Origin: a bacterium
GTDB taxonomy: Bacteria > Armatimonadota > Zipacnadia > Zipacnadales > Zipacnadaceae
Direction of reading: 5' to 3'
DNA: 64,000 bases
Assembly (NCBI GenBank): GCA_030603495.1
Contig: JAUVXR010000011.1
Location: 1 to 64,000 of the forward strand
This document shows, piece after piece, positions 1 to 64,000 of this stretch (the first letter of the stretch is position 1; each line of letters starts with the position of its first letter). Below the pieces are notes generated by a model that did no database searches, had not been told where the DNA came from, and saw nothing but the letters and a program-made list of their open reading frames with translations. A program made the position numbers and the translations under genes.

Positions 1-2
1 GT

Positions 3-146
3 CATAGTGCGGTAAGCTTCGAGCACGAAGAGCAGCGGTTCTCGCCGGTAGCCGAAATCTACTCACATCACGGTCAGAGCGAGATGTACGACCCGCACCA
101 CGAGATAGCCTACGAGGTTAGCCGCTGGCACGATCCGGGCCTCTGA
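3..146 (+). pseudogene. possible 3' fragment of a DUF3604/PHP-like protein gene
   Basis: This frame is open from the window edge to a TGA at 144-146 and encodes 47 residues. The stretch 'SPVAEIYSHHGQSEMYDP' resembles the 'PLVEIYSxHGSSE' segment of DUF3604 (PHP-like) proteins, recalled from memory. The frame stops exactly where the galactokinase remnant on the opposite strand loses its similarity (about 146), so this looks like a fragment on one side of a rearrangement junction. The rest of the gene would lie left of the window. Chance openness of an antisense frame is the main alternative. Confidence 0.35.
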
Positions 147-999
147 GACACCCAAGTGCGACGGGCTGACGTCACGCAGACGCGCCATTTGAGATGCGCG
201 GGCGGGATAGTTGCACTTAAGCAGAGCCAGCCCAAACTCGTAGGCCGCCACGCGGGCATTGAAGGCATCGCGGGCGCCCGCGCTCTTCTGCGCCTGCTTC
301 AGGCTGTCGGCGACCACGATATCATAGTCGTGTGGTAGCGGCACGGTCTGGACCGTGAGCGGATGGTTGCCCAGATGGGAGAGGCAGCCCTGGCGCGACA
401 CCAAGATGGCGGCGTGGTCGCCCGCACCACCCCGCGTGCCCACGTACCACTCCGCTATCCCGCACAGTTCGACCAGCTCTTCGGAGGTATACGTGAGGCG
501 GTTGAGCCGATTGGGGCCGCTGGAGATGCTGCAAATAGACCAGAGGGGCTTTGACGTAGTTGGCCCAGTCAGCACCCACCCCGGCGTCTTGTCGGCGCTG
601 GTACTCAGATTGCGTCCAGCGGTCCCAGTCGTCAATCGGGTGCGGTGGGAGCAGGTCCCCGATGGCGAATTGGCGGGGACCGAATTGCTCCTGCATATTC
701 TGCAGGGCAACCGTGTCGTCGTCGAGCGGCTCAGCGACGAGCAGCAGCTCGTTAACGGCAATAGGGTTGACTGCGCCGCCCCGGTGGTCAATGTGCATGC
801 CCAGCAGGTTTATGCGCCCCGGGGCGCGCACCGCGATTACCGGTGTGCGCTCGCCGAATAGGGTCGCCGCACGAGCGAAGACCGTAGCCAACTGGCGCGC
901 CTTCGCAGCAACTGTTTCCGCCTGGTCACCGTAGGCCTGCCGCAGGCGCCGATGCAGCCCACTATTGGGGTCGGCACACGCATCCAGCCACGCAGCCAC
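146..999 (-). pseudogene. galactokinase-family (GHMP kinase) remnant, internally deleted and frameshifted
   Basis: The upstream half (999 to about 530) encodes 'APGRINLLGMHIDHRGG', the galactokinase signature, with the usual GEH(T)DY altered to GMHIDH, followed by 'WANYVKAPLVYLQ'. The coding similarity then continues in another frame with 'SEELVELCGIAEWYVG', 'RGGAGDHAAIL', 'DIVVADSLKQAQKSAGARDAFN' and 'LRDVSPSHLGVSEARI'. The segment that should join these, carrying the ATP-phosphate-binding GLSSS motif of GHMP kinases (about 35-45 residues), is absent. Similarity also ends abruptly near 146, before the C-terminal domain. The first possible start is GTG at 999, without a convincing ribosome-binding site. 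The gene cannot make an active kinase as written; an assembly error would have to explain both a deletion and a truncation. Confidence 0.7.
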
Positions 1000-1073
1000 A
1001 GGCTTCGCTTCTGGTGGCTCCCGAATGCCTACTGCTCATCCATCCCCGGGGAGAACCGGTGAATGAACGTCAG

Positions 1074-2030
1074 CTACGTTAAGTCGGCTCGCTCGATCAC
1101 ACCATGAACCATCGGCTTGTTCTTTACCACTTCGTCGGGTCCGTAAAAGCCTTTGTCGATCCGGCTCAGAGAATAGACGATCGTGCGCGGCGCCAGGAAG
1201 GTTCCTGGATCGGCGACTGAGTTGCAGCCGATCTGGCTCCAATCGCCCATAATTATCCCCAGCTTGGGACCACTCAGGGCGTAGGCGCCCTCCTCGGTCC
1301 GGATGACCAGCGGCTTTCGGTCGGCCCCTTCACGCAGTCCCTCAAAGATGCCCAAATTGGCCGCCGTGGCCTGGTTGCCAAAGTGAGTGGCGTAGCCGCA
1401 CAGGCTGTCGCCCACATAGGAGGGGTGCGGGAAGTTGGCCTTGTTCATCATCACGACATTCTTCAGCTCGCCACGGAAGGTGCCGCCATCCCCGACAATC
1501 ACATTACCCCGAAAATAGGTCCCTTGCCGCAGCTCGTTGTCCGCGCCGATGATGGTTGGGCCCTTCAGGCCGACGCCGGGCTCGACCGTGGTGCCCTCGC
1601 CGATGTAGATGTCGCCCTCATCCAGATAGATGTTGCTACCCAGGAGGCTAGCGCCGGCGGCCACATAGACGGTATGGACCTCAGCGTCGGACTCGGTGAC
1701 GCCCACAACGGTGGCCGGCTCGAAGCTGGCGCCGGGTTCCAGAACTACTCGGAACCGCGCCCAGGCCTGGCCTCCGGCACCGACTGTGTCGGTGCGCACT
1801 TCCAGATCGTCGCGGCTCGACAGATTCTCCGGGATCGTGTCGGCCAGCCAGTTCTCGGCATACCCGCTGATGGCCGGAATGACATTCAACACGCAGGCGA
1901 TATCGGGGCTCGTGAACAGGGACTCGTGGGCAAATGGATAGATCTGAAAGTCGAAGTAGGTCTTGACCTTGAGACAGTCGGGGGCCTCCTCGGGCTTCAG
2001 CTCGTCAATAGGGATCGGTGCGTTGGTCAT
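1074..2030 (-). CDS. GlmU-like left-handed beta-helix protein (sugar-phosphate nucleotidyltransferase C-domain type)
   Basis: This 318-residue protein has many short turns of hexapeptide type ('GTTVEPGVGLKGPTIIGADN', 'IVGDGGTFRGELKNVVMM'). It resembles the acyltransferase/beta-helix half of GlmU and glucose-1-phosphate thymidylyltransferase-like proteins. No N-terminal nucleotidyltransferase motif is seen, so it may be a structural or acyltransferase homologue acting on activated sugars in the cytoplasm. The ATG at 2030 is chosen because GGAGG lies just upstream and it overlaps the TGA of the preceding gene (ATGA); a longer in-frame start at 2105 would lie inside that gene. The overlap implies translational coupling to the inositol-monophosphatase-like coding sequence upstream, a plausible sugar-phosphate operon. 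Confidence 0.75.
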   Translation of the reverse strand: MTNAPIPIDELKPEEAPDCLKVKTYFDFQIYPFAHESLFTSPDIACVLNVIPAISGYAENWLADTIPENLSSRDDLEVRTDTVGAGGQAWARFRVVLEPGASFEPATVVGVTESDAEVHTVYVAAGASLLGSNIYLDEGDIYIGEGTTVEPGVGLKGPTIIGADNELRQGTYFRGNVIVGDGGTFRGELKNVVMMNKANFPHPSYVGDSLCGYATHFGNQATAANLGIFEGLREGADRKPLVIRTEEGAYALSGPKLGIIMGDWSQIGCNSVADPGTFLAPRTIVYSLSRIDKGFYGPDEVVKNKPMVHGVIERADLT

Positions 2031-3016
2031 CTGGTTTCCTCCATTGCAGACTTGCACTTGGCGATTTCCTCGAGGACTTTGGCGTGCAGCGTCGGGTTGG
2101 TGCACGCCACGACATCGAATAGGGTCTCGACGTCGTCGCGACAGGTGACGGGGTTGCCCTCGAAGTCGCTGACCTCAACTCCGGCCTGCTCGGCTACGAG
2201 AATGCCCGAGAATACGTCTACGAACGGCTGCTGGCGGGCAAAGTAGCAGTCAATCTTGCCCTCGGCGACATCTACGAAGCCGTACGGGCCGCCGTTAGGC
2301 AAAAAGAACTTGAACTGCTCCATTAGGCCGCGATACTCGTCCAGCAGCGGGCTAAGAAACTTCTTCGGTTTCATCGCGTAAGACTCGATGCCTTCGGTCC
2401 CGCCTTCGCGGCCGATGCCACTCTCCTTCATTCCACCGAAGGGCGCTTCCGCGGCGGCGGGGAACATGTCGTTGACGCTTACGATGCCAAACTCAAGCGC
2501 CTCGGCCACGTGCACCGCGGTGCTGAGATCCTCGGTGAAGACGTAGGACGCCAGGCCGTAATCGGTGTTATTGGCCAGCTGGATAGCTTCTTCGGTCGAG
2601 TCGAAGCTCATGATGGGCATGATAGGTCCGAAGATCTCTTCGCAGGTCAGCCTCATCAGGGATGACACGTTGGTGAGTAACGTCGGCTCGAAGAAGAAAC
2701 CACGGGGCAAGCCATCCGGTCGCCTACCCCCGAACACTACCTCAGCTCCCTTGGCAATAGCATCCTGGATGAACTGTTCGGCCTTCTCCACGCTACGCTC
2801 ATCGAACAAAGGTCCGCAGTCGGTATCCTCGTCAAGGCCATTCCCCAGCGTCAGCTTGGCAGCGCAGCGGACGGCTGCCGCGACGTACTGCTCGAAAATG
2901 CTCTTGTGCACATAGAACCGGGTGGGCGCGATGCACACCTGGCCCATGTTTAGGAACTTGCCTGCAACTGTTAGCTGGGCGACTTGGCTTACGTCCACGT
3001 CCGGGAAGACCAGCAC
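2027..3016 (-). CDS. chimeric ORF: C-terminal half of aldehyde dehydrogenase joined to C-terminal part of an inositol monophosphatase-family protein
   Basis: Residues 1-220 are the second half of an NAD(P)-dependent aldehyde dehydrogenase: catalytic Cys28 in 'GQVCIAPTRFYV', 'EEIFGPIMPIMSF', 'PFGGMKESGIGREGG'. Residues about 235-320 are instead the tail of the IMPase/FBPase-like fold: 'GFVDVAEGKIDCYF', 'FSGILVAEQAGVEVSDFEGNP'. Upstream of the GTG at 3016 the dehydrogenase reading continues ('VSFTGSTAVGRQLLEQSG', then 'QIKKLSLELGG') but is interrupted by an in-frame TAG near 3060, and similarity starts only near 3207; the NAD-binding N-terminal half is missing. The IMPase part overlaps the start of the beta-helix gene by ATGA, so it was probably the original operon partner and a deletion fused it to the dehydrogenase. 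Enzymatic activity of either half is unlikely. Confidence 0.7.
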   Translation of the reverse strand: MLVFPDVDVSQVAQLTVAGKFLNMGQVCIAPTRFYVHKSIFEQYVAAAVRCAAKLTLGNGLDEDTDCGPLFDERSVEKAEQFIQDAIAKGAEVVFGGRRPDGLPRGFFFEPTLLTNVSSLMRLTCEEIFGPIMPIMSFDSTEEAIQLANNTDYGLASYVFTEDLSTAVHVAEALEFGIVSVNDMFPAAAEAPFGGMKESGIGREGGTEGIESYAMKPKKFLSPLLDEYRGLMEQFKFFLPNGGPYGFVDVAEGKIDCYFARQQPFVDVFSGILVAEQAGVEVSDFEGNPVTCRDDVETLFDVVACTNPTLHAKVLEEIAKCKSAMEETR

Positions 3017-3358
3017 GGGGGCGCTGCCGCCGAGTTCGAGCGAGAGCTTCTTAATCTGCTATCCGCTCTGCTCGAGCAACTGCCGCCCGACCGCAGTGGA
3101 GCCAGTAAAGCTCACCTTGCGGCATAGCGGAATCGTCATGAACTCATCGGCGCACTCGACTGCCGGCCCCAGGACGTGGTTCACCACGCCCGGCGGGCTG
3201 CCGGCGTTGGAATCCGAGGGCCGCCCCTTCGCAGACGCCAGCCCCAGTCACTTGCCGCCCGATGCTACTCCCCACCCGCGTCCCCTATGCGCTGAGAGCC
3301 AACACCCTGACTCCCTCGAGCCGCATCACTACTCAATAGTGACGGCCAGCACACCGCT

Positions 3359-4342
3359 TTACCGGACGGTTACAGCACAGGTTCCCTTGGCAGAGCCCGC
3401 AGCGGTAGACCCGGTGGCGGTGATCAGGCACAGGCCCTGTCCTACCGCCTGCACCAGGCCGCCAGGGTCAACTGTGGCCACGGCGGACTCATCGCTGTCC
3501 CACGCAAACTCCGCGTACGGGATCGGTGCCCGAGACTCATCAAACGCCATTGCCGACACCAGCAACTCTGAGGGAACGTCAAACAGGTACAGCGTAAGCT
3601 CGGGTGGAATCACTTCGACCGTAACCACCGCACGACTCTCGACGGTGACCAAGCATCCAGCGCTCTTGCCCGTAATGGTTTCGGTGGCCGTTACTGTGCA
3701 CGTGCCGTCGCCGACGGCGGTGACTGTCGCAAGGGGGGAAAGCGCTGCCACTGTCGCCACGGCCGGGTCGTTGCTGTCCCAGATAAAGTCCGCACCTATG
3801 ACCAGTCCACCGTCCGCATCTTTCGCTGTGGCGATAAAGGCATCGAATTGCTCGGGCTCTAGGGCGATCTCCGAGACGTTCAGCTCCACGGCTGTGGTGA
3901 GAGCCTCCGTAACCAGGTGAGCGGTAGCTGTACCTCCTGCAGGAACTTCCACTTTAGTCTGCGCCCATGCGATGACATCGCCGGTGCCCTGTTGGTTGGG
4001 AAATGCCTCAGCAAGGACGCTGACCCAGCCTGCCGGGATATTTCCCACGGTGCCCGACACCGACCCTCCGCCCGGTGGCTTTTGCAGTAGCACTCGCTGT
4101 TGCCAGCCCGGCATTGTCACTGCCCCGGCCAGTCCTCCGGAGGGACCGATAGTCACCAGGACGCTTTCGGTGGCTTTGGGGAGTAACTGGGGAGTTGGGG
4201 CATCGGTGGCAGAGGGAAAGACCACCGTGAGCCCCAGACTTCCCGTAGCTTCTGAAGATGGCCCCCCACCACCACACCCTACGTGCATGCCCACCAGAGC
4301 GGCGCCCAGGAATATGCAGACAACTGTCCCTATCCTCTTCAC
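3359..4342 (-). CDS. secreted lipoprotein with bacterial Ig-like (BIG2) domains
   Basis: The 327-residue product begins with a signal peptide ending in a lipobox-like 'GMHVGCGGGG', so it is probably lipid-anchored at the outer side of the cell. Two BIG2-type Ig repeats are visible in the second half, each with 'WDSNDPAVATV...VTAVGDGTCTVTATE' or 'WDSDESAVATV...VQAVGQGLCLITATG' patterns. The first half resembles the carbohydrate-free beta-sandwich region often found in such surface proteins. The GTG start at 4342 has GAGGTGAG upstream. No enzyme motif is seen; a structural or adhesion role is likely. Confidence 0.75.
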   Translation of the reverse strand: MKRIGTVVCIFLGAALVGMHVGCGGGGPSSEATGSLGLTVVFPSATDAPTPQLLPKATESVLVTIGPSGGLAGAVTMPGWQQRVLLQKPPGGGSVSGTVGNIPAGWVSVLAEAFPNQQGTGDVIAWAQTKVEVPAGGTATAHLVTEALTTAVELNVSEIALEPEQFDAFIATAKDADGGLVIGADFIWDSNDPAVATVAALSPLATVTAVGDGTCTVTATETITGKSAGCLVTVESRAVVTVEVIPPELTLYLFDVPSELLVSAMAFDESRAPIPYAEFAWDSDESAVATVDPGGLVQAVGQGLCLITATGSTAAGSAKGTCAVTVR

Positions 4343-4696
4343 GATTTCTCACCTCGCCTCACGGTTCTAAGCACTGACCATCCATCTCCAATATTGGCCG
4401 TCTGTCAGGATTCTCCTGCTGTGGACAGAAACTAATTTGTCCAAGTGAACCGCTATTAGCGGCGAATGGGCATATTAGTCGTCGCCGTTCAATTCCAGCG
4501 AAGGCTGGGTGGAGATGGACGCTTGGGTAAAGTCTGTACAGGGCGATGACCTGCCCCCATAAATGGTACCACCTGCTATGTTAGTCTCACGGCCTCTACA
4601 GCCATGGCCGGAAGGTGAGGCGTAGCCGAAGCTGGAGGCCATGGCTGGACTGCCTCCGGGGCCGGTGGTCGATAGTTAAGCGCGCTGTGTGGTCGC
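4343..4696. other. intergenic region, no gene recognised
   Basis: This divergent interval must hold the promoter of the Ig-like lipoprotein (reading left). No conserved coding frame or RNA was recognised. The coding similarity of the DUF4838 fragment begins sharply at about 4697-4703, so a rearrangement junction probably lies near there, with an in-frame TAG at 4673. Confidence 0.4.
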
Positions 4697-4720
4697 ACCG
4701 CCTGCTTCTCGAATCCGGGA

Positions 4721-5728
4721 GTGCGCCGTATCTTCCGAGAGAACTTGCGTGCCTATCTGCGCGAATTCCCCGACTGGGACATTTTCGCATTCTGGGCTGA
4801 AGACACCTGCGATCCGTACTACTGTAGTTGTCCCGATTGTGCACAGATGTCCCTGCCCGACTGGTATATGCTCCTGGTCAACGAGGCCGCGGAAGTCCTC
4901 GCCGAGGAGCTTCCCCATGCCCATCTGGAGTTCATTGGTTATCATGGCACTCGGGATGTGCCGACCCGAAAGTGGCATCTGTTCGAGAATGGCCAGAGAA
5001 TGCTGTTCAACTTCTGTGGGGGATACAGCCGCGACATCTATCATCCGCTGGCCACTGGTACGGGAGGCAATGCGGAGGTCTACGCGATGTATCGCAATTG
5101 GCTCGGGTACCTGCAGGAGATTGGCTTCCAGGGGCAACGCCTGCTCATGGAGTACTACAACCTGTGCGAATGGCCCAACCAGGGACCGCGGGGGCGGGCC
5201 CTACTCTGGCCCTTGGAGGTGATTCGCGAGGACACCCAGGCTTATCTGCAGGACGGCTGGGACGGGGTCAGCGACTGGTTCTGCCAGCAGCGGCAGTGCT
5301 TCCCCTCGCCATTTTACGTTTGGGCCTGGCTGCAGTTCTATACCGATCCAACCATCACCGTGGAGGTCCTGAAAGACACCTTCTATTCCAGCTACTTCGG
5401 CTCGGTTGGCGAGCCAGTGCGAGAGTACATGGACGCGCTTGAGAACGCCATGCACGCACGGACCTCAGCGGAAAATCTCGAGCAGGTACGCGCCCTGGCT
5501 GCCAAGCTCGAAGCAATCCCGGATCCCGAAGATACGCAGGTAGTGCCTCGCTTACGCACTTTGCGCATACACCACGAATACTGTGTCCTGCTCAAGGAGG
5601 TCTTCCTGGCCTTTATCGGGGGCGACGCGGCCCAGTGGAATGCCTTAGAGCAACCCTTCCGCGATTTCTTCGAAGTCAGACATCGCGAGGAGCTGGCGAG
5701 TGAGTTGGTTGGGTACCCGCCTAACTGA
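4721..5728 (+). CDS. DUF4838-domain protein, N-terminally truncated
   Basis: The 335-residue frame matches the central and C-terminal part of DUF4838 proteins (glycoside-hydrolase-like, often beside alpha-glucuronidase-type enzymes): 'REFPDWDIFAFWAEDTCDPYYC', 'CPDCAQ', 'MLLVNEAAEVLAEELP', 'DIYHPLA'. Family members are usually 600-800 residues, so about half is missing. The annotated start is a GTG at 4721 without a good ribosome-binding site, yet the family-conserved 'CFSNPGV' can be read in frame just upstream (from about 4700), before an in-frame TAG at 4673. That places a truncation point, not a true start, here. It may be untranslated. Confidence 0.65.
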   Translation: MRRIFRENLRAYLREFPDWDIFAFWAEDTCDPYYCSCPDCAQMSLPDWYMLLVNEAAEVLAEELPHAHLEFIGYHGTRDVPTRKWHLFENGQRMLFNFCGGYSRDIYHPLATGTGGNAEVYAMYRNWLGYLQEIGFQGQRLLMEYYNLCEWPNQGPRGRALLWPLEVIREDTQAYLQDGWDGVSDWFCQQRQCFPSPFYVWAWLQFYTDPTITVEVLKDTFYSSYFGSVGEPVREYMDALENAMHARTSAENLEQVRALAAKLEAIPDPEDTQVVPRLRTLRIHHEYCVLLKEVFLAFIGGDAAQWNALEQPFRDFFEVRHREELASELVGYPPN

Positions 5729-5891
5729 GCATACACCTGGTATGACTGGTTTGCGAACGGTACTCAGGGTCGGCTCGAAAGACTCGTACAGGACGACGCC
5801 CTGCACTGATTGCGGTTGAGCGCCACTGCCATCCGCCTCGGTTTTTCGACCACTATTTACACTCAGGGGAGCGACCTGCGGGGGTAGCAGT

Positions 5892-6740
5892 GTGTCTGCT
5901 AACCACTCAAAGGCTCTCAGAGTTGCTCAATTGATAGTGAGTAACCTCTGCCCAGCCTGCGAATCCCTGATTCTTGCACATACACGGGCGCTACAAGGGA
6001 AGTTCTATGCGTACACAAGAGGGCAGATTGAGGAGCTCCTGACCAGGTACGGGAAGATAGACGTTCTCTGGTTTGACCAGGTAGGCTGGCCTGGTGCCGA
6101 CATTCATCCTGTGGAGACCGTTGCGTGGATTCGAAGTCTGCAGCCGGGGATTGTGATAAACGACCGATGGCGTCCAGCAGAGCCCGCGCTCGGCGACTTC
6201 GCGACTCACGAGAATCGTTTGGCTGGTGCCCGGCCCGACACGTGGTGGGAGTCGTGCCAGCGCTGGATGACCACAAGCTGGGGTTACGATCCGCATGCCC
6301 AGATCATGTCTACCGCGTGGGTGCTCGAGCAGTTAGTGAGAGCATGCGCCGGGGGTGGCAACTTCCTGCTGAACATGGGGCCTAGGCCGGATGGGACAAT
6401 GCCACCGGAGTTCTATAAGGGCTGCGCGGAGATGGCGGCCTGGATGGCCCACAGCCGGGAATCGGTTATTGGTACTGGGCCGGCCCCTCAGGAGGTAGTT
6501 AGCAGTGTGCCGGTAACCCGGCGTGAGGGAGTCTGGTACCTGCATGTTCTGCCCGAGCATGAGGGGCCAGTCGAGATGCGGGATATTCCTCGCCCTCAAG
6601 AGATCAAGCTCCTGCGCACCGGCACGGAGATACCATGGCAGCATGACGGGACGAAACTCACGGTTGCGGTCCCTGGCGCCGAGCGCGCGGCGCTCGATGA
6701 CGTGGTCGCTGTGCATTGGGAAACAGAGCCGAGACTATAG
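5892..6740 (+). CDS. alpha-L-fucosidase family GH29, N-terminally truncated
   Basis: From residue about 34 onward the 282-residue frame matches the second half of GH29 retaining alpha-L-fucosidases: 'GQIEELLTRYGKIDVLWFD' with candidate nucleophile Asp62, 'INDRW', 'DFATHE' with candidate acid/base Glu107, and the hallmark 'GGGNFLLNMGPRPDGTMPPE'. The first 33 residues show no family similarity and replace the first half of the catalytic barrel. Start is GTG at 5892 after a G-rich stretch. With half the barrel missing it should be inactive. It follows the truncated DUF4838 gene in the same orientation, as if both were remnants of one glycan-degradation cluster. Confidence 0.7.
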   Translation: MSANHSKALRVAQLIVSNLCPACESLILAHTRALQGKFYAYTRGQIEELLTRYGKIDVLWFDQVGWPGADIHPVETVAWIRSLQPGIVINDRWRPAEPALGDFATHENRLAGARPDTWWESCQRWMTTSWGYDPHAQIMSTAWVLEQLVRACAGGGNFLLNMGPRPDGTMPPEFYKGCAEMAAWMAHSRESVIGTGPAPQEVVSSVPVTRREGVWYLHVLPEHEGPVEMRDIPRPQEIKLLRTGTEIPWQHDGTKLTVAVPGAERAALDDVVAVHWETEPRL

Positions 6741-6962
6741 TAACTGTGTCAGTGTCCTAGGCGCAACTCGATTGCGCCCAAGGTTTCCTTTCAAGTGTGT
6801 ACGCTCTGCCACGTGCAATTCATTGGGGCTCGATCCGAAAGGTGCGGATCTGTTTTAACAATGTCTGTGTGGCTTGGGACATTTCCACCCGCCTGAGCAA
6901 CTTCCCCATACCCGAAAGATGACAGCGTGGTCGCCGCCGCAGGCCAGGCCGAGGTCGGCCCC

Positions 6963-7994
6963 TTACATCCCGTAGACCAGTCCCAGCATTGTCTCTCCCA
7001 CCTGGTAGAGTGCATCGGGATCGCAGTGCTCAGGGGTATCTGACACCGTATGCCACACCGGCGGGGCGAAGTCAATGATGTCAACTGCCGGGATGCCGGC
7101 CGTGTTGATGAAGGGCAGGTGGTCGTCAATAATACTGCCCTGCACGCTGCGCTCAAAGGCACTATGCCCCAGGAATTCGGCGATATCCCAGATATGATCC
7201 ACCAATTGGGGAGCAGCAGCCTGAGAGTATGATTCAATGCGCAGATTGAAGTACTCGTTGCTACTCTGAGCAGTGCCGACAACAAGCGACGGATCTTGCT
7301 CGGTCTGCCCTCCCACCAGGTCGAGGACGATCACGCGCTCGGGTGATTCGATCGGGGTGGGCCAGTTGTGAGCCATATAGTCTGACCCTATGCAGTATCC
7401 CATATAGGGCATGCTGCTGCCGAGTTGGCCGGAGTCTTCCGCGTCAAAGAAGGCCAGGTAAACAGGGCTGGGCGGCGGCTCCTGGGCGAATATGCGGGCC
7501 AGCTCCAGCAGGATCGCCACCCCTGAGCCGCCGTCGTTAGCCCCAGGCACTGGCTCATCGCGCATATCCGGGTCAGGGTCTTGATCCGCCACCGGTCGGG
7601 TATCCCAGTGGGCGCCGATCATAGTAATTGTCCCGGGCGCTTCCGCTGCGAAGACAGCGATCAGGTTGGTAAAGTCGTAGGGGCCGCCGAAGGGAGTGGC
7701 AGCACTGAACGGTTGTTGAATCAGGTCATCAGCCAAGGGTTCGAGAGTGGAAATCATCCACGCAAGCTGGGCCTGGTGACCGGGCGAGTCGGGCATTCGC
7801 GGGCCAAAGTCGCACTGCTGCTCGATATCCGCGAAGGCACGGTCGGCGTCGAATTCGGGCAACTCGACAGGAACGATACCGTTGTCGGTCCCACCACCTC
7901 CGCACGAACTACATCCGGCAATCAGCAGTGCGATTGCTACCAGTACAACGCGCCTACCTGACCAGTTGGGTGGCTTCAGGCGACTATTCTTCAT
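6963..7994 (-). CDS. M28-family lipoprotein, glutaminyl-peptide cyclotransferase-like
   Basis: The 343-residue protein starts with a signal peptide and lipobox ('LLIAGC', Cys28), so it acts outside the cytoplasm. The Zn-binding core follows the M28/glutaminyl cyclase pattern: 'GAHWDTRP' (His129), 'GANDGGSGVAILLELAR' (Asp154), 'LAFFDAEDSG' (Glu186), 'IIDDHLPF' and 'WHTVSDTPEH' near the C-terminus. The combination 'AHWDTRP ... DHLPF ... WHT.SDT' is closer to glutaminyl cyclases and related M28 members than to classic aminopeptidases. It could cyclise N-terminal glutamine or trim peptides; the sequence does not decide. It appears monocistronic. Confidence 0.8.
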   Translation of the reverse strand: MKNSRLKPPNWSGRRVVLVAIALLIAGCSSCGGGGTDNGIVPVELPEFDADRAFADIEQQCDFGPRMPDSPGHQAQLAWMISTLEPLADDLIQQPFSAATPFGGPYDFTNLIAVFAAEAPGTITMIGAHWDTRPVADQDPDPDMRDEPVPGANDGGSGVAILLELARIFAQEPPPSPVYLAFFDAEDSGQLGSSMPYMGYCIGSDYMAHNWPTPIESPERVIVLDLVGGQTEQDPSLVVGTAQSSNEYFNLRIESYSQAAAPQLVDHIWDIAEFLGHSAFERSVQGSIIDDHLPFINTAGIPAVDIIDFAPPVWHTVSDTPEHCDPDALYQVGETMLGLVYGM

Positions 7995-8142
7995 AGCTTC
8001 CCCTCGATATTGTTCGTAGTAGGAGGATACTCCTGTGGCAGTGTTTTTGTGTTGCAGTCAGCGAGACACGGATGGTATCGCCTACCCACCTTCGTTGTCG
8101 CCTGCCTTGGGAGCAGCATCGGCAGCCCTGCCCCTCGCGATT

Positions 8143-9165
8143 CTATCTCCGGCAAGCCCCTACCTGCTCAGCCAAAGCCACCGCTTCGTCGGCCACTTCC
8201 TCCGGCGTTATGGACAGCAGACACTCGCGGCTACTGCATTGGGCTGCGTGCTCGTGGCACGGGCTACAAGCTAGGCCTTTGGACATAACATGAGAGTTCT
8301 CGCCAACTGGCCCCGTGAGTTGAGGATCAGTGGGACCAAAGATTGCCAGAGTCGGGCACCCCAGGGTTGCTGCCAAGTGGGTGGGACCGGAGTCTTGCCC
8401 AATGAACAGCGCCGCCCGCGCCAACACACCCACCAACTGCCCGGTATCAGTCTCGCCGACCAGGCTCGCACCCGGCACCGCGACCGCCGCGGTTATTTCA
8501 CTGGCGGCCCCGGCCTCGTCCCTGCCGCCGATGAGAACCGGGGTCAGGCCCGCTCGCTCGTACAGCAAGGTGGCCACTCGGGCAAAACGATCCGGTGGCC
8601 AGCATTTCCACAGGTGCTGAGCCGAGCCGAAGGGTGCCAGAACAGCGATCGGCCGCTCCGCAGGCACCCCGTAAGCAGACAGAAGCTGATCGGCAGTGAC
8701 TCGGTCTTCAGGGGTAGTATGCAACAGTCCCGCGTAGTCACGCTTGACTAGCTCACCCGCTACGTGCTCAGCCATGCGCAGGTTATTGGGCAGCGAGGGC
8801 GGAGTATCATAAGGTACCGTGCCCCCGATGAGCCTGCGGGCCCAGTCGTTATCAAAAGCGACAACCTTCTTAGCGCCACATAGCCGGGCGAGTAGACACG
8901 GCCCCGGGGAGGTGGACAGGACTATCGCCAGATCGGCCCGGCGTGCCCGCAAGCGCACCAGCAATGACCAGTACGCCTTCGTCAAGCTGCGGGGGCGGAC
9001 CTCAAGGCTGTCTATCGGCCGGGCGCGTTGCGCCAACGGCACTAGGTTGGGTCGCACCACGCTACATATTTCGGCCTCTGGATAGCGCTGCTGCACCGCT
9101 GCTGCTATCGGCAAGCTGAAGCAGAAATCGCCTATCTGATTGAGGTGGAATAGGATAACTTCCAT
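8143..9165 (-). CDS. glycosyltransferase family 9 (ADP-heptose:LPS heptosyltransferase-like)
   Basis: The 340-residue protein has the GT9 two-Rossmann architecture: N-terminal 'FHLNQIGDFCFSLPIAAAV', mid-protein 'IAVLAPFGSAQHLWKCWPPDRFARVA' and the donor-site region 'LFIGQDSGPTHLAATLGCPTLAIFGPTDP', followed by a Cys-containing 'ACSPCHEHAAQC' tail segment typical of this family. It would transfer heptose or a related sugar to lipid A-core oligosaccharide at the cytoplasmic face of the inner membrane. Together with the GmhB-like gene at 58320 it argues for a diderm envelope with heptose-containing glycolipid. It stands alone between unrelated genes. Confidence 0.85.
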   Translation of the reverse strand: MEVILFHLNQIGDFCFSLPIAAAVQQRYPEAEICSVVRPNLVPLAQRARPIDSLEVRPRSLTKAYWSLLVRLRARRADLAIVLSTSPGPCLLARLCGAKKVVAFDNDWARRLIGGTVPYDTPPSLPNNLRMAEHVAGELVKRDYAGLLHTTPEDRVTADQLLSAYGVPAERPIAVLAPFGSAQHLWKCWPPDRFARVATLLYERAGLTPVLIGGRDEAGAASEITAAVAVPGASLVGETDTGQLVGVLARAALFIGQDSGPTHLAATLGCPTLAIFGPTDPQLTGPVGENSHVMSKGLACSPCHEHAAQCSSRECLLSITPEEVADEAVALAEQVGACRR

Positions 9166-9528
9166 CGGTAGCTGCGCCGGGTGTCGCCGAATGCTGGCGG
9201 TCTGCCCACGAATGTGACCCCGCTACTCACGCCCCGCAAGTACGTCTGACCATCCTACTTCTTCTTTTCCCAACTCCCTGATACCTTTGTGGCCGTGAAG
9301 TAGTAATGTGATCTCAAGGAGATGGCCGGCGCCAGCCCGACAAGCCAGCAGTTCGAGCATCTCTCAGACCAACTACCGACATTGCCTTCGCAAACAAGGA
9401 GGGGACGGGAACAAACGTCTACTTGTTGGGCGTTGTTGACACTTTGAGGGTATCCGAGATAAGCTAAGCACGGTCTGCACGTTGACCTCACCAGAGAACA
9501 ACATATGGCCGAAACTGTTTTCGTTGAC
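9166..9528. other. intergenic region, no gene recognised
   Basis: This divergent interval lies between the GT9 gene and the ABC transporter operon and should hold both promoters. The G/A-rich Shine-Dalgarno sequence for the ABC operon begins at 9529. No conserved ORF, RNA gene or strong hairpin was recognised. Confidence 0.4.
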
Positions 9529-9545
9529 GGAGGTGGGCCCAAATA
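9529..9545 (+). promoter_or_regulatory. ribosome-binding site pointing to a non-canonical AUA start
   Basis: GGAGGTG at 9529-9535 is an excellent Shine-Dalgarno sequence. Seven bases further on lies ATA (9543-9545), in frame with the ABC ATPase, and the codons between it and the first conventional start (TTG 9570) read 'AIVLRTEN', the usual N-terminus of this family. The TTG lies too far downstream to use this site. Either AUA initiates or an A/G difference hides an ATG. Confidence 0.5.
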
Positions 9546-10475
9546 GCTATCGTACTTAGGACTGAGAACTTGGCCAAGATCTACACCCACGACCTGGAGG
9601 GCAACCCGGTCGGCCTCATTGACTTGAGTCTGGAGGTCGAAGAGGGCCAGATCTTTGGGCTGGTCGGCCCGAACGGTTCGGGTAAGACCACTACTCTCAA
9701 ACTCTTCCTCGGCTTGATCTTCCCCACTTCGGGCTCAGGCGAGGTCTTTGGCTACCCGCTGGGCAGTCCCGTCTACAAGGAGCGGATCGGCTTCGTCCCC
9801 GAAGGCCCCTACTTCTACGACCACCTCAATGCCGTGGAGTTGCTTCGTTTCTACGGCAGCCTCTTCGGGCTGACAGGGCCCAGCTTCCAGGACCGCATCG
9901 AACACCTGTTGAGGCTGGTGGGTATGTGGGACCGCCGCGATCGCAAGGTGGCAGACTACTCTCGCGGCATGCTCCAACGTATTGCCTTGGCCCAGGGCCT
10001 GATCAATGACCCTGACATTGTTTTCATGGATGAGCCGACCGCTGGCCTAGATCCGATTGGGGCTATCCAAATCCGAGAGGTCATCCGTCAGATCCGCAAT
10101 GAGGGCAAGACAGTCTTCCTCTGTTCGCACCTGCTCAAGGAGATGGAGCCGCTGTGCGACACAGTGGCGATCCTCAACCACGGTGTGGTCTGCCGGACGG
10201 GCACCATGAGAGAACTACTTGCTGACGAAGACAGCTGCTACCTGGCCACCTTCCGCGGACTGAGCGAATCCTCCTTGCAACAGCTCCAGTCGCTGGCAGT
10301 GTCGGTCGAACAGCAACAAGAGGATACGTATATCGGCAACTTCCGCGACCAGAACTCAGCCGTCGCCGCAGCTCAGGCCCTGGCCACCGGCGGGGTTGAA
10401 CTGCTGGAGCTCCATCCGCACCAACTGTCACTTGAAGAGGTCTTTATTGAGGCCGTAGGAGGGATCCCCCAATGA
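9543..10475 (+). CDS. ABC transporter ATP-binding protein (ABC-2 type exporter)
   Basis: Encodes the nucleotide-binding subunit of an ABC-2 exporter. Walker A 'GPNGSGKTT', signature 'YSRGMLQR', Walker B with D-loop 'IVFMDEPTAGLDP' and the H-loop 'LCSHLLKEME' are all present, so the ATPase should be active. The first conventional codon is TTG at 9570, giving 301 residues; Shine-Dalgarno position and upstream homology favour a start at 9543 (AUA), adding nine residues. Its stop overlaps the start of the permease gene by four bases (ATGA), so the two are translationally coupled and form one transporter. The substrate cannot be told from sequence. Confidence 0.85.
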   Translation: MAIVLRTENLAKIYTHDLEGNPVGLIDLSLEVEEGQIFGLVGPNGSGKTTTLKLFLGLIFPTSGSGEVFGYPLGSPVYKERIGFVPEGPYFYDHLNAVELLRFYGSLFGLTGPSFQDRIEHLLRLVGMWDRRDRKVADYSRGMLQRIALAQGLINDPDIVFMDEPTAGLDPIGAIQIREVIRQIRNEGKTVFLCSHLLKEMEPLCDTVAILNHGVVCRTGTMRELLADEDSCYLATFRGLSESSLQQLQSLAVSVEQQQEDTYIGNFRDQNSAVAAAQALATGGVELLELHPHQLSLEEVFIEAVGGIPQ

Positions 10476-11296
10476 GAGCCATCTGGCTCATCGCCAAGGC
10501 TACTTTCCACGAAGCGTGGCGCCGCCGATTTCTCAATGGCATCCTGGTCTTTGGCATTCTGATTATCGGCTCGTCGTGGACTTTCACCTATCTTCAGCCG
10601 GGGGCCGAGTTGAAGATGCTGATTGACACAGGCCTGGGCGCGATTCGCTTTTTCGGAATGCTGATCGCCATATTCCTGGGGGTACGCCTGATTCCCGACG
10701 AGCTGGAAAAACAGACCATTCATACGCTACTGGCCAAGCCGGTGACCCGCGCCCAGTTCATGCTGGGCAAGTTCTTCGGCGGCGTGGCCACCGTTTTTGC
10801 CAATGTGGCACTGATGGGCATCACCTTCTTCATTGTCTACACCATCAAGGCCTCTCAGTTCCAGAAGATAGCAGCCGAGGCCGAAGAGGGCGCCACCTAC
10901 ACAATGATATTTATGAGCGCCAATATCGCCAAGGCTATCGGGCTGGCCTTCTTTGAGCTGACCGTACTGGTCGGCATCGCCGTACTCGCCTCCATCCTGT
11001 TCTCATGGATACTGGGAGCGATCTTCTCGTTCTTCATCTACTTCGTCGGCCAAATGGCCGATTTCCTGCGCGAGCTGTCTAGCCCCGAGCATGGTGCTGA
11101 TCCTGTCTCGTCAATCATCTTTGGCGTACTCTACCGCATCCTGCCCCACTTTGAGATCTTTGACATACGTGAGAAGATCCTTATGGATGACCTCGTCCCC
11201 TGGAGTCTACTAGGCAATATCACCGCACAGGCGATTATTTACATCGTGGTCATCTTAATGATCGGTTACTTGGTCTTCAACGAACGCGAGGTGTGA
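10472..11296 (+). CDS. ABC-2 type transporter permease
   Basis: This 274-residue membrane protein has about six hydrophobic segments: an N-terminal 'NGILVFGILIIGSSWTF', segments near 65-80, 105-125, 165-195 and 200-215, and the C-terminal 'AIIYIVVILMIGYLVF'. The segment 'PDELEKQTIHTLLAKPVTRAQFMLGKF' matches the coupling region of ABC-2 permeases of the ABC-2_3/NatB type, where the ATPase docks. It starts within the stop of the ATPase gene (ATGA overlap). The following TPR gene lies 28 bases downstream and probably belongs to the same transcript. Confidence 0.85.
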   Translation: MRAIWLIAKATFHEAWRRRFLNGILVFGILIIGSSWTFTYLQPGAELKMLIDTGLGAIRFFGMLIAIFLGVRLIPDELEKQTIHTLLAKPVTRAQFMLGKFFGGVATVFANVALMGITFFIVYTIKASQFQKIAAEAEEGATYTMIFMSANIAKAIGLAFFELTVLVGIAVLASILFSWILGAIFSFFIYFVGQMADFLRELSSPEHGADPVSSIIFGVLYRILPHFEIFDIREKILMDDLVPWSLLGNITAQAIIYIVVILMIGYLVFNEREV

Positions 11297-11324
11297 ACGC
11301 CGTGGCCGGAAAGGGCAAGCAGCC

Positions 11325-12350
11325 ATGAGAGCTTCGCGCAGGCATAAGGCAGTTATTGTCGGGACAATCATTCTGCTGATCGTCGGCTCGATTCCCCTCC
11401 GTGACCACATCAGATACCAGCGACTAGTCCTGGGCGTGCGGCGGCCGATGCCCCTGACTAAGATCGTTGACTTCGACCCCACAGCCATCACTGGCGTGAT
11501 GGTCGGGGCCATCCTCGGCGGCTTCCGCGAGCTGGGCGCCGCGATGCTCTGGGTCAAGGTGCATACCCTATGGAACGAGGGCAAGGGCACGTGGCTTAAG
11601 TGCCTCAGCCTGATGCGCGCAGTCACCTTGCTCGACCCCCACTGGATTGACCCGTGGCGGCTGACCGCATGGCATTTAGCCTATAATCTTTACGTGGAGA
11701 CTGACGACGCCGAGCAACAAGCTATCTTGCTAGACAAGGGCATCTCGGCGCTCAAAGAAGGCATCTCCTGGAACCCCGAGGAGAGCACTCTGTACATAGA
11801 ACTGGGCTGGACCTACTTTGACAAGCTCGACGACTACGATAACGCCGCCAAATGGTTCCGGAGTTGCCTGCAGTTTGAGCACCCCGGGTACGTGGACCGT
11901 TTGATCGCCCACGCTTACGAGCGGCTGCCCGACATCCCCAAGGCGCTGGACTGGTACGACTATTGCCTGAAGCGAAATCCCAGCGATTCGATTGCCAAGG
12001 GCGCAATACTGACCATCCGCGAACGCTACCTGGACGCCTGGCGACTCATGGAAGCGGGCGACTATCAGGCAGCTCTGGCGACTCTGCAGAGGCACATAGA
12101 CGTTGATCCCGAAGACACCATCGCCATACACTTCCGCGCTCATATCTATGAAGAGGCTGGCGACCTGGACGCTGCCCTCGAAGCGTGGCAGATGGCGGTG
12201 GAAAACTTCTCGCTCGACGACCTGGCACGTCGTAAGGTCGCCGAGTTAAGCGTCGCACTTGGCAAGCCGGTGGCGCCGGTTCCTACCCACATCTTGCGCC
12301 AGCGCCATCCTGAGCAGATGGCTCCCGTCCGGCGCCCACCCACACCGTGA
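11325..12350 (+). CDS. membrane-anchored TPR-repeat protein
   Basis: The 341-residue protein has one N-terminal membrane anchor ('AVIVGTIILLIVGSIPL') and then helical repeats. TPR-like units are recognisable at about 150-180 ('TLYIELGWTYFDKLDDYDNAAKWF'), 185-215 and 240-300 ('DTIAIHFRAHIYEEAGDLDAALEAW'). A segment near 60-80 ('FRELGAAMLWVKVHTLWNEGK') is typical of TPR proteins encoded next to ABC-2 transporters in related genomes (recalled). It follows the ABC pair by 28 bases, suggesting it is an accessory or assembly factor of that exporter. No catalytic motif is seen. Confidence 0.75.
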   Translation: MRASRRHKAVIVGTIILLIVGSIPLRDHIRYQRLVLGVRRPMPLTKIVDFDPTAITGVMVGAILGGFRELGAAMLWVKVHTLWNEGKGTWLKCLSLMRAVTLLDPHWIDPWRLTAWHLAYNLYVETDDAEQQAILLDKGISALKEGISWNPEESTLYIELGWTYFDKLDDYDNAAKWFRSCLQFEHPGYVDRLIAHAYERLPDIPKALDWYDYCLKRNPSDSIAKGAILTIRERYLDAWRLMEAGDYQAALATLQRHIDVDPEDTIAIHFRAHIYEEAGDLDAALEAWQMAVENFSLDDLARRKVAELSVALGKPVAPVPTHILRQRHPEQMAPVRRPPTP

Positions 12351-12484
12351 GTATCCCTTTTGTCTGCTTGCCGCAGGCCTGTGGTGTTCGGGCAGCTTCC
12401 CCCGAAGCCCCTCGCTCCTTCCCGCCAGCTTGCCCCCTCGCGCTTGACAGACCACCGTACTGCCCGATACAATAATCGTGAAGT

Positions 12485-12560
12485 GGGCGAGTAGCTCAGC
12501 TGGGAGAGCGCCTCCCTCGCACGGAGGAGGTCGAGGGTTCGAATCCCTTCTCGTCCACCA
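12485..12560 (+). tRNA. tRNA-Ala (anticodon CGC)
   Basis: The 76-nt sequence folds into a full cloverleaf. The acceptor stem GGGCGAG pairs with CTCGTCC (one G-U). The D arm is GCTC/GAGC, the anticodon stem CCTCC/GGAGG with loop CTCGCAC (anticodon CGC after U33), and the T arm has TTCGAAT. CCA is encoded. It reads GCG alanine codons. Confidence 0.95.
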
Positions 12561-12719
12561 GCACTTCCCTCTTGATATCGCGCTCTTGCCCTGCACCTCG
12601 CACACAGGCCTGCCCACAAGAACCAGCCCGTGCCTGCCGAAGCGAAGCACGGGCCGTGGGTGGTATGTCCACCTAGGCCTTAGCGGTTCGTCGTTCCCTA
12701 CCCACTATCCACTATCCGT

Positions 12720-13670
12720 TCACGACATCTCTATCTCGACGTTGTCGGCGACGCCGCCGAGGAGCGTATAGTCGGTCCGCGCCTCCTGAAGAATCGAGCC
12801 CGGCACGAAGCGGTTGACCCGAACGTGTGCCGCCAGCCGCGCGATGAAGCGCTGCCAGCACATCGGCGTGCCCGGCCCGCACATCCCGTCCAGCCAGAAG
12901 CTGCGGTGCTTCGCGCCCAAGATATCCGCTGGCGCGATGGTCGCCGCCTGCGGTGGAACCCACGACCAGTCGCCGCCAAACGAGTGCAGCGCGTTCTGCA
13001 TAATCGTCATCGGCGTCAGCTCGACGATCCGGGCCTTGGCCTGTTTATACTCCTCCAGGCTGTCGAACTCGTGCCCCAGGCTGCTTTCCCAGAAGGCGAT
13101 ATGCCCGCACCAGCCGATGCCCCCGTAGCAGCAGTCGGCCCCGCCGGTCGCGGCAATCATGTCCGAGTATTCGCCGATGTTGTCGCTGTTGGGGAAGTGG
13201 ATATTCTCCGCCCTGGGCCGCAGCTCGGGATCAATCTTGCTGAAGCAGCCGTCCCACATCGCCGTCGCAAACGAGCCTGCCCAGTCAGCGGGTGCGGTCT
13301 GGCCGTTCTCGTCGGCGTACTCGTCCATATTGAAGGTGATCAGGTGCTTGCAGTCAATGCGCAGCCGGTTGATGATGCCGGCGGCGATCTCGTACTGCGG
13401 CACCGGCCCCACCGGCAAGATCAGCACGCAGTTGCGCTCCTCCTCGGCGGCCTTGACGATGCGGTCCACGATATCGAGCGCGAACTCGGCGTAGAAGACG
13501 GTGGCATCGTCAATGACACGGATCTGAAAATCGGGGTTCGGGTGGTTGGTGATCTCTTCGCGGGTAATCTTCCGCACCCGCGCACACTCCTCGGGGTCCT
13601 GAAAGTCAATAAACTTGGCCAACGCCGGCATAAAGGCCATCACTTGCCCCTCCTTCATTTCGGTAGTCAT
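12720..13670 (-). CDS. glucosamine-6-phosphate deaminase/isomerase (NagB)-like protein
   Basis: The 316-residue protein matches the NagB/RpiA/SOL fold: 'VLILPVGPVPQYEIAAGIINRL', 'HLITFNMDEYADENG' (the DEY motif region) and 'YGGIGWCGHIAFWESS', which corresponds to the 'GIGxdGHIAFNEP' loop of NagB. It is longer than E. coli NagB (266) and the catalytic loop reads FWESS rather than FNEP, so a relative with altered sugar-phosphate specificity is likely. The start at 13670 is ATG with a nearby GAGG sequence. It probably acts in the cytoplasm on amino-sugar phosphates; the exact substrate is not shown. Confidence 0.75.
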   Translation of the reverse strand: MTTEMKEGQVMAFMPALAKFIDFQDPEECARVRKITREEITNHPNPDFQIRVIDDATVFYAEFALDIVDRIVKAAEEERNCVLILPVGPVPQYEIAAGIINRLRIDCKHLITFNMDEYADENGQTAPADWAGSFATAMWDGCFSKIDPELRPRAENIHFPNSDNIGEYSDMIAATGGADCCYGGIGWCGHIAFWESSLGHEFDSLEEYKQAKARIVELTPMTIMQNALHSFGGDWSWVPPQAATIAPADILGAKHRSFWLDGMCGPGTPMCWQRFIARLAAHVRVNRFVPGSILQEARTDYTLLGGVADNVEIEMS

Positions 13671-13757
13671 CTCATGACACTACACCATTTCCCCCGCGGG
13701 CCGATTTCACCTCCCCTAACCCTCGCGACAGGGCCAGGCATAATGGGTCAGAGGGCC

Positions 13758-14858
13758 TCAGCCAAAGAACTCGCGCACGGTCTGGGCGACGTACTCGATC
13801 TGCTCGTCGGACAGGTAGGGGTGTAGAGGCAGTTGGAGGACTTCGCCGGCGGCCTTTTCGGTCTCGGGCAGCTTCGCCTCACGCAGGCCGTAGGGCCGGC
13901 AGGCCGGCTGGGTATGGGCGGGGTAGCGGTAGTGCGTGGCGAAACCGATCTCGTGCTCTTCGAGGTGGGCAGCCAGATCATCCCGCTGGGAAGTGCGGAT
14001 GGTGTAGAGGTGATAGGCGTGCGTGGTGTGGGGGGCAACCGCGGGCCGGGTGATCGGCAGGCCGGCCAGCAGCTCATCGTACTTCGCCGCCAGCTCGCGC
14101 CGGCGCTGGTTGCCCCACTGAAGTCTCTTCAGCTTCACGCGCACGATCGCCGCCTGAAGCTCGTCGAGCCGGCTGTTATAGCCGATCAGCGCATGCTCGT
14201 ACTTGGAGGTGTAGCCGTGGCTGCGCAGCAGGCGGGCCTTCTCGGCCAGCTCGTCGTCGTCGGTGGTGATCATCCCGCCCTCGCCGTAGCCGGCGAGGTT
14301 CTTACTCATATAGAAGCTAAAGATGCCGCACTGCCCCAGGCTGCCGATCGGACGACCCCGATGCCTCGCCAGATGCGCCTGGGCACTGTCTTCGATTACC
14401 TTGAGGTCGTGAGCGGCAGCCACCTGGTTGATTGCATCCATATCAGCCGGATGACCGTATATGTGCACGGGAATGATCGCGCGCGTGCGCGGGGTAATGG
14501 CTTCCGCCAGCAGCTCGGGGTCAAGGCAGAAGTAATCAGGTTCAATGTCCACCAGCACCGGCTGCGCCCCGACCAGCACAATAGCTTCGATGGTGGCAAT
14601 GAACGTCCAGCCGACGGTGATGACCTCATCGCCCGGCCCGATGTCCATCGCCTTCAAGGCGATGACCAGCGCATCGGTGCCACTGCCGACACCGATGGCG
14701 TGCTCCGCCTGACACCGCTCTGCCCATTCCTGCTCCAGGGCCTGGACGTTGGGCCCCAGGAACAGTTGCATCGAGTCAAGGGCACCATCCATTGCTTCAA
14801 GGATTTCCGGCCGCAGCGCCTCGTACTCAGCCTTGAGATCCATCAAGGGGACTTGCAC
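13758..14858 (-). CDS. DegT/DnrJ/EryC1/StrS family PLP-dependent sugar aminotransferase
   Basis: The 366-residue protein has the full family pattern. 'MQVPLMDLKAEY' is the usual N-terminus, 'GSGTDALVIALKAMDIGPGDEVIT' binds PLP phosphate, 'PVHIYGHPADMDAI' and 'VIEDSAQAHLA' hold the Asp that contacts the pyridine ring, and the Schiff-base lysine is in 'FYMSKNLAGYGEGG'. These enzymes convert keto-sugar nucleotides to amino sugars for surface glycans. It lies downstream of the NagB-like gene in genomic order but is transcribed toward it; the two could form an operon with 87 bases between them. The substrate sugar is not decided. Confidence 0.88.
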   Translation of the reverse strand: MQVPLMDLKAEYEALRPEILEAMDGALDSMQLFLGPNVQALEQEWAERCQAEHAIGVGSGTDALVIALKAMDIGPGDEVITVGWTFIATIEAIVLVGAQPVLVDIEPDYFCLDPELLAEAITPRTRAIIPVHIYGHPADMDAINQVAAAHDLKVIEDSAQAHLARHRGRPIGSLGQCGIFSFYMSKNLAGYGEGGMITTDDDELAEKARLLRSHGYTSKYEHALIGYNSRLDELQAAIVRVKLKRLQWGNQRRRELAAKYDELLAGLPITRPAVAPHTTHAYHLYTIRTSQRDDLAAHLEEHEIGFATHYRYPAHTQPACRPYGLREAKLPETEKAAGEVLQLPLHPYLSDEQIEYVAQTVREFFG

Positions 14859-14910
14859 TACAGCAACTCCTCAGGATTCAGAATCTTCTCTGGACGCTGG
14901 CCATACTACC

Positions 14911-14955
14911 GGTAGGACAGGCGTCTCGCCTGTCCCTCAGATCGACGGGCAGCTC
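14911..14955. repeat. REP-like palindromic repeat, copy A
   Basis: GGTAGGACAGGCG at 14911 is followed by TCTCGCCTGTCC, forming a palindrome of about 25 bases, and then a decayed second arm containing GACGGGC...GCC. The same palindrome occurs at 19163, 55257 and 56546. It lies between the aminotransferase and RelA genes. Confidence 0.8.
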
Positions 14956-15071
14956 GCCAAGCCCACGACCAGCAAGACGCCCGTCACACTGATACATCTT
15001 AGCATTTAGAACAACAAACGAGGGAAAAGTTGCCGGAGGGACGCGCATCTGGCCGCGGGGCGCAGCCGGTC

Positions 15072-17252
15072 TTACGAAGCACTGATGACAGAGACCTGCC
15101 GGACGCTGATGACGTCAATGAGCTTGCTGAGACGATCCAACAACCGCTCCAGGTCGCCGCGGTTGGCGATATCGAGAGTCAGCAGCAGGCGGGCGAACTC
15201 GCGACCCTCAGCATTGACCCGAGCGGCCGCGATATTGATGTCACAATCGCTGACGATGGCGGTTATGTGCGAGAGCAACCCCACGCGGTCCGAGGCCAGA
15301 ACTTCCACGACGGTGCGAAACTTGGTGGCACTGTCGCCAGTCGCCCAGTTGAGGTCAACAATCCGCTCCGGTTCTTTACCGACGAGGTACTGGAGGTTCT
15401 TACAGTCGGTCCGATGCACACTTATGCCGCCCCCGCGGGTGATGTAGCCGATGATACCGTCACCCGGCAACGGATTGCAGCACTTTGCCAGCCGCGAATG
15501 CACGTCGCGGATCCCTGCGACTGAGACCAGCATCCCTTCGTGGGGCGGCGGCTCCTCAGCCACATCGGGCAGGGCAAGCTGCACCTCTTCGCTGAGCGTC
15601 CGCGGGCGACGGACTAGCCCTGCCACCAGGTGATCAATGACCGTCCCCGACTCCACCTCCCCGTAGCCGATCGCCGCCAGCAGGCTGTCGGCACTGGGGT
15701 AGTTCAGATGCGCGGCCACCGGCATCAGCAACTCTTCGTTGGGACTCTGGCCGGTCAACTCCGTGGTCTTGGCGAAGGCGCGTGTCAATTCCTGGCGCCC
15801 GATCTGAATATTCTCCTGCTCGGATTGCTGGCGCAGGAACTTACGCACCTTCGCCTTGGCCCGACTACTCTTAATCAGCCCCAGCCAGTCCCGGCTGGGC
15901 TGGGCACCGGACGAGGTTATGATCTCGGCAATGTCCCCGTTCTGGAACTCGTAGTCCAGCGGCACCATCTGACCGTTGACCTTGGCCCCAGCGCAGTGAT
16001 GACCGACCTCGGTGTGGATCCGATAGGCAAAGTCAATCGGTCCCGCGCCGCGCGGCAGGTCAACAACATCACCATCGGGCGTAAACACAAAGACCTGGTC
16101 CTGGAACAGGTCGAGCTGAAGAAGCTCGAGGAACTCATGATGCTCTTCCAGATCCGTCTCCAGATCCAGCACCTGACGCACCCAGGACATTTGCTGGTCA
16201 AGCTGCGTATCGGTCCGGCCCTCCTTGTAGCGCCAGTGTGCGGCCACGCCATACTCCGCCCGCTGGTGCATATCCAGGGCCCGAATCTGGACCTCCATTG
16301 GCTGCTTGTCCGGCCCGAAAACCTTCGTATGGAGCGACTGGTACTGGTTGGCCTTGGGCTTAGCAATGTAGTCGGTGAACATCCCCGGTACCGGCATCCA
16401 CAGCGCATGAACCACCCCCAACGCTGCATAACACTGGTCAACAGTTTCGCCAATCACCCGCAGTGCCATCAGGTCGGCAATCTGACCGAAATCAATCTGC
16501 TGCTCCTCCATCTTGCGGAAGATGCTGTAGATATGCTTGGCGCGTCCCTGGACGCGCGCCGAGATATCAGCCGCATCCAGCGCCGCGGCCAGCTCTTCTC
16601 GGACTGACTCGAGCTGGGCCAGCCGCGCCTCGCGGGTCTGGCCCAGTTTCTCAACAATGTCAAAATAAGCCTCAGGCTCCAGGTATTTGAGCGCCTGGTC
16701 TTCCAACTCCCACTTAATCCGCCAGATGCCCAGCCGGTGAGCAATCGGCGCGAAGATGTGCTGGGTTTCCAGCGCAATACGCTGCTGATCTTCGGGCGCC
16801 AGCGGCTCCAACGTACGCATGTTGTGCAGCCGGTCCGCCAGCTTGATCATAATCACCCGGATATCGTCGGCCATGGCCAGGAACATCTTGCGTAGGTTCA
16901 GCGCCTGCTGCTCCTGGCGACTGGAGAAATCGAGATGGGTCAACGTAGTGACGCCCTCCACCAGATCCGCAATCTGCCCGCCGAATTCGGCCTGGATATC
17001 CTCGATGGCGATATTGGTATCTTCGACGGTATCGTGCAGCAGGGCTGCGGCGATACTATCCGGGTCGGCCTGAATATCCGCAAGGATGTTGGCTACCGCC
17101 AGCGGATGGCTGATGTAGGGGTCGCCCGTCAGCCGCTTCTGGCCCTCGTGAGCTTGGGCGGCAAAGTCATACGCCCGCCGCAGCATCGCCGCATCCGCCT
17201 CCGGCCAGTACCCGGTCACCCGCTCGATTGTGCTGTCAATGTCAGTGGGCAT
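15072..17252 (-). CDS. relA: bifunctional (p)ppGpp synthetase/hydrolase, RelA/SpoT family
   Basis: The 726-residue protein has the complete Rel layout. An HD hydrolase domain shows 'HDTVEDT' and 'KLADRLHNMRTL'. The synthetase domain shows 'DYIAKPKANQYQSLHT' and 'EVQIRALDMHQRAEYGVAAHWRYKEG'. A TGS domain begins near 'DQVFVFTPDGDVVDLPRGAGPIDFAY', and a C-terminal zinc-finger/ACT region includes 'LAKCCNPLPGDGIIGYIT' and an ACT domain at about 655-720. Both catalytic halves keep their key residues, so the cytoplasmic enzyme should make and degrade the stringent-response alarmone. The start is ATG at 17252, 98 bases from the divergent ksgA. As the only family member in view it is probably the bifunctional Rel. 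Confidence 0.93.
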   Translation of the reverse strand: MPTDIDSTIERVTGYWPEADAAMLRRAYDFAAQAHEGQKRLTGDPYISHPLAVANILADIQADPDSIAAALLHDTVEDTNIAIEDIQAEFGGQIADLVEGVTTLTHLDFSSRQEQQALNLRKMFLAMADDIRVIMIKLADRLHNMRTLEPLAPEDQQRIALETQHIFAPIAHRLGIWRIKWELEDQALKYLEPEAYFDIVEKLGQTREARLAQLESVREELAAALDAADISARVQGRAKHIYSIFRKMEEQQIDFGQIADLMALRVIGETVDQCYAALGVVHALWMPVPGMFTDYIAKPKANQYQSLHTKVFGPDKQPMEVQIRALDMHQRAEYGVAAHWRYKEGRTDTQLDQQMSWVRQVLDLETDLEEHHEFLELLQLDLFQDQVFVFTPDGDVVDLPRGAGPIDFAYRIHTEVGHHCAGAKVNGQMVPLDYEFQNGDIAEIITSSGAQPSRDWLGLIKSSRAKAKVRKFLRQQSEQENIQIGRQELTRAFAKTTELTGQSPNEELLMPVAAHLNYPSADSLLAAIGYGEVESGTVIDHLVAGLVRRPRTLSEEVQLALPDVAEEPPPHEGMLVSVAGIRDVHSRLAKCCNPLPGDGIIGYITRGGGISVHRTDCKNLQYLVGKEPERIVDLNWATGDSATKFRTVVEVLASDRVGLLSHITAIVSDCDINIAAARVNAEGREFARLLLTLDIANRGDLERLLDRLSKLIDVISVRQVSVISAS

Positions 17253-17350
17253 ATAGCCAGCTACGTCCTTTGGTATACAAAGGTAGTTGAGCCGGTCTCC
17301 TGACCATATTATATATCACCCATCCAGTTCCTTCAATCGCCCTCGCCAAC

Positions 17351-18283
17351 TTGACACCCGCGCAGCCCCCAAGTAAACTCGTGGCACAGGTGGAAACAGG
17401 CGCTCCGACACCCGACGAAGTCCGCCAGATGCCGCTTAGCCGCCGCACGCAGTGGCTGAGGCGGCATTTCGATTTCCGGCCGCGCAAATCGCTCGGCCAG
17501 AACTTCCTGAGGGACGGGCATGTGGCCACGCACCTCGCCCAGGCTGCTGCACAATTCGCGCCACAGCGGGTGATCGAAATTGGGCCGGGCCTGGGGGCAT
17601 TGACCGTCCCCTTGGCCGAGAGCAATTGGGACTTAGTAGCCTTTGAGAGTGACCGCAGACTATGCGAGGTCCTGCACTGGCTGTTTTCTGACTGCGAGCA
17701 GGTCGAGATACGCCAGGGCGACTTTCTCGCGGCGGACTTGACTGATCTCGCCGGCCCTGATAGCGTTGTAGTGGGCAACCTGCCCTACTACATCACCACG
17801 CCGATCCTGGAGAAGGTTTTCGAGACGCATCCTGGCTTCGCCGGGCTGGTCATCACTGTCCAGCAGGAGGTCGCGGAGCGTATCCGCGCCCAGCCGGGCA
17901 CCAAGCAATACGGCTCTTTGACAATATTCTGCCGCTACTACGCGGCCAACATAGAGAGACTGACGACGCTGCCACCACAGGCCTTCTGGCCCTCGCCGCA
18001 GGTCAGCTCCGCAGCGCTACGTCTGACGCTGCGGGCCGAGCCTCCTGACGGGATAGAATCAGAGACGGCCTTTTTCGCTGCCGTGCGGGGCGCTTTCGCC
18101 CACCGGCGCAAGACCCTGCGCAACTCGCTGAAGACGGCTACCCTGCTCGAGCTGTCCGCCGAACAGGTCGAAGCTCTTCTGACCGAGGCGGGCATTGACG
18201 GCAGCCGACGCGGCGAGACACTCGATTTCGGCGAGTTTGTCAGCCTGGGCAATGCTCTGCACGACATCAGGGAAGGAACTTGA
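17351..18283 (+). CDS. rsmA: 16S rRNA dimethyladenosine transferase RsmA/KsgA
   Basis: The 310-residue protein dimethylates two adjacent adenines in helix 45 of 16S rRNA using S-adenosylmethionine. Family motifs are 'KSLGQNFLRD' near the N-terminus, 'VIEIGPGLGALT' (SAM site), the catalytic 'VVGNLPYYITTPIL' and 'KTLRNSL' in the C-terminal helical domain. The start is uncertain: TTG 17351, GTG 17381 and ATG 17429 are all in frame and none has a strong ribosome-binding site; ATG 17429 ('MPLSRRTQWLRRHF') gives the most usual length. It overlaps the next gene, ispE, so the two are co-translated. Confidence 0.93.
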   Translation: MTPAQPPSKLVAQVETGAPTPDEVRQMPLSRRTQWLRRHFDFRPRKSLGQNFLRDGHVATHLAQAAAQFAPQRVIEIGPGLGALTVPLAESNWDLVAFESDRRLCEVLHWLFSDCEQVEIRQGDFLAADLTDLAGPDSVVVGNLPYYITTPILEKVFETHPGFAGLVITVQQEVAERIRAQPGTKQYGSLTIFCRYYAANIERLTTLPPQAFWPSPQVSSAALRLTLRAEPPDGIESETAFFAAVRGAFAHRRKTLRNSLKTATLLELSAEQVEALLTEAGIDGSRRGETLDFGEFVSLGNALHDIREGT

Positions 18284-18285
18284 CT

Positions 18286-19149
18286 GTGTCGGGGACCGGC
18301 GATGTGGTAACGCTGCAGGCCTTTGCCAAGGTGAACCTCACCCTCGAGGTCCTCGGCAAGCGCCCGGACGGCTACCACGAGCTGCGCAGCCTGGTGCAGT
18401 GTGTCTCGCTGGCGGATGAGTTGACGCTGCGCCCCACCGACGGCGGGATAGCAATCTGCGTCTTGGGCCTGTGGGCACCGGAAGGCCCCGAGAATCTCTG
18501 CTACCAGGCGGCGGAGGCCTTCACTCAGCAGGTGGGCAGCCCCGCCGGCGTTGCTATCACCTTGGTCAAGCATATTCCCGCCGGGCGCGGACTGGGCGGT
18601 GGCAGCAGTGACGCCGCCGCAACGCTGCTCGGACTAGCAGAGATGGCTGAGCACCGCCCCGCGGATGAGGTTCTGCATCAGATTGCGGCAGAGATAGGCA
18701 GCGACGTGCCGTTTTTTCTGGGCGGAGGCGGTGCGGTCATCTCAAGCCGGGGGGAGATTGTTCAGCCACTGACGCCACAGTGGCGAGGCGAGGCGCTCGT
18801 GATCGCCTGGCCGGAAGTGGCTGTTTCGACCGCCGAGGCTTACGCTCTGCTGGGCGCCGAAGACTTCACTGACGGGCAGATCACGGCTGCAGCCCAGCAA
18901 GCCCTTTCTGGTGGCCACTTCGACCCTGACCGGCACTTATTCAACTGCTTTGAACGCGCGGTATACTCGCACTGGCCGGAGACTGGCCAGCTCCAGGAGC
19001 GGTTGACCAGCGAGACCGGTCAGCCGGCGCGGCTGTCCGGCTCGGGGTCCGCGGTGTTCGCGATATGCCCGGATTTGGCTCATGCGCAAGCTGCCGCTCA
19101 GCGAATGCACGAAACCGGCTGTACGACAATCGCCGTGGAGCCAGTATAA
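18286..19149 (+). CDS. ispE: 4-diphosphocytidyl-2-C-methyl-D-erythritol kinase
   Basis: This GHMP kinase of the non-mevalonate (MEP) isoprenoid pathway phosphorylates CDP-methylerythritol. Motifs are 'AFAKVNLTLEVLGKRPDGYHELRS' at the N-terminus, the ATP loop 'PAGRGLGGGSSDAAATLLGL' and 'SGSGSAVFAI' in the C-terminal domain. The length is normal. GTG 18286 sits 8 bases after GGAAGGA and is preferred; a TTG at 18280 overlaps the ksgA stop. The ksgA-ispE pairing is common in bacteria. The gene shows that isoprenoids are made by the MEP route. Confidence 0.93.
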   Translation: MSGTGDVVTLQAFAKVNLTLEVLGKRPDGYHELRSLVQCVSLADELTLRPTDGGIAICVLGLWAPEGPENLCYQAAEAFTQQVGSPAGVAITLVKHIPAGRGLGGGSSDAAATLLGLAEMAEHRPADEVLHQIAAEIGSDVPFFLGGGGAVISSRGEIVQPLTPQWRGEALVIAWPEVAVSTAEAYALLGAEDFTDGQITAAAQQALSGGHFDPDRHLFNCFERAVYSHWPETGQLQERLTSETGQPARLSGSGSAVFAICPDLAHAQAAAQRMHETGCTTIAVEPV

Positions 19150-19162
19150 CCCGGTCCCGATC

Positions 19163-19218
19163 GGTAGGACAGGCGTCCCGCCTGTCCACTGCTCGACGGG
19201 CGAGACGCCCGTCGTACC
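19163..19218. repeat. REP-like palindromic repeat, copy B (best copy)
   Basis: Two palindromes are joined by a 6-base linker: GGTAGGACAGGCG with CCGCCTGTCC (19163-19187), then CGACGGGCGAG with ACGCCCGTCGTACC (19194-19218). The outer ends GGTA and TACC are complementary, so the whole 56 bases can also fold as one imperfect hairpin. It lies between ispE and the MobA-like gene. Confidence 0.85.
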
Positions 19219-19247
19219 ATTCGTTGCCTTGTGGGGAGCAAACAACT

Positions 19248-20039
19248 ATGAGCGACGCAAAGTCAGTGCCCGCGACCGTGCTGGCGGCTGGGACTCAATC
19301 CGACCCGGTCGCGACGGCGGCCAGCGTACCGCACAAGGCGATGGCGCAAGTGGCCGGGCGCTGCCTGGTCAACCGGGTCATTGGCGCCTTACAGAAGGCT
19401 CGCAGTGTGGCTGACATTGTAGTGGTGACCGCCCCCAATTCGCCGGTCCAGCAGATCCTCCCCCCGGGTGTGCCCTGGACCGAGTCGGAGGGCGAGAGCT
19501 TCGTGGATACGATCACGGCCGGCCTGGACTATCACAGCGGCCACGAGTACACCCTGCTGGCGACCTGTGACCTGGCGCTGCTAACTCCCGAGGCGGTTGA
19601 TCACTTTGTTTCTGAAGCACTCGACAGCGGCGCAGAATTGTGTTACAGTATGGTCAGAGCCGAGCGCTCAGAACCGTTGTACGAGACCGCAGGCCATGTT
19701 CTGGTACGCCTGCGCGATGGCAGCTTCACCGGCGGCAACCTGGCCTTAGTGGGTCGTGAGTTTATCCGGCGCCAGGGCCAGCACTTGAAAAGGGCTTTCG
19801 CTGGCCGTAAGAATCCCATCCGCCTGGCCAGATTGCTGGGTGGTACCTTCATCTGGCGCTACCTCACTGGTCGGCTGGCAGTTCCTGACATCGTCGAACG
19901 CGCTCGGCAGATCCTGGGCTGTGAGGCGATGGTAGTAGACTCGCCTTACCCGGAGATCTGCTTCGACCTGGACAAGCCTGAGCACATTGCCATTGCCGAA
20001 CGCCACTTGCAGGGAAGATTACCCGAAGCTGGGGCGTAG
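19248..20039 (+). CDS. MobA-like nucleotidyltransferase family protein
   Basis: The 263-residue protein resembles the NTP-transferase fold of MobA/CofC-type enzymes: N-terminal 'VPATVLAAG', 'SVPHKAMAQVAGRCLVNRVIGAL' (usually KPLxxxxGkpll) and 'TLLATCDLALLTPEAVDHFV', the acidic metal site. The glycine-rich N-terminal loop 'LAAGxGxRM' is degenerate ('LAAGTQSDPVA'), so nucleotide binding may differ from classical MobA. ATG 19248 with GGGAG upstream is preferred over an earlier in-frame ATG (19065) that would run through ispE and the REP repeat. Its last ten bases, including the TAG, are inside the tRNA-Gln gene. Substrate unknown. Confidence 0.7.
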   Translation: MSDAKSVPATVLAAGTQSDPVATAASVPHKAMAQVAGRCLVNRVIGALQKARSVADIVVVTAPNSPVQQILPPGVPWTESEGESFVDTITAGLDYHSGHEYTLLATCDLALLTPEAVDHFVSEALDSGAELCYSMVRAERSEPLYETAGHVLVRLRDGSFTGGNLALVGREFIRRQGQHLKRAFAGRKNPIRLARLLGGTFIWRYLTGRLAVPDIVERARQILGCEAMVVDSPYPEICFDLDKPEHIAIAERHLQGRLPEAGA

Positions 20040-20104
20040 CCAAGTGGTAAGGCACGGGACTTTGGATCCCGTATTCGCAGGTTCGAATCCTGCCGCCCCA
20101 GCCA
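20030..20104 (+). tRNA. tRNA-Gln (anticodon TTG)
   Basis: The 75-nt cloverleaf has acceptor stem TGGGGCG/CGCCCCA, anticodon stem CGGGA/TCCCG with loop CTTTGGA (anticodon TTG), and T arm GCAGG TTCGAAT CCTGC. CCA is encoded. The 5' end overlaps the stop codon of the MobA-like gene, so RNase P processing separates the two transcripts. Confidence 0.95.
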
Positions 20105-20170
20105 GTAATAGTGACGGGAAGTCCCGTGGTGAAGTACTATTAAGATACGCACACCGGCGGCGCAAAGAAG

Positions 20171-21157
20171 GTGTCTGAATTGCTCCACGGACAGATGCGG
20201 CTATTCTGTGGCAACGCTAATCCTCAACTGAGCCAAGCGATTGCTGAGCAACTAAGCATGGAGCTCGGCGACATCAAGGTGAGCCGTTTCGCCGACGGCG
20301 AGGTCCTGGTAAAGATCAACGAAAGCGTGCGCGGCACCGATGTCTTCGTCATCCAGCCCACCTGCTGTCCGGTCAACGATAACCTAATGGAACTCCTGGT
20401 AATGCTCGATGCCTTTAAGCGGGGGAGCGCCGGGCGCGTCGTTGCGGTACTGCCGTATTATGGTTATGCCCGCCAGGACAAGAAGGCTAAGGGCCGCGAG
20501 CCGATTACCGCCAAGATGGTGGCGAATCTGATCACCAGCGCCGGGGCGGATCGGGTGCTATCCGTGGACCTGCACAGCGACCAGATCCAGGGCTTTTTTG
20601 ACATTCCCGTGGATCATCTGCCCGCCCGGCGCATAATGGCCGACTACTTCGCAGCCAGGGAGTTGGACGGCGATGATGTGGTGGTGGTAGCCCCGGACCC
20701 CAACGCCACTCAGGAGGCGATGGAGCTGGCCGATGACCTGCACGCCACCATCGGCGTGGTGGCCAAGCGGCGCCCCCGCGCCAACGAGGCCCGCGTGGTA
20801 GAGGTCATCGGCGACCTGGACGGCAAGCGAGTGATAATGCTCGACGACATGATTGACACCGCCGGCACAATGATCGAAGGCGCCAAACTCATTATGGAAT
20901 ACGGGGCCACCGAGGTGCACTGCGCCGCCACCCACGCCATCCTCTCGGACCCGGCCGCCGAGCGGCTATCGCAGGACTTCATCAAGAGCGTGGTGGTAAC
21001 CAACTCGATCCCGATTCCGCCGGAGAAGCGGCTGGAGAAGATGGATGTTCTCAGCCTATCACCGCTTCTGGCCGAGGCCATTGCCAACATACACAAAGAC
21101 GCATCCGTGAGCGCGATCCTAGCCAATAGGGCTGCTCGCCAGAAGCGAATGTTCTGA
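20171..21157 (+). CDS. prs: ribose-phosphate pyrophosphokinase (PRPP synthase)
   Basis: The 328-residue protein makes PRPP from ribose 5-phosphate and ATP for nucleotide, histidine and tryptophan synthesis. Class I motifs are present: 'FADGEVLVKINESVRGTDVFVIQ', 'PYYGYARQDKKAKGREPITAKMVA' (catalytic loop), 'DLHSDQIQGFFDIPVDHL' and the PRPP loop 'VIMLDDMIDTAGTM'. The start is GTG 20171 just after AAAGAAGG. It is followed 50 bases on by rplY, the usual neighbour. Confidence 0.96.
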   Translation: MSELLHGQMRLFCGNANPQLSQAIAEQLSMELGDIKVSRFADGEVLVKINESVRGTDVFVIQPTCCPVNDNLMELLVMLDAFKRGSAGRVVAVLPYYGYARQDKKAKGREPITAKMVANLITSAGADRVLSVDLHSDQIQGFFDIPVDHLPARRIMADYFAARELDGDDVVVVAPDPNATQEAMELADDLHATIGVVAKRRPRANEARVVEVIGDLDGKRVIMLDDMIDTAGTMIEGAKLIMEYGATEVHCAATHAILSDPAAERLSQDFIKSVVVTNSIPIPPEKRLEKMDVLSLSPLLAEAIANIHKDASVSAILANRAARQKRMF

Positions 21158-21207
21158 GTGCAATGCGAAAGTTCGATGTTGCTATTGTCAACAGGAGGTA
21201 GTTACAG

Positions 21208-21927
21208 ATGGAACAGGTAGCACTGGAGGCCCAGCGGCGTGAGCAGGTCGGCAAAGGGCCGGCCCGACGGCTACGGCAGAACGACCTGGTGCCCGGCGTC
21301 GCCTACGGCCTGAACCGAGAAAACATAGTCATCACCGTGCCCCGGGACAAGCTGGCGGCAGCTCTACGTACCGACCAAGGGCTCAACGTCCTGCTCGACT
21401 TGCGTATCGCGGGCGTCGAGGCTGAAGCTGATACCGCAGCGATCATCAAAGAGATTCAGCGTCATCCGGTCAGCCGCGCTCCCCTGAGCGTTGATTTCCA
21501 GTGGATCTCGCTGACCCAGATGATCACGGTTACGGTTCCCATCCACATCGAGGGCGAATCTCCGGGGGTGGTCGAAGGCGGCGCGGTGGACCAGATTATG
21601 CACGAGATTCAAGTGCAGTGCCTGCCCACCAATATCCCCGATTACTTCGTCGCGGACATTACGGGGCTGGAGATTAATGATACCGTCCACGTCGAGACAC
21701 TGGAGGCCCCGGCGGGCGTGGAGATCCTCGCTGACCCCAGCGACGCGCTAGTCTCTATTGCCCCGCCCATCACAGATGAAGACCTCGAAACCCGGGTAGA
21801 GGAAGAGCTGCTGGAAGGTCTCGAAGAGTTGCCCCTAGATGAAGAGCTGGAACTGGAAGAGGGGGAGGAAGCGCCTGCCGAGGGAGAGGCCGCCGAAGAG
21901 GGTGCCGAGGAAGAAGAGAGCGAGTAG
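21208..21927 (+). CDS. rplY: 50S ribosomal protein L25/general stress protein Ctc, with acidic tail
   Basis: The 239-residue Ctc-type L25 has the N-terminal 5S-rRNA-binding domain ('REQVGKGPARRLRQNDLVPGVAYG', 'IKEIQRHPVSRAPLSVDFQWI') and the TL5/Ctc C-terminal beta domain ('GVVEGGAVDQIMHEIQVQCLPTNIPD'). After about residue 190 comes a tail of about 50 residues made almost entirely of Glu, Asp, Leu and Ala, longer than in many homologues. AGGAGG lies upstream of the ATG. A strong terminator follows (21947). The expected next gene, pth, lies 2.2 kb away because an insertion separates them. Confidence 0.94.
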   Translation: MEQVALEAQRREQVGKGPARRLRQNDLVPGVAYGLNRENIVITVPRDKLAAALRTDQGLNVLLDLRIAGVEAEADTAAIIKEIQRHPVSRAPLSVDFQWISLTQMITVTVPIHIEGESPGVVEGGAVDQIMHEIQVQCLPTNIPDYFVADITGLEINDTVHVETLEAPAGVEILADPSDALVSIAPPITDEDLETRVEEELLEGLEELPLDEELELEEGEEAPAEGEAAEEGAEEEESE

Positions 21928-21946
21928 TGGGTTGTCCACACACCTC

Positions 21947-21972
21947 AGCCCCCCGCATTGCGGGGGGCTTTG
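21947..21972 (+). terminator. intrinsic terminator after rplY
   Basis: AGCCCCCCGC and GCGGGGGGCT form a perfect 10-bp stem with an ATT loop, followed by TTT. It lies 20 bases after the rplY stop and ends the prs-rplY transcript. Confidence 0.85.
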
Positions 21973-21984
21973 CGTTGGGCGTGA

Positions 21985-22370
21985 CGCTTCGCGCAGATCC
22001 GGGCGAACTTAGAACCCGGCGCAGCCGTCTATACAGATGATCTGGCCTCTTATCGGGGTCTCAATGGGCAATATATGCACCAAGTCATAAACCATGCAGA
22101 GTGCTATGTGAGGGGAGAGTGCAGACTAACGGCCTGGAGAATTTCTGGAGCCTGTTCAAGCGGTGCGTCAAAGGGACCTATGTAAGCATTGAGCCAGTAC
22201 ATCTCTACCGTTATCTAGACGAGCAGGAGTTCCGCTTCAATAACCGCAAGGCTAACGACGCGGGGCGGTTCGAGAGAGCCACTAAGTCTATTGCAGGAAA
22301 GCAGCTAACCTACGGCGAACTGATAGGACAGGGAACGCCGTTGGTAACACCGCAATTGGCGACGTCGTAA
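21985..22370 (+). pseudogene. IS1595-family (ISXO2-like) transposase 3' remnant
   Basis: The catalytic-domain end of a DDE transposase is readable in two frames. The first holds 'NLEPGAAVYTDDLASYRGLNG' and 'HQVINHAECYVRG', containing a conserved Asp. After a one-base shift near 22115 the second (ATG 22101) reads 'VQTNGLENFWSLFKRCVKGTYVSIEPVHLYRYLDE', the C-terminal block with the conserved Glu, and 'FRFNNRK'. The N-terminal part is missing: the upstream 20 bases already belong to the rplY terminator region. It cannot transpose. It marks the left edge of the segment that splits rplY from pth. Confidence 0.8.
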
Positions 22371-22408
22371 GAAAACCCAGACGCGGCAGACGTGCAGAGG
22401 ACGATAAC

Positions 22409-23146
22409 ATGGCGATTGCTGGCGAACAGACGACAGGAGTCATAACCATAGAAATAGGGCAAGCACAGGTATTGGCCAACAAGTTTGAGCAGGGCATTAG
22501 GTCGTTTCTGACTATGCTGAAGGATGTTTCCCGACACGTCTGCGAGGGGCACATCAAGGGCATAGAATGGAGTATTGGACTTCGCGAGGGTAGTATGATA
22601 GTGGATTTCATCCCGCGCGCAGTTGCTGCCGCACCAGCCAAGGTTGAGATTGTCCGTGACACGGTGGAAATCGGCATTGATTCCGTCGAAGGGGGTGTGC
22701 TCCCCCCCGCCCACTTCTCTGACAAAGCAATTGCGCATGCCGCAAAGTTTGCTGGAGCGTTGGGCGCGGTGGCCAAGATCAGGGTAGATGGCAGGGTGCA
22801 TCTTCTTTCTGCCAACGCAATAGCTAATGCGGACGCCTGGGCTGGTGTTGCAAGCAGAGACTGGGGAACGGTTGAAGGACAACTTTGGGAACTGAAGGAG
22901 AGTGGCGGCCTCAAGTTTATGGTCAATGATATTCTTACGAACCGCTCTACTGAGTGTATTTTTGACGAACAACTTCTTGATGATATTAAGGATTCATTTC
23001 GGCATCGCGTGTCTGTGACGGGTCTCATTAGGTACAAGGCGAACGGCGAACCAGTCAGCATTGACGTTGAAGATTTCTGTCGATTCCCTGAGGAAGATAC
23101 ACTGCCGACCATTGATGAGATGAGAGGAATACTGCGAAAGTCCTGA
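22409..23146 (+). CDS. uncharacterised protein encoded with a PIN-domain protein
   Basis: I do not recognise a named domain in this 245-residue protein. It is soluble, without signal peptide or membrane segments. The C-terminal third, 'GTVEGQLWELKESGGLKFMVNDILTNRSTECIFDEQLLDDIKDSFRHRVSVTGLIRY', looks like a compact beta-rich domain, and the end 'LPTIDEMRGILRKS' resembles tails of other large PIN-partner proteins (recalled). ATG 22409 follows AGAGGA. It ends one base before the ATG of the PIN gene, so the two are coupled. The position suggests an antitoxin-like or regulatory partner, though it is much larger than VapB antitoxins. Confidence 0.6.
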   Translation: MAIAGEQTTGVITIEIGQAQVLANKFEQGIRSFLTMLKDVSRHVCEGHIKGIEWSIGLREGSMIVDFIPRAVAAAPAKVEIVRDTVEIGIDSVEGGVLPPAHFSDKAIAHAAKFAGALGAVAKIRVDGRVHLLSANAIANADAWAGVASRDWGTVEGQLWELKESGGLKFMVNDILTNRSTECIFDEQLLDDIKDSFRHRVSVTGLIRYKANGEPVSIDVEDFCRFPEEDTLPTIDEMRGILRKS

Positions 23147-23147
23147 A

Positions 23148-23621
23148 ATGGTGGAGCTGCGCTATTGGGATACGGTCACGTTTCTACGATTCCTTCTGAA
23201 TGACGAGGGAAGCGATGTATGTGCTTCAATATTGAAGGAAGCACAGGCAGGTCGGTTGTGCATAGTCACTTCAGCCTTGACGCTTGTCGAGGTTGTGAAA
23301 CTCCGGCACCATGAGCCGATACCCAAGGCTGATGCTGACAAGATTCGTCTTTTCTTCCAGCACAAGTACATTGAGGTGAAAGACCTCAATAGATATATCT
23401 CGGAGGCCGCACGCGACCTAGTCTGGAATAATGCGGTAGACCCCAAGGATGCAGTTCATGTAGCCACAGCAATGCGCTTTCACGTGCCACGATTAGACAC
23501 CTTTGATTGTGGCCTTTGTAGGCTCGATGGGGGGATGGGTACCCCTCCTTTGAGGATAATGCATCCGAGCCTTACCCAAGGGGCACTTGACTTAGGCGAT
23601 GACCAGAATGAACAAGAATAG
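23148..23621 (+). CDS. PIN-domain protein (VapC-like ribonuclease)
   Basis: The 157-residue protein carries the acidic PIN set: Asp8 in 'RYWDTVTF', Glu48 in 'TSALTLVEVVKL', Asp101 in 'DPKDAVHVATAMR' and Asp117/Asp120 in 'LDTFDCGL'. These residues bind Mg2+ for RNA cleavage, so it is probably an active endoribonuclease. It starts one base after the stop of the 245-residue partner, and a third short ORF begins inside its 3' end (23608). The arrangement resembles a toxin-antitoxin operon with an atypical partner. It lies beside an IS1595 remnant, suggesting acquisition by transfer. Confidence 0.75.
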   Translation: MVELRYWDTVTFLRFLLNDEGSDVCASILKEAQAGRLCIVTSALTLVEVVKLRHHEPIPKADADKIRLFFQHKYIEVKDLNRYISEAARDLVWNNAVDPKDAVHVATAMRFHVPRLDTFDCGLCRLDGGMGTPPLRIMHPSLTQGALDLGDDQNEQE

Positions 23622-23712
23622 CAATGGGCCAAGTGACGGGACATCATCCTTCGAGAAGTTAGTCAGGGCCATTCTGTCTATACCAAAGGCCGAGATCGAG
23701 AAGAAGGAATGA
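23608..23712 (+). CDS. 34-residue micro-ORF overlapping the PIN gene
   Basis: ATG 23608 to TGA 23712 encodes a 34-residue peptide ending 'FEKLVRAILSIPKAEIEKKE'. It overlaps the PIN gene by 14 bases, typical of translational coupling. The pattern 'FxxLxxxLxxxPKxEIxxxE' recurs in short proteins and protein tails found with toxin-like genes (recalled, not checked), and predicts an amphipathic helix. It could be a genuine third component of the module. The small size leaves real doubt. Confidence 0.5.
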   Translation: MNKNSNGPSDGTSSFEKLVRAILSIPKAEIEKKE

Positions 23713-24114
23713 CAGAAGGCCAAAAAGCCGAAGCGTTGAGTAGTAGCAGGGCCCCTTCCGGCAGGTCGCTTGTTAGCGCGGTTTACGTCGACGATGAGCT
23801 TTTACCCTCACCGTCTTATGGCGTGCGCCGCGTTTTCGGTTCGCCGCCATCTGAACCACCTCATTTGACCGCTGGTTGCGGTTATCAATGCCGCGCCAGC
23901 AGCCAAGGAGATGTCTCGGGGCCCCGCCAACCATAGTATAGTACACCACGGCTGGTGCGCCAAGTATATTGTTACCCTTCCAAGTGCTGTACCACTCCAG
24001 CAGCAGCCTCGCTGCGGGCTGAATAAGGTTGACGACGGCGGTGTGCAGGAGCATAATGTCTGGGCGAATGACCCGGACGTGGTGATATACGAAATCAAGT
24101 AGTCCAGGGCACGT
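23713..24114. other. intergenic region between the PIN module and pth, no gene recognised
   Basis: Several short frames are open on both strands, for example plus 23911-24102, but none shows a conserved domain, signal peptide or good ribosome-binding site. It probably contains degenerate DNA from the insertion and the new promoter of pth. Confidence 0.35.
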
Positions 24115-24675
24115 ATGCACTGCATTATAGGCTTGGGCAATCCGGGACCGCAGTACGCACAGACCCGGCATAACGTCGGGTTTCGCGTGGTGGACGTGCT
24201 CGCCGAGCGCCACCGGCTCCCCGAGCCGCAGCGGATGATGCAGGCGATCCTCGGGCGCGGCAAGATTGCCGGTAACAAGGTACTGGTTGTCAAGCCGATG
24301 ACCTTTATGAACGACAGCGGCCGGGCAGTCGCCCGTATCTGTATGCACTACGAGCTGACTCCCAGCGACTTGCTGGTCATCTGTGACGATATCAACCTCG
24401 ACCTGGGCATGCTGCGACTGCGGCGCTCCGGCAGCGCTGGCGGGCAGAAGGGGATCCAGTCCATCGTTGACTACCTGGGCACGGACGAGTTCCCCCGCCT
24501 GCGCCTGGGGCTGGGCCGGCTGGACACAGACATGGACGCCAAGGCCTTCGTGCTCTCACCGTTCGAGCCGGAGGAAGAACCCGCCGCAGACGAGATGACC
24601 CTGCGCGCGGCCCAGGCGGTCGAGTGCATTCTCGCCGAGGGCCTCGAGACGGCGATGAATAAGTTTAACGAATAG
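24115..24675 (+). CDS. pth: peptidyl-tRNA hydrolase
   Basis: The 186-residue enzyme recycles tRNA from prematurely released peptidyl-tRNA. It has 'IIGLGNPGPQYAQTRHNVGF' (Asn9 and catalytic His19), 'KPMTFMNDSGRAV' (Asn66) and 'LVICDDINLDLGMLRLR' (catalytic Asp region). The loop normally 'GGHNG' is 'GGQKG' (Gln111-Lys112), so the residue equivalent to E. coli Asn114 is lysine. ATG 24115 is the only sensible start. In many bacteria pth directly follows rplY; here they are separated by the IS/PIN insertion. Confidence 0.93.
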   Translation: MHCIIGLGNPGPQYAQTRHNVGFRVVDVLAERHRLPEPQRMMQAILGRGKIAGNKVLVVKPMTFMNDSGRAVARICMHYELTPSDLLVICDDINLDLGMLRLRRSGSAGGQKGIQSIVDYLGTDEFPRLRLGLGRLDTDMDAKAFVLSPFEPEEEPAADEMTLRAAQAVECILAEGLETAMNKFNE

Positions 24676-24720
24676 TGGTTAGTAACGACAACGGCGCACG
24701 GCGACGAATTGCTCTTCTCC

Positions 24721-24794
24721 GGTAGAAGCGACATTATTGTCGCGACAAGGCCCACCTTCACTAAAGCTACGGCGCCCGCGAGGTTGCTTCTACC
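24721..24794. repeat. hairpin-bounded intergenic element (candidate second REP/MITE family)
   Basis: GGTAGAAGC (24721-24729) and GCTTCTACC (24786-24794) are perfect 9-bp terminal inverted repeats about 56 bases apart. Inside, GCGACA-TTAT-TGTCGC (24728-24743) forms a 6-bp hairpin. The element lies 45 bases after pth. Its GGTA...TACC ends match those of the other REP family in the window. Confidence 0.55.
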
Positions 24795-24926
24795 ATGAGG
24801 GGAAAGCGACGGCGGGCGGGAACTAGTTGAGGAGCCTCGGGCTTTCCTTCATTCTACCAGCACTATGGTATAATATCCCCAAAGACTGGATGACGCTATC
24901 CCAAGACAGCTTCCGACAAGCGACCT

Positions 24927-26360
24927 ATGAATAACGGTAACCGTAGCACGGCGCGAGGCACGGTCAAGCTGGTCATCGCCCAGGTGGTGATGGCCGCGTG
25001 CGGCGTGGCGACCCACATCTATCTGACCCGCGCCCTCCAGCCCAAGCTGTATGGCCTGCTGGCCGTGGTCACCTCGGTGATCATCTGGTGGGAGGCGATC
25101 GGCGCGGCGCTGGTGCGCAATGCAACTACGCGGTTCGTGGCGCGGGCCGGCGAGCAATGGCAGGGGGCAGCGAGCACTGCGGTGCGCACGATGATCGTGT
25201 GGGGCACAGTGCTTATGATTCTGGGCATCGTGACCGCGCCGCTGGTCAGTGGGGCGCTGGGGCGGCCCGAACTCACCCCCTACTTGTGGCTGTTCAGCAT
25301 TGACCTGGCCTTCTTTCCCCTGTTCGTCACGGTAGCTGAAGTGTTGGCCGGGCGGCGTATGTATACCCGCTACGCCGGCTCCTGGGCATTCTACTGGGTG
25401 GCGAAAGCCGCGCTGGTCATTGGCCTGGTAGCGCTAGGTCTGTCGGTAGAGGGCGCGATCATCGGCAGCATCCTGGCCTCAGTGGTCGGGGTTGCGGCAG
25501 CGTGGTCCTGGAGCGGAGCCGGGCTTAAGCAGGGCACCTTACCCGCCCGCCAACTGGTACTGTTCGGTCTGCCCTTGACTGGAATCATGCTGCTGCGCCG
25601 CACCGTGCAGAACATGGACCTGTGGGCTATCACCCGCCTGCTGACCGGCTACGACCGTGTCGCCTACTACGGCCTGGCGCAGTACATCTCGCGGGCGATA
25701 CTGATGCTGCCGGTGGCTGTATCGGGGGCCGTCTTTCCCACCTTGACCCAGGCGATAGCGCGGGGCGACCAGTCCGCCTGCCGTCAGCTAGTTCACCAGT
25801 CGTTTCGCTTCGCGCTGGTCATCACCGTGGCGGCTCTGGCTGTGCTGGGCGGCAGTATGCCCGAGCTTATCGTGCTCATCTTCGGAGCAGAATTCGGGCC
25901 CGCCACCACTGTGGCGGTCTACCTGCTGGTCGCGGCGGTGCTGTTTGCGGTGGAGTTCATAGGTAATCAGCTCCTGGTGGCAGCGGGAAAGCCGGGACTG
26001 TGCCTGGCCGCGTTTGCGCCGGTGGTGCCAGTCAATATCGTGCTCAACTACTTCCTGGTCAGCCGCTATGATATGCTGGGCGGGGCACTCGCGACGATTA
26101 TCACGGCAGCCCTCTTGGCAGCGGTGATGATCGTCCTGGTCTGGCGCGAATTTCGCACCATCATCTCGCCACTGACCGTCCTGCGCACGCTGTTAGCCGG
26201 GGCGGTCATCTACGTCATTGGGATCAATGTTTCCACGCCGGGCTGGCCGGTGCTCCTCAAGTGTGGGGGCCTGGCGCTGCTCTACGGGCTGGTACTTATG
26301 GCCGAAGGGGAACTGCACAAGTCCGACCTGGCGCCGCTAGCCTTGTGGCGAACGCAATAG
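24927..26360 (+). CDS. polysaccharide flippase (Wzx/MOP-type oligosaccharide exporter)
   Basis: The 477-residue integral membrane protein has about 12-14 hydrophobic helices over its whole length, for example 'KLVIAQVVMAACGVATHIYLTR', 'AALVIGLVALGLSVEGAIIGSILASVVGVAAAW' and 'TVLRTLLAGAVIYVIGI'. The family-typical 'YYGLAQYISRAILMLPVAVSGAVFPTLTQA' is present. MOP-family flippases move lipid-linked oligosaccharides across the inner membrane for surface polysaccharide assembly. ATG 24927 starts a hydrophilic N-terminus of about 12 residues. No glycan genes flank it. Confidence 0.85.
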   Translation: MNNGNRSTARGTVKLVIAQVVMAACGVATHIYLTRALQPKLYGLLAVVTSVIIWWEAIGAALVRNATTRFVARAGEQWQGAASTAVRTMIVWGTVLMILGIVTAPLVSGALGRPELTPYLWLFSIDLAFFPLFVTVAEVLAGRRMYTRYAGSWAFYWVAKAALVIGLVALGLSVEGAIIGSILASVVGVAAAWSWSGAGLKQGTLPARQLVLFGLPLTGIMLLRRTVQNMDLWAITRLLTGYDRVAYYGLAQYISRAILMLPVAVSGAVFPTLTQAIARGDQSACRQLVHQSFRFALVITVAALAVLGGSMPELIVLIFGAEFGPATTVAVYLLVAAVLFAVEFIGNQLLVAAGKPGLCLAAFAPVVPVNIVLNYFLVSRYDMLGGALATIITAALLAAVMIVLVWREFRTIISPLTVLRTLLAGAVIYVIGINVSTPGWPVLLKCGGLALLYGLVLMAEGELHKSDLAPLALWRTQ

Positions 26361-26708
26361 CGCCCAGCGTCGGGACAGTAGCAATCGCTGACCAGGTCGG
26401 AGACGAAACTGAAATCTACTGCCGCTGCCAGTTGACGTAACAGGTGGTCAACGGGGATTAGTTCTTCACAGATCATTCCGCAAAAGCTGCTTTGGGTACG
26501 GTGCTTTCCTTGGATTGCTCAAATCACCAACCGATGAAGTTTCCAGAACTCGTGATGATTCTAGCCCAACCGCTCCTTGACAGCAAGCCCCCTGCTCGCC
26601 CACAACAAAAGACAACTTTTGCCGCAGTCTCCTCTTCACATCAAGCTCTCCATACGCTACACTGTCGCGACAACCTTCGCAAGGTCTCGACGAGCAAAGG
26701 AGACACCA
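26361..26708. other. intergenic region, no gene recognised
   Basis: No conserved frame was found. The last part (26694-26708) contains AAGGAGACACC, the ribosome-binding site of the Gfo/Idh/MocA fragment that follows. Confidence 0.35.
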
Positions 26709-26868
26709 ATGGCCACCGTGAAGATTGGTTTCGTCGGAGTCGGCCGTATGGGGCAGTGTGCTCACCTGAAGAACTACGTTACGATACCGGGTTGTGAGGT
26801 GGTGGCTATTGCCGAACTGCGCGAGGAACTGGGTCGTCGGGTGGCAGCTCGATACGGGTTCCCGCACT
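26709..26868 (+). pseudogene. 5' fragment of a Gfo/Idh/MocA family oxidoreductase
   Basis: After a good AAGGAG site the frame reads 'MATVKIGFVGVGRMGQCAHL' and 'GCEVVAIAELREELGRRVAARYGFP', the NAD(P)-binding Rossmann start (GxGxxG-like 'GVGRMG') of Gfo/Idh/MocA sugar dehydrogenases. Similarity ends after about 53 residues; what follows in any frame does not match the family. Only the first seventh of the usual 340-400 residues is left. Here the front, not the back, of the gene is retained, unlike the decapitated genes at 4-7 kb. Confidence 0.75.
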
Positions 26869-27218
26869 GTGGCAGATTGCGAGAACGCGGCAGCCTCTGT
26901 ATTCACACCAAAGGCCAGCCCCAGAGACGGCCTGCTGGGCACACTAAGGCACAATGCAGGGAGGGCAACGCGGGGATGTTTGGCAACGGAATCAGCGCGG
27001 CAATCCCCGAGAACTGGGACTCAGCCGCCTGCAATAACCCGGAGAGCCAAGAAGAGACCGTTTAAAGTGACGGCCAGCTTGCCGGTGATGCCCCTTTGAC
27101 AGTTGGCGAGGGCATGGTCCGCCAAGACAGTCAGACAGTTGGCGGGCAGGCACCTGCTTCGACAGCTCAATCTTCGCCTGATCGTTGTGCTAGGGGCCTG
27201 ACAGCGCACTAATAACTG
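26869..27218. other. degenerate intergenic DNA, no gene recognised
   Basis: No conserved coding frame follows the Gfo/Idh fragment. Two imperfect copies of GACAGTTGGCG(A/G)G occur near 27096 and 27132. The block ends at the strong palindrome at 27219. Confidence 0.3.
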
Positions 27219-27253
27219 GCAGCTTCCGGAGGCTTAAAGCCTCCGGAAGCTGC
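27219..27253. repeat. perfect 17-bp inverted repeat (hairpin)
   Basis: GCAGCTTCCGGAGGCTT, one central A, then AAGCCTCCGGAAGCTGC: a perfect palindrome that folds as a 15-bp stem with a TTAAA-type loop. No T-tract follows on either strand. It lies downstream of the convergent Ig-domain gene at 27394 and could act as a bidirectional stop or a dispersed repeat. Confidence 0.7.
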
Positions 27254-27393
27254 ATCGGCCCCCTGAACGACCGCAATCCGCATCCAATTATCTGCTGGCT
27301 ATTGTCCCCACCAGGTCCACCCCACCCGCCATAGGCACCCCGGCTCTTCCTATGCCGCAGGCCCAAGCGGCCCTAGAAGTCGGGCTCGGACTT

Positions 27394-27756
27394 CTATTCC
27401 TCTTGTTTGTTGACCACATGGACAGTGAGGGGACGCGACTTTATCGTGGTGCCGTCCGGCTTTGTCGCGACTGTGTGGAGCTTGTGCTCACCGTCCTCCA
27501 CCGTCGTGGTGTCCCACTTGATGACGTACGGCTCGGTATCATCCTTGCCAATCAAGGTATCGTCGCAGTAGAACTCCACCACCTCAACCTCGACCCCCGC
27601 CTTGATCGTTGCTCCCAGTTCCACCGTCCCGGACAGCGTACTACCTTTGTCGGCGGACCAGATCTCGATGGGAGGCAACCCGCAGGCAAAGACAAAGGTG
27701 CTTGCTATCACAGAAAGACTAATCAACCCGACAACAGCAAATACGGGTACACGCAT
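27394..27756 (-). CDS. small exported protein with one bacterial Ig-like domain
   Basis: The start at 27756 gives 120 residues beginning with a hydrophobic signal peptide 'VPVFAVVGLISLSVIASTFVFAC', where the last Cys may be lipidated. The remainder is one Ig-like domain of the Big_9 type: 'VEVVEFYCDDTLIGKDDTEPYVIKWDTTTVEDGEHKLHTVATKPDG'. An ATG at 27777 is also possible and adds seven residues. Such small secreted domains bind surfaces or glycans; no catalytic residue is seen. It stands alone. Confidence 0.7.
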   Translation of the reverse strand: MRVPVFAVVGLISLSVIASTFVFACGLPPIEIWSADKGSTLSGTVELGATIKAGVEVEVVEFYCDDTLIGKDDTEPYVIKWDTTTVEDGEHKLHTVATKPDGTTIKSRPLTVHVVNKQEE

Positions 27757-27927
27757 GGCGCTATCGCTTCCTCTCATGACTTGTTACCGTCCTCTCTGCA
27801 TATATTAGTCGTTTGACAATTGATTTGGTTGGGTTCTGACTTGAAACTTTTTCGCATTGCCCCGGTAGTGAGTTGGAAAACATCGCACACCGCCTGCACC
27901 AATCCGCTGCGTCGAGGAACGTTCACC

Positions 27928-30273
27928 TTAGGGACTATCAACCCGGTAGTGCTGAGCGATAAGCCTCGCTTTGTCAGGACGGCCGTGCTCCTCCCATAGA
28001 GCAACGAGTCGGCGCTGAGCCTCCTCCTCGCCCGGGTCTAGTTCCAGTGCCGCCGCGTACTGGTCTGCTGCTTCCTGCCACTCCCCCAGGGCTTGACGAG
28101 CAGTACCCAATCCAGTATAGGCCTGGGCAAAGTAAGGAGCTTCGTCAGTCGCGTTTCGGTAATGAGCAGCGGCTGCTTGATAGTCGCCACGCTGGTACGC
28201 AACTGAGCCAAGGTTGAACGATGAGACCGCTGACGCAACCTTACGCCCCCGGCCTCGCTCGAACCACATTTCCGCTGCCTCCCAGTTCTGCTCTTCCCAG
28301 GATATAGCTCCCATCAGCGTTGTGGCCCGGACCGAGTCAGGACGCGCGGCCAGCATTGTACCAAGCAGTCGCTTCGACTCGGCCAAGTCGCCAGTTGCTC
28401 GCCGAACCGATGCCAAATAGTGAGTAGCTTCGAGGTTAGCCGCATCCAGTGCCAGGGCAGACTGAAGACATTGGGCCGCCTCGGCCATGTCATTATCTAC
28501 AACAATGGCAACGTACCCCGCCAGGAGATGGCCCCACGCCTGGTATTCGCGCGCCGGAGAGTCAAGGAGGGCGGCAATCTGTTCCTGGGCACCAGCCAGT
28601 TGACCATCAAGCAACAAGATTCTGCCGACAAGATGGCGGCGCTCAGCCGTAGGATCGAGGCTGAGGGCCTTTCTCAAGGTCTCAACGCCGCGGGTAACAT
28701 TTCCGACCAGCGCATAGGCTCTGCCCAGCGCGGTCAGCACCGCCGGGCTTGCGGGCGACTGGCGGGTAGCCATCTTCTGCGATTCTACCGCTTCCCGGTA
28801 CCGGCCCGAGTACTCCTGCAGTAAGCCAAGATTGAACCACCCCGACCCGCAGGAAGGATAATCGTGGATGAAGCTGAGACACCTTGCTTCCGCCCGCTCC
28901 CAGTCACTCCGAGCGATAGCTGAGCCGATCTGAGTCAACTGGTCGCCGCCGGCCTCGCACATGCTCGGCGCAACGATCCACGAGGGAAGCGGGAGCGTCT
29001 GGACAGTCTCGCTCCGCTTGATGGTCACCGAGGGCTCAGCGACGCTAGCCAGCAGCAGTTCGCCTGCCCCAACGTCTGCGAGGGTCGCCACTGGGTGGTC
29101 GCCAATCGCCAGGAGAATATCGTCCTCACGAACACCGGCCTCGGCGGCAGCCGAATCGGCGGCGACGGCTACGACTCTCAATCCTTCCTGGGAATCCGGC
29201 AACGGGATTAGCCTCAAACCCAGCGGCAGCCGCGGCGCGTCCAGGTGCACGAGCAGATCAGCCTGCGATAGGAAGGCCATGCGCCGGTGTTGGTAGCGTC
29301 TCCCCCAGGCAGTCGAGACTTGCACCAGACGGAGCGGGGACTGTTTCTGTGGAACGAGCGTATTCCCCGCCGGCTCGACCAGCAGCGAATGACCAGCCGG
29401 AACCACCAGCTTATCGCCCTCGCGGTCATAGAGATTGACCTCACCGCGGAAGGCCATTACCTCAACTGGGCCGCTGACACGTTGCTCCGCGCCTGCCCTG
29501 GGCCCGGAGAGGCGCACGAGTGCTTCACCGTGGTGTATGCGCGCGGTAGCCAGGTCGGCCTCTACAGCAATTGGCTGGCCATCGCCTGGGCTCCAGACCC
29601 ATATCTGGCCATCGAGTAGTTCCACGGAGGTGGCAGCGACAGGCTCAGCTTCTGCCGGCTCCGAGACCCGAACAGTGCTATCGAAATTGACCACTATCTG
29701 GCCCTTGTCGGGCAACTCAACGAGCACGCGGTCGGTATCACCGGTCTGCAGTTCATCACCTGCGGCCAGGGCCGCACCCGATCTGGCCGGCCTAGACTCG
29801 TCGCCCCGGACAATAACAGGGCTTCCTTCCACAGACCGGAGCATCATCAGGCCCTCGGACGGCGCCGCGACATACTCGTCCCCGCCCGGCCCCTCAGTTG
29901 TCTGCGCAATACCTGCGGGTCCGACAGACTCCCCCGGGTGGTAATGGTGAAGCAGTAATAACGCCCCTACAGCAACGTACCCAACCAACGCTGCGGCGGC
30001 GGCCACTTTCCACAAGTTGCGGTGCCAATACTTGCCTCGCTTGAGCGGGTAGAGCTGTCTGAGGCGCTGCTTGATCCGCGCTGCCATGTCCTCCGGCATC
30101 TCGGGCGATGAGCCGCTCGCGAGCAAAGCCTCGGTCCTCATCAAGCTTTGGTAAATGGTCTGGCATTCTTTACACTTCTGGAGATGGTGGCGCACTTTCT
30201 CGCTTGGTTCAGAAGGCAGCTCGCCGTGGATTAGAAGAACCAACTCCTCCGTACTGACGTGCTCGTTGGCCAT
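27928..30273 (-). CDS. giant anti-sigma-like protein: zinc finger, TM, FecR, PDZ and TPR domains
   Basis: The 781-residue protein is encoded eight bases after an ECF sigma factor. Residues 8-40 form a zf-HC2 anti-sigma finger with His30-x3-Cys34-x2-Cys37. A single membrane helix follows at about 89-108. The periplasmic part has a FecR-like beta domain at about 165-300 ('VLVELPDKGQIVVNFDSTVRV', 'VMAFRGEVNLYDREGDKLVV'), a PDZ-like domain at about 350-425 ('GLRVVAVAADSAAAEAGVREDDILLAIGD') and at least seven TPR units from about 445 to the end ('FNLGLLQEYSGRYREAVESQ', 'AYTGLGTARQALGEWQEAADQY'). It probably holds the sigma factor at the membrane and releases it on an envelope signal sensed by the FecR/PDZ/TPR part. 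The domain combination is unusual. Confidence 0.85.
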   Translation of the reverse strand: MANEHVSTEELVLLIHGELPSEPSEKVRHHLQKCKECQTIYQSLMRTEALLASGSSPEMPEDMAARIKQRLRQLYPLKRGKYWHRNLWKVAAAAALVGYVAVGALLLLHHYHPGESVGPAGIAQTTEGPGGDEYVAAPSEGLMMLRSVEGSPVIVRGDESRPARSGAALAAGDELQTGDTDRVLVELPDKGQIVVNFDSTVRVSEPAEAEPVAATSVELLDGQIWVWSPGDGQPIAVEADLATARIHHGEALVRLSGPRAGAEQRVSGPVEVMAFRGEVNLYDREGDKLVVPAGHSLLVEPAGNTLVPQKQSPLRLVQVSTAWGRRYQHRRMAFLSQADLLVHLDAPRLPLGLRLIPLPDSQEGLRVVAVAADSAAAEAGVREDDILLAIGDHPVATLADVGAGELLLASVAEPSVTIKRSETVQTLPLPSWIVAPSMCEAGGDQLTQIGSAIARSDWERAEARCLSFIHDYPSCGSGWFNLGLLQEYSGRYREAVESQKMATRQSPASPAVLTALGRAYALVGNVTRGVETLRKALSLDPTAERRHLVGRILLLDGQLAGAQEQIAALLDSPAREYQAWGHLLAGYVAIVVDNDMAEAAQCLQSALALDAANLEATHYLASVRRATGDLAESKRLLGTMLAARPDSVRATTLMGAISWEEQNWEAAEMWFERGRGRKVASAVSSFNLGSVAYQRGDYQAAAAHYRNATDEAPYFAQAYTGLGTARQALGEWQEAADQYAAALELDPGEEEAQRRLVALWEEHGRPDKARLIAQHYRVDSP

Positions 30274-30281
30274 GATATGTA

Positions 30282-30881
30282 TTATTGCTTAACGTCCGGA
30301 TCCTCCTCTTTTACCAATATACTGCGCAGCCTGCGCAGGCCGTCAGCAACCCGCCATTTCATCGTCCCCACCGCCTCACCGAGAAGCTCAGCAGCCTCCC
30401 TGTAGGTCAAGTATTCCAAGAAGCGCAAGGCTATGGCCGTTCTGGGCTTCTCGGGCAACTGACTTAGACGCCTAAGGGCCCGCGCTGCCAGATCACGTTG
30501 TGCCACAACCTCGGCTACGTCGGGATCTTCCCCAGCGCTGTCTTCCGCCAGTTCCACTGATTGAGGGCGATGTCTTCTCTTGCGCAGTTCGCTATAGAAG
30601 ACGTTTCGCGCCACTCGCTGAAGCCACGTCGCAAACGCACTTTGCCCGGAGAACGAGTGCAAGGACTCGAGGACCTCGCAGAAGATCTCCATGACCATGT
30701 CCTCGGTCCACTCAGGATCGCCGCCGGCACTGTTGACCACAGCATAGATTGTGCGCCCGTGTCTATCAAAGATGACTTGGCAAGCGGCGTTCTCACCATT
30801 GTTGAAGCGATCAACTAGCTCTTCATCTGAGAGCTGAGCAAGGTGCTCGTAGTTATCCGGGTCGCTTCCCGTCACTACCAT
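30282..30881 (-). CDS. ECF-family RNA polymerase sigma factor
   Basis: The 199-residue protein has sigma region 2 ('AACQVIFDRHGRTIYAVVNS', 'TEDMVMEIFCEVLESLHSFSG', 'FATWLQRVARNVFYSELRKRR') and region 4 ('LPEKPRTAIALRFLEYLTYREAAELLGEAVGTMKWRVADGLRRLR', a helix-turn-helix contacting the -35 element). Region 3 is absent, as in ECF sigma factors. It is co-oriented with, and 8 bases from, the zinc-finger anti-sigma-like gene, so the two form a regulatory pair. No -35/-10 motif shared with its target genes was identified. Confidence 0.92.
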   Translation of the reverse strand: MVVTGSDPDNYEHLAQLSDEELVDRFNNGENAACQVIFDRHGRTIYAVVNSAGGDPEWTEDMVMEIFCEVLESLHSFSGQSAFATWLQRVARNVFYSELRKRRHRPQSVELAEDSAGEDPDVAEVVAQRDLAARALRRLSQLPEKPRTAIALRFLEYLTYREAAELLGEAVGTMKWRVADGLRRLRSILVKEEDPDVKQ

Positions 30882-31007
30882 AGTCGTTCCAGGAGGTCTT
30901 TTGGATGGGTGCCCGGCGCCAAGAATGGCCAGTCTTTGCTATACTGGTGGACGACCGACTCGTCACAGACTTGCCACTGTATGAGGTTCGTCGGCTGATG
31001 CCTGCCG

Positions 31008-32675
31008 TCAGTCCAAGCTGCCAAACCGTTTGAATGCGCCGACCGCGCCTTCCCAGTCGCCACCGTCTATGTGCCTGGCGCTAAAGACGCCGGTCCACCC
31101 ATGGCGCATCTCCTGGTAGGCCGTTGCCGACCATAACGAGTCGTAACCGCTGCGCTGGGCGTGTTCGATGAACAGGTCTAATCCCAGAGTCTGGTACAGA
31201 TTGGGGAAGTAAGTGCCCCAGGTCTCGAGGTGCTGGCCCCAGGGATCGTCCCCGAACTCGGCGTACAGGTCCACATAGCCGGGCACCAGGGGATAGGTGA
31301 GGTCCGCGCTGACCCCAGTGCCCACAGCATTTTCGTGGAAGTAGGTGACCCCTGCCTGGCCGCCGAGTAGCGACATGCTGACCCGCGCTAGTGCCCCGCT
31401 ACCCTTGCCCGGTTCTATGATGTCGCGCTGGTAGCTGTCCACCCAAGCCAGGTCCACGGTAAGGTTGCCCGCTTTGTGATGAAGACGGGCGCCGTCGAAG
31501 GTGGTGTAGCTGAACAGTGAGCCGAGCGTACTGTTGTTGACCGGTCCCTCGAGGTAGTGCTGGCGGCCGCCGATAAAATCGGTCTGCCCCGCCCGCCAGA
31601 CGCCAAAGCCCTCGCTCAAGGCGGTGTGCCAGTCGCCCTTGAAGTCGGTGGTGCTCTGACCGCCGAGCTCCAGGTAGAGACTGCTGCCCCAGATACCGCT
31701 GGCGCGGGTCCGGAGGCCAGCGAAGGAGCCACCGGTATAGAGCAGCCCGAAGAGGTCCACCTGGGTGCGAGGGCCGTAGAAGGCCCGGCCAAAGACGGTG
31801 CCGGGCTGCGGGTTGAGGGAGCTGCCGAAGGCCCCGGGCACTGCGGCCAGCAGCATTAGACCGGCGGCGCCACTGCGGTTCGCTCCCACTGATGCCCCCG
31901 GCATGACGCCCTCGACAATAACGTCCAGCTTCCCCGTAATCGGCGCGACCAGAGCCTCGGTTGCCGCTCCGAGTTGCCCGGATGAGACTTTCTCCTCCTT
32001 GAACGTAGTGCCCACCGTCGTCCCGGGAGTGGATTGGGTGGTGGTGCCCGGCTCTATCCCGGACCACCAAGGCGTAGATGTGCCCGTCGGGAAGTTGAAA
32101 GGAAAACTGCCGCTCAGGGGCAACAATTCGCCGCTGGGGCCCGCCCCGGCGGTCTGTTGATGACCAACCGTGGTACTGCCCAAGGGGGTACTGAACTGGG
32201 CTTCCCCGTCCCAGACAGACAACTCTTCGAGGCCGCCGGGCTCAGTTGCCCCCTGGAAGAGCATCGTGGTGCCGCGGACGGCTGCTGTGGCCACAGCCCC
32301 CTCAATCTGCGCACCCGAGCCTTTGACTACGTTAGCCAGAACCTGCCCGCTGAGCAGTTTGACCTTGCGCTCGGTGACCGAAGTGATGACCAGATCGCTG
32401 CGTGGTGCCATGCGCACAACGGTGTCGTTGGGGAACTTGATCTCACATTTTGAGCGCGGACCAGTACGCACCCGGCTGCCTGGGCCCAGCTCAGTGCCTA
32501 CCTTGCTTTTCAGGAATTTGCCCTCCGGGCCTACCCGGTGAGTCACGTTGAGTACGATTGCCGTGATCTTGGCTTGGGACTGGGCCAGCAGCGGCTGGGT
32601 AGGTAGGAGCACGCCTACCATTACTGCTGTGACAACAAGCCCTCTGATGATCACTGTTTGCGCGGACTTATGCAT
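31008..32675 (-). CDS. FecR-domain protein with C-terminal beta-barrel-like region
   Basis: The 555-residue protein has a signal peptide ('GLVVTAVMVGVLLPTQPLLAQ') followed by a FecR domain at about 55-165 ('TELGPGSRVRTGPRSKCEIKFPNDTVVRMAPRSDLVITS', 'LLSGQVLANVVKGSGAQIEG'). After a Pro/Thr/Gly-rich linker, residues about 300-555 show alternating aromatic/Gly beta-strand patterns ('RTQVDLFGLLYTGGSFAGLR', 'SLYLELGG', 'ARLHHKAGNLTVDLAWVDSY') and end in a barrel-like segment. It probably sits in or at the outer membrane. It overlaps the CHASE2-cyclase gene by 8 bases, so they are co-translated; FecR/CHASE2-cyclase pairs are known in other bacteria (recalled). Confidence 0.75.
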   Translation of the reverse strand: MHKSAQTVIIRGLVVTAVMVGVLLPTQPLLAQSQAKITAIVLNVTHRVGPEGKFLKSKVGTELGPGSRVRTGPRSKCEIKFPNDTVVRMAPRSDLVITSVTERKVKLLSGQVLANVVKGSGAQIEGAVATAAVRGTTMLFQGATEPGGLEELSVWDGEAQFSTPLGSTTVGHQQTAGAGPSGELLPLSGSFPFNFPTGTSTPWWSGIEPGTTTQSTPGTTVGTTFKEEKVSSGQLGAATEALVAPITGKLDVIVEGVMPGASVGANRSGAAGLMLLAAVPGAFGSSLNPQPGTVFGRAFYGPRTQVDLFGLLYTGGSFAGLRTRASGIWGSSLYLELGGQSTTDFKGDWHTALSEGFGVWRAGQTDFIGGRQHYLEGPVNNSTLGSLFSYTTFDGARLHHKAGNLTVDLAWVDSYQRDIIEPGKGSGALARVSMSLLGGQAGVTYFHENAVGTGVSADLTYPLVPGYVDLYAEFGDDPWGQHLETWGTYFPNLYQTLGLDLFIEHAQRSGYDSLWSATAYQEMRHGWTGVFSARHIDGGDWEGAVGAFKRFGSLD

Positions 32676-34602
32676 TTTTCCTCAGCCCTTTGACGGCAAG
32701 GATTTCCACCGGCTCAGCGCGCCCACGAACTTCCACCTCTCCCAACGGCGCCAGGTTGAAGCCCGGCCCGGCCGCCTGAGCAGTCGCCTTGCTTATCATT
32801 ATCCGGGTCCCAAATTCCTTGTTCAGCCCCTCCAGGCGGGAGGCGGTGCTCACTGTGTCGCCGATTACCGTGTACTCCAGCAGCTCCGGGGAGCCAACAT
32901 CGCCGGCGACCAGCTCCCCAGTATGTATGCCCACCCGGGTGACGGGTGGCCACCGTCCGAGTTGCAAGTTCGCTGTGATGCTATCCATCTCCTGCTGGAT
33001 CTGGCACGCAGCTTGCACGGCACGGCGGGCGTGATCCGGCTGGAGCACCGGCACGCCGAAGGTCGCCATCACACCGTCACCAATGAACTTATGGACGGTA
33101 CCGCCGTGGCGGCGAATCACCTGGGTAATATGTGTGAGATACTGGTTTAACGTTTCGACGACGTGCTCGGGCGGCTGTTCGTGGCAGAAGGTAGTAAAAC
33201 CCTGAAAATCAGTGAACATCACGGTGGCTACCACGTTCTGGCCCTCTACATGGGCCACGGAGGGATTATCGAGAATGACTCGCAGAATCTCGGGGGAGAC
33301 ACGCTGCGACCAGGAACGATGCAGCCGCCGCCGCTGGCGCTCCGTGGTCAGTTCCAGGTAGACAGTCGTGGCCGCGTAACTGAAGGTCACGCCCAGGAAC
33401 GTCGGCATCAAGAGCATCCACAAATCGCTGAGGTCGAGCAAGGCCAGTGCCAGTAGCAGGGGAAAAACCATTGCCGGCAGCCAGACGAAGGCCAGCGACC
33501 ACAGCGGACGCAGCCTGATTTCGAAGACAGCGACCGCTACAGCCAGAAGGAAGGTCAGAAAGATGGGCAGGGCCGGAGATGCTGGCCTGATGTAGCGGCC
33601 CGTCAGGATGGTGTCCATGGCGCTGGCCATTACCTCTACTCCGGGCATCTGCCGCCCGGTTTCATTCGAGCCGCTCGGCTCAAGTCCTAAGCTCAGCGGA
33701 GTGTCGTACAGGTCTTGGAGTGCGGGGTCGGTCGCGCCAATCAAGACGATCTTACCAGCTACTTGCGCCGCATCAAACTGGCCCCGCAGTGCCTGCCAGT
33801 ACGGCATACGCGTAAACCCAATTCCGGGCCGCCCCCGGTAGGCAATGGCGAAACTGTCACCGTGCAAGTACGCACTGTCCACACGTGCAGCGCGGGCGAC
33901 CTCTGTGGCCTGCGTTGTGTGATCAATGCCCTTGAACTCAGCGGCCAGCAGCAGCGGCATGGTAGACAGCCGCTCGTCTTGGTAGCTACGCGTCAGCCAG
34001 CAGCGGCGCACCCAGCCGTCCAGATCCTTGGGCATATTAACCACACCTAGCCCATAGGCAACCTCCTCGAAGCGCCAGTGGGGAAAGTCGGCCTGGGCGA
34101 TCTCAGCGGCCATCTCACCATGCTGAGCGTGACTCTCCGCAATGGCTATCGCAAGCACGACGTTGCCGGCCTTGGCTATGGCCTCCGCTAGAGCCAGATC
34201 ATCGGCGCTGGGCTCGGGTTCCCAGTCGAGGGGTTGGTCTGCCGCGGCCTCGAGCTGAGCGTCAGCGCTGCTCAGGGTGCTGAGAATCATGTCCACCCCG
34301 ATCAGCTTCGCGTCCGCCTCCGCCAGATTCTCGATGACCCGCGCATGATAGCTTCTGGGCCACGGCCAAGTACCCAATTCGGCGATGGAGCCTTCATCAA
34401 TGGTCACGATGACGATGTCGTCAGCAGGGGTGTTGGGGACTGAGTAAGCCAGGCGAACGTCGTAGGTGGCAAGCTCCAGGCGCCAGAGCGCTTGGCCGAG
34501 CAGGCCCAGGTTGAACCCCGGCCAGGTCAGCACTAGGGCCACGACTGCCGCGGCTAACCCAATGGCCACTGCTGCGATGTAACTGGAGCGGCGGGAGTGC
34601 AT
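32668..34602 (-). CDS. CHASE2-domain class III adenylate/guanylate cyclase
   Basis: The 644-residue protein has an N-terminal TM helix ('SYIAAVAIGLAAAVVALVLTW'), a periplasmic CHASE2 domain at about 35-330 ('PADDIVIVTIDEGSIAELGTWPWPRSYHARVIENLAEADAKLIGVDM'), three closely spaced TM helices near 340-410, and a cytoplasmic class III cyclase domain. Catalytic landmarks are 'MFTDFQGFTTF' (first metal Asp), 'VHKFIGDGVMATFG' (purine Lys and second metal Asp) and 'YTVIGDTVSTASRLEGL'. In the last, the conserved transition-state Asn (VN..(A/S)R) is Ser585, with Arg589 retained. It should sense an external signal and make cAMP or cGMP, perhaps weakly. ATG 34602 is preferred to 34677, which lies before the hydrophobic start. 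Confidence 0.88.
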   Translation of the reverse strand: MHSRRSSYIAAVAIGLAAAVVALVLTWPGFNLGLLGQALWRLELATYDVRLAYSVPNTPADDIVIVTIDEGSIAELGTWPWPRSYHARVIENLAEADAKLIGVDMILSTLSSADAQLEAAADQPLDWEPEPSADDLALAEAIAKAGNVVLAIAIAESHAQHGEMAAEIAQADFPHWRFEEVAYGLGVVNMPKDLDGWVRRCWLTRSYQDERLSTMPLLLAAEFKGIDHTTQATEVARAARVDSAYLHGDSFAIAYRGRPGIGFTRMPYWQALRGQFDAAQVAGKIVLIGATDPALQDLYDTPLSLGLEPSGSNETGRQMPGVEVMASAMDTILTGRYIRPASPALPIFLTFLLAVAVAVFEIRLRPLWSLAFVWLPAMVFPLLLALALLDLSDLWMLLMPTFLGVTFSYAATTVYLELTTERQRRRLHRSWSQRVSPEILRVILDNPSVAHVEGQNVVATVMFTDFQGFTTFCHEQPPEHVVETLNQYLTHITQVIRRHGGTVHKFIGDGVMATFGVPVLQPDHARRAVQAACQIQQEMDSITANLQLGRWPPVTRVGIHTGELVAGDVGSPELLEYTVIGDTVSTASRLEGLNKEFGTRIMISKATAQAAGPGFNLAPLGEVEVRGRAEPVEILAVKGLRKNA

Positions 34603-34796
34603 CAGGGTGTTGGTCTGCGGCTCCGATCTCGTGTTGTTGCTCCACGTTACCTGGGCACAGTCTACCACCCAGCGCACGCCGTGGCAAGCTTGGCAAGAGC
34701 AGGTCTACCCGGATGGGAAGGAGAACTTGGAGGAGACTAAGTCGCGAAGACCTAATATACATTGCACGATTAGCCATCTACGAGGAGAATTGTCTA

Positions 34797-35480
34797 GTGA
34801 GAAAACTCGCCTTTGCGGCTGTTGCGCTTGCGCTGTCGCTGACGACTGTAGCCTGGGCTGTGCCCACACCGCCACGGGGCAAAGGGCTGTTCTTCGACGT
34901 CCTGCCTGTTACTATCGAAGGCCGCCAGATGGTACCGCTGCGCGCGATATTCGAGTGGGTTGGGGCTAAGGTGGACTACAAGGGAGGAAGAATCACCGCG
35001 TACGAGGCAGGCAGCGATATCCCCCGTGTGGAGTTATGGATTGGGCAGAAGCAGGCACACCTCTCGGGCCAGCCCTATGAGCTGGCTGTGCCGCCGATGA
35101 CGGTAGGCGGGCGGACCTTCGTGCCGCTGCGCTTCGTGGCCGAGTCATTTGGCGTGTGGGTGAAGGCCGACGAGCATCGTGTCATTTACTTGCGCTTACC
35201 CCAGGAAAACCTGTATGCGGACATGGCGATTGCCCCGCATCCAGACTCACACCTGGGCAAGATGTGGCAGGCCGTACTCCCCCACTACGATCCTCATCCG
35301 GGCGGCGAGGTTGTGGGCATTCGAGTGCGGTACAACGAGGTGGACACATCCGCCGGCACTGGCTTCGCTAGGTTGGCGGTCAAGTACACCGACGGCACCA
35401 TCAAATCGGAGCGTATGGACTTCGTCTTGGAACCAGATGGTTGGAAGGGGAGAGTCACCGACGCATACCGGATCAACTAG
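34797..35480 (+). CDS. secreted stalk-domain protein (copper amine oxidase N-terminal-like)
   Basis: GTG 34797, 8 bases after GAGGAGA, starts a 227-residue protein with signal peptide 'KLAFAAVALALSLTTVAWA'. Two stalk/Cu-amine-oxidase N-terminal motifs follow: 'TIEGRQMVPLRAIFEWVGAKVDYKGGRITAY' and 'MTVGGRTFVPLRFVAESFGVWVKADEHRVIYL'. The last 90 residues are a separate beta domain. These domains are common in cell-wall or envelope proteins and do not imply amine oxidase activity. It is divergent from the CHASE2 gene. Confidence 0.8.
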   Translation: MRKLAFAAVALALSLTTVAWAVPTPPRGKGLFFDVLPVTIEGRQMVPLRAIFEWVGAKVDYKGGRITAYEAGSDIPRVELWIGQKQAHLSGQPYELAVPPMTVGGRTFVPLRFVAESFGVWVKADEHRVIYLRLPQENLYADMAIAPHPDSHLGKMWQAVLPHYDPHPGGEVVGIRVRYNEVDTSAGTGFARLAVKYTDGTIKSERMDFVLEPDGWKGRVTDAYRIN

Positions 35481-35750
35481 TAACACGAACACGTTGTGAG
35501 GATGCGCCCCAGCACGTCACCGGACGCGGAGCCGCTTGCACTGGAGCAACTCCCGCCTTCTGAAAAGGAGACCGTCCCCAGCCTACTTGACGTAGCCCAG
35601 GGAGAGGGAATCTTTTTTGACGGCGAGGTGGCGGCTGCGCGGACTTACGTCGCCGGACCAGGCCAGTTCGACCTTCATCTTACCCGCGTTGATCGCCTGC
35701 TGCACCAGCGTTGCCCGCCAGCAGCAGTTTCGCCGGCGCCCTCCCTCGCA

Positions 35751-36197
35751 CTACACAGAATCCAGCGTATATCCCGCGTGCCGAAAAGCCCCAGCCGCCG
35801 CAAAGAGTGCCACGGCATTCTCCGGCGGCACATCCGGCTTGATGTGATGGTCGGGCCCGCAGATGTAGCCACCGTCCTTGCCCAGCGCCTCGATGCAACG
35901 CTTGACCTCCTCAGTGACTTCCGGCGGTGTCGCAAACGGCAGCCGCTGAGTATTGATTGCCCCGAAGAACGTAATATGCTTGCCGTAGTCGCGTTTGAGC
36001 TCCTCAGGCGAGATGGGCAGCGTGTGCAATTGCACGGTCTCCCAGACGTCCATCCCGATGTCAATCAGATCCGGGAGCACCTCCGTGATATCACCGCAGG
36101 AGTGAAACCAGACGAACTTGCCGGCGCGCTTGCCCAGGTCGAACAATTCGGCAAACTTAGGCTTCAGGAATCTACGCCAGTGCTCTGGTGAAATCAT
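35751..36197 (-). CDS. uroporphyrinogen decarboxylase-family (URO-D-like) C-terminal fragment
   Basis: The 148-residue frame matches the last 40% of URO-D-like proteins of the corrinoid methyltransferase/uncharacterised type: 'LMISPEHWRRFLKPKFAELFDLGKRAGKFVWFHSCGDITEVLPDLIDIGMDVWETVQ' and 'ITFFGAINTQRLPFATPPEVTEEVKRCIEALGKDGGYICGPDHHI'. The first 200 residues of the barrel are missing. Family similarity reaches two residues before the apparent ATG, so the break lies near 36203. The protein is not expected to fold alone. A polyprenyl synthase tail abuts it. Confidence 0.7.
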   Translation of the reverse strand: MISPEHWRRFLKPKFAELFDLGKRAGKFVWFHSCGDITEVLPDLIDIGMDVWETVQLHTLPISPEELKRDYGKHITFFGAINTQRLPFATPPEVTEEVKRCIEALGKDGGYICGPDHHIKPDVPPENAVALFAAAGAFRHAGYTLDSV

Positions 36198-36334
36198 CAG
36201 GCCGCTAGGGCTTCGCTCTCTGGCAGCGCAGTCAGAGCCTGTTGGGCATAATAGTCCATCCGCTCCTCAGTGTGCTCCCGTCCGCCCAGGTGCTCTATAA
36301 GCTCGGTGGCCTGGGCTACCTGCTCAGATCCTGG
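36197..36334 (-). pseudogene. C-terminal fragment of a polyprenyl (isoprenyl diphosphate) synthase
   Basis: The frame reads 'SEQVAQATELIEHLGGREHT' then 'EERMDYYAQQALTALPESEALAA' and a TGA that overlaps the URO-D fragment's ATG (TGATG). It resembles the C-terminal helix region of trans-isoprenyl diphosphate synthases ('...EYAxxxAxxYAxxALxxLPxSxAxxAL'). No catalytic DDxxD motifs are present. It lies between the TPR membrane gene and the URO-D fragment and appears to be debris from a rearrangement. Confidence 0.5.
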
Positions 36335-36354
36335 CCGCCGGCGTCGCCCGCACT

Positions 36355-38106
36355 TCACTCTGGCTCGCCGATGCCCCAGTAATGAACTTCGCCCTGCTCG
36401 ATCATGGCCTGTTGTTCCTGGTCAAACATCTCCATATTACTCCGGAGGCTATACAGGCCCAGTACTGCGATTATGCAGAATGCAGCGAACGTCGGCGGGA
36501 GCAGCGTCCGCAGGCTCGCGAGATAAGCTCGAAACTTGCCTGGGCGCTCTTCGGCTGAATAGCGTGCTCGCTTTCGGAGCGTCATGACCAGTGTTACAAC
36601 CAACCAGCCCACAATCCCGATACCTGCTGAGACAGGTATGGCGGTGAAGTAGACCGGGTCGGCAACAGATATCGCGTCCGCGAGCATTAGGAATTTTGTG
36701 GATATGGCGAGTATCTGTCCTCCAATAACAACAATCGCCAACAGGAACAACCATTGCCAGTAGCTCCATGTGGCACGAGGGTGTGCCTCGTGCCAGTATC
36801 GGGCTGCCACTGAGATGAGTCCTACTAGCACCCACAAGGCGAGGATGCCAGCAATCTGGGCCCAGACCACCAAGGCGTAACGCATGGGGCCTCCGAAGAA
36901 GAGAGATAGAAGTCGGGGCATGATCTGGGCGGTGTAGGCACGGACTTTTCTTTTCCAAACTGCAGCGGCATTTACATCTGCCTCATAGACCCGTGCTAGA
37001 TTGCCACGGCCGTGCTGGCGCAGATAGGCGGCCAAGTTCTCCGCTCGCGCCGCATCTTTCTGCTTGCGGACCGCCTCATCGGTCGGCGCGCTTTCTTCAA
37101 TCTGTCGGCCTTGCTCGCTAGTCAGGAAGGGCTGTGCGACGATCCGGGTCATCGCGACGCCAACCAGACCATCTACGATTGTGTAGGCATCGGTGCGCAT
37201 GGTGTGGCCCAGGTGAATCACAGCCTCAAAGCAAGAAATCGCCTGGGCGTGGTGCCCGCGCTTACGGAAAGCTTCTCCCCGGTCGGCGAGGTTGCGTGAC
37301 AGCTCGCGCAATGCCGCCGTAACAGTAAAACCTGAAGTTGCTGCCGATAGAGCCACAGTTGTCTTCAACATCGGATGCACAGAAGCCGTGTCTAACAGCT
37401 TTACCACCGCGCGTGTTGCCTCCGCCGTACCGGTGCGCCAATGCGGCCTGGTGAGACCCGACCGCAGGGCGGCAAACGCTGCTTCGTCCTGCCCCTGCTC
37501 CAGGTAGAGGTAAGCGAGCAAGTAATCGCAGGCGGCATTCTCGGCGTCTAGCTCCTGAGCATGCTGGAGTAACTCCCCCACTTCGAGCAGTCGCTGCGCA
37601 TCTTCTGCAGGCCGAGCCTCTTCTGCTGCTTCATCGGCCCGGCGAGTTTGCGCCAACAGATAAAGCGCATAGCGCAGCAGAGGAGCAGGAGAGTTCGGCG
37701 CGAGTGCTATGGCCTGCTGATAGGCGTGGTCGGGGGGCCACGGCTCGCCGAGCATATCCGCCATCTCCTGAATGGACACTTCATCCGTCTCTAACCATAA
37801 TTCTGCTATCTCTGGATCAGCCGATTCCTTCATTTTTCTCACCGTTGCGAAGGACTCTGCCATCTGCACGGAGTGCGCTGCTAGCTCGGCGTAGCCCAAC
37901 CACAAATCGGCGTCGTCGGGATGCTGCTGGACGATAGCATCAGCCTGCGCCTTGGTGACCCCCAAGAGGATAGGCCCAATGTCCCGGCCGTGGAAGATCA
38001 TCAACGCAGTCTCCCGCAGCGCCGGTACCGCCGCCAGCAATGCTACGCCAACCACTAGGAGAATGGCCGTAAGCCGGCCTGCGCGCATGGCATTGCTCCG
38101 TTCCAT
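36355..38106 (-). CDS. large TPR-containing membrane protein of unknown function
   Basis: The 583-residue protein begins with a TM helix ('LTAILLVVGVALLAAVPALRE') and continues with a helical TPR-like periplasmic region at about 50-320 ('DDADLWLGYAELAAHSVQMAESF', 'CDYLLAYLYLEQGQDEAAFAAL', 'RKRGHHAQAISCFEAVIHLG'). The C-terminal third has four further TM helices ('YALVVWAQIAGILALWVLVGLISVAA', 'WQWLFLLAIVVIGGQILAIS', 'VSAGIGIVGWLVVTLVMTL', 'FAAFCIIAVLGLYSL'). I do not recognise the family. ATG 38106 is used; ATG 38088 (M7) is a possible start. It could scaffold an envelope complex. Confidence 0.7.
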   Translation of the reverse strand: MERSNAMRAGRLTAILLVVGVALLAAVPALRETALMIFHGRDIGPILLGVTKAQADAIVQQHPDDADLWLGYAELAAHSVQMAESFATVRKMKESADPEIAELWLETDEVSIQEMADMLGEPWPPDHAYQQAIALAPNSPAPLLRYALYLLAQTRRADEAAEEARPAEDAQRLLEVGELLQHAQELDAENAACDYLLAYLYLEQGQDEAAFAALRSGLTRPHWRTGTAEATRAVVKLLDTASVHPMLKTTVALSAATSGFTVTAALRELSRNLADRGEAFRKRGHHAQAISCFEAVIHLGHTMRTDAYTIVDGLVGVAMTRIVAQPFLTSEQGRQIEESAPTDEAVRKQKDAARAENLAAYLRQHGRGNLARVYEADVNAAAVWKRKVRAYTAQIMPRLLSLFFGGPMRYALVVWAQIAGILALWVLVGLISVAARYWHEAHPRATWSYWQWLFLLAIVVIGGQILAISTKFLMLADAISVADPVYFTAIPVSAGIGIVGWLVVTLVMTLRKRARYSAEERPGKFRAYLASLRTLLPPTFAAFCIIAVLGLYSLRSNMEMFDQEQQAMIEQGEVHYWGIGEPE

Positions 38107-38639
38107 TTCACAGTCAATTATACCACAGACTGACTGCTGAGGGCAGGAATTCCCGCAAGCGGGCCGGCGATACTCGCTTATGACTTGTTAGCTGGTGACC
38201 GACTGGGTTGCCTGGGGGATTGGCTCAAGCGGATACGCTGAGACCAGCCCTGCGGGGTTCGCCCGCCCCCCGAGGGTATTCATGATATTGAGGGTGACGG
38301 AAATAAAGGGACAAGAAATGCTCGAAAGCGCACGAACCTTGCGCGGGAGCGGCTGTCGCCTTCGTCAAGCGGCTACGCAACCGTCGCCCCCCGCTTCACT
38401 GGCCCACTGAGCATACATGTTAGCTCACTGCCCGCCCGTGTCCAGAAAGCGCTGATGTCGAACAAGTGGCGCTGGGCTTGATTGAGTACGCCGCATAGGT
38501 ACCTCCTGCCGCTGTACGGACTCCCTGACACTGCTAGGGCACGCTCTGCCACGCGCGCACATTCGCCTGCGTGTCCGCTCAAACAGCCGCCCGCTGGTCA
38601 TTCAAGCCTCCGATGCCCACTCCGCAGTATCACATTCCC
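38107..38639. other. intergenic region, no gene recognised
   Basis: This 530-base gap between convergent-to-tandem genes on the minus strand contains only short unmatched frames. No RNA gene or clear terminator was recognised. Confidence 0.35.
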
Positions 38640-39566
38640 TCAATTCGGAGACCACGCCGGCCAGGACTCTTTGTCCGCGGTGTCTGTGAGCTTGGCTCGT
38701 GCAGTGCCGTCGGCATTCATCACGTAAATGTCGTATGATCCGAGCACGTTGCTCTGGAATGCAATATTGGCGCCGTCCGGGGACCATGTCGGACCCAAAT
38801 CCGCCGCGGAGCTGTCGTTGGTAAGATTGGTTTGCCCAGTGCCGTCGGCATTCATCACGTAGATCTCGTAGTCATAGCCGCCAGCTTCCCTCCTGGTAAA
38901 GGCAATCTCACTGCCATCGGGGGACCACGCCGGGTGCAGGTCCACCCCCAGGCTACTGGTAAGCCTGGTTTGGCCACTGCCGTCGGCATTCATCACGTAG
39001 ATCTCAGAGCCGCCGTTGCGCTCGCTCTTGAAGGCGATCTTGCTGCCGTCGGGCGACCACGCCGGATGCAGGTCCAACCCTGGGCTGTTTGTAAGGTTGG
39101 TTGACGCGGTGCCATCAGCGTCCATCACGTAGATTTCGTAGTCTCCGACGAGGTCGCTTTGGAAGGCAATATTGCTACCGTCTGGGGACCACGCCGGAGC
39201 CGATTCCGCCGTCGAGGTGTTGGTAAGTCTGGTTTGCGCGCTACCGTCGGCGTTCATCACGTAAATCTCAGAGTTGCCGTCGCGCTCGCTTCTGAAGGCG
39301 ATATTGGTGCTGTCGGGCGACCACGCGGGGGTGGCATCCAACGCCAGATTGTTTGTGAGATTGGTTTGGCGCGTGCCGTCGCCGTTCATCACGTAGATTT
39401 CGTGGTTCCCGTCACGGGTTGTGCAGAAGGCAATACTGCCCGTCGCTGCCGATGCAGCACCACCTGTTGGTGGTAATAGGGAAGCACCTCCTCCACATCC
39501 GGCAAGCACAAGCATAAACGGCAGTGCCGCTACAAGAATGAGTCCGCGTTGCTGATAGCTTTTCAT
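38640..39566 (-). CDS. PD40 (TolB-like) beta-propeller lipoprotein
   Basis: The 308-residue protein has a signal peptide and lipobox ('[12 protein letters not shown]') and then six PD40 repeats of about 43 residues, each of the form '[26 protein letters not shown]...PAWSPDG'. They form a six-bladed propeller anchored outside the inner membrane. The repeats are also close at DNA level (unit of about 129 bases), suggesting recent duplication or conversion. AGGAGGTCA lies upstream; ATG 39566 has the better spacing (7) than ATG 39569 (4). Function is probably protein or glycan binding. A structured leader and strong promoter lie upstream. Confidence 0.8.
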
Positions 39567-39573
39567 CATTTGA

Positions 39574-39766
39574 CCTCCTGGCATTCGCCTGGGTTGTACG
39601 GGTTGTCATCGCTGCGATAACCCGAGGGTCCGAAAACAGAAGACCGCCTGAGTGTGACGCGACTAGCGCGTGCCCCCAAGCGGTCTGAACTGTCGTTCAG
39701 AACCTGTAAGACCGATTTGTTGCGAACTGCCAGAATAGGTGGATCTGGCAGGTACGTCCACATTGT
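39574..39766 (-). promoter_or_regulatory. long structured 5' leader of the PD40 gene
   Basis: The predicted transcript starts near 39767 and has about 200 untranslated bases with four hairpins. GCCAGA/TCTGGC lies at 39729-39749, TCTGAAC-tetraloop-GTTCAGA at 39684-39701, ACGCG/CGCGT at 39657-39671 (inside a GACCGC/GCGGTC closing stem, 39642-39685), and CGGGTT..ATCGC/GCGAT..AACCCG at 39599-39624. The closing stem shares two bases with the second hairpin, so the two compete. No known riboswitch consensus was recognised. It ends at the AGGAGG ribosome-binding site. Confidence 0.5.
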
Positions 39767-39773
39767 CTACACA

Positions 39774-39802
39774 ATGGTAACATATATCCACAAAATTGTC
39801 AA
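39774..39802 (-). promoter_or_regulatory. sigma-70-type promoter of the PD40 gene
   Basis: On the minus strand TTGACA (39802-39797) and TACCAT (39779-39774) are separated by exactly 17 bases, with an extended -10 TG just before the -10 hexamer. Predicted start of transcription is near 39767. Confidence 0.6.
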
Positions 39803-40115
39803 GGCCCACTCACTTCGTGCCTAACGGTGCTACCTCCGGTAAACGTCGACCACGGCGAGCGACACACTGATAGCAGCAGTAGAGAGTCTGGGAAAAGCAG
39901 TTGTTGCAGGACTTCACTACGGAGAATAGATGTGGGACAGGTGGCTAAAGTATTTGGCCGAGTAGCCGATAAACTCATGCCGGAGGGCATGTGCGCTCGC
40001 TTCCTAGGCCTGAAATAGCACAGGCTGACAGGCGCTGATACCCCAGAACAACCTGACCGGCGCAGCAGGAGAGGCTGGCAGAAAGCCGCACAACTTCAAG
40101 GGAGGTGCAGTTCCG
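39803..40115. other. divergent intergenic region
   Basis: It lies between the PD40 promoter and the small lipoprotein gene. A frame ending 'DVGQVAKVFGRVADKLMPEG' at 40018 is open but unmatched. GGGAGGTG at 40100 is the ribosome-binding site of the lipoprotein gene. Confidence 0.35.
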
Positions 40116-40523
40116 ATGGTGCGACCAGTTTTGAGTTCTGTGGTAACGGTGTTGGTTGTTTGTTTCTTCGTGACACTGCTAGGCTGTCATGGAGGGGAAC
40201 CTGCTGGCTCGGCCGCTGGGTATGTATACGTATTGGAGGAGCTTGGTGGTGCCGCGGTCAGCGTGCTGCCCCCTATAATCATCAGCGAGAGCAGCACCCC
40301 CCCCGAAGGCTATGTGCCGGCTGTAGGCGCGGTGGTGACGATAGGCCAGAGCTACATCGATACCAACGATCTGGGGTTCTATGTGCTCTCGGGTTTGCCT
40401 CCTGGAACGTATGACTTGGAGGTTGACATTGATGACGATGGGGTCGTGGACATAGCGGTGGAGATAACGATCGTAGCTGGCGAAACGACCTGGGGGGATG
40501 ACCACGACGAGGGTGGCGCGTAG
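40116..40523 (+). CDS. small lipoprotein with a carboxypeptidase-regulatory-like (Cna-B/SdrD-like) domain
   Basis: The 135-residue protein has a signal peptide and lipobox ('FFVTLLGCHG') and a single beta-sandwich of the CarboxypepD_reg/SdrD type, recognisable from 'VPAVGAVVTIGQSYIDTNDLGFYVLSGLPPGTYDLEVDIDDDG'. It is probably displayed on the outer membrane. A GGGAGGTG site precedes ATG 40116. The YjbH-like gene follows 260 bases downstream in the same direction, with a hairpin between. Confidence 0.65.
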   Translation: MVRPVLSSVVTVLVVCFFVTLLGCHGGEPAGSAAGYVYVLEELGGAAVSVLPPIIISESSTPPEGYVPAVGAVVTIGQSYIDTNDLGFYVLSGLPPGTYDLEVDIDDDGVVDIAVEITIVAGETTWGDDHDEGGA

Positions 40524-40594
40524 GTCTCAGGCAGCACGGCCTGAGGCCCTCTAGATGTCTTCCGTACTGCCGTGTGCACTGAGTTCGTAAGGGC

Positions 40595-40620
40595 GGGGGG
40601 TGCCTTCTTGAGTGCCCCCC
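40595..40620 (+). terminator. possible terminator or attenuating hairpin
   Basis: GGGGGGTGC (40595-40603) and GTGCCCCCC (40612-40620) form a 9-bp stem, with two G-U pairs, around an 8-base loop. No T-run follows, so termination is uncertain. Confidence 0.4.
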
Positions 40621-40783
40621 GGTTCGTGGGGATGCTGCCAACCGGCAGCATTTCTTCCTGCACAAGCACATACTCGGCACCAACGCGAGGGGCCCCGATG
40701 GAGTGCCGCTGGGTAAGCGCTGGCATTGTGCGTGATCACGCTTCCGGTCCAATCATTCGGCTATTAAAGAGGAAGCATCGACT

Positions 40784-43087
40784 GTGAGACTGTTCCGGGG
40801 CCAAACCGGCCGCGTCCTTACTCAACCCCTGCCTCTCTTCGTCTGTGCAGCCCTTATTGTAGCTGTCACTATTGCTCCATGCTACAGCGCAGAGGCGCCA
40901 GTCCCCGAGCTGACTGTCAGGCTCCAGACACTGGGAATAGGAATCGTCGAGAGCGCGCTGTCTGACACAGCTCTGCGGGTGGTCTTTGACAGTCCCCGAG
41001 ACCGCGACGAGATGCTGGCAATGTGCTCGGTGCTGAGGATTGCTAGTGAATATGCCCCCAAAGAGGGCTTGCTCGAAGTAGTCGCGACACGAAGTAATAA
41101 GCCGCTCTTCCAGGTGCGAACGCGGGCCGCCAATGTGGAGGAATTCATCAATCGTAACCTCGCCAGACGCCGGCAGCCGGTGCTAGAGCAGCTCCCGGCG
41201 AGGCAGCGCGAGGGACGAATATCGAGGGCACAGAGCAGACGAACTGAGGAGATCGTCATCAACCCCGATGTCGAGGCACCGCGCGAGAAGAAGGCGCAAG
41301 CCAGCGCTGAGGACATCGCCTGCGCACTTGTCGCCCTCTATCTTGAGAACGTGCAAGTGGCATGGCAGCACAACGGGGACCTCAACGTTCGGTTCGAGAA
41401 TCGGACATATCGGAGTGATGCAGCAGCGCTGGGCAAGATACTGGGAACCATCGCCGGCATGGTCGAGCCTGACACACTCGTAAGGGTGTTGGCTCTTCGA
41501 GACGAAGTTGTGCTCGGGCGCTTTACCTGCCGTGCCCAGGCCTATCAAGAGCTTCAGGCCCCCGAGGTCAGCGCCGGAGGAAGCACACCCAAGCTGGACA
41601 CTGATCTGGACTTGCAGAGGGGAGCGTGGCCGCAAACCCTTCGCGAGGCTACACCCCGATTGAACTCAAGCCGGGGCCGCTTTGACCTACTCCTGAGGCC
41701 GGCATTGGAATACCGCATTGGCGGCGAGCTCGATCCTTGGGAGAGCACGCCACTGTTGAAGCCCGAACTTACGGTGGGCTTGGGCAAGGGGTTGCGGGCC
41801 TCCGCACGCGGTAGAGCAGTGCTAGACCAATGGGGCTGGTCAGTGGACCGCGCCTTGCTCAGCAAGGTAGGAAGAGCAGGTAATGCCAGCCTGCTGTGGA
41901 CCGCGAGTGTGGGGAAGTTCAGGCACCGCAGATATGGGGGATTCTTTGAAGGACAGTGGATTGATAGCAGCGACCGGACGCGTCTGGGCACCAGACTGGC
42001 CGTGCTGGGACTGGATTTCGGGCATCGCCATTTTGAGATGCTGACGGGCTATATTGAGCGCGAGTTTGGCGAGCTTGGCCTCACGGCTCGGGCCACCTGT
42101 GGCAACTTCTTGGAATTCAGAGAGAAAGGCTACCTTCTCGAACTGGAGCGGCGGTTCGGCGAGACTACACTCAGGTTGGCGGGCACTCGCGGGCTGGCTA
42201 CTAACCGACTGCTGCTCCGTCTGTCGCTACCATTTGGCGGACCCAGGCAAGGCCAGCCCAGGGGCCTAAGAGTCCGGCCCAGCAGCTCGTTTGAACTTGA
42301 CTACGGCTCGACCACCGTGCCGGTGGGCGACGCAATGTGGGATACTCCAGACCTTCGAAGCTTCCGGGGGGAACTCACACTGCCCTACACAAGCAGCCAT
42401 CCGGAGCGTCTCGTGGAGGCGCTCGCACGGCCAGTTGACGGAGACGAGTGGCGGGTCGCCCCTTCTTTTGAAGGTATCACCGGGCTGATCCGTACACCTA
42501 CTGCCGATGTGATTCCAGATGGCCACTACGTGCTGGGCTGCAGCTGGATTCCCAAAGAATATACGAGCGGGGTGCATCAGGGGAAGTCCCGATCTCGACC
42601 GACTTACGCTAGTGTTGGCTTCTTGCCAAACCTCGAATTGAACTTCCGCTTTACCTTCTACGATGACGTCACGGCGCAGTTCCCCGGCGTCGTGACGCAG
42701 TGGCCGTATGATCTGGACCGATCCTTCAGTGCGCAGTACCAGGCGTGGCGACAAAAGGGCGGACGGCCGGCTTTGGCCGTCGGTATGCAGGACATCAAGT
42801 TCGGCGACGATTCACCCAAAGTGGGCCGTGCACAATACGCGGTGGCCAGCCATCAATTCGATGATTTGCGCCTCCACTTGGGGATAGGCAGGGGACGCTA
42901 CCAGGGCCTCTTTGGTGGTATCGAGGCCCGCCTCAGCGATCGCATAAAGCTGATGGGCGAATATGACACGAATAATGTAAACCTGGGATTACGCCTCCAC
43001 TTATCTCACGGTCTCACCCTTGACGCAGCCTGGCCTGACACTACTGACTTCGGCGCTGCGGTCAGTTACCAGGGAGCATTCCCCTAG
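40784..43087 (+). CDS. YjbH-like outer-membrane/exopolysaccharide protein
   Basis: The 767-residue protein has an N-terminal signal segment ('QPLPLFVCAALIVAVTIAPCYS'). Its C-terminal part matches YjbH-family proteins: 'APSFEGITGLIRTPTADVIPDGHYVLGCSW' and 'GGRPALAVGMQDIKFGDDSPKVGRAQYAVASHQFDDLRLHLGIGRGRYQGLFGGIE'. Barrel-like strands run from about 300 to the end. YjbH of E. coli is an outer-membrane lipoprotein linked to exopolysaccharide; no yjbEFG homologues are nearby. GTG 40784 follows GAGGAAG. It may help export or anchor a surface polysaccharide. Confidence 0.7.
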   Translation: MRLFRGQTGRVLTQPLPLFVCAALIVAVTIAPCYSAEAPVPELTVRLQTLGIGIVESALSDTALRVVFDSPRDRDEMLAMCSVLRIASEYAPKEGLLEVVATRSNKPLFQVRTRAANVEEFINRNLARRRQPVLEQLPARQREGRISRAQSRRTEEIVINPDVEAPREKKAQASAEDIACALVALYLENVQVAWQHNGDLNVRFENRTYRSDAAALGKILGTIAGMVEPDTLVRVLALRDEVVLGRFTCRAQAYQELQAPEVSAGGSTPKLDTDLDLQRGAWPQTLREATPRLNSSRGRFDLLLRPALEYRIGGELDPWESTPLLKPELTVGLGKGLRASARGRAVLDQWGWSVDRALLSKVGRAGNASLLWTASVGKFRHRRYGGFFEGQWIDSSDRTRLGTRLAVLGLDFGHRHFEMLTGYIEREFGELGLTARATCGNFLEFREKGYLLELERRFGETTLRLAGTRGLATNRLLLRLSLPFGGPRQGQPRGLRVRPSSSFELDYGSTTVPVGDAMWDTPDLRSFRGELTLPYTSSHPERLVEALARPVDGDEWRVAPSFEGITGLIRTPTADVIPDGHYVLGCSWIPKEYTSGVHQGKSRSRPTYASVGFLPNLELNFRFTFYDDVTAQFPGVVTQWPYDLDRSFSAQYQAWRQKGGRPALAVGMQDIKFGDDSPKVGRAQYAVASHQFDDLRLHLGIGRGRYQGLFGGIEARLSDRIKLMGEYDTNNVNLGLRLHLSHGLTLDAAWPDTTDFGAAVSYQGAFP

Positions 43088-43472
43088 TTTATCTATCAGT
43101 CCACTGGCCCATCGAGTAAGCGAGATAACTCACGAGCCACATGGGCTATCTTAGGTATCTGGCGGCTTCTTGGGCCATTCTTGGCTGCGCCCATCTGCAA
43201 TCCCTGACGAGGACTACGTCCTCGCCCCAGCCGATACCTTCGCTATTCAACTGCGCCAGGGCAGAACACGCAACTGCGACCATCAATCCCCCATCGTGGC
43301 CAGTAGACCGTCCGCGTTGGGAGGGATTTGAGTGAGCGGCAAGGAATCTTATGGTGAACGAGGCCCCGTGCGCAGCAGCTCTGCTTATCGCGTAATGCTG
43401 GCGCTACCCAATTTGAGGGGAACGGTTGGACACGCGTTACGCAACAGGATATTTCGCAAAGGAGGATGATCA
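43088..43472. other. intergenic region, no gene recognised
   Basis: A 64-codon frame (43141-43335) is open but shows no signal or domain and lacks a ribosome-binding site. AAAGGAGGATG at 43457 is the ribosome-binding site of the rubrerythrin gene. Confidence 0.35.
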
Positions 43473-44051
43473 GTGGTGAACAGCATCAAGGGAACACAGA
43501 CGGAAAAGAGCCTGTTGGCGGCGTTTGCCGGGGAGTCACAAGCGCGCAACCGGTATGCCTATTTCGCCAGCGTTGCCCGGAAAGAGGGCTACGAGCAGAT
43601 TGCAGCTATCTTTCGGGAAACAGCCGGGAACGAAAAGGAGCACGCGGAGGTCTTCTTCGGCTATCTGGAAGGTGGGGAGGTGGAGATCACGGCCGGATAT
43701 CCGGCTGGGGTAATAGGCGATACGCTGACCAATCTGAGGGACGCGGCTGCTGGCGAGAAGCTGGAATGGAGTACGCTGTATCCCGATTTCGAAGAAGTCG
43801 CCCGTGCTGAGGGCTTCTCCGAGATCGCGGCCTCCTTCGGTGAGATTGCGGAGGTCGAAGAATACCACGAGCGGCGGTACAATATCCTAGCCAACCGCGT
43901 GGCAGACGGTGGAGTCTTCAAGCGCGCTGAGCCGATCAAGTGGAAGTGTCGCAACTGCGGCTACGTCCACGAGGGCACGGAAGCGCCCGCGGTCTGCCCG
44001 GCTTGCAGGCATGTCCAGGCCTACTACGAGCCCTGGGCCGAAAACTACTGA
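43473..44051 (+). CDS. rubrerythrin
   Basis: The 192-residue protein reduces hydrogen peroxide in anaerobes. The four-helix di-iron domain has 'FAGESQARNRYAYFA' (Glu21), 'ETAGNEKEHAEVFF' (Glu54, His57) and 'FGEIAEVEEYHERRY' (Glu127, Glu130, His132). The C-terminal rubredoxin domain binds iron through Cys159/162 and Cys175/178 ('CRNCGYVHEG', 'CPAC'). Both are complete. GTG 43473 follows AAAGGAGG; the next codon is also GTG. It opens the oxidative-stress island. Confidence 0.93.
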   Translation: MVNSIKGTQTEKSLLAAFAGESQARNRYAYFASVARKEGYEQIAAIFRETAGNEKEHAEVFFGYLEGGEVEITAGYPAGVIGDTLTNLRDAAAGEKLEWSTLYPDFEEVARAEGFSEIAASFGEIAEVEEYHERRYNILANRVADGGVFKRAEPIKWKCRNCGYVHEGTEAPAVCPACRHVQAYYEPWAENY

Positions 44052-44188
44052 GGTGTAGCTGAGGTAAGCAAGCTAACGGTTGGCGACCGGTTCTGTAGTG
44101 CTGTAGCGTTTGACTGAGGTCACACCTGCAAACGCACGATCCCTGGCGAGGTTACGCGGGCAATCCAACGATGAGACGGGAGGCAGCC

Positions 44189-45550
44189 ATGACTGCGAGC
44201 AGTGGTCACGTCAACTTCATAGTCATTCTGTGCGACAACCTGGGATATGGTGACTTGGGGTGCTACGGCCACCCGCTCCATCGCACCCCGAGCGTGGACC
44301 GGATGGCCCGGGAGGGTATGCTCTTCACCGACTTCTACGTTACCAGCGGTGTGTGCACTCCCTCGCGCGCCAGTCTGATGACCGGTTGTTACGCTCAGCG
44401 CGTTGACATGCACAAGAGCGACAAGGGCGGGGCGGTGCTGAAGCCAGTAGCAACCAAGGGCCTGAACCCGGACGAGATTACCGTGGCCCGGTTGCTTCGG
44501 GGCCGTGGTTACGCCACCGGGTGTGTCGGCAAATGGCACTTGGGTGATCAGCCACCCTTCCTTCCTACTCGGCATGGCTTCGAGTACTACTTCGGGATCC
44601 CGTACAGCGAGGACATGGTCCCGAGGATAAACGCCGACTGGCCGCCCCTGCCGCTGATGCGCAACGAGGAGGTCATCGAGGCGCCCGTCCATCTGCCCAC
44701 AATCACTGAACGCTACACCCGCGAAGCAATCGCGTTCATAGAGCGCAATGTGGGACAGCCCTTCTTACTGTATGTTCCGCAGGCGCTGCCGGGCAGTGCG
44801 CCGATTCCCGAGGTGGGTGAGGCCTTCGCGGGACAGTCCGGCAATGCAGAGTACGGGGACTCGGTGGAGGAGCTCGACTGGTCCACAGGCGAGATTCTTA
44901 GCGCGGTGCAGAGGCTGGGACTGGACGAGCGGACGCTCGTGATCTTCACCTCAGACAACGGCACCCCCAAGGACCACGGTGGCAGCAATGCGCCACTGCG
45001 CGGCTCGTATAGCACGTGGGAGGGCGGGATGCGAGTGCCTTGCGTGATGTGGTGGCCCGGGAGTATCCCTATCGGGCACACGTGCGGGGAGCTGTGCACC
45101 ACCATGGACTTGCTGCCGACCTTCGCCCGGTTGGCGGGGACGGAGCCGCCTGGGGACCGCACTATTGACGGCCACGACATTCGGCCGCTGCTCTATGGCG
45201 AAGAGGGTGCCACCTCGCCTTACCGGGCGTTCTACTACTACCATATGGATGAGCTCCATGCCGTTCGCTCAGGCCGTTGGAAGCTGCACCTGTCTCGCCA
45301 CAATCGCCGCGCCTTCTACCCCGAGGACGCTGGTCCTACGCGCGCTCTTCTGTTCGATGTAGTCGGCGATCCCGGGGAGACAGAGAACGTGGCCGGCCAG
45401 CACCCGGACGTGGTGGCTGCCCTGACGGCGTTGGCTGAAGAGGCCCGGGAGGAGCTTGGGGACACGGACAAGCACATGGACAGGCCGGGGAAGGGTATCC
45501 GACCGGCAGCTCACTACCTCGATGCTACACCGCGTGTGCCGGACCGATAA
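44189..45550 (+). CDS. sulfatase (S1-type) with an altered active-site His
   Basis: The 453-residue protein carries the sulfatase signature C-T-P-S-R (Cys56 to be converted to formylglycine), metal residues in 'CDNLGYGDLGCYG' and 'FTSDNGTP' (Asp256, Asn257), and 'GKWHLG' (Lys115, His117). In the segment usually 'YxPHxxPHxP' it reads 'YVPQALPGSAPIP', so both histidines are replaced (Gln198, Gly202). ATG 44189 is preferred over 44171 because GGGAGG lies 6 bases upstream. No signal peptide is seen. The substrate is not identifiable. Confidence 0.85.
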   Translation: MTASSGHVNFIVILCDNLGYGDLGCYGHPLHRTPSVDRMAREGMLFTDFYVTSGVCTPSRASLMTGCYAQRVDMHKSDKGGAVLKPVATKGLNPDEITVARLLRGRGYATGCVGKWHLGDQPPFLPTRHGFEYYFGIPYSEDMVPRINADWPPLPLMRNEEVIEAPVHLPTITERYTREAIAFIERNVGQPFLLYVPQALPGSAPIPEVGEAFAGQSGNAEYGDSVEELDWSTGEILSAVQRLGLDERTLVIFTSDNGTPKDHGGSNAPLRGSYSTWEGGMRVPCVMWWPGSIPIGHTCGELCTTMDLLPTFARLAGTEPPGDRTIDGHDIRPLLYGEEGATSPYRAFYYYHMDELHAVRSGRWKLHLSRHNRRAFYPEDAGPTRALLFDVVGDPGETENVAGQHPDVVAALTALAEEAREELGDTDKHMDRPGKGIRPAAHYLDATPRVPDR

Positions 45551-45859
45551 CTGCGCCATTAGTGACAACGGCCTCGCTAAGCCAACATTGCCAGCATATC
45601 ACTACAAGGCGTGCTCAGTTGAGCTCGAAATTAGTCCACGATGGGGATCCATGCACCAGGCGAACTGCACTGTGCGTCTCATCATTCGCCTGGTCTGGCG
45701 CGGGGACGGCGACATAACAAGTGGTACTACAAACGGGGGCAGATCATAGAGCGGCACGGTAGGAAGTCAGGCCCCTGATGTGAATAGTATGACTATCACG
45801 AACCCAGACTGTGGACAAATATCCGGCCTTCGAGGGTTCAACAGGCAAAAGAGCTGATT

Positions 45860-46075
45860 ATGGAGGAACGTGTGCGAGACGAGGAAGCACGGGTGAAATG
45901 TGACCATCTGCTTATCCGCCGAACCTGGGATGGGCGGCTCGGCAACCATATCCTCCTTGCGCACTACTACTGCACTTTAGAGGGCTCACCCGGTGTTTGC
46001 GTGCTCCCGTCTGAACACTGCGTCCTCTGTGAGCTCAACGAGTGGCAGCACTGCAACCAAGACGTGGCAAGTTGA
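45860..46075 (+). CDS. small Cys/His-rich hypothetical protein
   Basis: The 71-residue frame reads 'KCDHLLIRRTWDGRLGNHIL' and then has six more cysteines in the second half ('AHYYCTLEG', 'GVCVLPSEHC', 'VLCEL', 'WQHC'). The CxxC-like spacing and third-position GC of about 65% favour a real metal-binding protein. The ribosome-binding site is weak. It lies alone in a 700-base gap between the sulfatase and cspA; the remaining intergenic DNA there shows nothing else but the terminator at 46177. Chance is the alternative. Confidence 0.5.
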   Translation: MEERVRDEEARVKCDHLLIRRTWDGRLGNHILLAHYYCTLEGSPGVCVLPSEHCVLCELNEWQHCNQDVAS

Positions 46076-46176
46076 TTCCGGAAGGCCACACAAAGGTGGT
46101 TGAGGGGGTAAAGTCGGAGTATTGACTGGGAATAGCTGCCCGTCCTTTCCACTCACAGATAGCACAGATACACGCA

Positions 46177-46206
46177 ACAGGCGGAGAGGTTTAACTCTCC
46201 GCCTGT
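46177..46206 (-). terminator. intrinsic terminator downstream of cspA
   Basis: ACAGGCGGAGAG and CTCTCCGCCTGT form a perfect 12-bp stem with loop GTTTAA. It lies 52 bases downstream of the cspA stop (minus strand). No long T-tract follows, but the stem is very stable. Confidence 0.65.
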
Positions 46207-46257
46207 GCTATGTTCAGTGTGTCCACACGTTTTCACGTTGGGCACGAGCGGCTTGGT

Positions 46258-46473
46258 TTAGGCCGACGCCGATTGAACAACAGTCACGTTTTCGGCGCGG
46301 GGCCCCTTGGCGTCCTGAACGAGGTTGAACTCAACGCTGTCACCCTCGTTCAATGTCCGGTATCCGTCACCTTCGATGGCGGAGAAATGTACAAATGCAT
46401 CTTCGCCATCCTCGGTCTCGACAAAGCCAAAGCCCTTAGAATCATTGAACCACTTTATCTTACCTACTGACAT
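46258..46473 (-). CDS. cold-shock protein (CspA family)
   Basis: The 71-residue protein is a complete cold-shock domain with RNP1 'KGFGFV' and RNP2 'DAFVHF': '[20 protein letters not shown]', '[20 protein letters not shown]'. It binds single-stranded RNA and acts as a chaperone. ATG 46473 follows AAGGAGGTG; an earlier in-frame ATG (46524) lies in the leader and is rejected. A long leader and strong promoter lie upstream. Confidence 0.93.
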
Positions 46474-46649
46474 TACGAAGCACCTCCTTATTCCAATATC
46501 GGCTATGTAACGCCCAGTAGCCAAACTTGGAAGAGGTGCCTCTTCTTAGCCAAGCAACCAGCTTTCACTCTAGCCTTCAATACATAACTGCGCTTGGTCA
46601 CACCAAGCTGCAGCAACTGTACATTAGCATATTTCATTGCATTAGTCAA
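46474..46649 (-). promoter_or_regulatory. promoter and long leader of the cspA-like gene
   Basis: On the minus strand TTGACT (46649-46644) and TAATGT (46626-46621) are 17 bases apart, with extended -10 TG. The transcript would start near 46614, giving a leader of about 140 nt, as in cspA of E. coli. It has hairpins CTTGGT/ACCAAG (46593-46607) and GAAGAGG/CCTCTTC (46530-46545) and ends in AAGGAGGTG. Confidence 0.55.
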
Positions 46650-46961
46650 GCAACCTTGCCTCTGGAAACGAGTTTAGGGACGGTGTTGGCATTGGGGGGT
46701 TCTGGACGTGTAGAGGGAGGCAAGGTCAGGCGAACAGTCGGGCCCAGGCATGTCGCGCTTCCGTCTCGGGGGAAGATTTCACTGGCAAGCCTGCAGGAAG
46801 TCCGTATATCCCTAGCCCTTGACATCACCTGAGTTCGAAATGGGTCCATGATGGGGAGCCACTGGGCTTTTGGGCCGTCCCTGGGGGGTCTGGGCGGTGG
46901 CTGTTTGGATTGAGGGCGCGTGCACAACCCCGGGGAAGACGACAAATTCTTCTGTGGGGTC
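46650..46961. other. divergent intergenic region, no gene recognised
   Basis: It lies between the cspA promoter and the Rrf2 promoter. Short frames on both strands are unmatched. Confidence 0.35.
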
Positions 46962-47006
46962 TTGACAAGAGAACAATAATGTGGTATAGTAGTACCAAAA
47001 TACCAC
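46962..47006 (+). promoter_or_regulatory. promoter and candidate Rrf2 operator
   Basis: TTGACA (46962-46967) and TATAGT (46985-46990) are 17 bases apart. The -10 region overlaps an inverted repeat GTGGTAT-N12-ATACCAC (46981-47006). Since the next gene is an Rrf2 regulator with three cysteines, this looks like an autoregulated operator. Confidence 0.65.
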
Positions 47007-47017
47007 TAAGCATTGTG

Positions 47018-47458
47018 ATGGATATGGCGAACCTGCTCAAAATCTCTGAAGCTGCCTCGCTGGCGCTGCACACTATGGTCTACCTGGCGGCAGACGATGG
47101 GCGGCTGGTTACGACCCACGAGATCGGTGAGGCCCTGCGGGTCTCCGAGGCCCATCTGGCCAAAGTGCTCCAGCGCCTGGCTCGGGTGGGCCTAGTGGAC
47201 TCCACGCGGGGGCCGAAGGGAGGCTTCCGCCTGGCCAAAGCGGGCGATAGCATTAGCCTGCTGGAAGTTTACGAGACGATTGAGGGGCCGTTGACCGACA
47301 CTGTGTGTCTGCTGGGCGAGCCGGTCTGTCAGGGGGAAAAGTGCATCCTGGGCGGCTTGCTGGAGACGGTCAACCGCCAGGCACGAGAATATCTAGCAGG
47401 CACGACTCTTGCTGACTTGACCGATGTCTATGGAGGGACACAAGATGGAAAGGCTTAG
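47018..47458 (+). CDS. Rrf2-family transcriptional regulator, probably Fe-S type
   Basis: The 146-residue protein has the Rrf2 winged helix: 'LKISEAASLALHTMVYLA', 'VTTHEIGEALRVSEAHLAKVLQRLARVGLVDSTRGPKGGFRLAK'. Three cysteines near residue 95 onward ('TVCLLGEPVCQGEKCILGG') are placed as in IscR/NsrR, which hold an Fe-S cluster that senses NO or iron-sulfur status. ATG 47018 is one candidate; ATG 47024 is another. It heads an operon with ferredoxin, a zinc-ribbon protein and Hcp and probably controls them. Confidence 0.88.
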   Translation: MDMANLLKISEAASLALHTMVYLAADDGRLVTTHEIGEALRVSEAHLAKVLQRLARVGLVDSTRGPKGGFRLAKAGDSISLLEVYETIEGPLTDTVCLLGEPVCQGEKCILGGLLETVNRQAREYLAGTTLADLTDVYGGTQDGKA

Positions 47459-48215
47459 AAAGATAATCAAGATTGATGAGGAGAAGTGCGACGGCTGTGG
47501 GCAGTGCGTGCCGGCGTGCGTCGAAGGAGCAATCCAGATCATTGACGGCAAGGCGCGCCTGGTCCGGGAGGACTACTGTGATGGGCTGGGGGCGTGCCTG
47601 GGCGAATGTCCTCAAGGAGCGATAACCATAGAGGAGCGAGAGGCCGAGGAGTTCGACGAAGCGGCGGTCGAGCGTCATCTGGCGGAGCACGTAGCAGACG
47701 AGGCGTCCCCAGCTTGTGCCGCTGCGCCCGCTACGGGGTGTCCCGGGGCGGTGGCCTTTGCGCTGGACCAGCCTGCGGCGGCCGAGCCGGCCGTCGCAGC
47801 CCCGGAGGATGGCCCATCGCCGTCTCGGCTGGGCAACTGGCCAGTGCAGCTTAGCCTGGTTCCTGTGCAGGCTCCTTATTTCCAGGGAGCCCGGCTGCTG
47901 ATTGCTGCGGACTGTGTGCCCTTCGCCTTCGCTGACTTTCACCAGCGTTTCCTGGCAGGGCGCGTGCTTCTGGTGGGCTGCCCCAAGCTGGATGATGCGG
48001 AGCTGTACCGGCAGAAGCTGGCCGAGATCTTCGCGACGAACGACATCAAGTCGGTGGACATACTGCACATGGAAGTACCGTGCTGTTTCGGACTGGTGCG
48101 GTTGGTACAGTTAGCTCTGCAGGACTCGGGCAAGCAAATACCGGCCAGCGTGACCAAGGTCGGGGTCCGCGGTGAGATTCTGGAAACCGGCCGGCTTGGC
48201 GATCTGGAGGCGTAG
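47445..48215 (+). CDS. 4Fe-4S ferredoxin-type protein
   Basis: The 256-residue protein has two 4Fe-4S sites at the N-terminus: 'CDGCGQCVPACVEGAI' and 'CDGLGACLGECPQGAI'. The middle is an Ala/Pro-rich linker with further cysteines ('SPACAAAP', 'TGCPGA'). The C-terminal half reads 'LLIAADCVPFAFADFHQRFLAGRVLLVGCPKLDD' and 'HMEVPCCFGLVRLVQLAL', conserved in a family found beside Hcp (recalled). It probably donates electrons to Hcp. ATG 47445 with GGAGGGA overlaps the Rrf2 stop by 14 bases. Confidence 0.85.
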   Translation: MERLRKIIKIDEEKCDGCGQCVPACVEGAIQIIDGKARLVREDYCDGLGACLGECPQGAITIEEREAEEFDEAAVERHLAEHVADEASPACAAAPATGCPGAVAFALDQPAAAEPAVAAPEDGPSPSRLGNWPVQLSLVPVQAPYFQGARLLIAADCVPFAFADFHQRFLAGRVLLVGCPKLDDAELYRQKLAEIFATNDIKSVDILHMEVPCCFGLVRLVQLALQDSGKQIPASVTKVGVRGEILETGRLGDLEA

Positions 48216-48219
48216 GGCC

Positions 48220-48462
48220 ATGCTGAAGTGCCCAGGACAGGATACTCAATACTGGAAACCTGAAGACATCTTTGACTTGCCTTGCCCAGTGTGCGACACA
48301 GCAGTCGAATTCCTGAAGACCGACGGACGACGCAAGTGTCCGAACTGCGGATACACCCTCAATAACCCGCGCTTGGAACTGGGCTGTGCTAAGTGGTGCC
48401 CGCACGCCGAACTGTGCCTGGGAGGACATACGCCGCCACCAGGCTCACGACCCAAACCGTGA
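48220..48462 (+). CDS. small zinc-ribbon protein of the Rrf2/Hcp operon
   Basis: The 80-residue protein reads 'MLKCPGQDTQYWKPEDIFDL', then CPVC and CPNC pairs ('DLPCPVCDTAVEF', 'KCPNCGYTL') and 'LGCAKWCPHAELCLGG'. It resembles small conserved proteins encoded beside Rrf2, ferredoxin and Hcp genes in anaerobes (recalled). The paired CxxC sites suggest a zinc ribbon or Fe-S site. ATG 48220 follows GGAGG. It lies four bases after the ferredoxin stop. Confidence 0.75.
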   Translation: MLKCPGQDTQYWKPEDIFDLPCPVCDTAVEFLKTDGRRKCPNCGYTLNNPRLELGCAKWCPHAELCLGGHTPPPGSRPKP

Positions 48463-48529
48463 CCAGGTATGCCTGATAGCCATATCAAATAGAAGGCACA
48501 TTGCCGAAAACTAACCGGAGGTGACTCTA

Positions 48530-50182
48530 GTGACTATGTTCTGTTACCAATGTGAACAGACGGCCAAGGGGAGTGGTTGCACTGTAAAGGGAGTATGCGG
48601 TAAAGAGCCGCAAGTTGCAGCGCTGCAAGACTTGCTGATACATGCGACTAAGGGATTGTCCATGTACGCGCACCGGGCCCGAGAATTGGGCGTTCAGAAT
48701 CGAGATGTTGACGTTTTCGTCCTGGAGGCTCTATTCTCGACAGTGACCAACGTGGACTTCGATGTCGAGCGTCTGAAGGTGCTGCTGGCGCGGGCGGTGC
48801 AGTTGCGTGCTAAGGCGCAGGAGATGTACGAGGAGGCCTGCCAACAGATGGGGGACACTCCCGAGACACTTTCGGGTCCCGCCTCGTGGGCTCCGGCTGA
48901 TGACCTGGACAGTCTGCTTGAGCAGGCCGAAGAAATTGGCATCGCCCGGCGCAAGGAAGCGCTCGGTGAGGTGGTCGCCGGTCTGCACGAGCTTATCACC
49001 TCCGGACTTAAGGGCGCGGCTGCCTATGCTGACCATGCGCAGATACTGGGCTATGAAGACGATGATGTGTATGCGTCTTTCCATGGAACCTTAGACTTTC
49101 TAGCCGGTGAGCCAACTGATATTGATGAACTCCTCGCTAGAGCGTTGAAAGTCGGGGAGTTGAATCTGAAGGTGATGGCACTGCTGGACGCAGCCAACAC
49201 CACTACGTACGGAGCCCCGGAGCCGACCCCGGTCCGAATCGAGCCGGTTGCCGGCAAGGCGATAGTCGTCTCGGGCCACGATCTGAAGGACTTGGAGGAG
49301 TTGCTCAAACAGACCGAGGGCACCGGCATCAATGTGTATACGCACGGCGAGATGCTGCCCGCCCACGGATATCCGGGACTAAAGAAGTACAAGCACCTGG
49401 TGGGCAACTACGGCGGGGCCTGGCAGAACCAGCACAAGGAGTTTGATGTCTTCCCTGGCGCGATCCTGATGACCACCAACTGCATCCAGAAGCCCCGGGA
49501 CAGTTACCAGGACAGGATATTCACCAGCGGACTAGTCGCTTGGCCCGGGGTCGTCCACATCGGCGATCGGGGTTTTACTCCCGTCATTGAGGCAGCTCGG
49601 GCCGCCGAAGGGTTTGCAGAAGACGGCTCTGACAGGACTATTCTCGTGGGCTTTGGGCATGAGGCGGTTCTGAATGTGGCTGACCAGGTTATCGAGGCGG
49701 TCAAGAGTGGGGCTATCCGGCACTTTTTCCTCATCGGCGGCTGCGATGGGGCCAAGCCCGGCCGCAACTACTACACCGAGCTTGCCCAGGCTGTTCCGGA
49801 CGACTGCGTGATATTGACTTTGGCCTGTGGCAAGTACCGCTTCAACAAGCTGGAGTTCGGGGACATTGGTGGTATTCCTCGCCTGCTGGACGTCGGGCAG
49901 TGCAACGACGCCCATTCGGCGATTCAGATTGCCTTGGCACTGGCCACGGCCTTTGATTGTGGAGTCAATGATCTGCCGCTGTCGCTAATCGTCTCCTGGT
50001 ATGAGCAGAAGGCCGTGGCGATTCTGCTCAGCCTGTTGCACCTGGGCATAAAGAATATTCGCCTGGGCCCGACGCTGCCGGCCTTTGTCACGCCACCGGT
50101 GCTGGAGGTGCTCAGCGAGAAGTTCAACATCGTGTCCATCACAACCCCCCAGGAGGATTTGCAGGCTATACTGGGGGAGTGA
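48530..50182 (+). CDS. hcp: hybrid cluster protein (hydroxylamine reductase)
   Basis: The 550-residue protein has the N-terminal cluster cysteines ('MFCYQCEQTAKGSGCTVKGVCGK') and, further on, the conserved hybrid-cluster region: 'TTYGAPEPT', 'SGHDLKDLEELLKQTEGTGINVYTHGEMLPAHGYPGL', 'NCIQKPRDSYQDRIFTSG', 'FFLIGGCDGAKPGRNYY' and 'LACGKYRFNK'. It reduces hydroxylamine or NO and also acts in S-nitrosylation control in E. coli. GTG 48530 fits the SD GGAGGTGA best; ATG 48536 and GTG 48521 are alternatives. Together with Rrf2 and ferredoxin it forms a nitrosative-stress operon. Confidence 0.95.
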   Translation: MTMFCYQCEQTAKGSGCTVKGVCGKEPQVAALQDLLIHATKGLSMYAHRARELGVQNRDVDVFVLEALFSTVTNVDFDVERLKVLLARAVQLRAKAQEMYEEACQQMGDTPETLSGPASWAPADDLDSLLEQAEEIGIARRKEALGEVVAGLHELITSGLKGAAAYADHAQILGYEDDDVYASFHGTLDFLAGEPTDIDELLARALKVGELNLKVMALLDAANTTTYGAPEPTPVRIEPVAGKAIVVSGHDLKDLEELLKQTEGTGINVYTHGEMLPAHGYPGLKKYKHLVGNYGGAWQNQHKEFDVFPGAILMTTNCIQKPRDSYQDRIFTSGLVAWPGVVHIGDRGFTPVIEAARAAEGFAEDGSDRTILVGFGHEAVLNVADQVIEAVKSGAIRHFFLIGGCDGAKPGRNYYTELAQAVPDDCVILTLACGKYRFNKLEFGDIGGIPRLLDVGQCNDAHSAIQIALALATAFDCGVNDLPLSLIVSWYEQKAVAILLSLLHLGIKNIRLGPTLPAFVTPPVLEVLSEKFNIVSITTPQEDLQAILGE

Positions 50183-50224
50183 AGTCTGCGCCCCGAAGAT
50201 CGACATTGAGGAGGATGGATACGG

Positions 50225-52624
50225 ATGACTGAGCAATCCGTGACCTTGGAGATTACCGGTATGAACTGTGCGGCTTGCGCGCAGACGATTGAGAAGTTCC
50301 TGCGTCGCGTGCCTGGGGTTGTTGAGGCGAATGTCAACTTCGCTGCTGAGACGGCGCGAGTCACCTTCGACCCGCAGCAGGTAGGAGCCCCGCTACTCAT
50401 TAAGGCAGTGGACGATGCAGGCTATGGCGCACGCGTACAAGGCCGACGGCCGCAGCGAGTGCGTCTGCGCATTGGCGACATGACCTGTGCCTCTTGCGTC
50501 CAGCGCATCGAACGCCGCCTCAAGAATGCTCCCGGTGTCATCTCGGCGACAGTCAACCTGGCTGCTGAGAGCGCCGATGTGACGTTCGACCCCGCGCAAA
50601 CCGGCATCAAGCAGCTTATCGCCGTGGTACAGGATACTGGTTACACCGCCGAAACTGCGGGCGAGCAACCTCAGGACGAGCAGGAACAAGCGCGTGCCGC
50701 TGAAATCCGCCGCCAGGGACGGCTGTTTGTCCTAGGAGCGGTGGTCAGTGTTCCGTTATTCATCCTCAGTGTGTGGTTTGAGTTCCCGAGCAGGCTCTAT
50801 GTGCTGTTTGCTATGGCTACGGTTGTTCAGATCATGCTGGGCTGGCAGTATTATCGCAACTCTTATCGGGCGCTGAAGCACGGCAGCGCTAATATGGACG
50901 TGCTCGTTGCCATGGGCTCCTCGGCTGCCTATCTATACAGCGTCTATGTCACATTCCTTGTCCAGGACCAGGTGGACGTCTACTACGACACGGGTGCTGT
51001 CATCCTTACACTCATCACTCTGGGGCGCTTCCTGGAGGCGCGCGCCAAGGGTCGCACCTCCGCGGCAATCCGCAAGCTGATGCAACTGGCCCCGGTCCAG
51101 GCCTCGGTAGTCCGCGATGGGGAAGAGGTCAAAGTTTCGCTTCAGCAAGTCGAGGTGGGCGACCTAATCGTGGTTCGGCCCGGAGAGAAGATTGCGGTTG
51201 ATGGCGAGGTGGTCGAGGGTCACTCCACAGTGGACGAGTCGATGATAACCGGTGAGAGTATCCCTGTGGATAAGGCTGCCGGCGATGGAGTTATTGGCGG
51301 CACTATCAACAAGACCGGCACATTCAAGTTCCAGGCCACCCGCGTAGGCAGCGAGACGGCCCTGCAGCAAATCATACGTCTAGTCCAGGAAGCGCAGGGC
51401 ACCAAGCCGCCTATCCAGCGGCTGGCCGATACGGTTGCCGCCTACTTTGTGCCGGCGGTCATTGCTATTGCCCTCCTGACTTTCCTCGGCTGGCTGCTGG
51501 CGGGAGTCGGTTTGGCACATGCTCTGATCCCCGCGGTGGCCGTGCTGGTGATTGCCTGTCCCTGTGCTCTGGGACTGGCCACACCGACGGCAGTGATGGT
51601 AGGCACCGGCTTGGGCGCGGACTACGGGATTCTCATCAAGCAGGCTAGCGCTCTAGAGATGGTGGGCCGCCTCGATACTATCCTTTTCGACAAAACCGGC
51701 ACCCTTACCCGCGGGCAGCCCGAAGTCACTGAGTTGCGCACACTAACCGATGATCTCTCGACCGATGACTTGCTGCGCCTCGCCGCAGCAGTCGAGAATC
51801 CTTCGGAACACCCCCTGGGCCAGGCGATTGTGGCCCGGGCCAAACAGACCAACCTGGAGATTGCCGCAGTGGATGACTTTGAGGCGCTGGCGGGCCGGGG
51901 GGTGCGCGCGACGGTAGACGGGCAGCAGATTCTGGTGGGCAGCAACGGGCTGATGCACGAAGCGGGCGTGGATGTCTCTTCTGCGCAGGAAGCTAAGAGC
52001 AGCCTGGAACAGCAGGGCAACACAACCCTGCTGGTGGCAAGAGACGGCCAGCTGGTCGGACTGGTAGCTCTGGCTGACACGCTCAAACCGGGAGCGATGC
52101 GGGCCGTCTCCCGTCTGCAACAGATGGGCCTGGATACCTATCTCATCACGGGCGACAATCGGCGTACCGGCGAAGCTATCGGCCAGCAGTTGGGTATGGA
52201 CAACGTGCTTGCCGAAGTCCTGCCCGAGCAGAAGAGAGACCAGGTGAAACAGCTTCAGCAGCAGGGCCACCGCGTCGCGATGGTGGGCGACGGCATCAAC
52301 GACGCGCCGGCGCTGGCGCAGGCCGACGTGGGGATTGCACTGGGCACCGGCACAGATGTAGCGATGGAGGCGGGAGAGATCACGCTGGTCAGCGGCGATC
52401 CGCTGGGCGTAGTGCGCGCTATACTGCTGAGCCGCCGGACTCTGACTCATATCAAGCAGAATCTGTTCCTGGCGTTCTTCTACAACATTGCCGCTATCCC
52501 ATTGGCCGCCGCGGGTCTGCTGAATCCGATGATTGCCGCCGCCGCGATGGCGGCCTCCTCGGTGTCTGTGGTATCCAATTCGCTGCGCCTGCGCCGCTAC
52601 TCCCCGATTAAGGGCGAAGGATAG
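50225..52624 (+). CDS. copA: copper-translocating P1B-type ATPase (CopA-like)
   Basis: The 799-residue ATPase has two N-terminal heavy-metal-associated domains: Cys15/Cys18 ('GMNCAAC') and Cys88/Cys91 ('DMTCASC'). It has the metal site Cys445-Pro-Cys447 ('[12 protein letters not shown]'), the phosphorylated Asp489 ('DKTGTLT'), 'SEHPLGQAI' (HP motif) and '[20 protein letters not shown]'. These mark a Cu(I) exporter of the inner membrane. It follows hcp by 42 bases. The converging small Cys-rich gene and ArsR gene on the other strand suggest a metal-stress unit. Confidence 0.95.
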
Positions 52625-52646
52625 AGGTCATCCGGCTGCAGAAAGC

Positions 52647-52687
52647 AAAAAAAGGCGACTGGGGCCCCTCATTGAGCTGGGCCCCAG
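52647..52687 (-). terminator. bidirectional terminator between copA and the Cys-rich microprotein
   Basis: CTGGGGCCC and GGGCCCCAG form a perfect 9-bp stem (52659-52687). On the minus strand it is followed after five bases by seven T (52653-52647), so it is a strong intrinsic terminator for the gene at 52700-52822; it may also stop copA transcription. Confidence 0.8.
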
Positions 52688-52699
52688 CCGCGAATACTG

Positions 52700-52822
52700 C
52701 TACCGGCAACACGACTTCTTTGGCTTTTCCTCTTCACAACACGTCTCTGCCTTTTTCTCTTCGCACGTCTTCTTCTCTTCGCACGTCTCTTCCTTCTTGG
52801 GTGCGCAGCACTCCTTACACAT
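52700..52822 (-). CDS. Cys-rich 40-residue microprotein, probable metal-binding protein
   Basis: ATG 52822, preceded by TAAGGAGGTGACACAG, starts a 40-residue protein with nine cysteines (positions 2, 5, 6, 14, 20, 28, 29, 38, 39) and otherwise mostly Lys and Glu. The start is 'MCKECCAPKKEE' and the middle repeats 'TCEEKK'. A terminator with a T-tract follows the TAG. Shine-Dalgarno and terminator together make it a convincing gene. It resembles a metallothionein in composition but not in a motif I can name. It lies between copA and the ArsR gene, so copper or other soft-metal buffering or delivery is likely. Confidence 0.75.
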   Translation of the reverse strand: MCKECCAPKKEETCEEKKTCEEKKAETCCEEEKPKKSCCR

Positions 52823-52865
52823 CTGTGTCACCTCCTTATAGGGAATCGGCAATGATTCCACGGAA

Positions 52866-53189
52866 TTAGTCGCTGACCATCAACTCCAGGGTCTCACTGT
52901 TGCTCAGGCACTGGGTCTTGAGGATTTCGTCGAGCAACTCAAGCATCTGATTAACGGTTTCGTCGGCAATAGTGTAGTAGACTCGCGTGCCCTCTTTGCG
53001 CGTCGCGACCAGTCCGCTGGCGCGCAGAGTATTCAGGTGGCACGATATAGTAGACTGATTCATGCCCAGGGTGCCAGCCATCTCGCAAACTGTCATCTCC
53101 CCGTCGCTAAGCAGATCCAAAATGTGCAACCTGGTATGCGAAGCAAGAGCTTTCAGAACGCCGACCCTAAGTTGGTGAACGCACTTGAT
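52866..53189 (-). CDS. ArsR/SmtB-family winged-helix regulator
   Basis: The core is 'LHILDLLSDGEMTVCEMAGTLGMNQSTISCHLNTLRASGLVATRKEGTRVYY', the ArsR helix-turn-helix plus wing. The first conventional start, TTG 53129 (87 residues), would remove the family-typical first helix, which is nevertheless readable upstream: 'KCVHQLRVGVLKALASHTR'. The frame is open up to a TAG near 53200. No ATG, GTG or TTG exists there; ATC 53189 lies six bases after GGGG. Cysteines in 'TVCEM' and 'ISCHL' may bind metal. Two palindromes upstream are likely operators. It probably represses itself and perhaps the Cys-rich gene or sod. Confidence 0.8.
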   Translation of the reverse strand: MKCVHQLRVGVLKALASHTRLHILDLLSDGEMTVCEMAGTLGMNQSTISCHLNTLRASGLVATRKEGTRVYYTIADETVNQMLELLDEILKTQCLSNSETLELMVSD

Positions 53190-53215
53190 GGTGATCCCCT
53201 ACCTTTTGCGCAAAC

Positions 53216-53254
53216 ATTGTAATATTGCAATAGCTAAATGTATTGTATCACAAT
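53216..53254 (-). promoter_or_regulatory. two palindromic candidate operators upstream of arsR
   Basis: ATTGTAATATTGCAAT (53216-53231; one mismatch from a perfect 16-bp palindrome) and ATTGT-ATC-ACAAT (53242-53254) share the half-site ATTGT. They lie in the A/T-rich gap between sod and arsR, where the ArsR protein would be expected to bind. Confidence 0.6.
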
Positions 53255-53289
53255 GCCTGACCTCTGTCAATACCGATCGTTGTTCTTTC

Positions 53290-53904
53290 TCACGCGAGGG
53301 TGGTAGCGGCAACCGCAGCCAGGCGGGCGGCGACATCGTCCCAGTTGATTACGTCGAAGAAGCCTGCGGTGAACTCGGGACGGCGGTTCTGGTACTGCAG
53401 GTAGTAGGCGTGCTCCCAGACGTCCAGAACGAGAATGGGAGTTACTCCCCACTGGGCCAGATTCTGGTGCTTCTCGGCCTGCAGAATTACCAATTGTGAA
53501 CCTAAGGGCTGCCACGCCAGTACACCCCACCCCGACCCTTGGACGCTGTTGGTCGCGGCGAGAAACTGGGCCTTGAAGGTAGCGAAAGAACCGAAGTCTT
53601 TCTCGATTTGGGCGGCCAGTTCGCACGTGGGTTCGCCTCCGCCATCCGGACTCATGTTCTGCCAGAACAGACTATGCAACAGATGGCCGGAGTAGTTGAA
53701 GGCCAACGCGTCGCACAAGCCTCGAATAGCCGAGAAATCTCCCGACTGCTGAGCGGCTTTTATCTTCTCCTCCGCCTCATTGAGGCCCTTAACATACCCC
53801 GCGTGGTGCTTGTCGTGATGCAGATGCATCGTCTCTTCATTCAGAAACGGCTCCAGGGCATCATAAGCATACGGCAGGTCAGGTAGTTGGTGTGCCATAG
53901 TCAT
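53290..53904 (-). CDS. sodA: Fe/Mn superoxide dismutase
   Basis: The 204-residue enzyme converts superoxide to hydrogen peroxide and oxygen. Metal ligands are His29 ('HLHHDKHHAGYV'), His77 ('LLHSLFW'), Asp161 and His165 ('LDVWEHAYYLQY'). The family signature DVWEHAYY is complete. Motifs alone do not settle Fe or Mn. It is followed by arsR and preceded by two ferritin-like genes in the same orientation. Confidence 0.94.
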   Translation of the reverse strand: MTMAHQLPDLPYAYDALEPFLNEETMHLHHDKHHAGYVKGLNEAEEKIKAAQQSGDFSAIRGLCDALAFNYSGHLLHSLFWQNMSPDGGGEPTCELAAQIEKDFGSFATFKAQFLAATNSVQGSGWGVLAWQPLGSQLVILQAEKHQNLAQWGVTPILVLDVWEHAYYLQYQNRRPEFTAGFFDVINWDDVAARLAAVAATTLA

Positions 53905-53982
53905 AGCCCCCTTCGTAGGTTTGGCCTACACGCAGTTCCACCTGGCTCCGGACTGTACCATCCGAACAGCTCTTGACCGTGT

Positions 53983-54516
53983 TTACTCCGTGTCGTCGGC
54001 GTGGATATCCAGATGATCAGTCTCAATCTCTACTAATGCCCCAAAGAACTCTTGCATCCGCGGCTCGGTGGCCTCGTCGCGGAATCTGGCGTAGGCCTGG
54101 ATAGCGCGGTCTTCCCGCTCGTACCCCTCGCGCGAGTTCTCCACCCCGTCGGCGCTGCAAGTGGCCGGCGATAGCTCGGGCTTGTCTATCTTCAGGGACT
54201 TGCAGATAGCCGAGGCGTGTTCGGCTTCCACCTTCATCAAGCACTTGAACTTGGCCAGCATATACTCGTCGCCAGCCGCTGCTGCTTCGTCCCGCGCACA
54301 GGCATAGAAAGCAGCATTACCCATCTCTAGGTCCAGAGCCGCTTCCAAGTTCTCCTGCGAAACCTCAGAGAGGGCCACATCAAACTCGCCGCTGTCCCAG
54401 TCGTGCGCATCAATGATGTACTTGGCCTCCGCCCCGCAGAAGGGACAATGAGTCAGCGGGCTTTCCCCAATATACGGGTCCCCACATATTCGGCATCGAA
54501 ATACCTTCACTCTCAT
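53983..54516 (-). CDS. reverse-type rubrerythrin (rubredoxin domain first)
   Basis: The 177-residue protein has an N-terminal rubredoxin-like Fe site (Cys8/Cys11 'CRICG', Cys24/Cys27 'CPFCG') and then a ferritin-like helical bundle with 'AALDLEMGNAAFYACARDEAA', 'FKCLMKVEAEHASAICKSL' and 'RMQEFFGALVEIETDHLDIH' (Glu/His ligands). Order is the reverse of the classical rubrerythrin at 43473. It is probably a peroxidase or iron-handling protein. It lies 78 bases upstream of sodA. Confidence 0.8.
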   Translation of the reverse strand: MRVKVFRCRICGDPYIGESPLTHCPFCGAEAKYIIDAHDWDSGEFDVALSEVSQENLEAALDLEMGNAAFYACARDEAAAAGDEYMLAKFKCLMKVEAEHASAICKSLKIDKPELSPATCSADGVENSREGYEREDRAIQAYARFRDEATEPRMQEFFGALVEIETDHLDIHADDTE

Positions 54517-54561
54517 AGTCAGCTTCTTTCTTTGCGCTGGTTAGGTAGGATTCGCCCGATG

Positions 54562-55044
54562 CTATTCCAGCGCTGCTTTGGCTTTCATAATGCGGGATAC
54601 GTGCGCCTTTTCCTCTGCAATGATCTCGTTGACCTGGTCAATGGCACTGGCTGGCACCATCTCCCGCATCTCGTACAGAAAGATGATTGTGTCTTTCTCG
54701 AAATTAAGGGTGAAATGGAGGATGTCCTGCGCGGACATGTCCCTGACGAGCGCCTCCGCCTCCTCGGGCCTAGGCATGAACCGGGAGCCCAACAGAGCGT
54801 CAATGAACTCGGCCCTCTCGGCCGGCCACTCCTCGGGCTCCTGGGGTGGCGGTAGGTTCTGCCCCATCTGGCGAAAGATCCGCTCGTGCGTCTGCTCTTC
54901 GCCGGCCAGCCATTCGCACAGGACTCTAACCTGCGGGTTGTCAGCGTGCTGAGCCGCTGCTTCGTAGAAGACGTGGCCAGCCTGTTCGGTCTGGATAGCG
55001 ATATCAACCATCTGGTTTGCCGAAAACATTGCGTGTTGTGCCAT
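54562..55044 (-). CDS. ferritin-like/rubrerythrin-type di-iron protein
   Basis: The 160-residue protein is a four-helix bundle without a rubredoxin domain. Iron-ligand motifs are 'AIQTEQAGHVFYEAAAQH', 'WLAGEEQTHERIFRQ' (ExxH), 'LNFEKDTIIFLYEMREMV' and 'IIAEEKAHVSRI' (ExxH). An ATG at 55044 follows GGAGG-like sequence. It resembles stand-alone ferritin-like proteins of anaerobes. It lies 45 bases upstream of the reverse rubrerythrin, so sod, rubrerythrin and this gene may be one operon. Confidence 0.8.
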   Translation of the reverse strand: MAQHAMFSANQMVDIAIQTEQAGHVFYEAAAQHADNPQVRVLCEWLAGEEQTHERIFRQMGQNLPPPQEPEEWPAERAEFIDALLGSRFMPRPEEAEALVRDMSAQDILHFTLNFEKDTIIFLYEMREMVPASAIDQVNEIIAEEKAHVSRIMKAKAALE

Positions 55045-55256
55045 AGTCTTCCTCCCTGTGGTATAGGGTCAAGCGGTCTGGTGCAATTCATATTCCCCGC
55101 CGCGACGATTATTCCTGCCCTGCGGGCTGTTGCGGAGGGACACCACGGTTGACGATGCAAACAGACGGAGATTCAGCAACGGCCCGAGCGCGCCATTGAC
55201 GGGCAGCTTTTCTGCTGGCGCGCAAAAAGGCTGCGCTTCCTGCAGTAATGCGAAGC

Positions 55257-55283
55257 TAGGACAGGCGAGACGCCTGTCCTACC
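55257..55283. repeat. REP-like palindromic repeat, copy C
   Basis: TAGGACAGGCG, AGA, CGCCTGTCCTA, then CC: one palindrome of the same family as at 14911, 19163 and 56546, here a single arm. It lies in the 300-base gap between the ferritin-like gene and the nitroreductase, in which I see nothing else. Confidence 0.75.
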
Positions 55284-55349
55284 GGCGATCCCTGGGGGTG
55301 ACTGTTGCGCTGCTTGTCCTAAGCCTGCCGAAGGGCCGTTGAGCTGTCT

Positions 55350-55865
55350 TTACTGCCCCCACTTCTCGTACGCCACGATCTCCTCGAGCGCCAGGCGGTG
55401 CTTGATGCCGGGCTGGTCATCGGGGTAGCCCAAGGGCATCAACTGCACCACGCGGATCTGCTGGGGTATGTCCAGGATTTCTTTGACCGCCTCCGCGTCG
55501 AAGGCGCCCACCCAGCAGGTGCCCAGGCCCTCTGCTACCGCCTGCAGCGCAATATGCTCCAGCGCAATCGCTACGTCAATTGGGTAGCACATCAGGCCGC
55601 AGCGCATCACGTGCTCATCGGTCTCGGCGCAGGCGGCAATCACCACCGGGGCCTGGCCGACGAAGCCCTGTCCGCCCGCGGCTGCCATCAGTTTCTGCCG
55701 GGTCTCGGCATCTGTCACCACCACGAAGCGCCACTCCTGCCGGTTGCTCGCCGAGGGCGCCAGCCGCGCAGCCTCCAGCACTCGTTCGAGCTTCTCGGCT
55801 TCCACCGGTTGGTCCTTGTACTGGCGCACGCTGTAGCGCTGCTGGATAGCTTCGAACACGTCCAT
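55350..55865 (-). CDS. nitroreductase-family FMN protein
   Basis: The 171-residue protein is a nitroreductase-like flavoprotein: 'RYSVRQYKDQPVEAEKLERVLEAARLAPSASNRQEWRFVVV' (FMN-binding Arg and Ser), 'DVAIALEHIALQAVAEGLGTCWVGAFD' and 'MPLGYPDDQPG'. Members reduce quinones or nitro compounds with NAD(P)H. ATG 55865 after GGAGG is preferred to 55901. It follows the RsmC-like gene by about 20 bases and may share its transcript. Confidence 0.88.
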   Translation of the reverse strand: MDVFEAIQQRYSVRQYKDQPVEAEKLERVLEAARLAPSASNRQEWRFVVVTDAETRQKLMAAAGGQGFVGQAPVVIAACAETDEHVMRCGLMCYPIDVAIALEHIALQAVAEGLGTCWVGAFDAEAVKEILDIPQQIRVVQLMPLGYPDDQPGIKHRLALEEIVAYEKWGQ

Positions 55866-55885
55866 TACAATCAGCCTCCTTGAGG

Positions 55886-56512
55886 CTATTTCTGACAACA
55901 AAATACGCGGTAACCTCTTTTCCGGGATACCGTCTCAACACTAGTAAACAGCGGGGTAATGTCGCGGATGCGGCTCTTGGCCCCCTGTTTGGTGCGGGCG
56001 ACCAGCCAGAGCATCCCGCCGGGGCGCAGGCGATCGGTTGCATCTGTCAGGAGCCGGTAGACCTCCTGCTTACCGGCCCGAATGGGCGGGTTGCACAGGA
56101 CAACATCGAACTTCCGCCCACCGAGCACCTCTGGCGCGTCGCCGGTCAGCGCCTCGACATTGATCACCGCATTGGCGGCAGCATTTTCGGCGGCGAGTTG
56201 CGTGGCACGCTTGTTGATATCTACCAGCGTCACCCGCGCGCCCGGCGCGAGCTTGGCCGCCACCAGTCCGAGTATGCCGTAGCCGCAGCCCAGGTCGAGA
56301 ATATCGCCCGACTCGGGCAGCGCCATCTTCCTGGCTAGCAGCAGGCTGCCGGGATCAACGCGCCCGTGCGAAAAGATGCCCCGGTCCGAGGTCAGCGTAA
56401 GCTGCACCCCGCGCACAGATACATCGAACTTCCGGGGCCGGGAAGGCGTGTGCGGCTGCTCGCTGAAGTAGTGACTTGTGTCGGGTTTCGTAGTAGGTCT
56501 ATTCTTGGCCAT
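55886..56512 (-). CDS. RsmC/RlmG-like methyltransferase (MTS domain)
   Basis: The 208-residue protein has the small-ribosomal-subunit methyltransferase fold: 'SDRGIFSHGRVDPGSLLLARKM', SAM motif 'ILDLGCGYGILGLVAAKL' and the catalytic 'VVLCNPPIRAGKQEVYRLLTDA' (NPPx). Such enzymes methylate guanine N2 in rRNA. It is shorter than full-length RsmC, lacking the N-terminal pseudo-methylase domain. Target rRNA position is not known. Confidence 0.85.
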   Translation of the reverse strand: MAKNRPTTKPDTSHYFSEQPHTPSRPRKFDVSVRGVQLTLTSDRGIFSHGRVDPGSLLLARKMALPESGDILDLGCGYGILGLVAAKLAPGARVTLVDINKRATQLAAENAAANAVINVEALTGDAPEVLGGRKFDVVLCNPPIRAGKQEVYRLLTDATDRLRPGGMLWLVARTKQGAKSRIRDITPLFTSVETVSRKRGYRVFCCQK

Positions 56513-56545
56513 CAGTAGTGTAGTCGAACACCGCGCTGTACAATC

Positions 56546-56609
56546 GGTACGACGGGCGTCCCGCCCATCGCTTCTGTTTACAATGGACAGGCGGGACGCC
56601 TGTCCTACC
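56546..56609. repeat. REP-like palindromic repeat, copy D
   Basis: GGTACGACGGGCG with CCGCCCATCG (56546-56570) and GGACAGGCG with ACGCCTGTCCTACC (56585-56609) form the two palindromes of the family, in reverse order to copy B. It lies between the methyltransferase and thiD. Confidence 0.8.
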
Positions 56610-56614
56610 GTCGG

Positions 56615-57430
56615 CTAGCTCAGCACCGATTCTCCCGGATTGACTGGGCCGGGGCCTTCACCGAGGGGCAGGGCAGACTCGATAGCCTGCGCGGCGAAGG
56701 CCTTGGCCCGCTTCACCGCCGCGAGGGGTTCGTAACCGCCAGCCAGATAGGCAGCGATGGCCGAGGCAAATACGCAGCCGCTGCCGTGGGTGCCGGCACT
56801 GTCCAACCGCGGCCCGGTGAATTCGTGTGTTGTCCCCGTTTCGCCATTGTAAAGGACATCCACAGCACTTTCGGCCAGGTGACCGCCAGTCACTACCACT
56901 ACCTGAGGCCCTAGCTCAGACAGTGCTTGAGCGGCTGCCCGCATCTGTTCGAGGTTCTCTACCGGTTGCCCCAGCAGCGCACTGGCCTCGGCCATATTGG
57001 GCGTGATCACCTCAGCCAGCGGCAGGAGCAGGTCAATATATGCGGCTTCTGCAGCCTCCAGTAGGAGCCGTGCTCCGGAGGTGGCGACCATCACTGGGTC
57101 CACGACCAGGTGCGGAATCTGGTGGTGCTGAATACGGTCCGCCACGACTTCGATTATCGCGGCGGTCGCCAGCATCCCGGTCTTGACGGCGTGACAGGGC
57201 AGGTCGGATATGATAGAATCTATCTGCGCGGCGACCAGCTCGGGCGGCAGCGGGAAAGCCTGCTGCACGCCGACGGTATTCTGCGCCGTGATGGCAGTAA
57301 TCGCACACGTGCCGTGGACGCCCAGGGCGGCGAATGTCTTAAGGTCGGCCTGGATTCCCGCCCCGCCGCCCGAATCGGACCCGGCGATAGTCATGGCCAC
57401 GGCAATTGGTCTCTTAGTTAGCTCAGCCAT
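56615..57430 (-). CDS. thiD: hydroxymethylpyrimidine/phosphomethylpyrimidine kinase
   Basis: The 271-residue ribokinase-fold enzyme phosphorylates HMP and HMP-P in thiamine synthesis. Motifs are '[41 protein letters not shown]', '[15 protein letters not shown]', '[16 protein letters not shown]' and '[20 protein letters not shown]' (catalytic anion hole and base). The length is normal. It is divergent from the HEPN-like gene. No thi-box riboswitch was recognised upstream. Confidence 0.94.
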
Positions 57431-57577
57431 ACATCATCCGTCCCGGTGTGGAGTTGGTCCCGCCGGTACTATTCACCAACCGGTGGGCTCTCACCTACCT
57501 GAGCTGACCTGGCCGCACGAGTAACCAAGGCAAAGTCTCGGCGTTCATCGGCGAAAGCCAAAGGAGAAGATGACCAA

Positions 57578-58243
57578 GTGAAAGATATTCCCATTCCTTG
57601 GCCTGAGAAAGGCGATGACCTGTTCAACGGGGAGGGTCATCGCTGGGAGTTCGCATGTTTGAATTTCACCCCCTACCAGTGGGACTTATATGCAGACGGC
57701 TATAAGCGCGCCGCAGATTTGCTCGTCGAACATGTTAAACATACAGGTGAAGATCAGGATACTTTGGTTTATCCCATAGTCTTTTCGTATCGACAGTATC
57801 TCGAACTACGGCTCAAAGAGCTCATTATCGGCGGCAGTCGACTTCTTGGCATTCCTGATGAGTTCCCCAATACTCATAACATCAATAAGCTTTGGCGACT
57901 ATGCAGGATAATACTAGAAAAGGTATGGCCTGAAGGTCCATGTGAGGCTCTATGCACAGTGGAAGAATGTATCGATCAATTCTCGAAGAAAGACCCCTGG
58001 TCAACGGCGTTCCGGTACCCCACCGATGTGCATGGTGACCCATCACTTCCTGGTCTGAGAGAAATCGATCTTGCAAACTTGTCAACGGTTATGGACAAAA
58101 TCTCGTCCCTACTTGAGGGCTCAAGTACAGGGATTTATGAGAATATGGAGGCCAAACGAGAGGGGGAGCAAATGGCAGAAGACTTTAGGCAAGAAATGGC
58201 ACAAGATATGGCGGAAGACTTCAGGGAAGAAATGGCGGAATAG
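57578..58243 (+). CDS. HEPN-like hypothetical protein with a repetitive acidic tail
   Basis: The 221-residue protein is not firmly assigned. 'VFSYRQYLELRLKELI' (about 68-83) and 'NTHNINKLW' (98-106) resemble the helix pair of HEPN-type or apparent abortive-infection proteins (recalled weakly). The C-terminal 24 residues form two 11-residue repeats, 'MAEDFRQEMAQ' and 'MAEDFREEMAE', probably an amphipathic helix. GTG 57578 is the start, 11 bases after GGAG. It lies isolated between thiD and gmhB, and the A/T-richer codon use hints at transfer. Confidence 0.5.
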   Translation: MKDIPIPWPEKGDDLFNGEGHRWEFACLNFTPYQWDLYADGYKRAADLLVEHVKHTGEDQDTLVYPIVFSYRQYLELRLKELIIGGSRLLGIPDEFPNTHNINKLWRLCRIILEKVWPEGPCEALCTVEECIDQFSKKDPWSTAFRYPTDVHGDPSLPGLREIDLANLSTVMDKISSLLEGSSTGIYENMEAKREGEQMAEDFRQEMAQDMAEDFREEMAE

Positions 58244-58319
58244 ACTATGCGGGAAATGAAAGAAGACATTCACTGATGGATAGCCACCCAACTCTATACC
58301 TACCGGGGAGCAGCAACTG

Positions 58320-58922
58320 ATGCGCCGCAAGCCGGCGATATTGCTCGATCGCGATGGAGTAATAAACATAGACGGGCCCGGCTATGTCGAGAGTTGGGAC
58401 GAGTTTCAGTTTTGTCCCGGTGCGCTGGAGGCTATTCGCAAGCTCACTGAGGCTGGCTGGGAGGTCTACGTCATCACCAATCAGGCAGGCATAGCCAAGG
58501 GCCTGTACTCAAAGCAGCGCCTGACGGATATTCACTGGCGCATGCTGCTGGAGATTGGCAAAGCAGGCGGACGGGTGCTGGGCATCCAGTTCTGCCCGCA
58601 TACTGACGAAGATGGGTGTGCCTGCCGCAAGCCCGAACCAGGGATGCTGCTTAAGGCCGCGGCCAAATGGGGCCTTGATTTGGCCCAGTCTTACTTCATC
58701 GGCGATTCGGCCCGTGATATTCAGGCCGGCGCCGCTGTCGGCTGCACTACCCTCTGGGTGCAGACTCAGTGCACCGACGAGCGTACCCGAAATCAGCGCG
58801 AGAAGATGGTTATCGCTCCTGATTATGAGGTTGAGGACCTGGCGGAGGCGGCCGAGATTATCTTAGGCCACGGCTGCCCGCCAAATGTGATCACTCAGTC
58901 TGGAGGAATGCAGCGATGGTGA
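58320..58922 (+). CDS. gmhB: D-glycero-D-manno-heptose 1,7-bisphosphate 7-phosphatase-like HAD hydrolase
   Basis: The 200-residue HAD phosphatase has 'ILLDRDGVINIDGPGYV' (nucleophile Asp10, Asp12), 'VITNQAGIAKGLYS' and the zinc loop 'FCPHTDEDGCACRKPEPGML' (Cys-His-Cys-Cys), which with 'YFIGDSARDIQAG' marks the GmhB/HisB-N subfamily. It would remove the 7-phosphate in ADP-heptose synthesis for LPS core. It overlaps the DUF362 gene by 7 bases. Confidence 0.85.
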   Translation: MRRKPAILLDRDGVINIDGPGYVESWDEFQFCPGALEAIRKLTEAGWEVYVITNQAGIAKGLYSKQRLTDIHWRMLLEIGKAGGRVLGIQFCPHTDEDGCACRKPEPGMLLKAAAKWGLDLAQSYFIGDSARDIQAGAAVGCTTLWVQTQCTDERTRNQREKMVIAPDYEVEDLAEAAEIILGHGCPPNVITQSGGMQRW

Positions 58923-60055
58923 ACCAACCAAAAGGCGACACTGTACACTCATCGGCGACGGATCAACTGCGTGGCAAGGTGGCCGCCGTCTGGGCGCGGC
59001 CGGAGACGGTGAGCGAGGATATCCAGCGCGTTATGGAGCTAGCGGGTTACACGGAAGCGCTGCCCGCTGGCGTTGATACGCTGCTCAAGATAAATATCTC
59101 CTGGCACCACTACTACCCGGCCTGCTCAACCACGCCCTGGCAACTCGACGGGGTGACCCAGGCAATGCGGCAGGCCGGCTGGAAACCCGAGCAGCTCATC
59201 CCTGCGCAGAATGCCACCGTCGTGGTTGACCCGAAGGTCGGCTCGGTCAACAACCACCTGGTCTCGGTGGCCGACAAGCATGGGCTGGAGTTTGTCTGGC
59301 TGTACGAACCGCCCGTGAAGTGGATTACTTACGAGCCCCAAGGCCACTTGCTCTGCCTGCCGGAGATCTTCCCCCAGGGCATCGAGATCCCGGAGATGTT
59401 CATCGGCAAGAGCGCTATCCATCTGCCTACCGTCAAGACTCACGTCTTCACTACCACCACCGGTGCCATGAAGAATGCCTTCGGTGGGCTGCTCAACAAC
59501 AATCGCCACCGATGCCACGGGCGCATCCATGAAAGCCTAGTGGACCTGCTGACCATCCAGCAGGAGATTCATCCCGGGCTGTTTGCGGTAATGGACGGAA
59601 CTATTGCCGGCAACGGGCCAGGCCCGCGCTGTATGATCCCGCACGTCAAGAATGTTTTACTGGCCTCAGCGGACCAGGTGGCGATTGATGCGATCGCCGC
59701 CAAGATAATGGGCTTCGATCCGATGAGCCTTGGTTACATCCGGCTGGCACACGAACGGGGGCTGGGTATCGGTGACCCCGGCGAGATTGAGGTGGTTGGT
59801 GACGAGGAGATCGCCAGCGAAAGCTGGGGCTTTGAGGTGGGGGACACCTTCGCCAGCCGCGGCCAGAAGTGCATCTATCACGGGTGCCTGAGGCCCTTGG
59901 AGAGTCTGCTGCTGCGGACGCCGCTGGTGCCGTGGTCGTATCTGGCTTCGCGCCTGTACCACGATGCCTGGTGGTTCCCGCGCATCGGTCGCAAGCGGGT
60001 GAGGGAGATCATCGAGAACACCGGCTGGGGCGAGCTGTTTAAGAAGTACGGATAG
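58916..60055 (+). CDS. DUF362-domain protein
   Basis: The 379-residue protein belongs to DUF362: 'LLKINISWHHYYPACSTTPWQLDGVTQAMRQAGW', 'HLPTVKTHVFTTTTGAMKNAFGGLLNNN' and 'FAVMDGTIAGNGPGPR', 'VLLASADQVAIDAIAAKIMGFDP' are typical. The family has no settled function and often accompanies ferredoxin-like proteins; no Fe-S motif is present here. ATG 58916 overlaps the gmhB stop by 7 bases, so the two are co-translated. Confidence 0.85.
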   Translation: MVNQPKGDTVHSSATDQLRGKVAAVWARPETVSEDIQRVMELAGYTEALPAGVDTLLKINISWHHYYPACSTTPWQLDGVTQAMRQAGWKPEQLIPAQNATVVVDPKVGSVNNHLVSVADKHGLEFVWLYEPPVKWITYEPQGHLLCLPEIFPQGIEIPEMFIGKSAIHLPTVKTHVFTTTTGAMKNAFGGLLNNNRHRCHGRIHESLVDLLTIQQEIHPGLFAVMDGTIAGNGPGPRCMIPHVKNVLLASADQVAIDAIAAKIMGFDPMSLGYIRLAHERGLGIGDPGEIEVVGDEEIASESWGFEVGDTFASRGQKCIYHGCLRPLESLLLRTPLVPWSYLASRLYHDAWWFPRIGRKRVREIIENTGWGELFKKYG

Positions 60056-60102
60056 CGGTGTTTGGAGGATGCCGGCTGTTTCAGCGGTACGACAGCATGC
60101 CT

Positions 60103-60774
60103 CTATGGGTTGTGAGGCTGAGGTGGCCGTACAGTGACGTATGGCTTGATCTTATCGAAGGTGTGCTGGCCGATGCCCTGGATGAGTTGCAGTTGGTAGA
60201 CGGTCTTGAATGGCCCGTAACGCTGTCGGTAGGCGATGATGCGCTGGGCCAGGACCGGGCCGATGCCCGGCACGCGCTCCAGATTGGCCTGGGTGGCGGT
60301 ATTGAGGTCAACTAGCAGCGGCGCGGGCGCGGCAGGCTTTATCGGCTGAGGGTGTGCGCTGGGTTGGACCGGTCTGGTGACAGGCTGCGGCTGTGGTGGC
60401 GGTTGGAGCGTAGGTGTAGGGAGCGGCTCAGGCTCGGGTTTATAGGGTACAGTCACCTTATCGCCGTCTGCCACCAGTGCGGCGAGGTTGGCCGCTTCGG
60501 TATCCGCCTCGGCAGCAAACCCGCCGGCCAACTCAATCACTTCATACACGCGCGTCCCCGGCTCCACCCGGTAGATCCCCGGACGATTCACCGCTCCGGC
60601 CACGTGCACCATCACTTGCGCGGCATCTTCCCCCTCGGCAGGCGGCTGGTAGAGCTGCTCTGCCGCCCGCACCCGGACCGTGTTGCGCGCGGAGAACAGG
60701 TAAACGCTGCTCCCTCCGAGCACCGCAATCGCCACCGCCAGGACTATCTTCTGCGCCGTCGTCAGTTCCAGCAT
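60103..60774 (-). CDS. comEA: ComEA-like helix-hairpin-helix DNA-binding protein
   Basis: The 223-residue protein has an N-terminal TM anchor ('IVLAVAIAVLGGSSVYLFSA'), an SLBB domain ('VMVHVAGAVNRPGIYRVEPGTRVYEVIELAGGF'), a Pro-rich linker and a C-terminal pair of helix-hairpin-helix motifs ('VDLNTATQANLERVPGIGPVLAQRIIAYRQRYGPFKTVYQL'). These are the ComEA features for double-stranded DNA uptake at the membrane. ATG 60774 follows GAGGAG; an upstream ATG at 60816 is less likely. It follows the large ATPase gene. Confidence 0.88.
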   Translation of the reverse strand: MLELTTAQKIVLAVAIAVLGGSSVYLFSARNTVRVRAAEQLYQPPAEGEDAAQVMVHVAGAVNRPGIYRVEPGTRVYEVIELAGGFAAEADTEAANLAALVADGDKVTVPYKPEPEPLPTPTLQPPPQPQPVTRPVQPSAHPQPIKPAAPAPLLVDLNTATQANLERVPGIGPVLAQRIIAYRQRYGPFKTVYQLQLIQGIGQHTFDKIKPYVTVRPPQPHNP

Positions 60775-60825
60775 GGGCGTCTCCTCGAAAAGCCATACTG
60801 GCTCTTCTTCGCACATCGAGGGTCT

Positions 60826-63438
60826 CTAATTTTTGTGGGCCTTCCCTAGTCTTTTGAAGTCTGCCTGAAGACCTCGGAGTTCTTCGAGGAATTCTTTCAA
60901 GTCGTCAATTTCTGGGGGAGCTGCTTGATAAATGTCACTGTGTGAGTGAGCCCGGATGAATCTCGACACCTTCCCATGCAGGGCGATTACCCGTTTGATC
61001 AGTCCCTTATCGTGGACCATCCCGTCGAGACTCTTGACATTTACCCTATCCTCAAACCGAGTGACTACCTCGTTCAGGATTCTGTAAATGATAAATGCCT
61101 CGAGGTGTGTTCGAGCAGCAGCAAACCCGTCTCTTATGGCTCGTTCCCGTTCCTCGCCCCGGCTATTCCGAGCACGTTCGTAGGCCCGTTCTACCTCAGT
61201 GAGTTTCCTGTAATCACGCTCAGTCGCTGGTCCAGCGTCATTCGAGACGGCCCCCGGTGTGCTGGTGTCCAGTTGCTCAACCCAGTGACAGCGGCAGTCT
61301 ATTGCGAGAGCCTCTGCCTCCCTCTTTAGGAAATAGCAGAAGTCGAGCGCATGTGTGAAGATGATCACTTGCCGGGTGGCTGCTTCCTTCGCAAGTCGCT
61401 TCGCAATTTTCTCCCTGTACTTGTGGTCGAGAGAGTTGACTGGGTCATCCAGGATAATACCTGCGCTTCGCTGGTTCTCATTGACCTCGGTCAGGAAGTC
61501 TGCCAATGCGGCAGCACATTGTTCGCCTTCGCTCAGCACCTCAGAGGGTTCACACTCTTGTTCCGCATTTAGCCCTAACCAGTGCTTGCCGCGCCCACGT
61601 TCTCCTTTTACTTCCACGCCAAGTGGCAATGGGCAGCCCAAGCGCTCTCGTTCGTGCCTAAATCGCTGCTTATAACTCTCGGTGACGAAACGTCTACTGA
61701 TTCTCTTGTGCTCATCGGTTACAGACTTTGTATTCAAGGCTTTCGTCTGCACTGTCTCGGCTGCGGCGGCGCTCCGGTGTTTGGCAACGAAGTCCTTAAC
61801 TCGCGACCTTATATCGGCGAGTCGTTTCCTATCAGATAGCTCTGTCTGTTCCGATTCAAGTTGTGTGAGCTTTTCCTCTACCGCTGTGGCATTTAGGTCT
61901 TCTATTTGCTCTGCGACTTGCTGGACTAAAGCGTCCAGTTCCTTCTTTTGCGGGGGCGGACTTACGGGTGGCTCTGCTATTGCGGCTCCCTCAAGCAAGC
62001 GAACTATGGCGCAACGTCGCACTTTCAATCTTGCCAGGCACTTGCGCACAGCGCGCAGTACCTGTGGATCGCGATCTTCGAGTAGTGCTGCGACCTTCTT
62101 GTCACTGCTAACCAGGTCAAACGTAAGTGCCGCTAGGGTCTCTTTGAGCTCCTGCACTCTATCGTTGGCTTTATTGAGAGCCTGTTCCGCGGATTCCTCC
62201 AGGTATTCCCAGTAAGCACTGACTAGCGTAATAGCTGTGTCTGACAATTCCTGTTGGCAGAACAAGCATATGTCGCCTTCAGCCGGATAGGGCTTGTCTC
62301 TGGCCTCCGCCTCTTCTGCTGCCAACTGTTGTGCCGTCTGGATGAATTGGCGCCATGTCTCCGTGCCCACTATATTCAATTCCGGACGGCTGAACTGCTC
62401 GACACCTAGCTTGTGCGCCGTAGAACGAGCTGAGGCCAACTCGCACAACGCTGCTCGCACATCAGTGAGGACATCATCTGATAACTTCGCCGCAAGGTCG
62501 CTTATCTTCTCGGACAGTTCTTGGTAGGCTACTTTCTCGGTCTGCAGCGCGGACTGCTGTTTGTCAATGCCCGACGCTCCGAGCCTGTCGATGTTCTTGC
62601 CAAGTAGCTCGATTCTCTTCTTTTCTTTTGGCGACAGCGTTGCGAGAGTCGCCAGCTCTGACAGATCAGTGTCACAGCCAAGAGTCCTGACGAAATTCGC
62701 TGCCTTAGTGTCGCCAGGGAAATCGTCTTGGAATTCGTTTTCTGGGCTATTGTCGCTAATGTAGGTCGCGAGCTTCTGGTCCAGCTCCCCTGTGATCAGG
62801 GAGCATAGGCGTCCGAAAACCGCTAGCGACGACGGCTCGAAGTCGAACTGAGACTTGGCGGTGACATGCAGCCGTGCCGCATCCGAGTCAAAGAAGCGAA
62901 AATGGCTCATCTCCGGGCAGGGCTGACCAGTTGTCCATGTGGTTATACATTGCTCTCCATCTTCATCTGCGAGCACGATCTCGGCGCCCTGTGGGCCCGA
63001 CTCTTGTTTGTATACGTTGGGGAGAACTTGACGCTGAGATCTACTGCTACCAGTGGCGGCTTCCAAGACACGTGCGTATCCCGATTTACCGGAGGCGTTG
63101 GCGCCGTAGACAATGGTAAGTGCCTTGCCAAAGCGAAGAACCTCCTTCTCTGGCAGTGCATTAACGTTTCTCAGACTGCGCATCTCGGCGAGCGTGAACC
63201 GAGCCTTGGGCACCCCCTCCTCCGCGCCCCCCGCCATCGTGAACACGTCGATCTCTGGAAGTTCTTCGGTGTCAGACAGCCCTTCATCGGCTAATAGCAG
63301 CCTGTACACTTCATCCACTTGCGCGTCCGACAGGGTTGCGTGCTCATTCAGAAGAGACACTGCGTGCTTTTGCCATCTTGGCAGGACGGATACCCATTTT
63401 TGAATGGCTTCTTCAAGAGTACACTCGTCCGTATCCAT
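60826..63438 (-). CDS. large zinc-hook ABC ATPase, RloC/AAA_13-like
   Basis: The 870-residue protein has Walker A 'GANASGKS' (112-119), a long coiled-coil arm with a zinc-hook-like Cys391-x2-Cys394 ('CLFC'), signature 'LSEGEQ' (635-640), Walker B 'IILDDP' (661-666), D-loop 'SLDH' and His696. It is thus an SMC/Rad50-type ATPase of the AAA_13 family. The C-terminal domain contains Arg776-x3-Glu780 ('RTHLE') and His809, the residue types of the PrrC/RloC anticodon-nuclease triad, with a similar Glu-to-His distance (29 versus about 32). ATG 63438 follows GGGGGGAG. It lies between leuS and comEA and may be a tRNA-targeting defence protein. Confidence 0.75.
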   Translation of the reverse strand: MDTDECTLEEAIQKWVSVLPRWQKHAVSLLNEHATLSDAQVDEVYRLLLADEGLSDTEELPEIDVFTMAGGAEEGVPKARFTLAEMRSLRNVNALPEKEVLRFGKALTIVYGANASGKSGYARVLEAATGSSRSQRQVLPNVYKQESGPQGAEIVLADEDGEQCITTWTTGQPCPEMSHFRFFDSDAARLHVTAKSQFDFEPSSLAVFGRLCSLITGELDQKLATYISDNSPENEFQDDFPGDTKAANFVRTLGCDTDLSELATLATLSPKEKKRIELLGKNIDRLGASGIDKQQSALQTEKVAYQELSEKISDLAAKLSDDVLTDVRAALCELASARSTAHKLGVEQFSRPELNIVGTETWRQFIQTAQQLAAEEAEARDKPYPAEGDICLFCQQELSDTAITLVSAYWEYLEESAEQALNKANDRVQELKETLAALTFDLVSSDKKVAALLEDRDPQVLRAVRKCLARLKVRRCAIVRLLEGAAIAEPPVSPPPQKKELDALVQQVAEQIEDLNATAVEEKLTQLESEQTELSDRKRLADIRSRVKDFVAKHRSAAAAETVQTKALNTKSVTDEHKRISRRFVTESYKQRFRHERERLGCPLPLGVEVKGERGRGKHWLGLNAEQECEPSEVLSEGEQCAAALADFLTEVNENQRSAGIILDDPVNSLDHKYREKIAKRLAKEAATRQVIIFTHALDFCYFLKREAEALAIDCRCHWVEQLDTSTPGAVSNDAGPATERDYRKLTEVERAYERARNSRGEERERAIRDGFAAARTHLEAFIIYRILNEVVTRFEDRVNVKSLDGMVHDKGLIKRVIALHGKVSRFIRAHSHSDIYQAAPPEIDDLKEFLEELRGLQADFKRLGKAHKN

Positions 63439-63473
63439 CGCTCCCCCCAATTCCTGCGGCCGACTGGCACAGA

Positions 63474-64000
63474 TCAGCCAACGACGATATTTATCAGCTT
63501 ATTGGGAACCGGAATGATCCGCTTGATCTGTTTGCCTTGGATGTGGCGCTTGACGCTCTCGGCTTGCAAGGCCAGCTCCTGGACTTTCTCCATATCTGTC
63601 CCGGCGGGCACCTGGATAGTGCCGCGCAGCTTGCCATTGACCTGCACAGCGATGGTAATCCGCTCCTCCGCTGCGATCTGCTCGTCAGCGACTGGCCAGG
63701 CCTGCTCGTAGGTGGTCGTGGGCAGGTCGAGGCGCTCCCACAGCTCATCGGCAATGTGCGGGGCCAGTGGCGAGAGCAGCAGCAGCAGGTTCTGCGCGGC
63801 CTCACTGAGCACCGCGCAGGAGGTGGCGTCATCAGGGCTGATCTGTTCAGCGAAAGGCAGAAGCTCGTTGACCAGCTCCATCAGGGCGCTGACCGTCGTA
63901 TTGAGCGCCATCTCTTCGATGTCCCCACTGACCGCCTGGATGGTTTGGTGAACCTTGCGGCGGGCGGCGCGCTGCTGTTCATTGAGCTGAGCGTCCAGAT
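63474..64000 (-). CDS. leuS: leucyl-tRNA synthetase, C-terminal part
   Basis: The frame is open to the window edge, so only the last 175 residues are here. They show the anticodon-binding helical domain ('LAPHIADELWERLDLPTTTYEQAWPVAD') and the C-terminal domain ('AVQVNGKLRGTIQVPAGTD', 'IPVPNKLINIVVG') of bacterial LeuRS. The gene starts beyond 64000. It ends 36 bases before the ATPase gene. Confidence 0.95.
   Translation of the reverse strand, partial: LDAQLNEQQRAARRKVHQTIQAVSGDIEEMALNTTVSALMELVNELLPFAEQISPDDATSCAVLSEAAQNLLLLLSPLAPHIADELWERLDLPTTTYEQAWPVADEQIAAEERITIAVQVNGKLRGTIQVPAGTDMEKVQELALQAESVKRHIQGKQIKRIIPVPNKLINIVVG

Follow-up and report, generated by a model that had tools for sequence, protein, structure and literature searches.

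Bacterial metallothioneins have been recorded from few lineages (cyanobacteria, pseudomonads and mycobacteria). In the BxmR-BmtA operon of Oscillatoria brevis and the SmtB-SmtA divergon of Synechococcus, an ArsR/SmtB repressor acts on the gene of a small Cys-rich metal-binding protein (PMC8790569); other ArsR proteins, RexT and HlyU, sense H2O2 or persulfide (PMC8960804, PMC10509353). The module described here, from a stretch of 64,000 nucleotides (the window), resembles BxmR-BmtA and SmtB-SmtA in joining an ArsR/SmtB repressor, a small Cys-rich product (here a putative metal binder) and an inverted repeat in the promoter, and its two-gene operon layout is like that of BxmR-BmtA and unlike the SmtB-SmtA divergon. 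As opposed to BmtA and SmtA, however, the peptide does not match PF02069 and consists of 27-40 residues with Cys pairs set amid Lys and Glu; the repressor lacks the α5 histidine site, and the operator-like element is a compact 16-mer rather than a 12-2-12 repeat. The AzuR-NmtA pair of Anabaena likewise has an SmtB/ArsR-type repressor, a metallothionein and an inverted-repeat operator, but azuR is unlinked to nmtA and NmtA is a cyanobacterial metallothionein. The persulfide sensors HlyU, SqrR and BigR include the nearest solved fold and are among the nearest sequences (HlyU is about 42% identical to our ArsR), yet their α2 sensing Cys is replaced here by Asp25, and both the Cys layout and the output gene are different.

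A two-gene operon with its own operator-like repeat

The microprotein gene is the second gene of an operon, 43 nt downstream of arsR on the same strand, and since no terminator was found between them, the two appear to be one transcription unit (Table 1). The earlier note had placed the microprotein between copA and arsR and treated arsR as a mere neighbour; the position is right, but the description was incomplete, arsR being the same-strand operon partner and copA being convergent.

Table 1. Features of the arsR-microprotein module (positions in the window).
Feature	Position	Strand	Basis
Sigma-70-type promoter TTGACA-17-TACAAT	53242..53270	minus	TTGACA invariant in nine loci
Operator-like inverted repeat ATTGCAATATTACAAT	53216..53231	minus	present in 9/9 promoters
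ArsR/SmtB-family repressor gene (operon gene 1)	52866..53189	minus	NF033788, PF01022, alignment, fold
Ribosome-binding site AAGGAGGTGA	52823..52840	minus	ATG 5 nt further on
Cys-rich microprotein gene	52700..52822	minus	translation, homologues, selection, randomisation
Intrinsic terminator	about 52646..52691	minus	13-bp stem, then TTTTTTT

In all nine loci considered below, the promoter consists of TTGACA, a -10 element and, directly after the -10, the 16-bp inverted repeat ATTGnAATnTnnCAAT. Exact matches to ATTGnAATnTnnCAAT occur once per genome in 7 of 15 family genomes, always at the arsR promoter; the remaining 8, which do not carry the arsR-microprotein operon, have none, and a reversed control pattern gave zero matches across the 15. 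With one mismatch allowed, two extra sites appeared in the genome of the window, both non-palindromic, and there was no further copy elsewhere in the window. As the repeat is confined to the arsR promoter, the predicted regulon is the operon itself, with the microprotein apparently its sole non-regulatory (structural) product; ArsR presumably binds the repeat. No Rfam element was found near the operon.

The apparent start codon of ArsR is ATC (53187-53189, minus strand), with no ATG, GTG or TTG and with a TAG four codons upstream in the window; the same codon is found in L013 and L014, and ATG takes its place in L015, L016 and L018. ATC is possibly a non-AUG start that holds repressor levels low.

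A Cys-rich microprotein family under purifying selection

The microprotein ORF translates as MCKECCAPKKEETCEEKKTCEEKKAETCCEEEKPKKSCCR, followed by a stop codon. Nine of its 40 residues are Cys (22.5%), 11 are Glu and 10 Lys, and neither aromatic residues nor His occur (the L015 microprotein has one Tyr), so that the small size, high Cys share and aromatic-free make-up of the metallothionein-like class are all present. To gauge chance occurrence, the whole window was randomised 40 times with a first-order Markov, dinucleotide-matched model: none of these sequences contained an ORF of 25-45 residues with at least nine Cys, or a Cys-rich small ORF with GGAGG, and the real window contains one. The Shine-Dalgarno is near-perfect, and GGAGGTGA is common to this region in 9/9 loci. 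The terminator folds with -35 kcal/mol (z -5.2), a stability equalled in none of 200 shuffles, and equivalent hairpins are visible in related loci. The earlier claim of a nine-Cys, 40-residue microprotein is thus borne out by the translation, by AAGGAGGTGA 5 nt before the ATG and by the randomisation, and that of a terminator of its own with seven T by the fold.

Homologues, for which the earlier note had proposed a search, were recovered with both peptide and ArsR queries. Peptide searches of whole genomes found them in the same bacterial family, and aligning the ArsR against a collection covering about 85,000 species led to eight loci, four in Candidatus Zipacnadia MAGs and four in MAGs labelled CSMAG (matching contigs equate L013 with G013, L014 with G010 and L015 with G001). 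Candidatus Zipacnadia, which has the rank of class within the Armatimonadota, was described from marine sediments (PMC10290634). The organism of the window lies within or very close to this class of deep-sea-sediment bacteria, and its genome belongs to the same family as several of the eight relatives. In 9/9 loci (window plus eight), the arsR orthologue is followed immediately by a CCxPKK...KKSC microprotein. These peptides span 27 to 40 residues with 5 to 10 Cys and have in common a core of CCxPK(K/Q)...KK(S/G)C, in which the Cys-rich ends are kept and the Lys/Glu middle varies. Length differences amount to whole codons only (3n indels), the eight relatives keeping the frame, and pN/pS was 0.09-0.42 in 8/8 pairs, with small counts per pair. 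Purifying selection acts on the Cys-rich frame and, as judged from these sequence features, the microprotein is a genuine gene under selection.

Two members of the family stand apart. The L013/G013 microprotein has a TAA at codon 7 with the remaining frame intact (L013 positions 4321-4470 are the L007 sequence), and this relative may be able to do without the peptide; the MAG contig with this nonsense codon is labelled 99x coverage. In G014 (L009/L021), a relative of 29 residues and four Cys, MSAKSCCGPKKEEKKEEKKEVKKGCCSKK, occurs without such an ArsR and has promoter-like and terminator-like sequences of its own.

Direct peptide scans of genome-contig and viral-contig collections gave no match, probably because tblastn does not cope with so short and biased a peptide, and the ArsR query worked instead; a plasmid search was also empty. 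Pattern matching on a broader scale, across 291 Armatimonadota genomes, yielded no further member beyond families f1 and f3. Weak peptide matches in G046, G041, G025 and G034 and the pattern matches L041-L047 were discarded as chance, not being small Cys-rich genes. No Pfam, NCBIfam or PDB family matched the microprotein, in agreement with the earlier remark that its family could not be named, and membership of the classical prokaryotic metallothioneins (PF02069) was rejected, as that model matched none of the nine peptides and exceeded its cut-off in 0/41 genomes of the order. A search of the literature on Armatimonadota metallothioneins found nothing relevant.

Conservation covers the block from promoter to terminator (about 53321 to 52650), whose flanks are rearranged at its edges: sequence identity with the window drops off sharply right behind the terminator in L014, and right upstream of the promoter in L015. 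L015 retains upstream of arsR a remnant of the 3' end of sodA, the rest of the gene being absent, which marks a rearrangement. copA adjoins the module in 3/9 loci (window, L013 and L015), and sodA is beside it in just three as well (L013, L014 and the window). The constant unit across loci is the arsR-peptide pair.

The ArsR repressor and its cysteines

ArsR (107 codons) belongs to the ArsR/SmtB winged-helix proteins by profile scores (NF033788, 96.6 bits against a cut-off of 55; PF01022, 59.4 against 22) and by fold, the closest solved structures to its AlphaFold model (pLDDT 86) being HlyU (top), Mb0332, NolR, CzrA and SmtB. Cys3, Cys50 and Cys94 are invariant in 9/9 sequences and Cys35 is found in 7/9 (lost in L018 and L019). 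The model places Cys3 in α1, Cys35 in α3, Cys50 in the recognition helix and Cys94 in α5; a sensing Cys in the DNA-recognition helix would be an unusual position. The distant ArsRs of L031-L033, the nearest outgroup, have equivalents of Cys35, Cys50 and Cys94 plus a Cys at position 44; they adjoin nitroreductase or flavodoxin genes, with no microprotein downstream.

The α5 site of SmtB and CzrA consists of Asp/His, His, His and Glu/His (D104, H106, H117 and E120 in SmtB). In our ArsR sequences, an ungapped comparison with SmtB at offset 28 gives D/H76, T/A78, I/M89 and T/A/S92 (positions 89 and 92 extrapolated past the aligned end), which is not this Zn/Co site. The α3 CXC site of ArsR/CadC is reduced to a single Cys in the window (T33-V34-C35), and the persulfide dithiol of SqrR/BigR/HlyU is missing, RLQILCML of HlyU corresponding to RLHILDLL (D25). 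Scores were also below cut-off for the BigR model NF040642 (55 against 155) and for the CmtR Cd/Pb sensor equivalog NF047906 (51.4 bits against 150). The cysteine layout fits none of the sensor classes tested, and a site made up of thiolates alone points to soft metals or to thiol-reactive signals.

A candidate soft-metal buffer and its alternatives

We consider it probable, with some reserve, that the module consists of a soft-metal sensor that regulates its own gene and drives production of a metallothionein-like thiol buffer. A dimeric ArsR/SmtB-type repressor would occupy the 16-bp repeat downstream of its own -10 and silence the two-gene arsR-microprotein transcript; soft thiophilic ions (Cd, Pb, As(III), Hg or Cu(I)) would bind Cys3, Cys50 and Cys94 and release the repressor, whereupon the second gene, with its strong Shine-Dalgarno, would give a large yield of the Lys/Glu-rich, Cys-pair peptide of 27-40 residues, and the thiolates of the peptide would chelate the metal as a buffer until the sensor has returned to its apo state. 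This reading draws on the arsR-microprotein pairing in 9/9 loci with the repeat in 9/9 promoters and one copy per genome, on purifying selection, the constant Cys ends and the conserved promoter-to-terminator block, on the passed NCBIfam metalloregulator cut-off and the HlyU/CzrA/SmtB-like fold, and on the known ArsR/SmtB regulators of metallothioneins such as BxmR-BmtA (PMC8790569). Counting against it are a Cys number that varies from 4 to 10, the fact that no tested metal-site layout fits ArsR fully, the stop codon in the L013/G013 microprotein, and the nearby sod, rubrerythrin and hcp genes together with the nitroreductase or flavodoxin genes beside the outgroup ArsRs, which fit a redox signal equally well. 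The operon in 9/9 loci, its unique repeat and the purifying selection lend support, at the level of sequence, to the earlier proposal of a metallothionein-like buffer under a metal-type regulator, and the microprotein is probably metallothionein-like, soaking up toxic soft metals.

The module of the window is surrounded by genes for SOD, two rubrerythrin-like proteins, hydroxylamine reductase (hcp) and a nitroreductase (55353-55901), L014 has a peroxiredoxin and L017 a sulfur-incorporation enzyme (HcyBio). Together with the nitroreductase and flavodoxin genes beside the outgroup ArsRs, and with the precedent of RexT and HlyU (HlyU being the best fold match and one of the best sequence matches), these neighbours speak for a reading in which ArsR would sense oxidative, nitrosative or sulfur stress through its cysteines and the microprotein would be a sacrificial thiol, persulfide or disulfide buffer instead of a metal store. 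We nevertheless regard this as rather unlikely: the α2 Cys of the persulfide pair aligns with Asp25, and hence the known dithiol is absent, the modules of L016 and L018-L020 retain the peptide without redox neighbours, and a nine-Cys Lys/Glu peptide has the classic make-up of a chelator.

A Cu(I)-specific buffer cooperating with CopA, towards which the earlier note had leaned on account of copA, would suit the vicinal Cys pairs and the adjoining copA of the window, L013 and L015. In the window, however, an Rrf2 regulator, a ferredoxin-like protein, hydroxylamine reductase and copA lie on one strand (47021-52624) and look like one nitrosative-stress unit, copA going with hcp and not with the microprotein; it is convergent, on the other strand and after hcp, and is not a neighbour in 6/9 loci, nor does a copy of the operator turn up close to it when one mismatch is allowed. 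The inference from copA is therefore not supported, and we hold a copper-specific role to be improbable. Strict co-occurrence with one type of ArsR might also point to a regulatory peptide that binds ArsR, delivers metal to it or serves as a leader, without bulk buffering, but G014 has a similar peptide without such an ArsR and the strong Shine-Dalgarno suggests an excess over repressor, which makes such a role very improbable; a leader peptide or attenuator was rejected, since the microprotein is the last gene, with nothing else before the terminator.

Returning to the soft-metal buffer, we are evenly balanced as to whether the module represents a new lineage-restricted metallothionein-like family, with two Cys-rich ends and a Lys/Glu segment of varying length, run by an ArsR with an undescribed sensing site of α1, recognition-helix and α5 cysteines whose sole target is its own operon. 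The microprotein has no detectable sequence relationship to known bacterial metallothioneins and, being so short and biased, escapes routine homology tools; only via the regulator could its family be traced. The arsR-microprotein pair would be a compact combination of sensor and chelator, and it suggests that in uncultured phyla other buffers of this kind lie hidden downstream of arsR.
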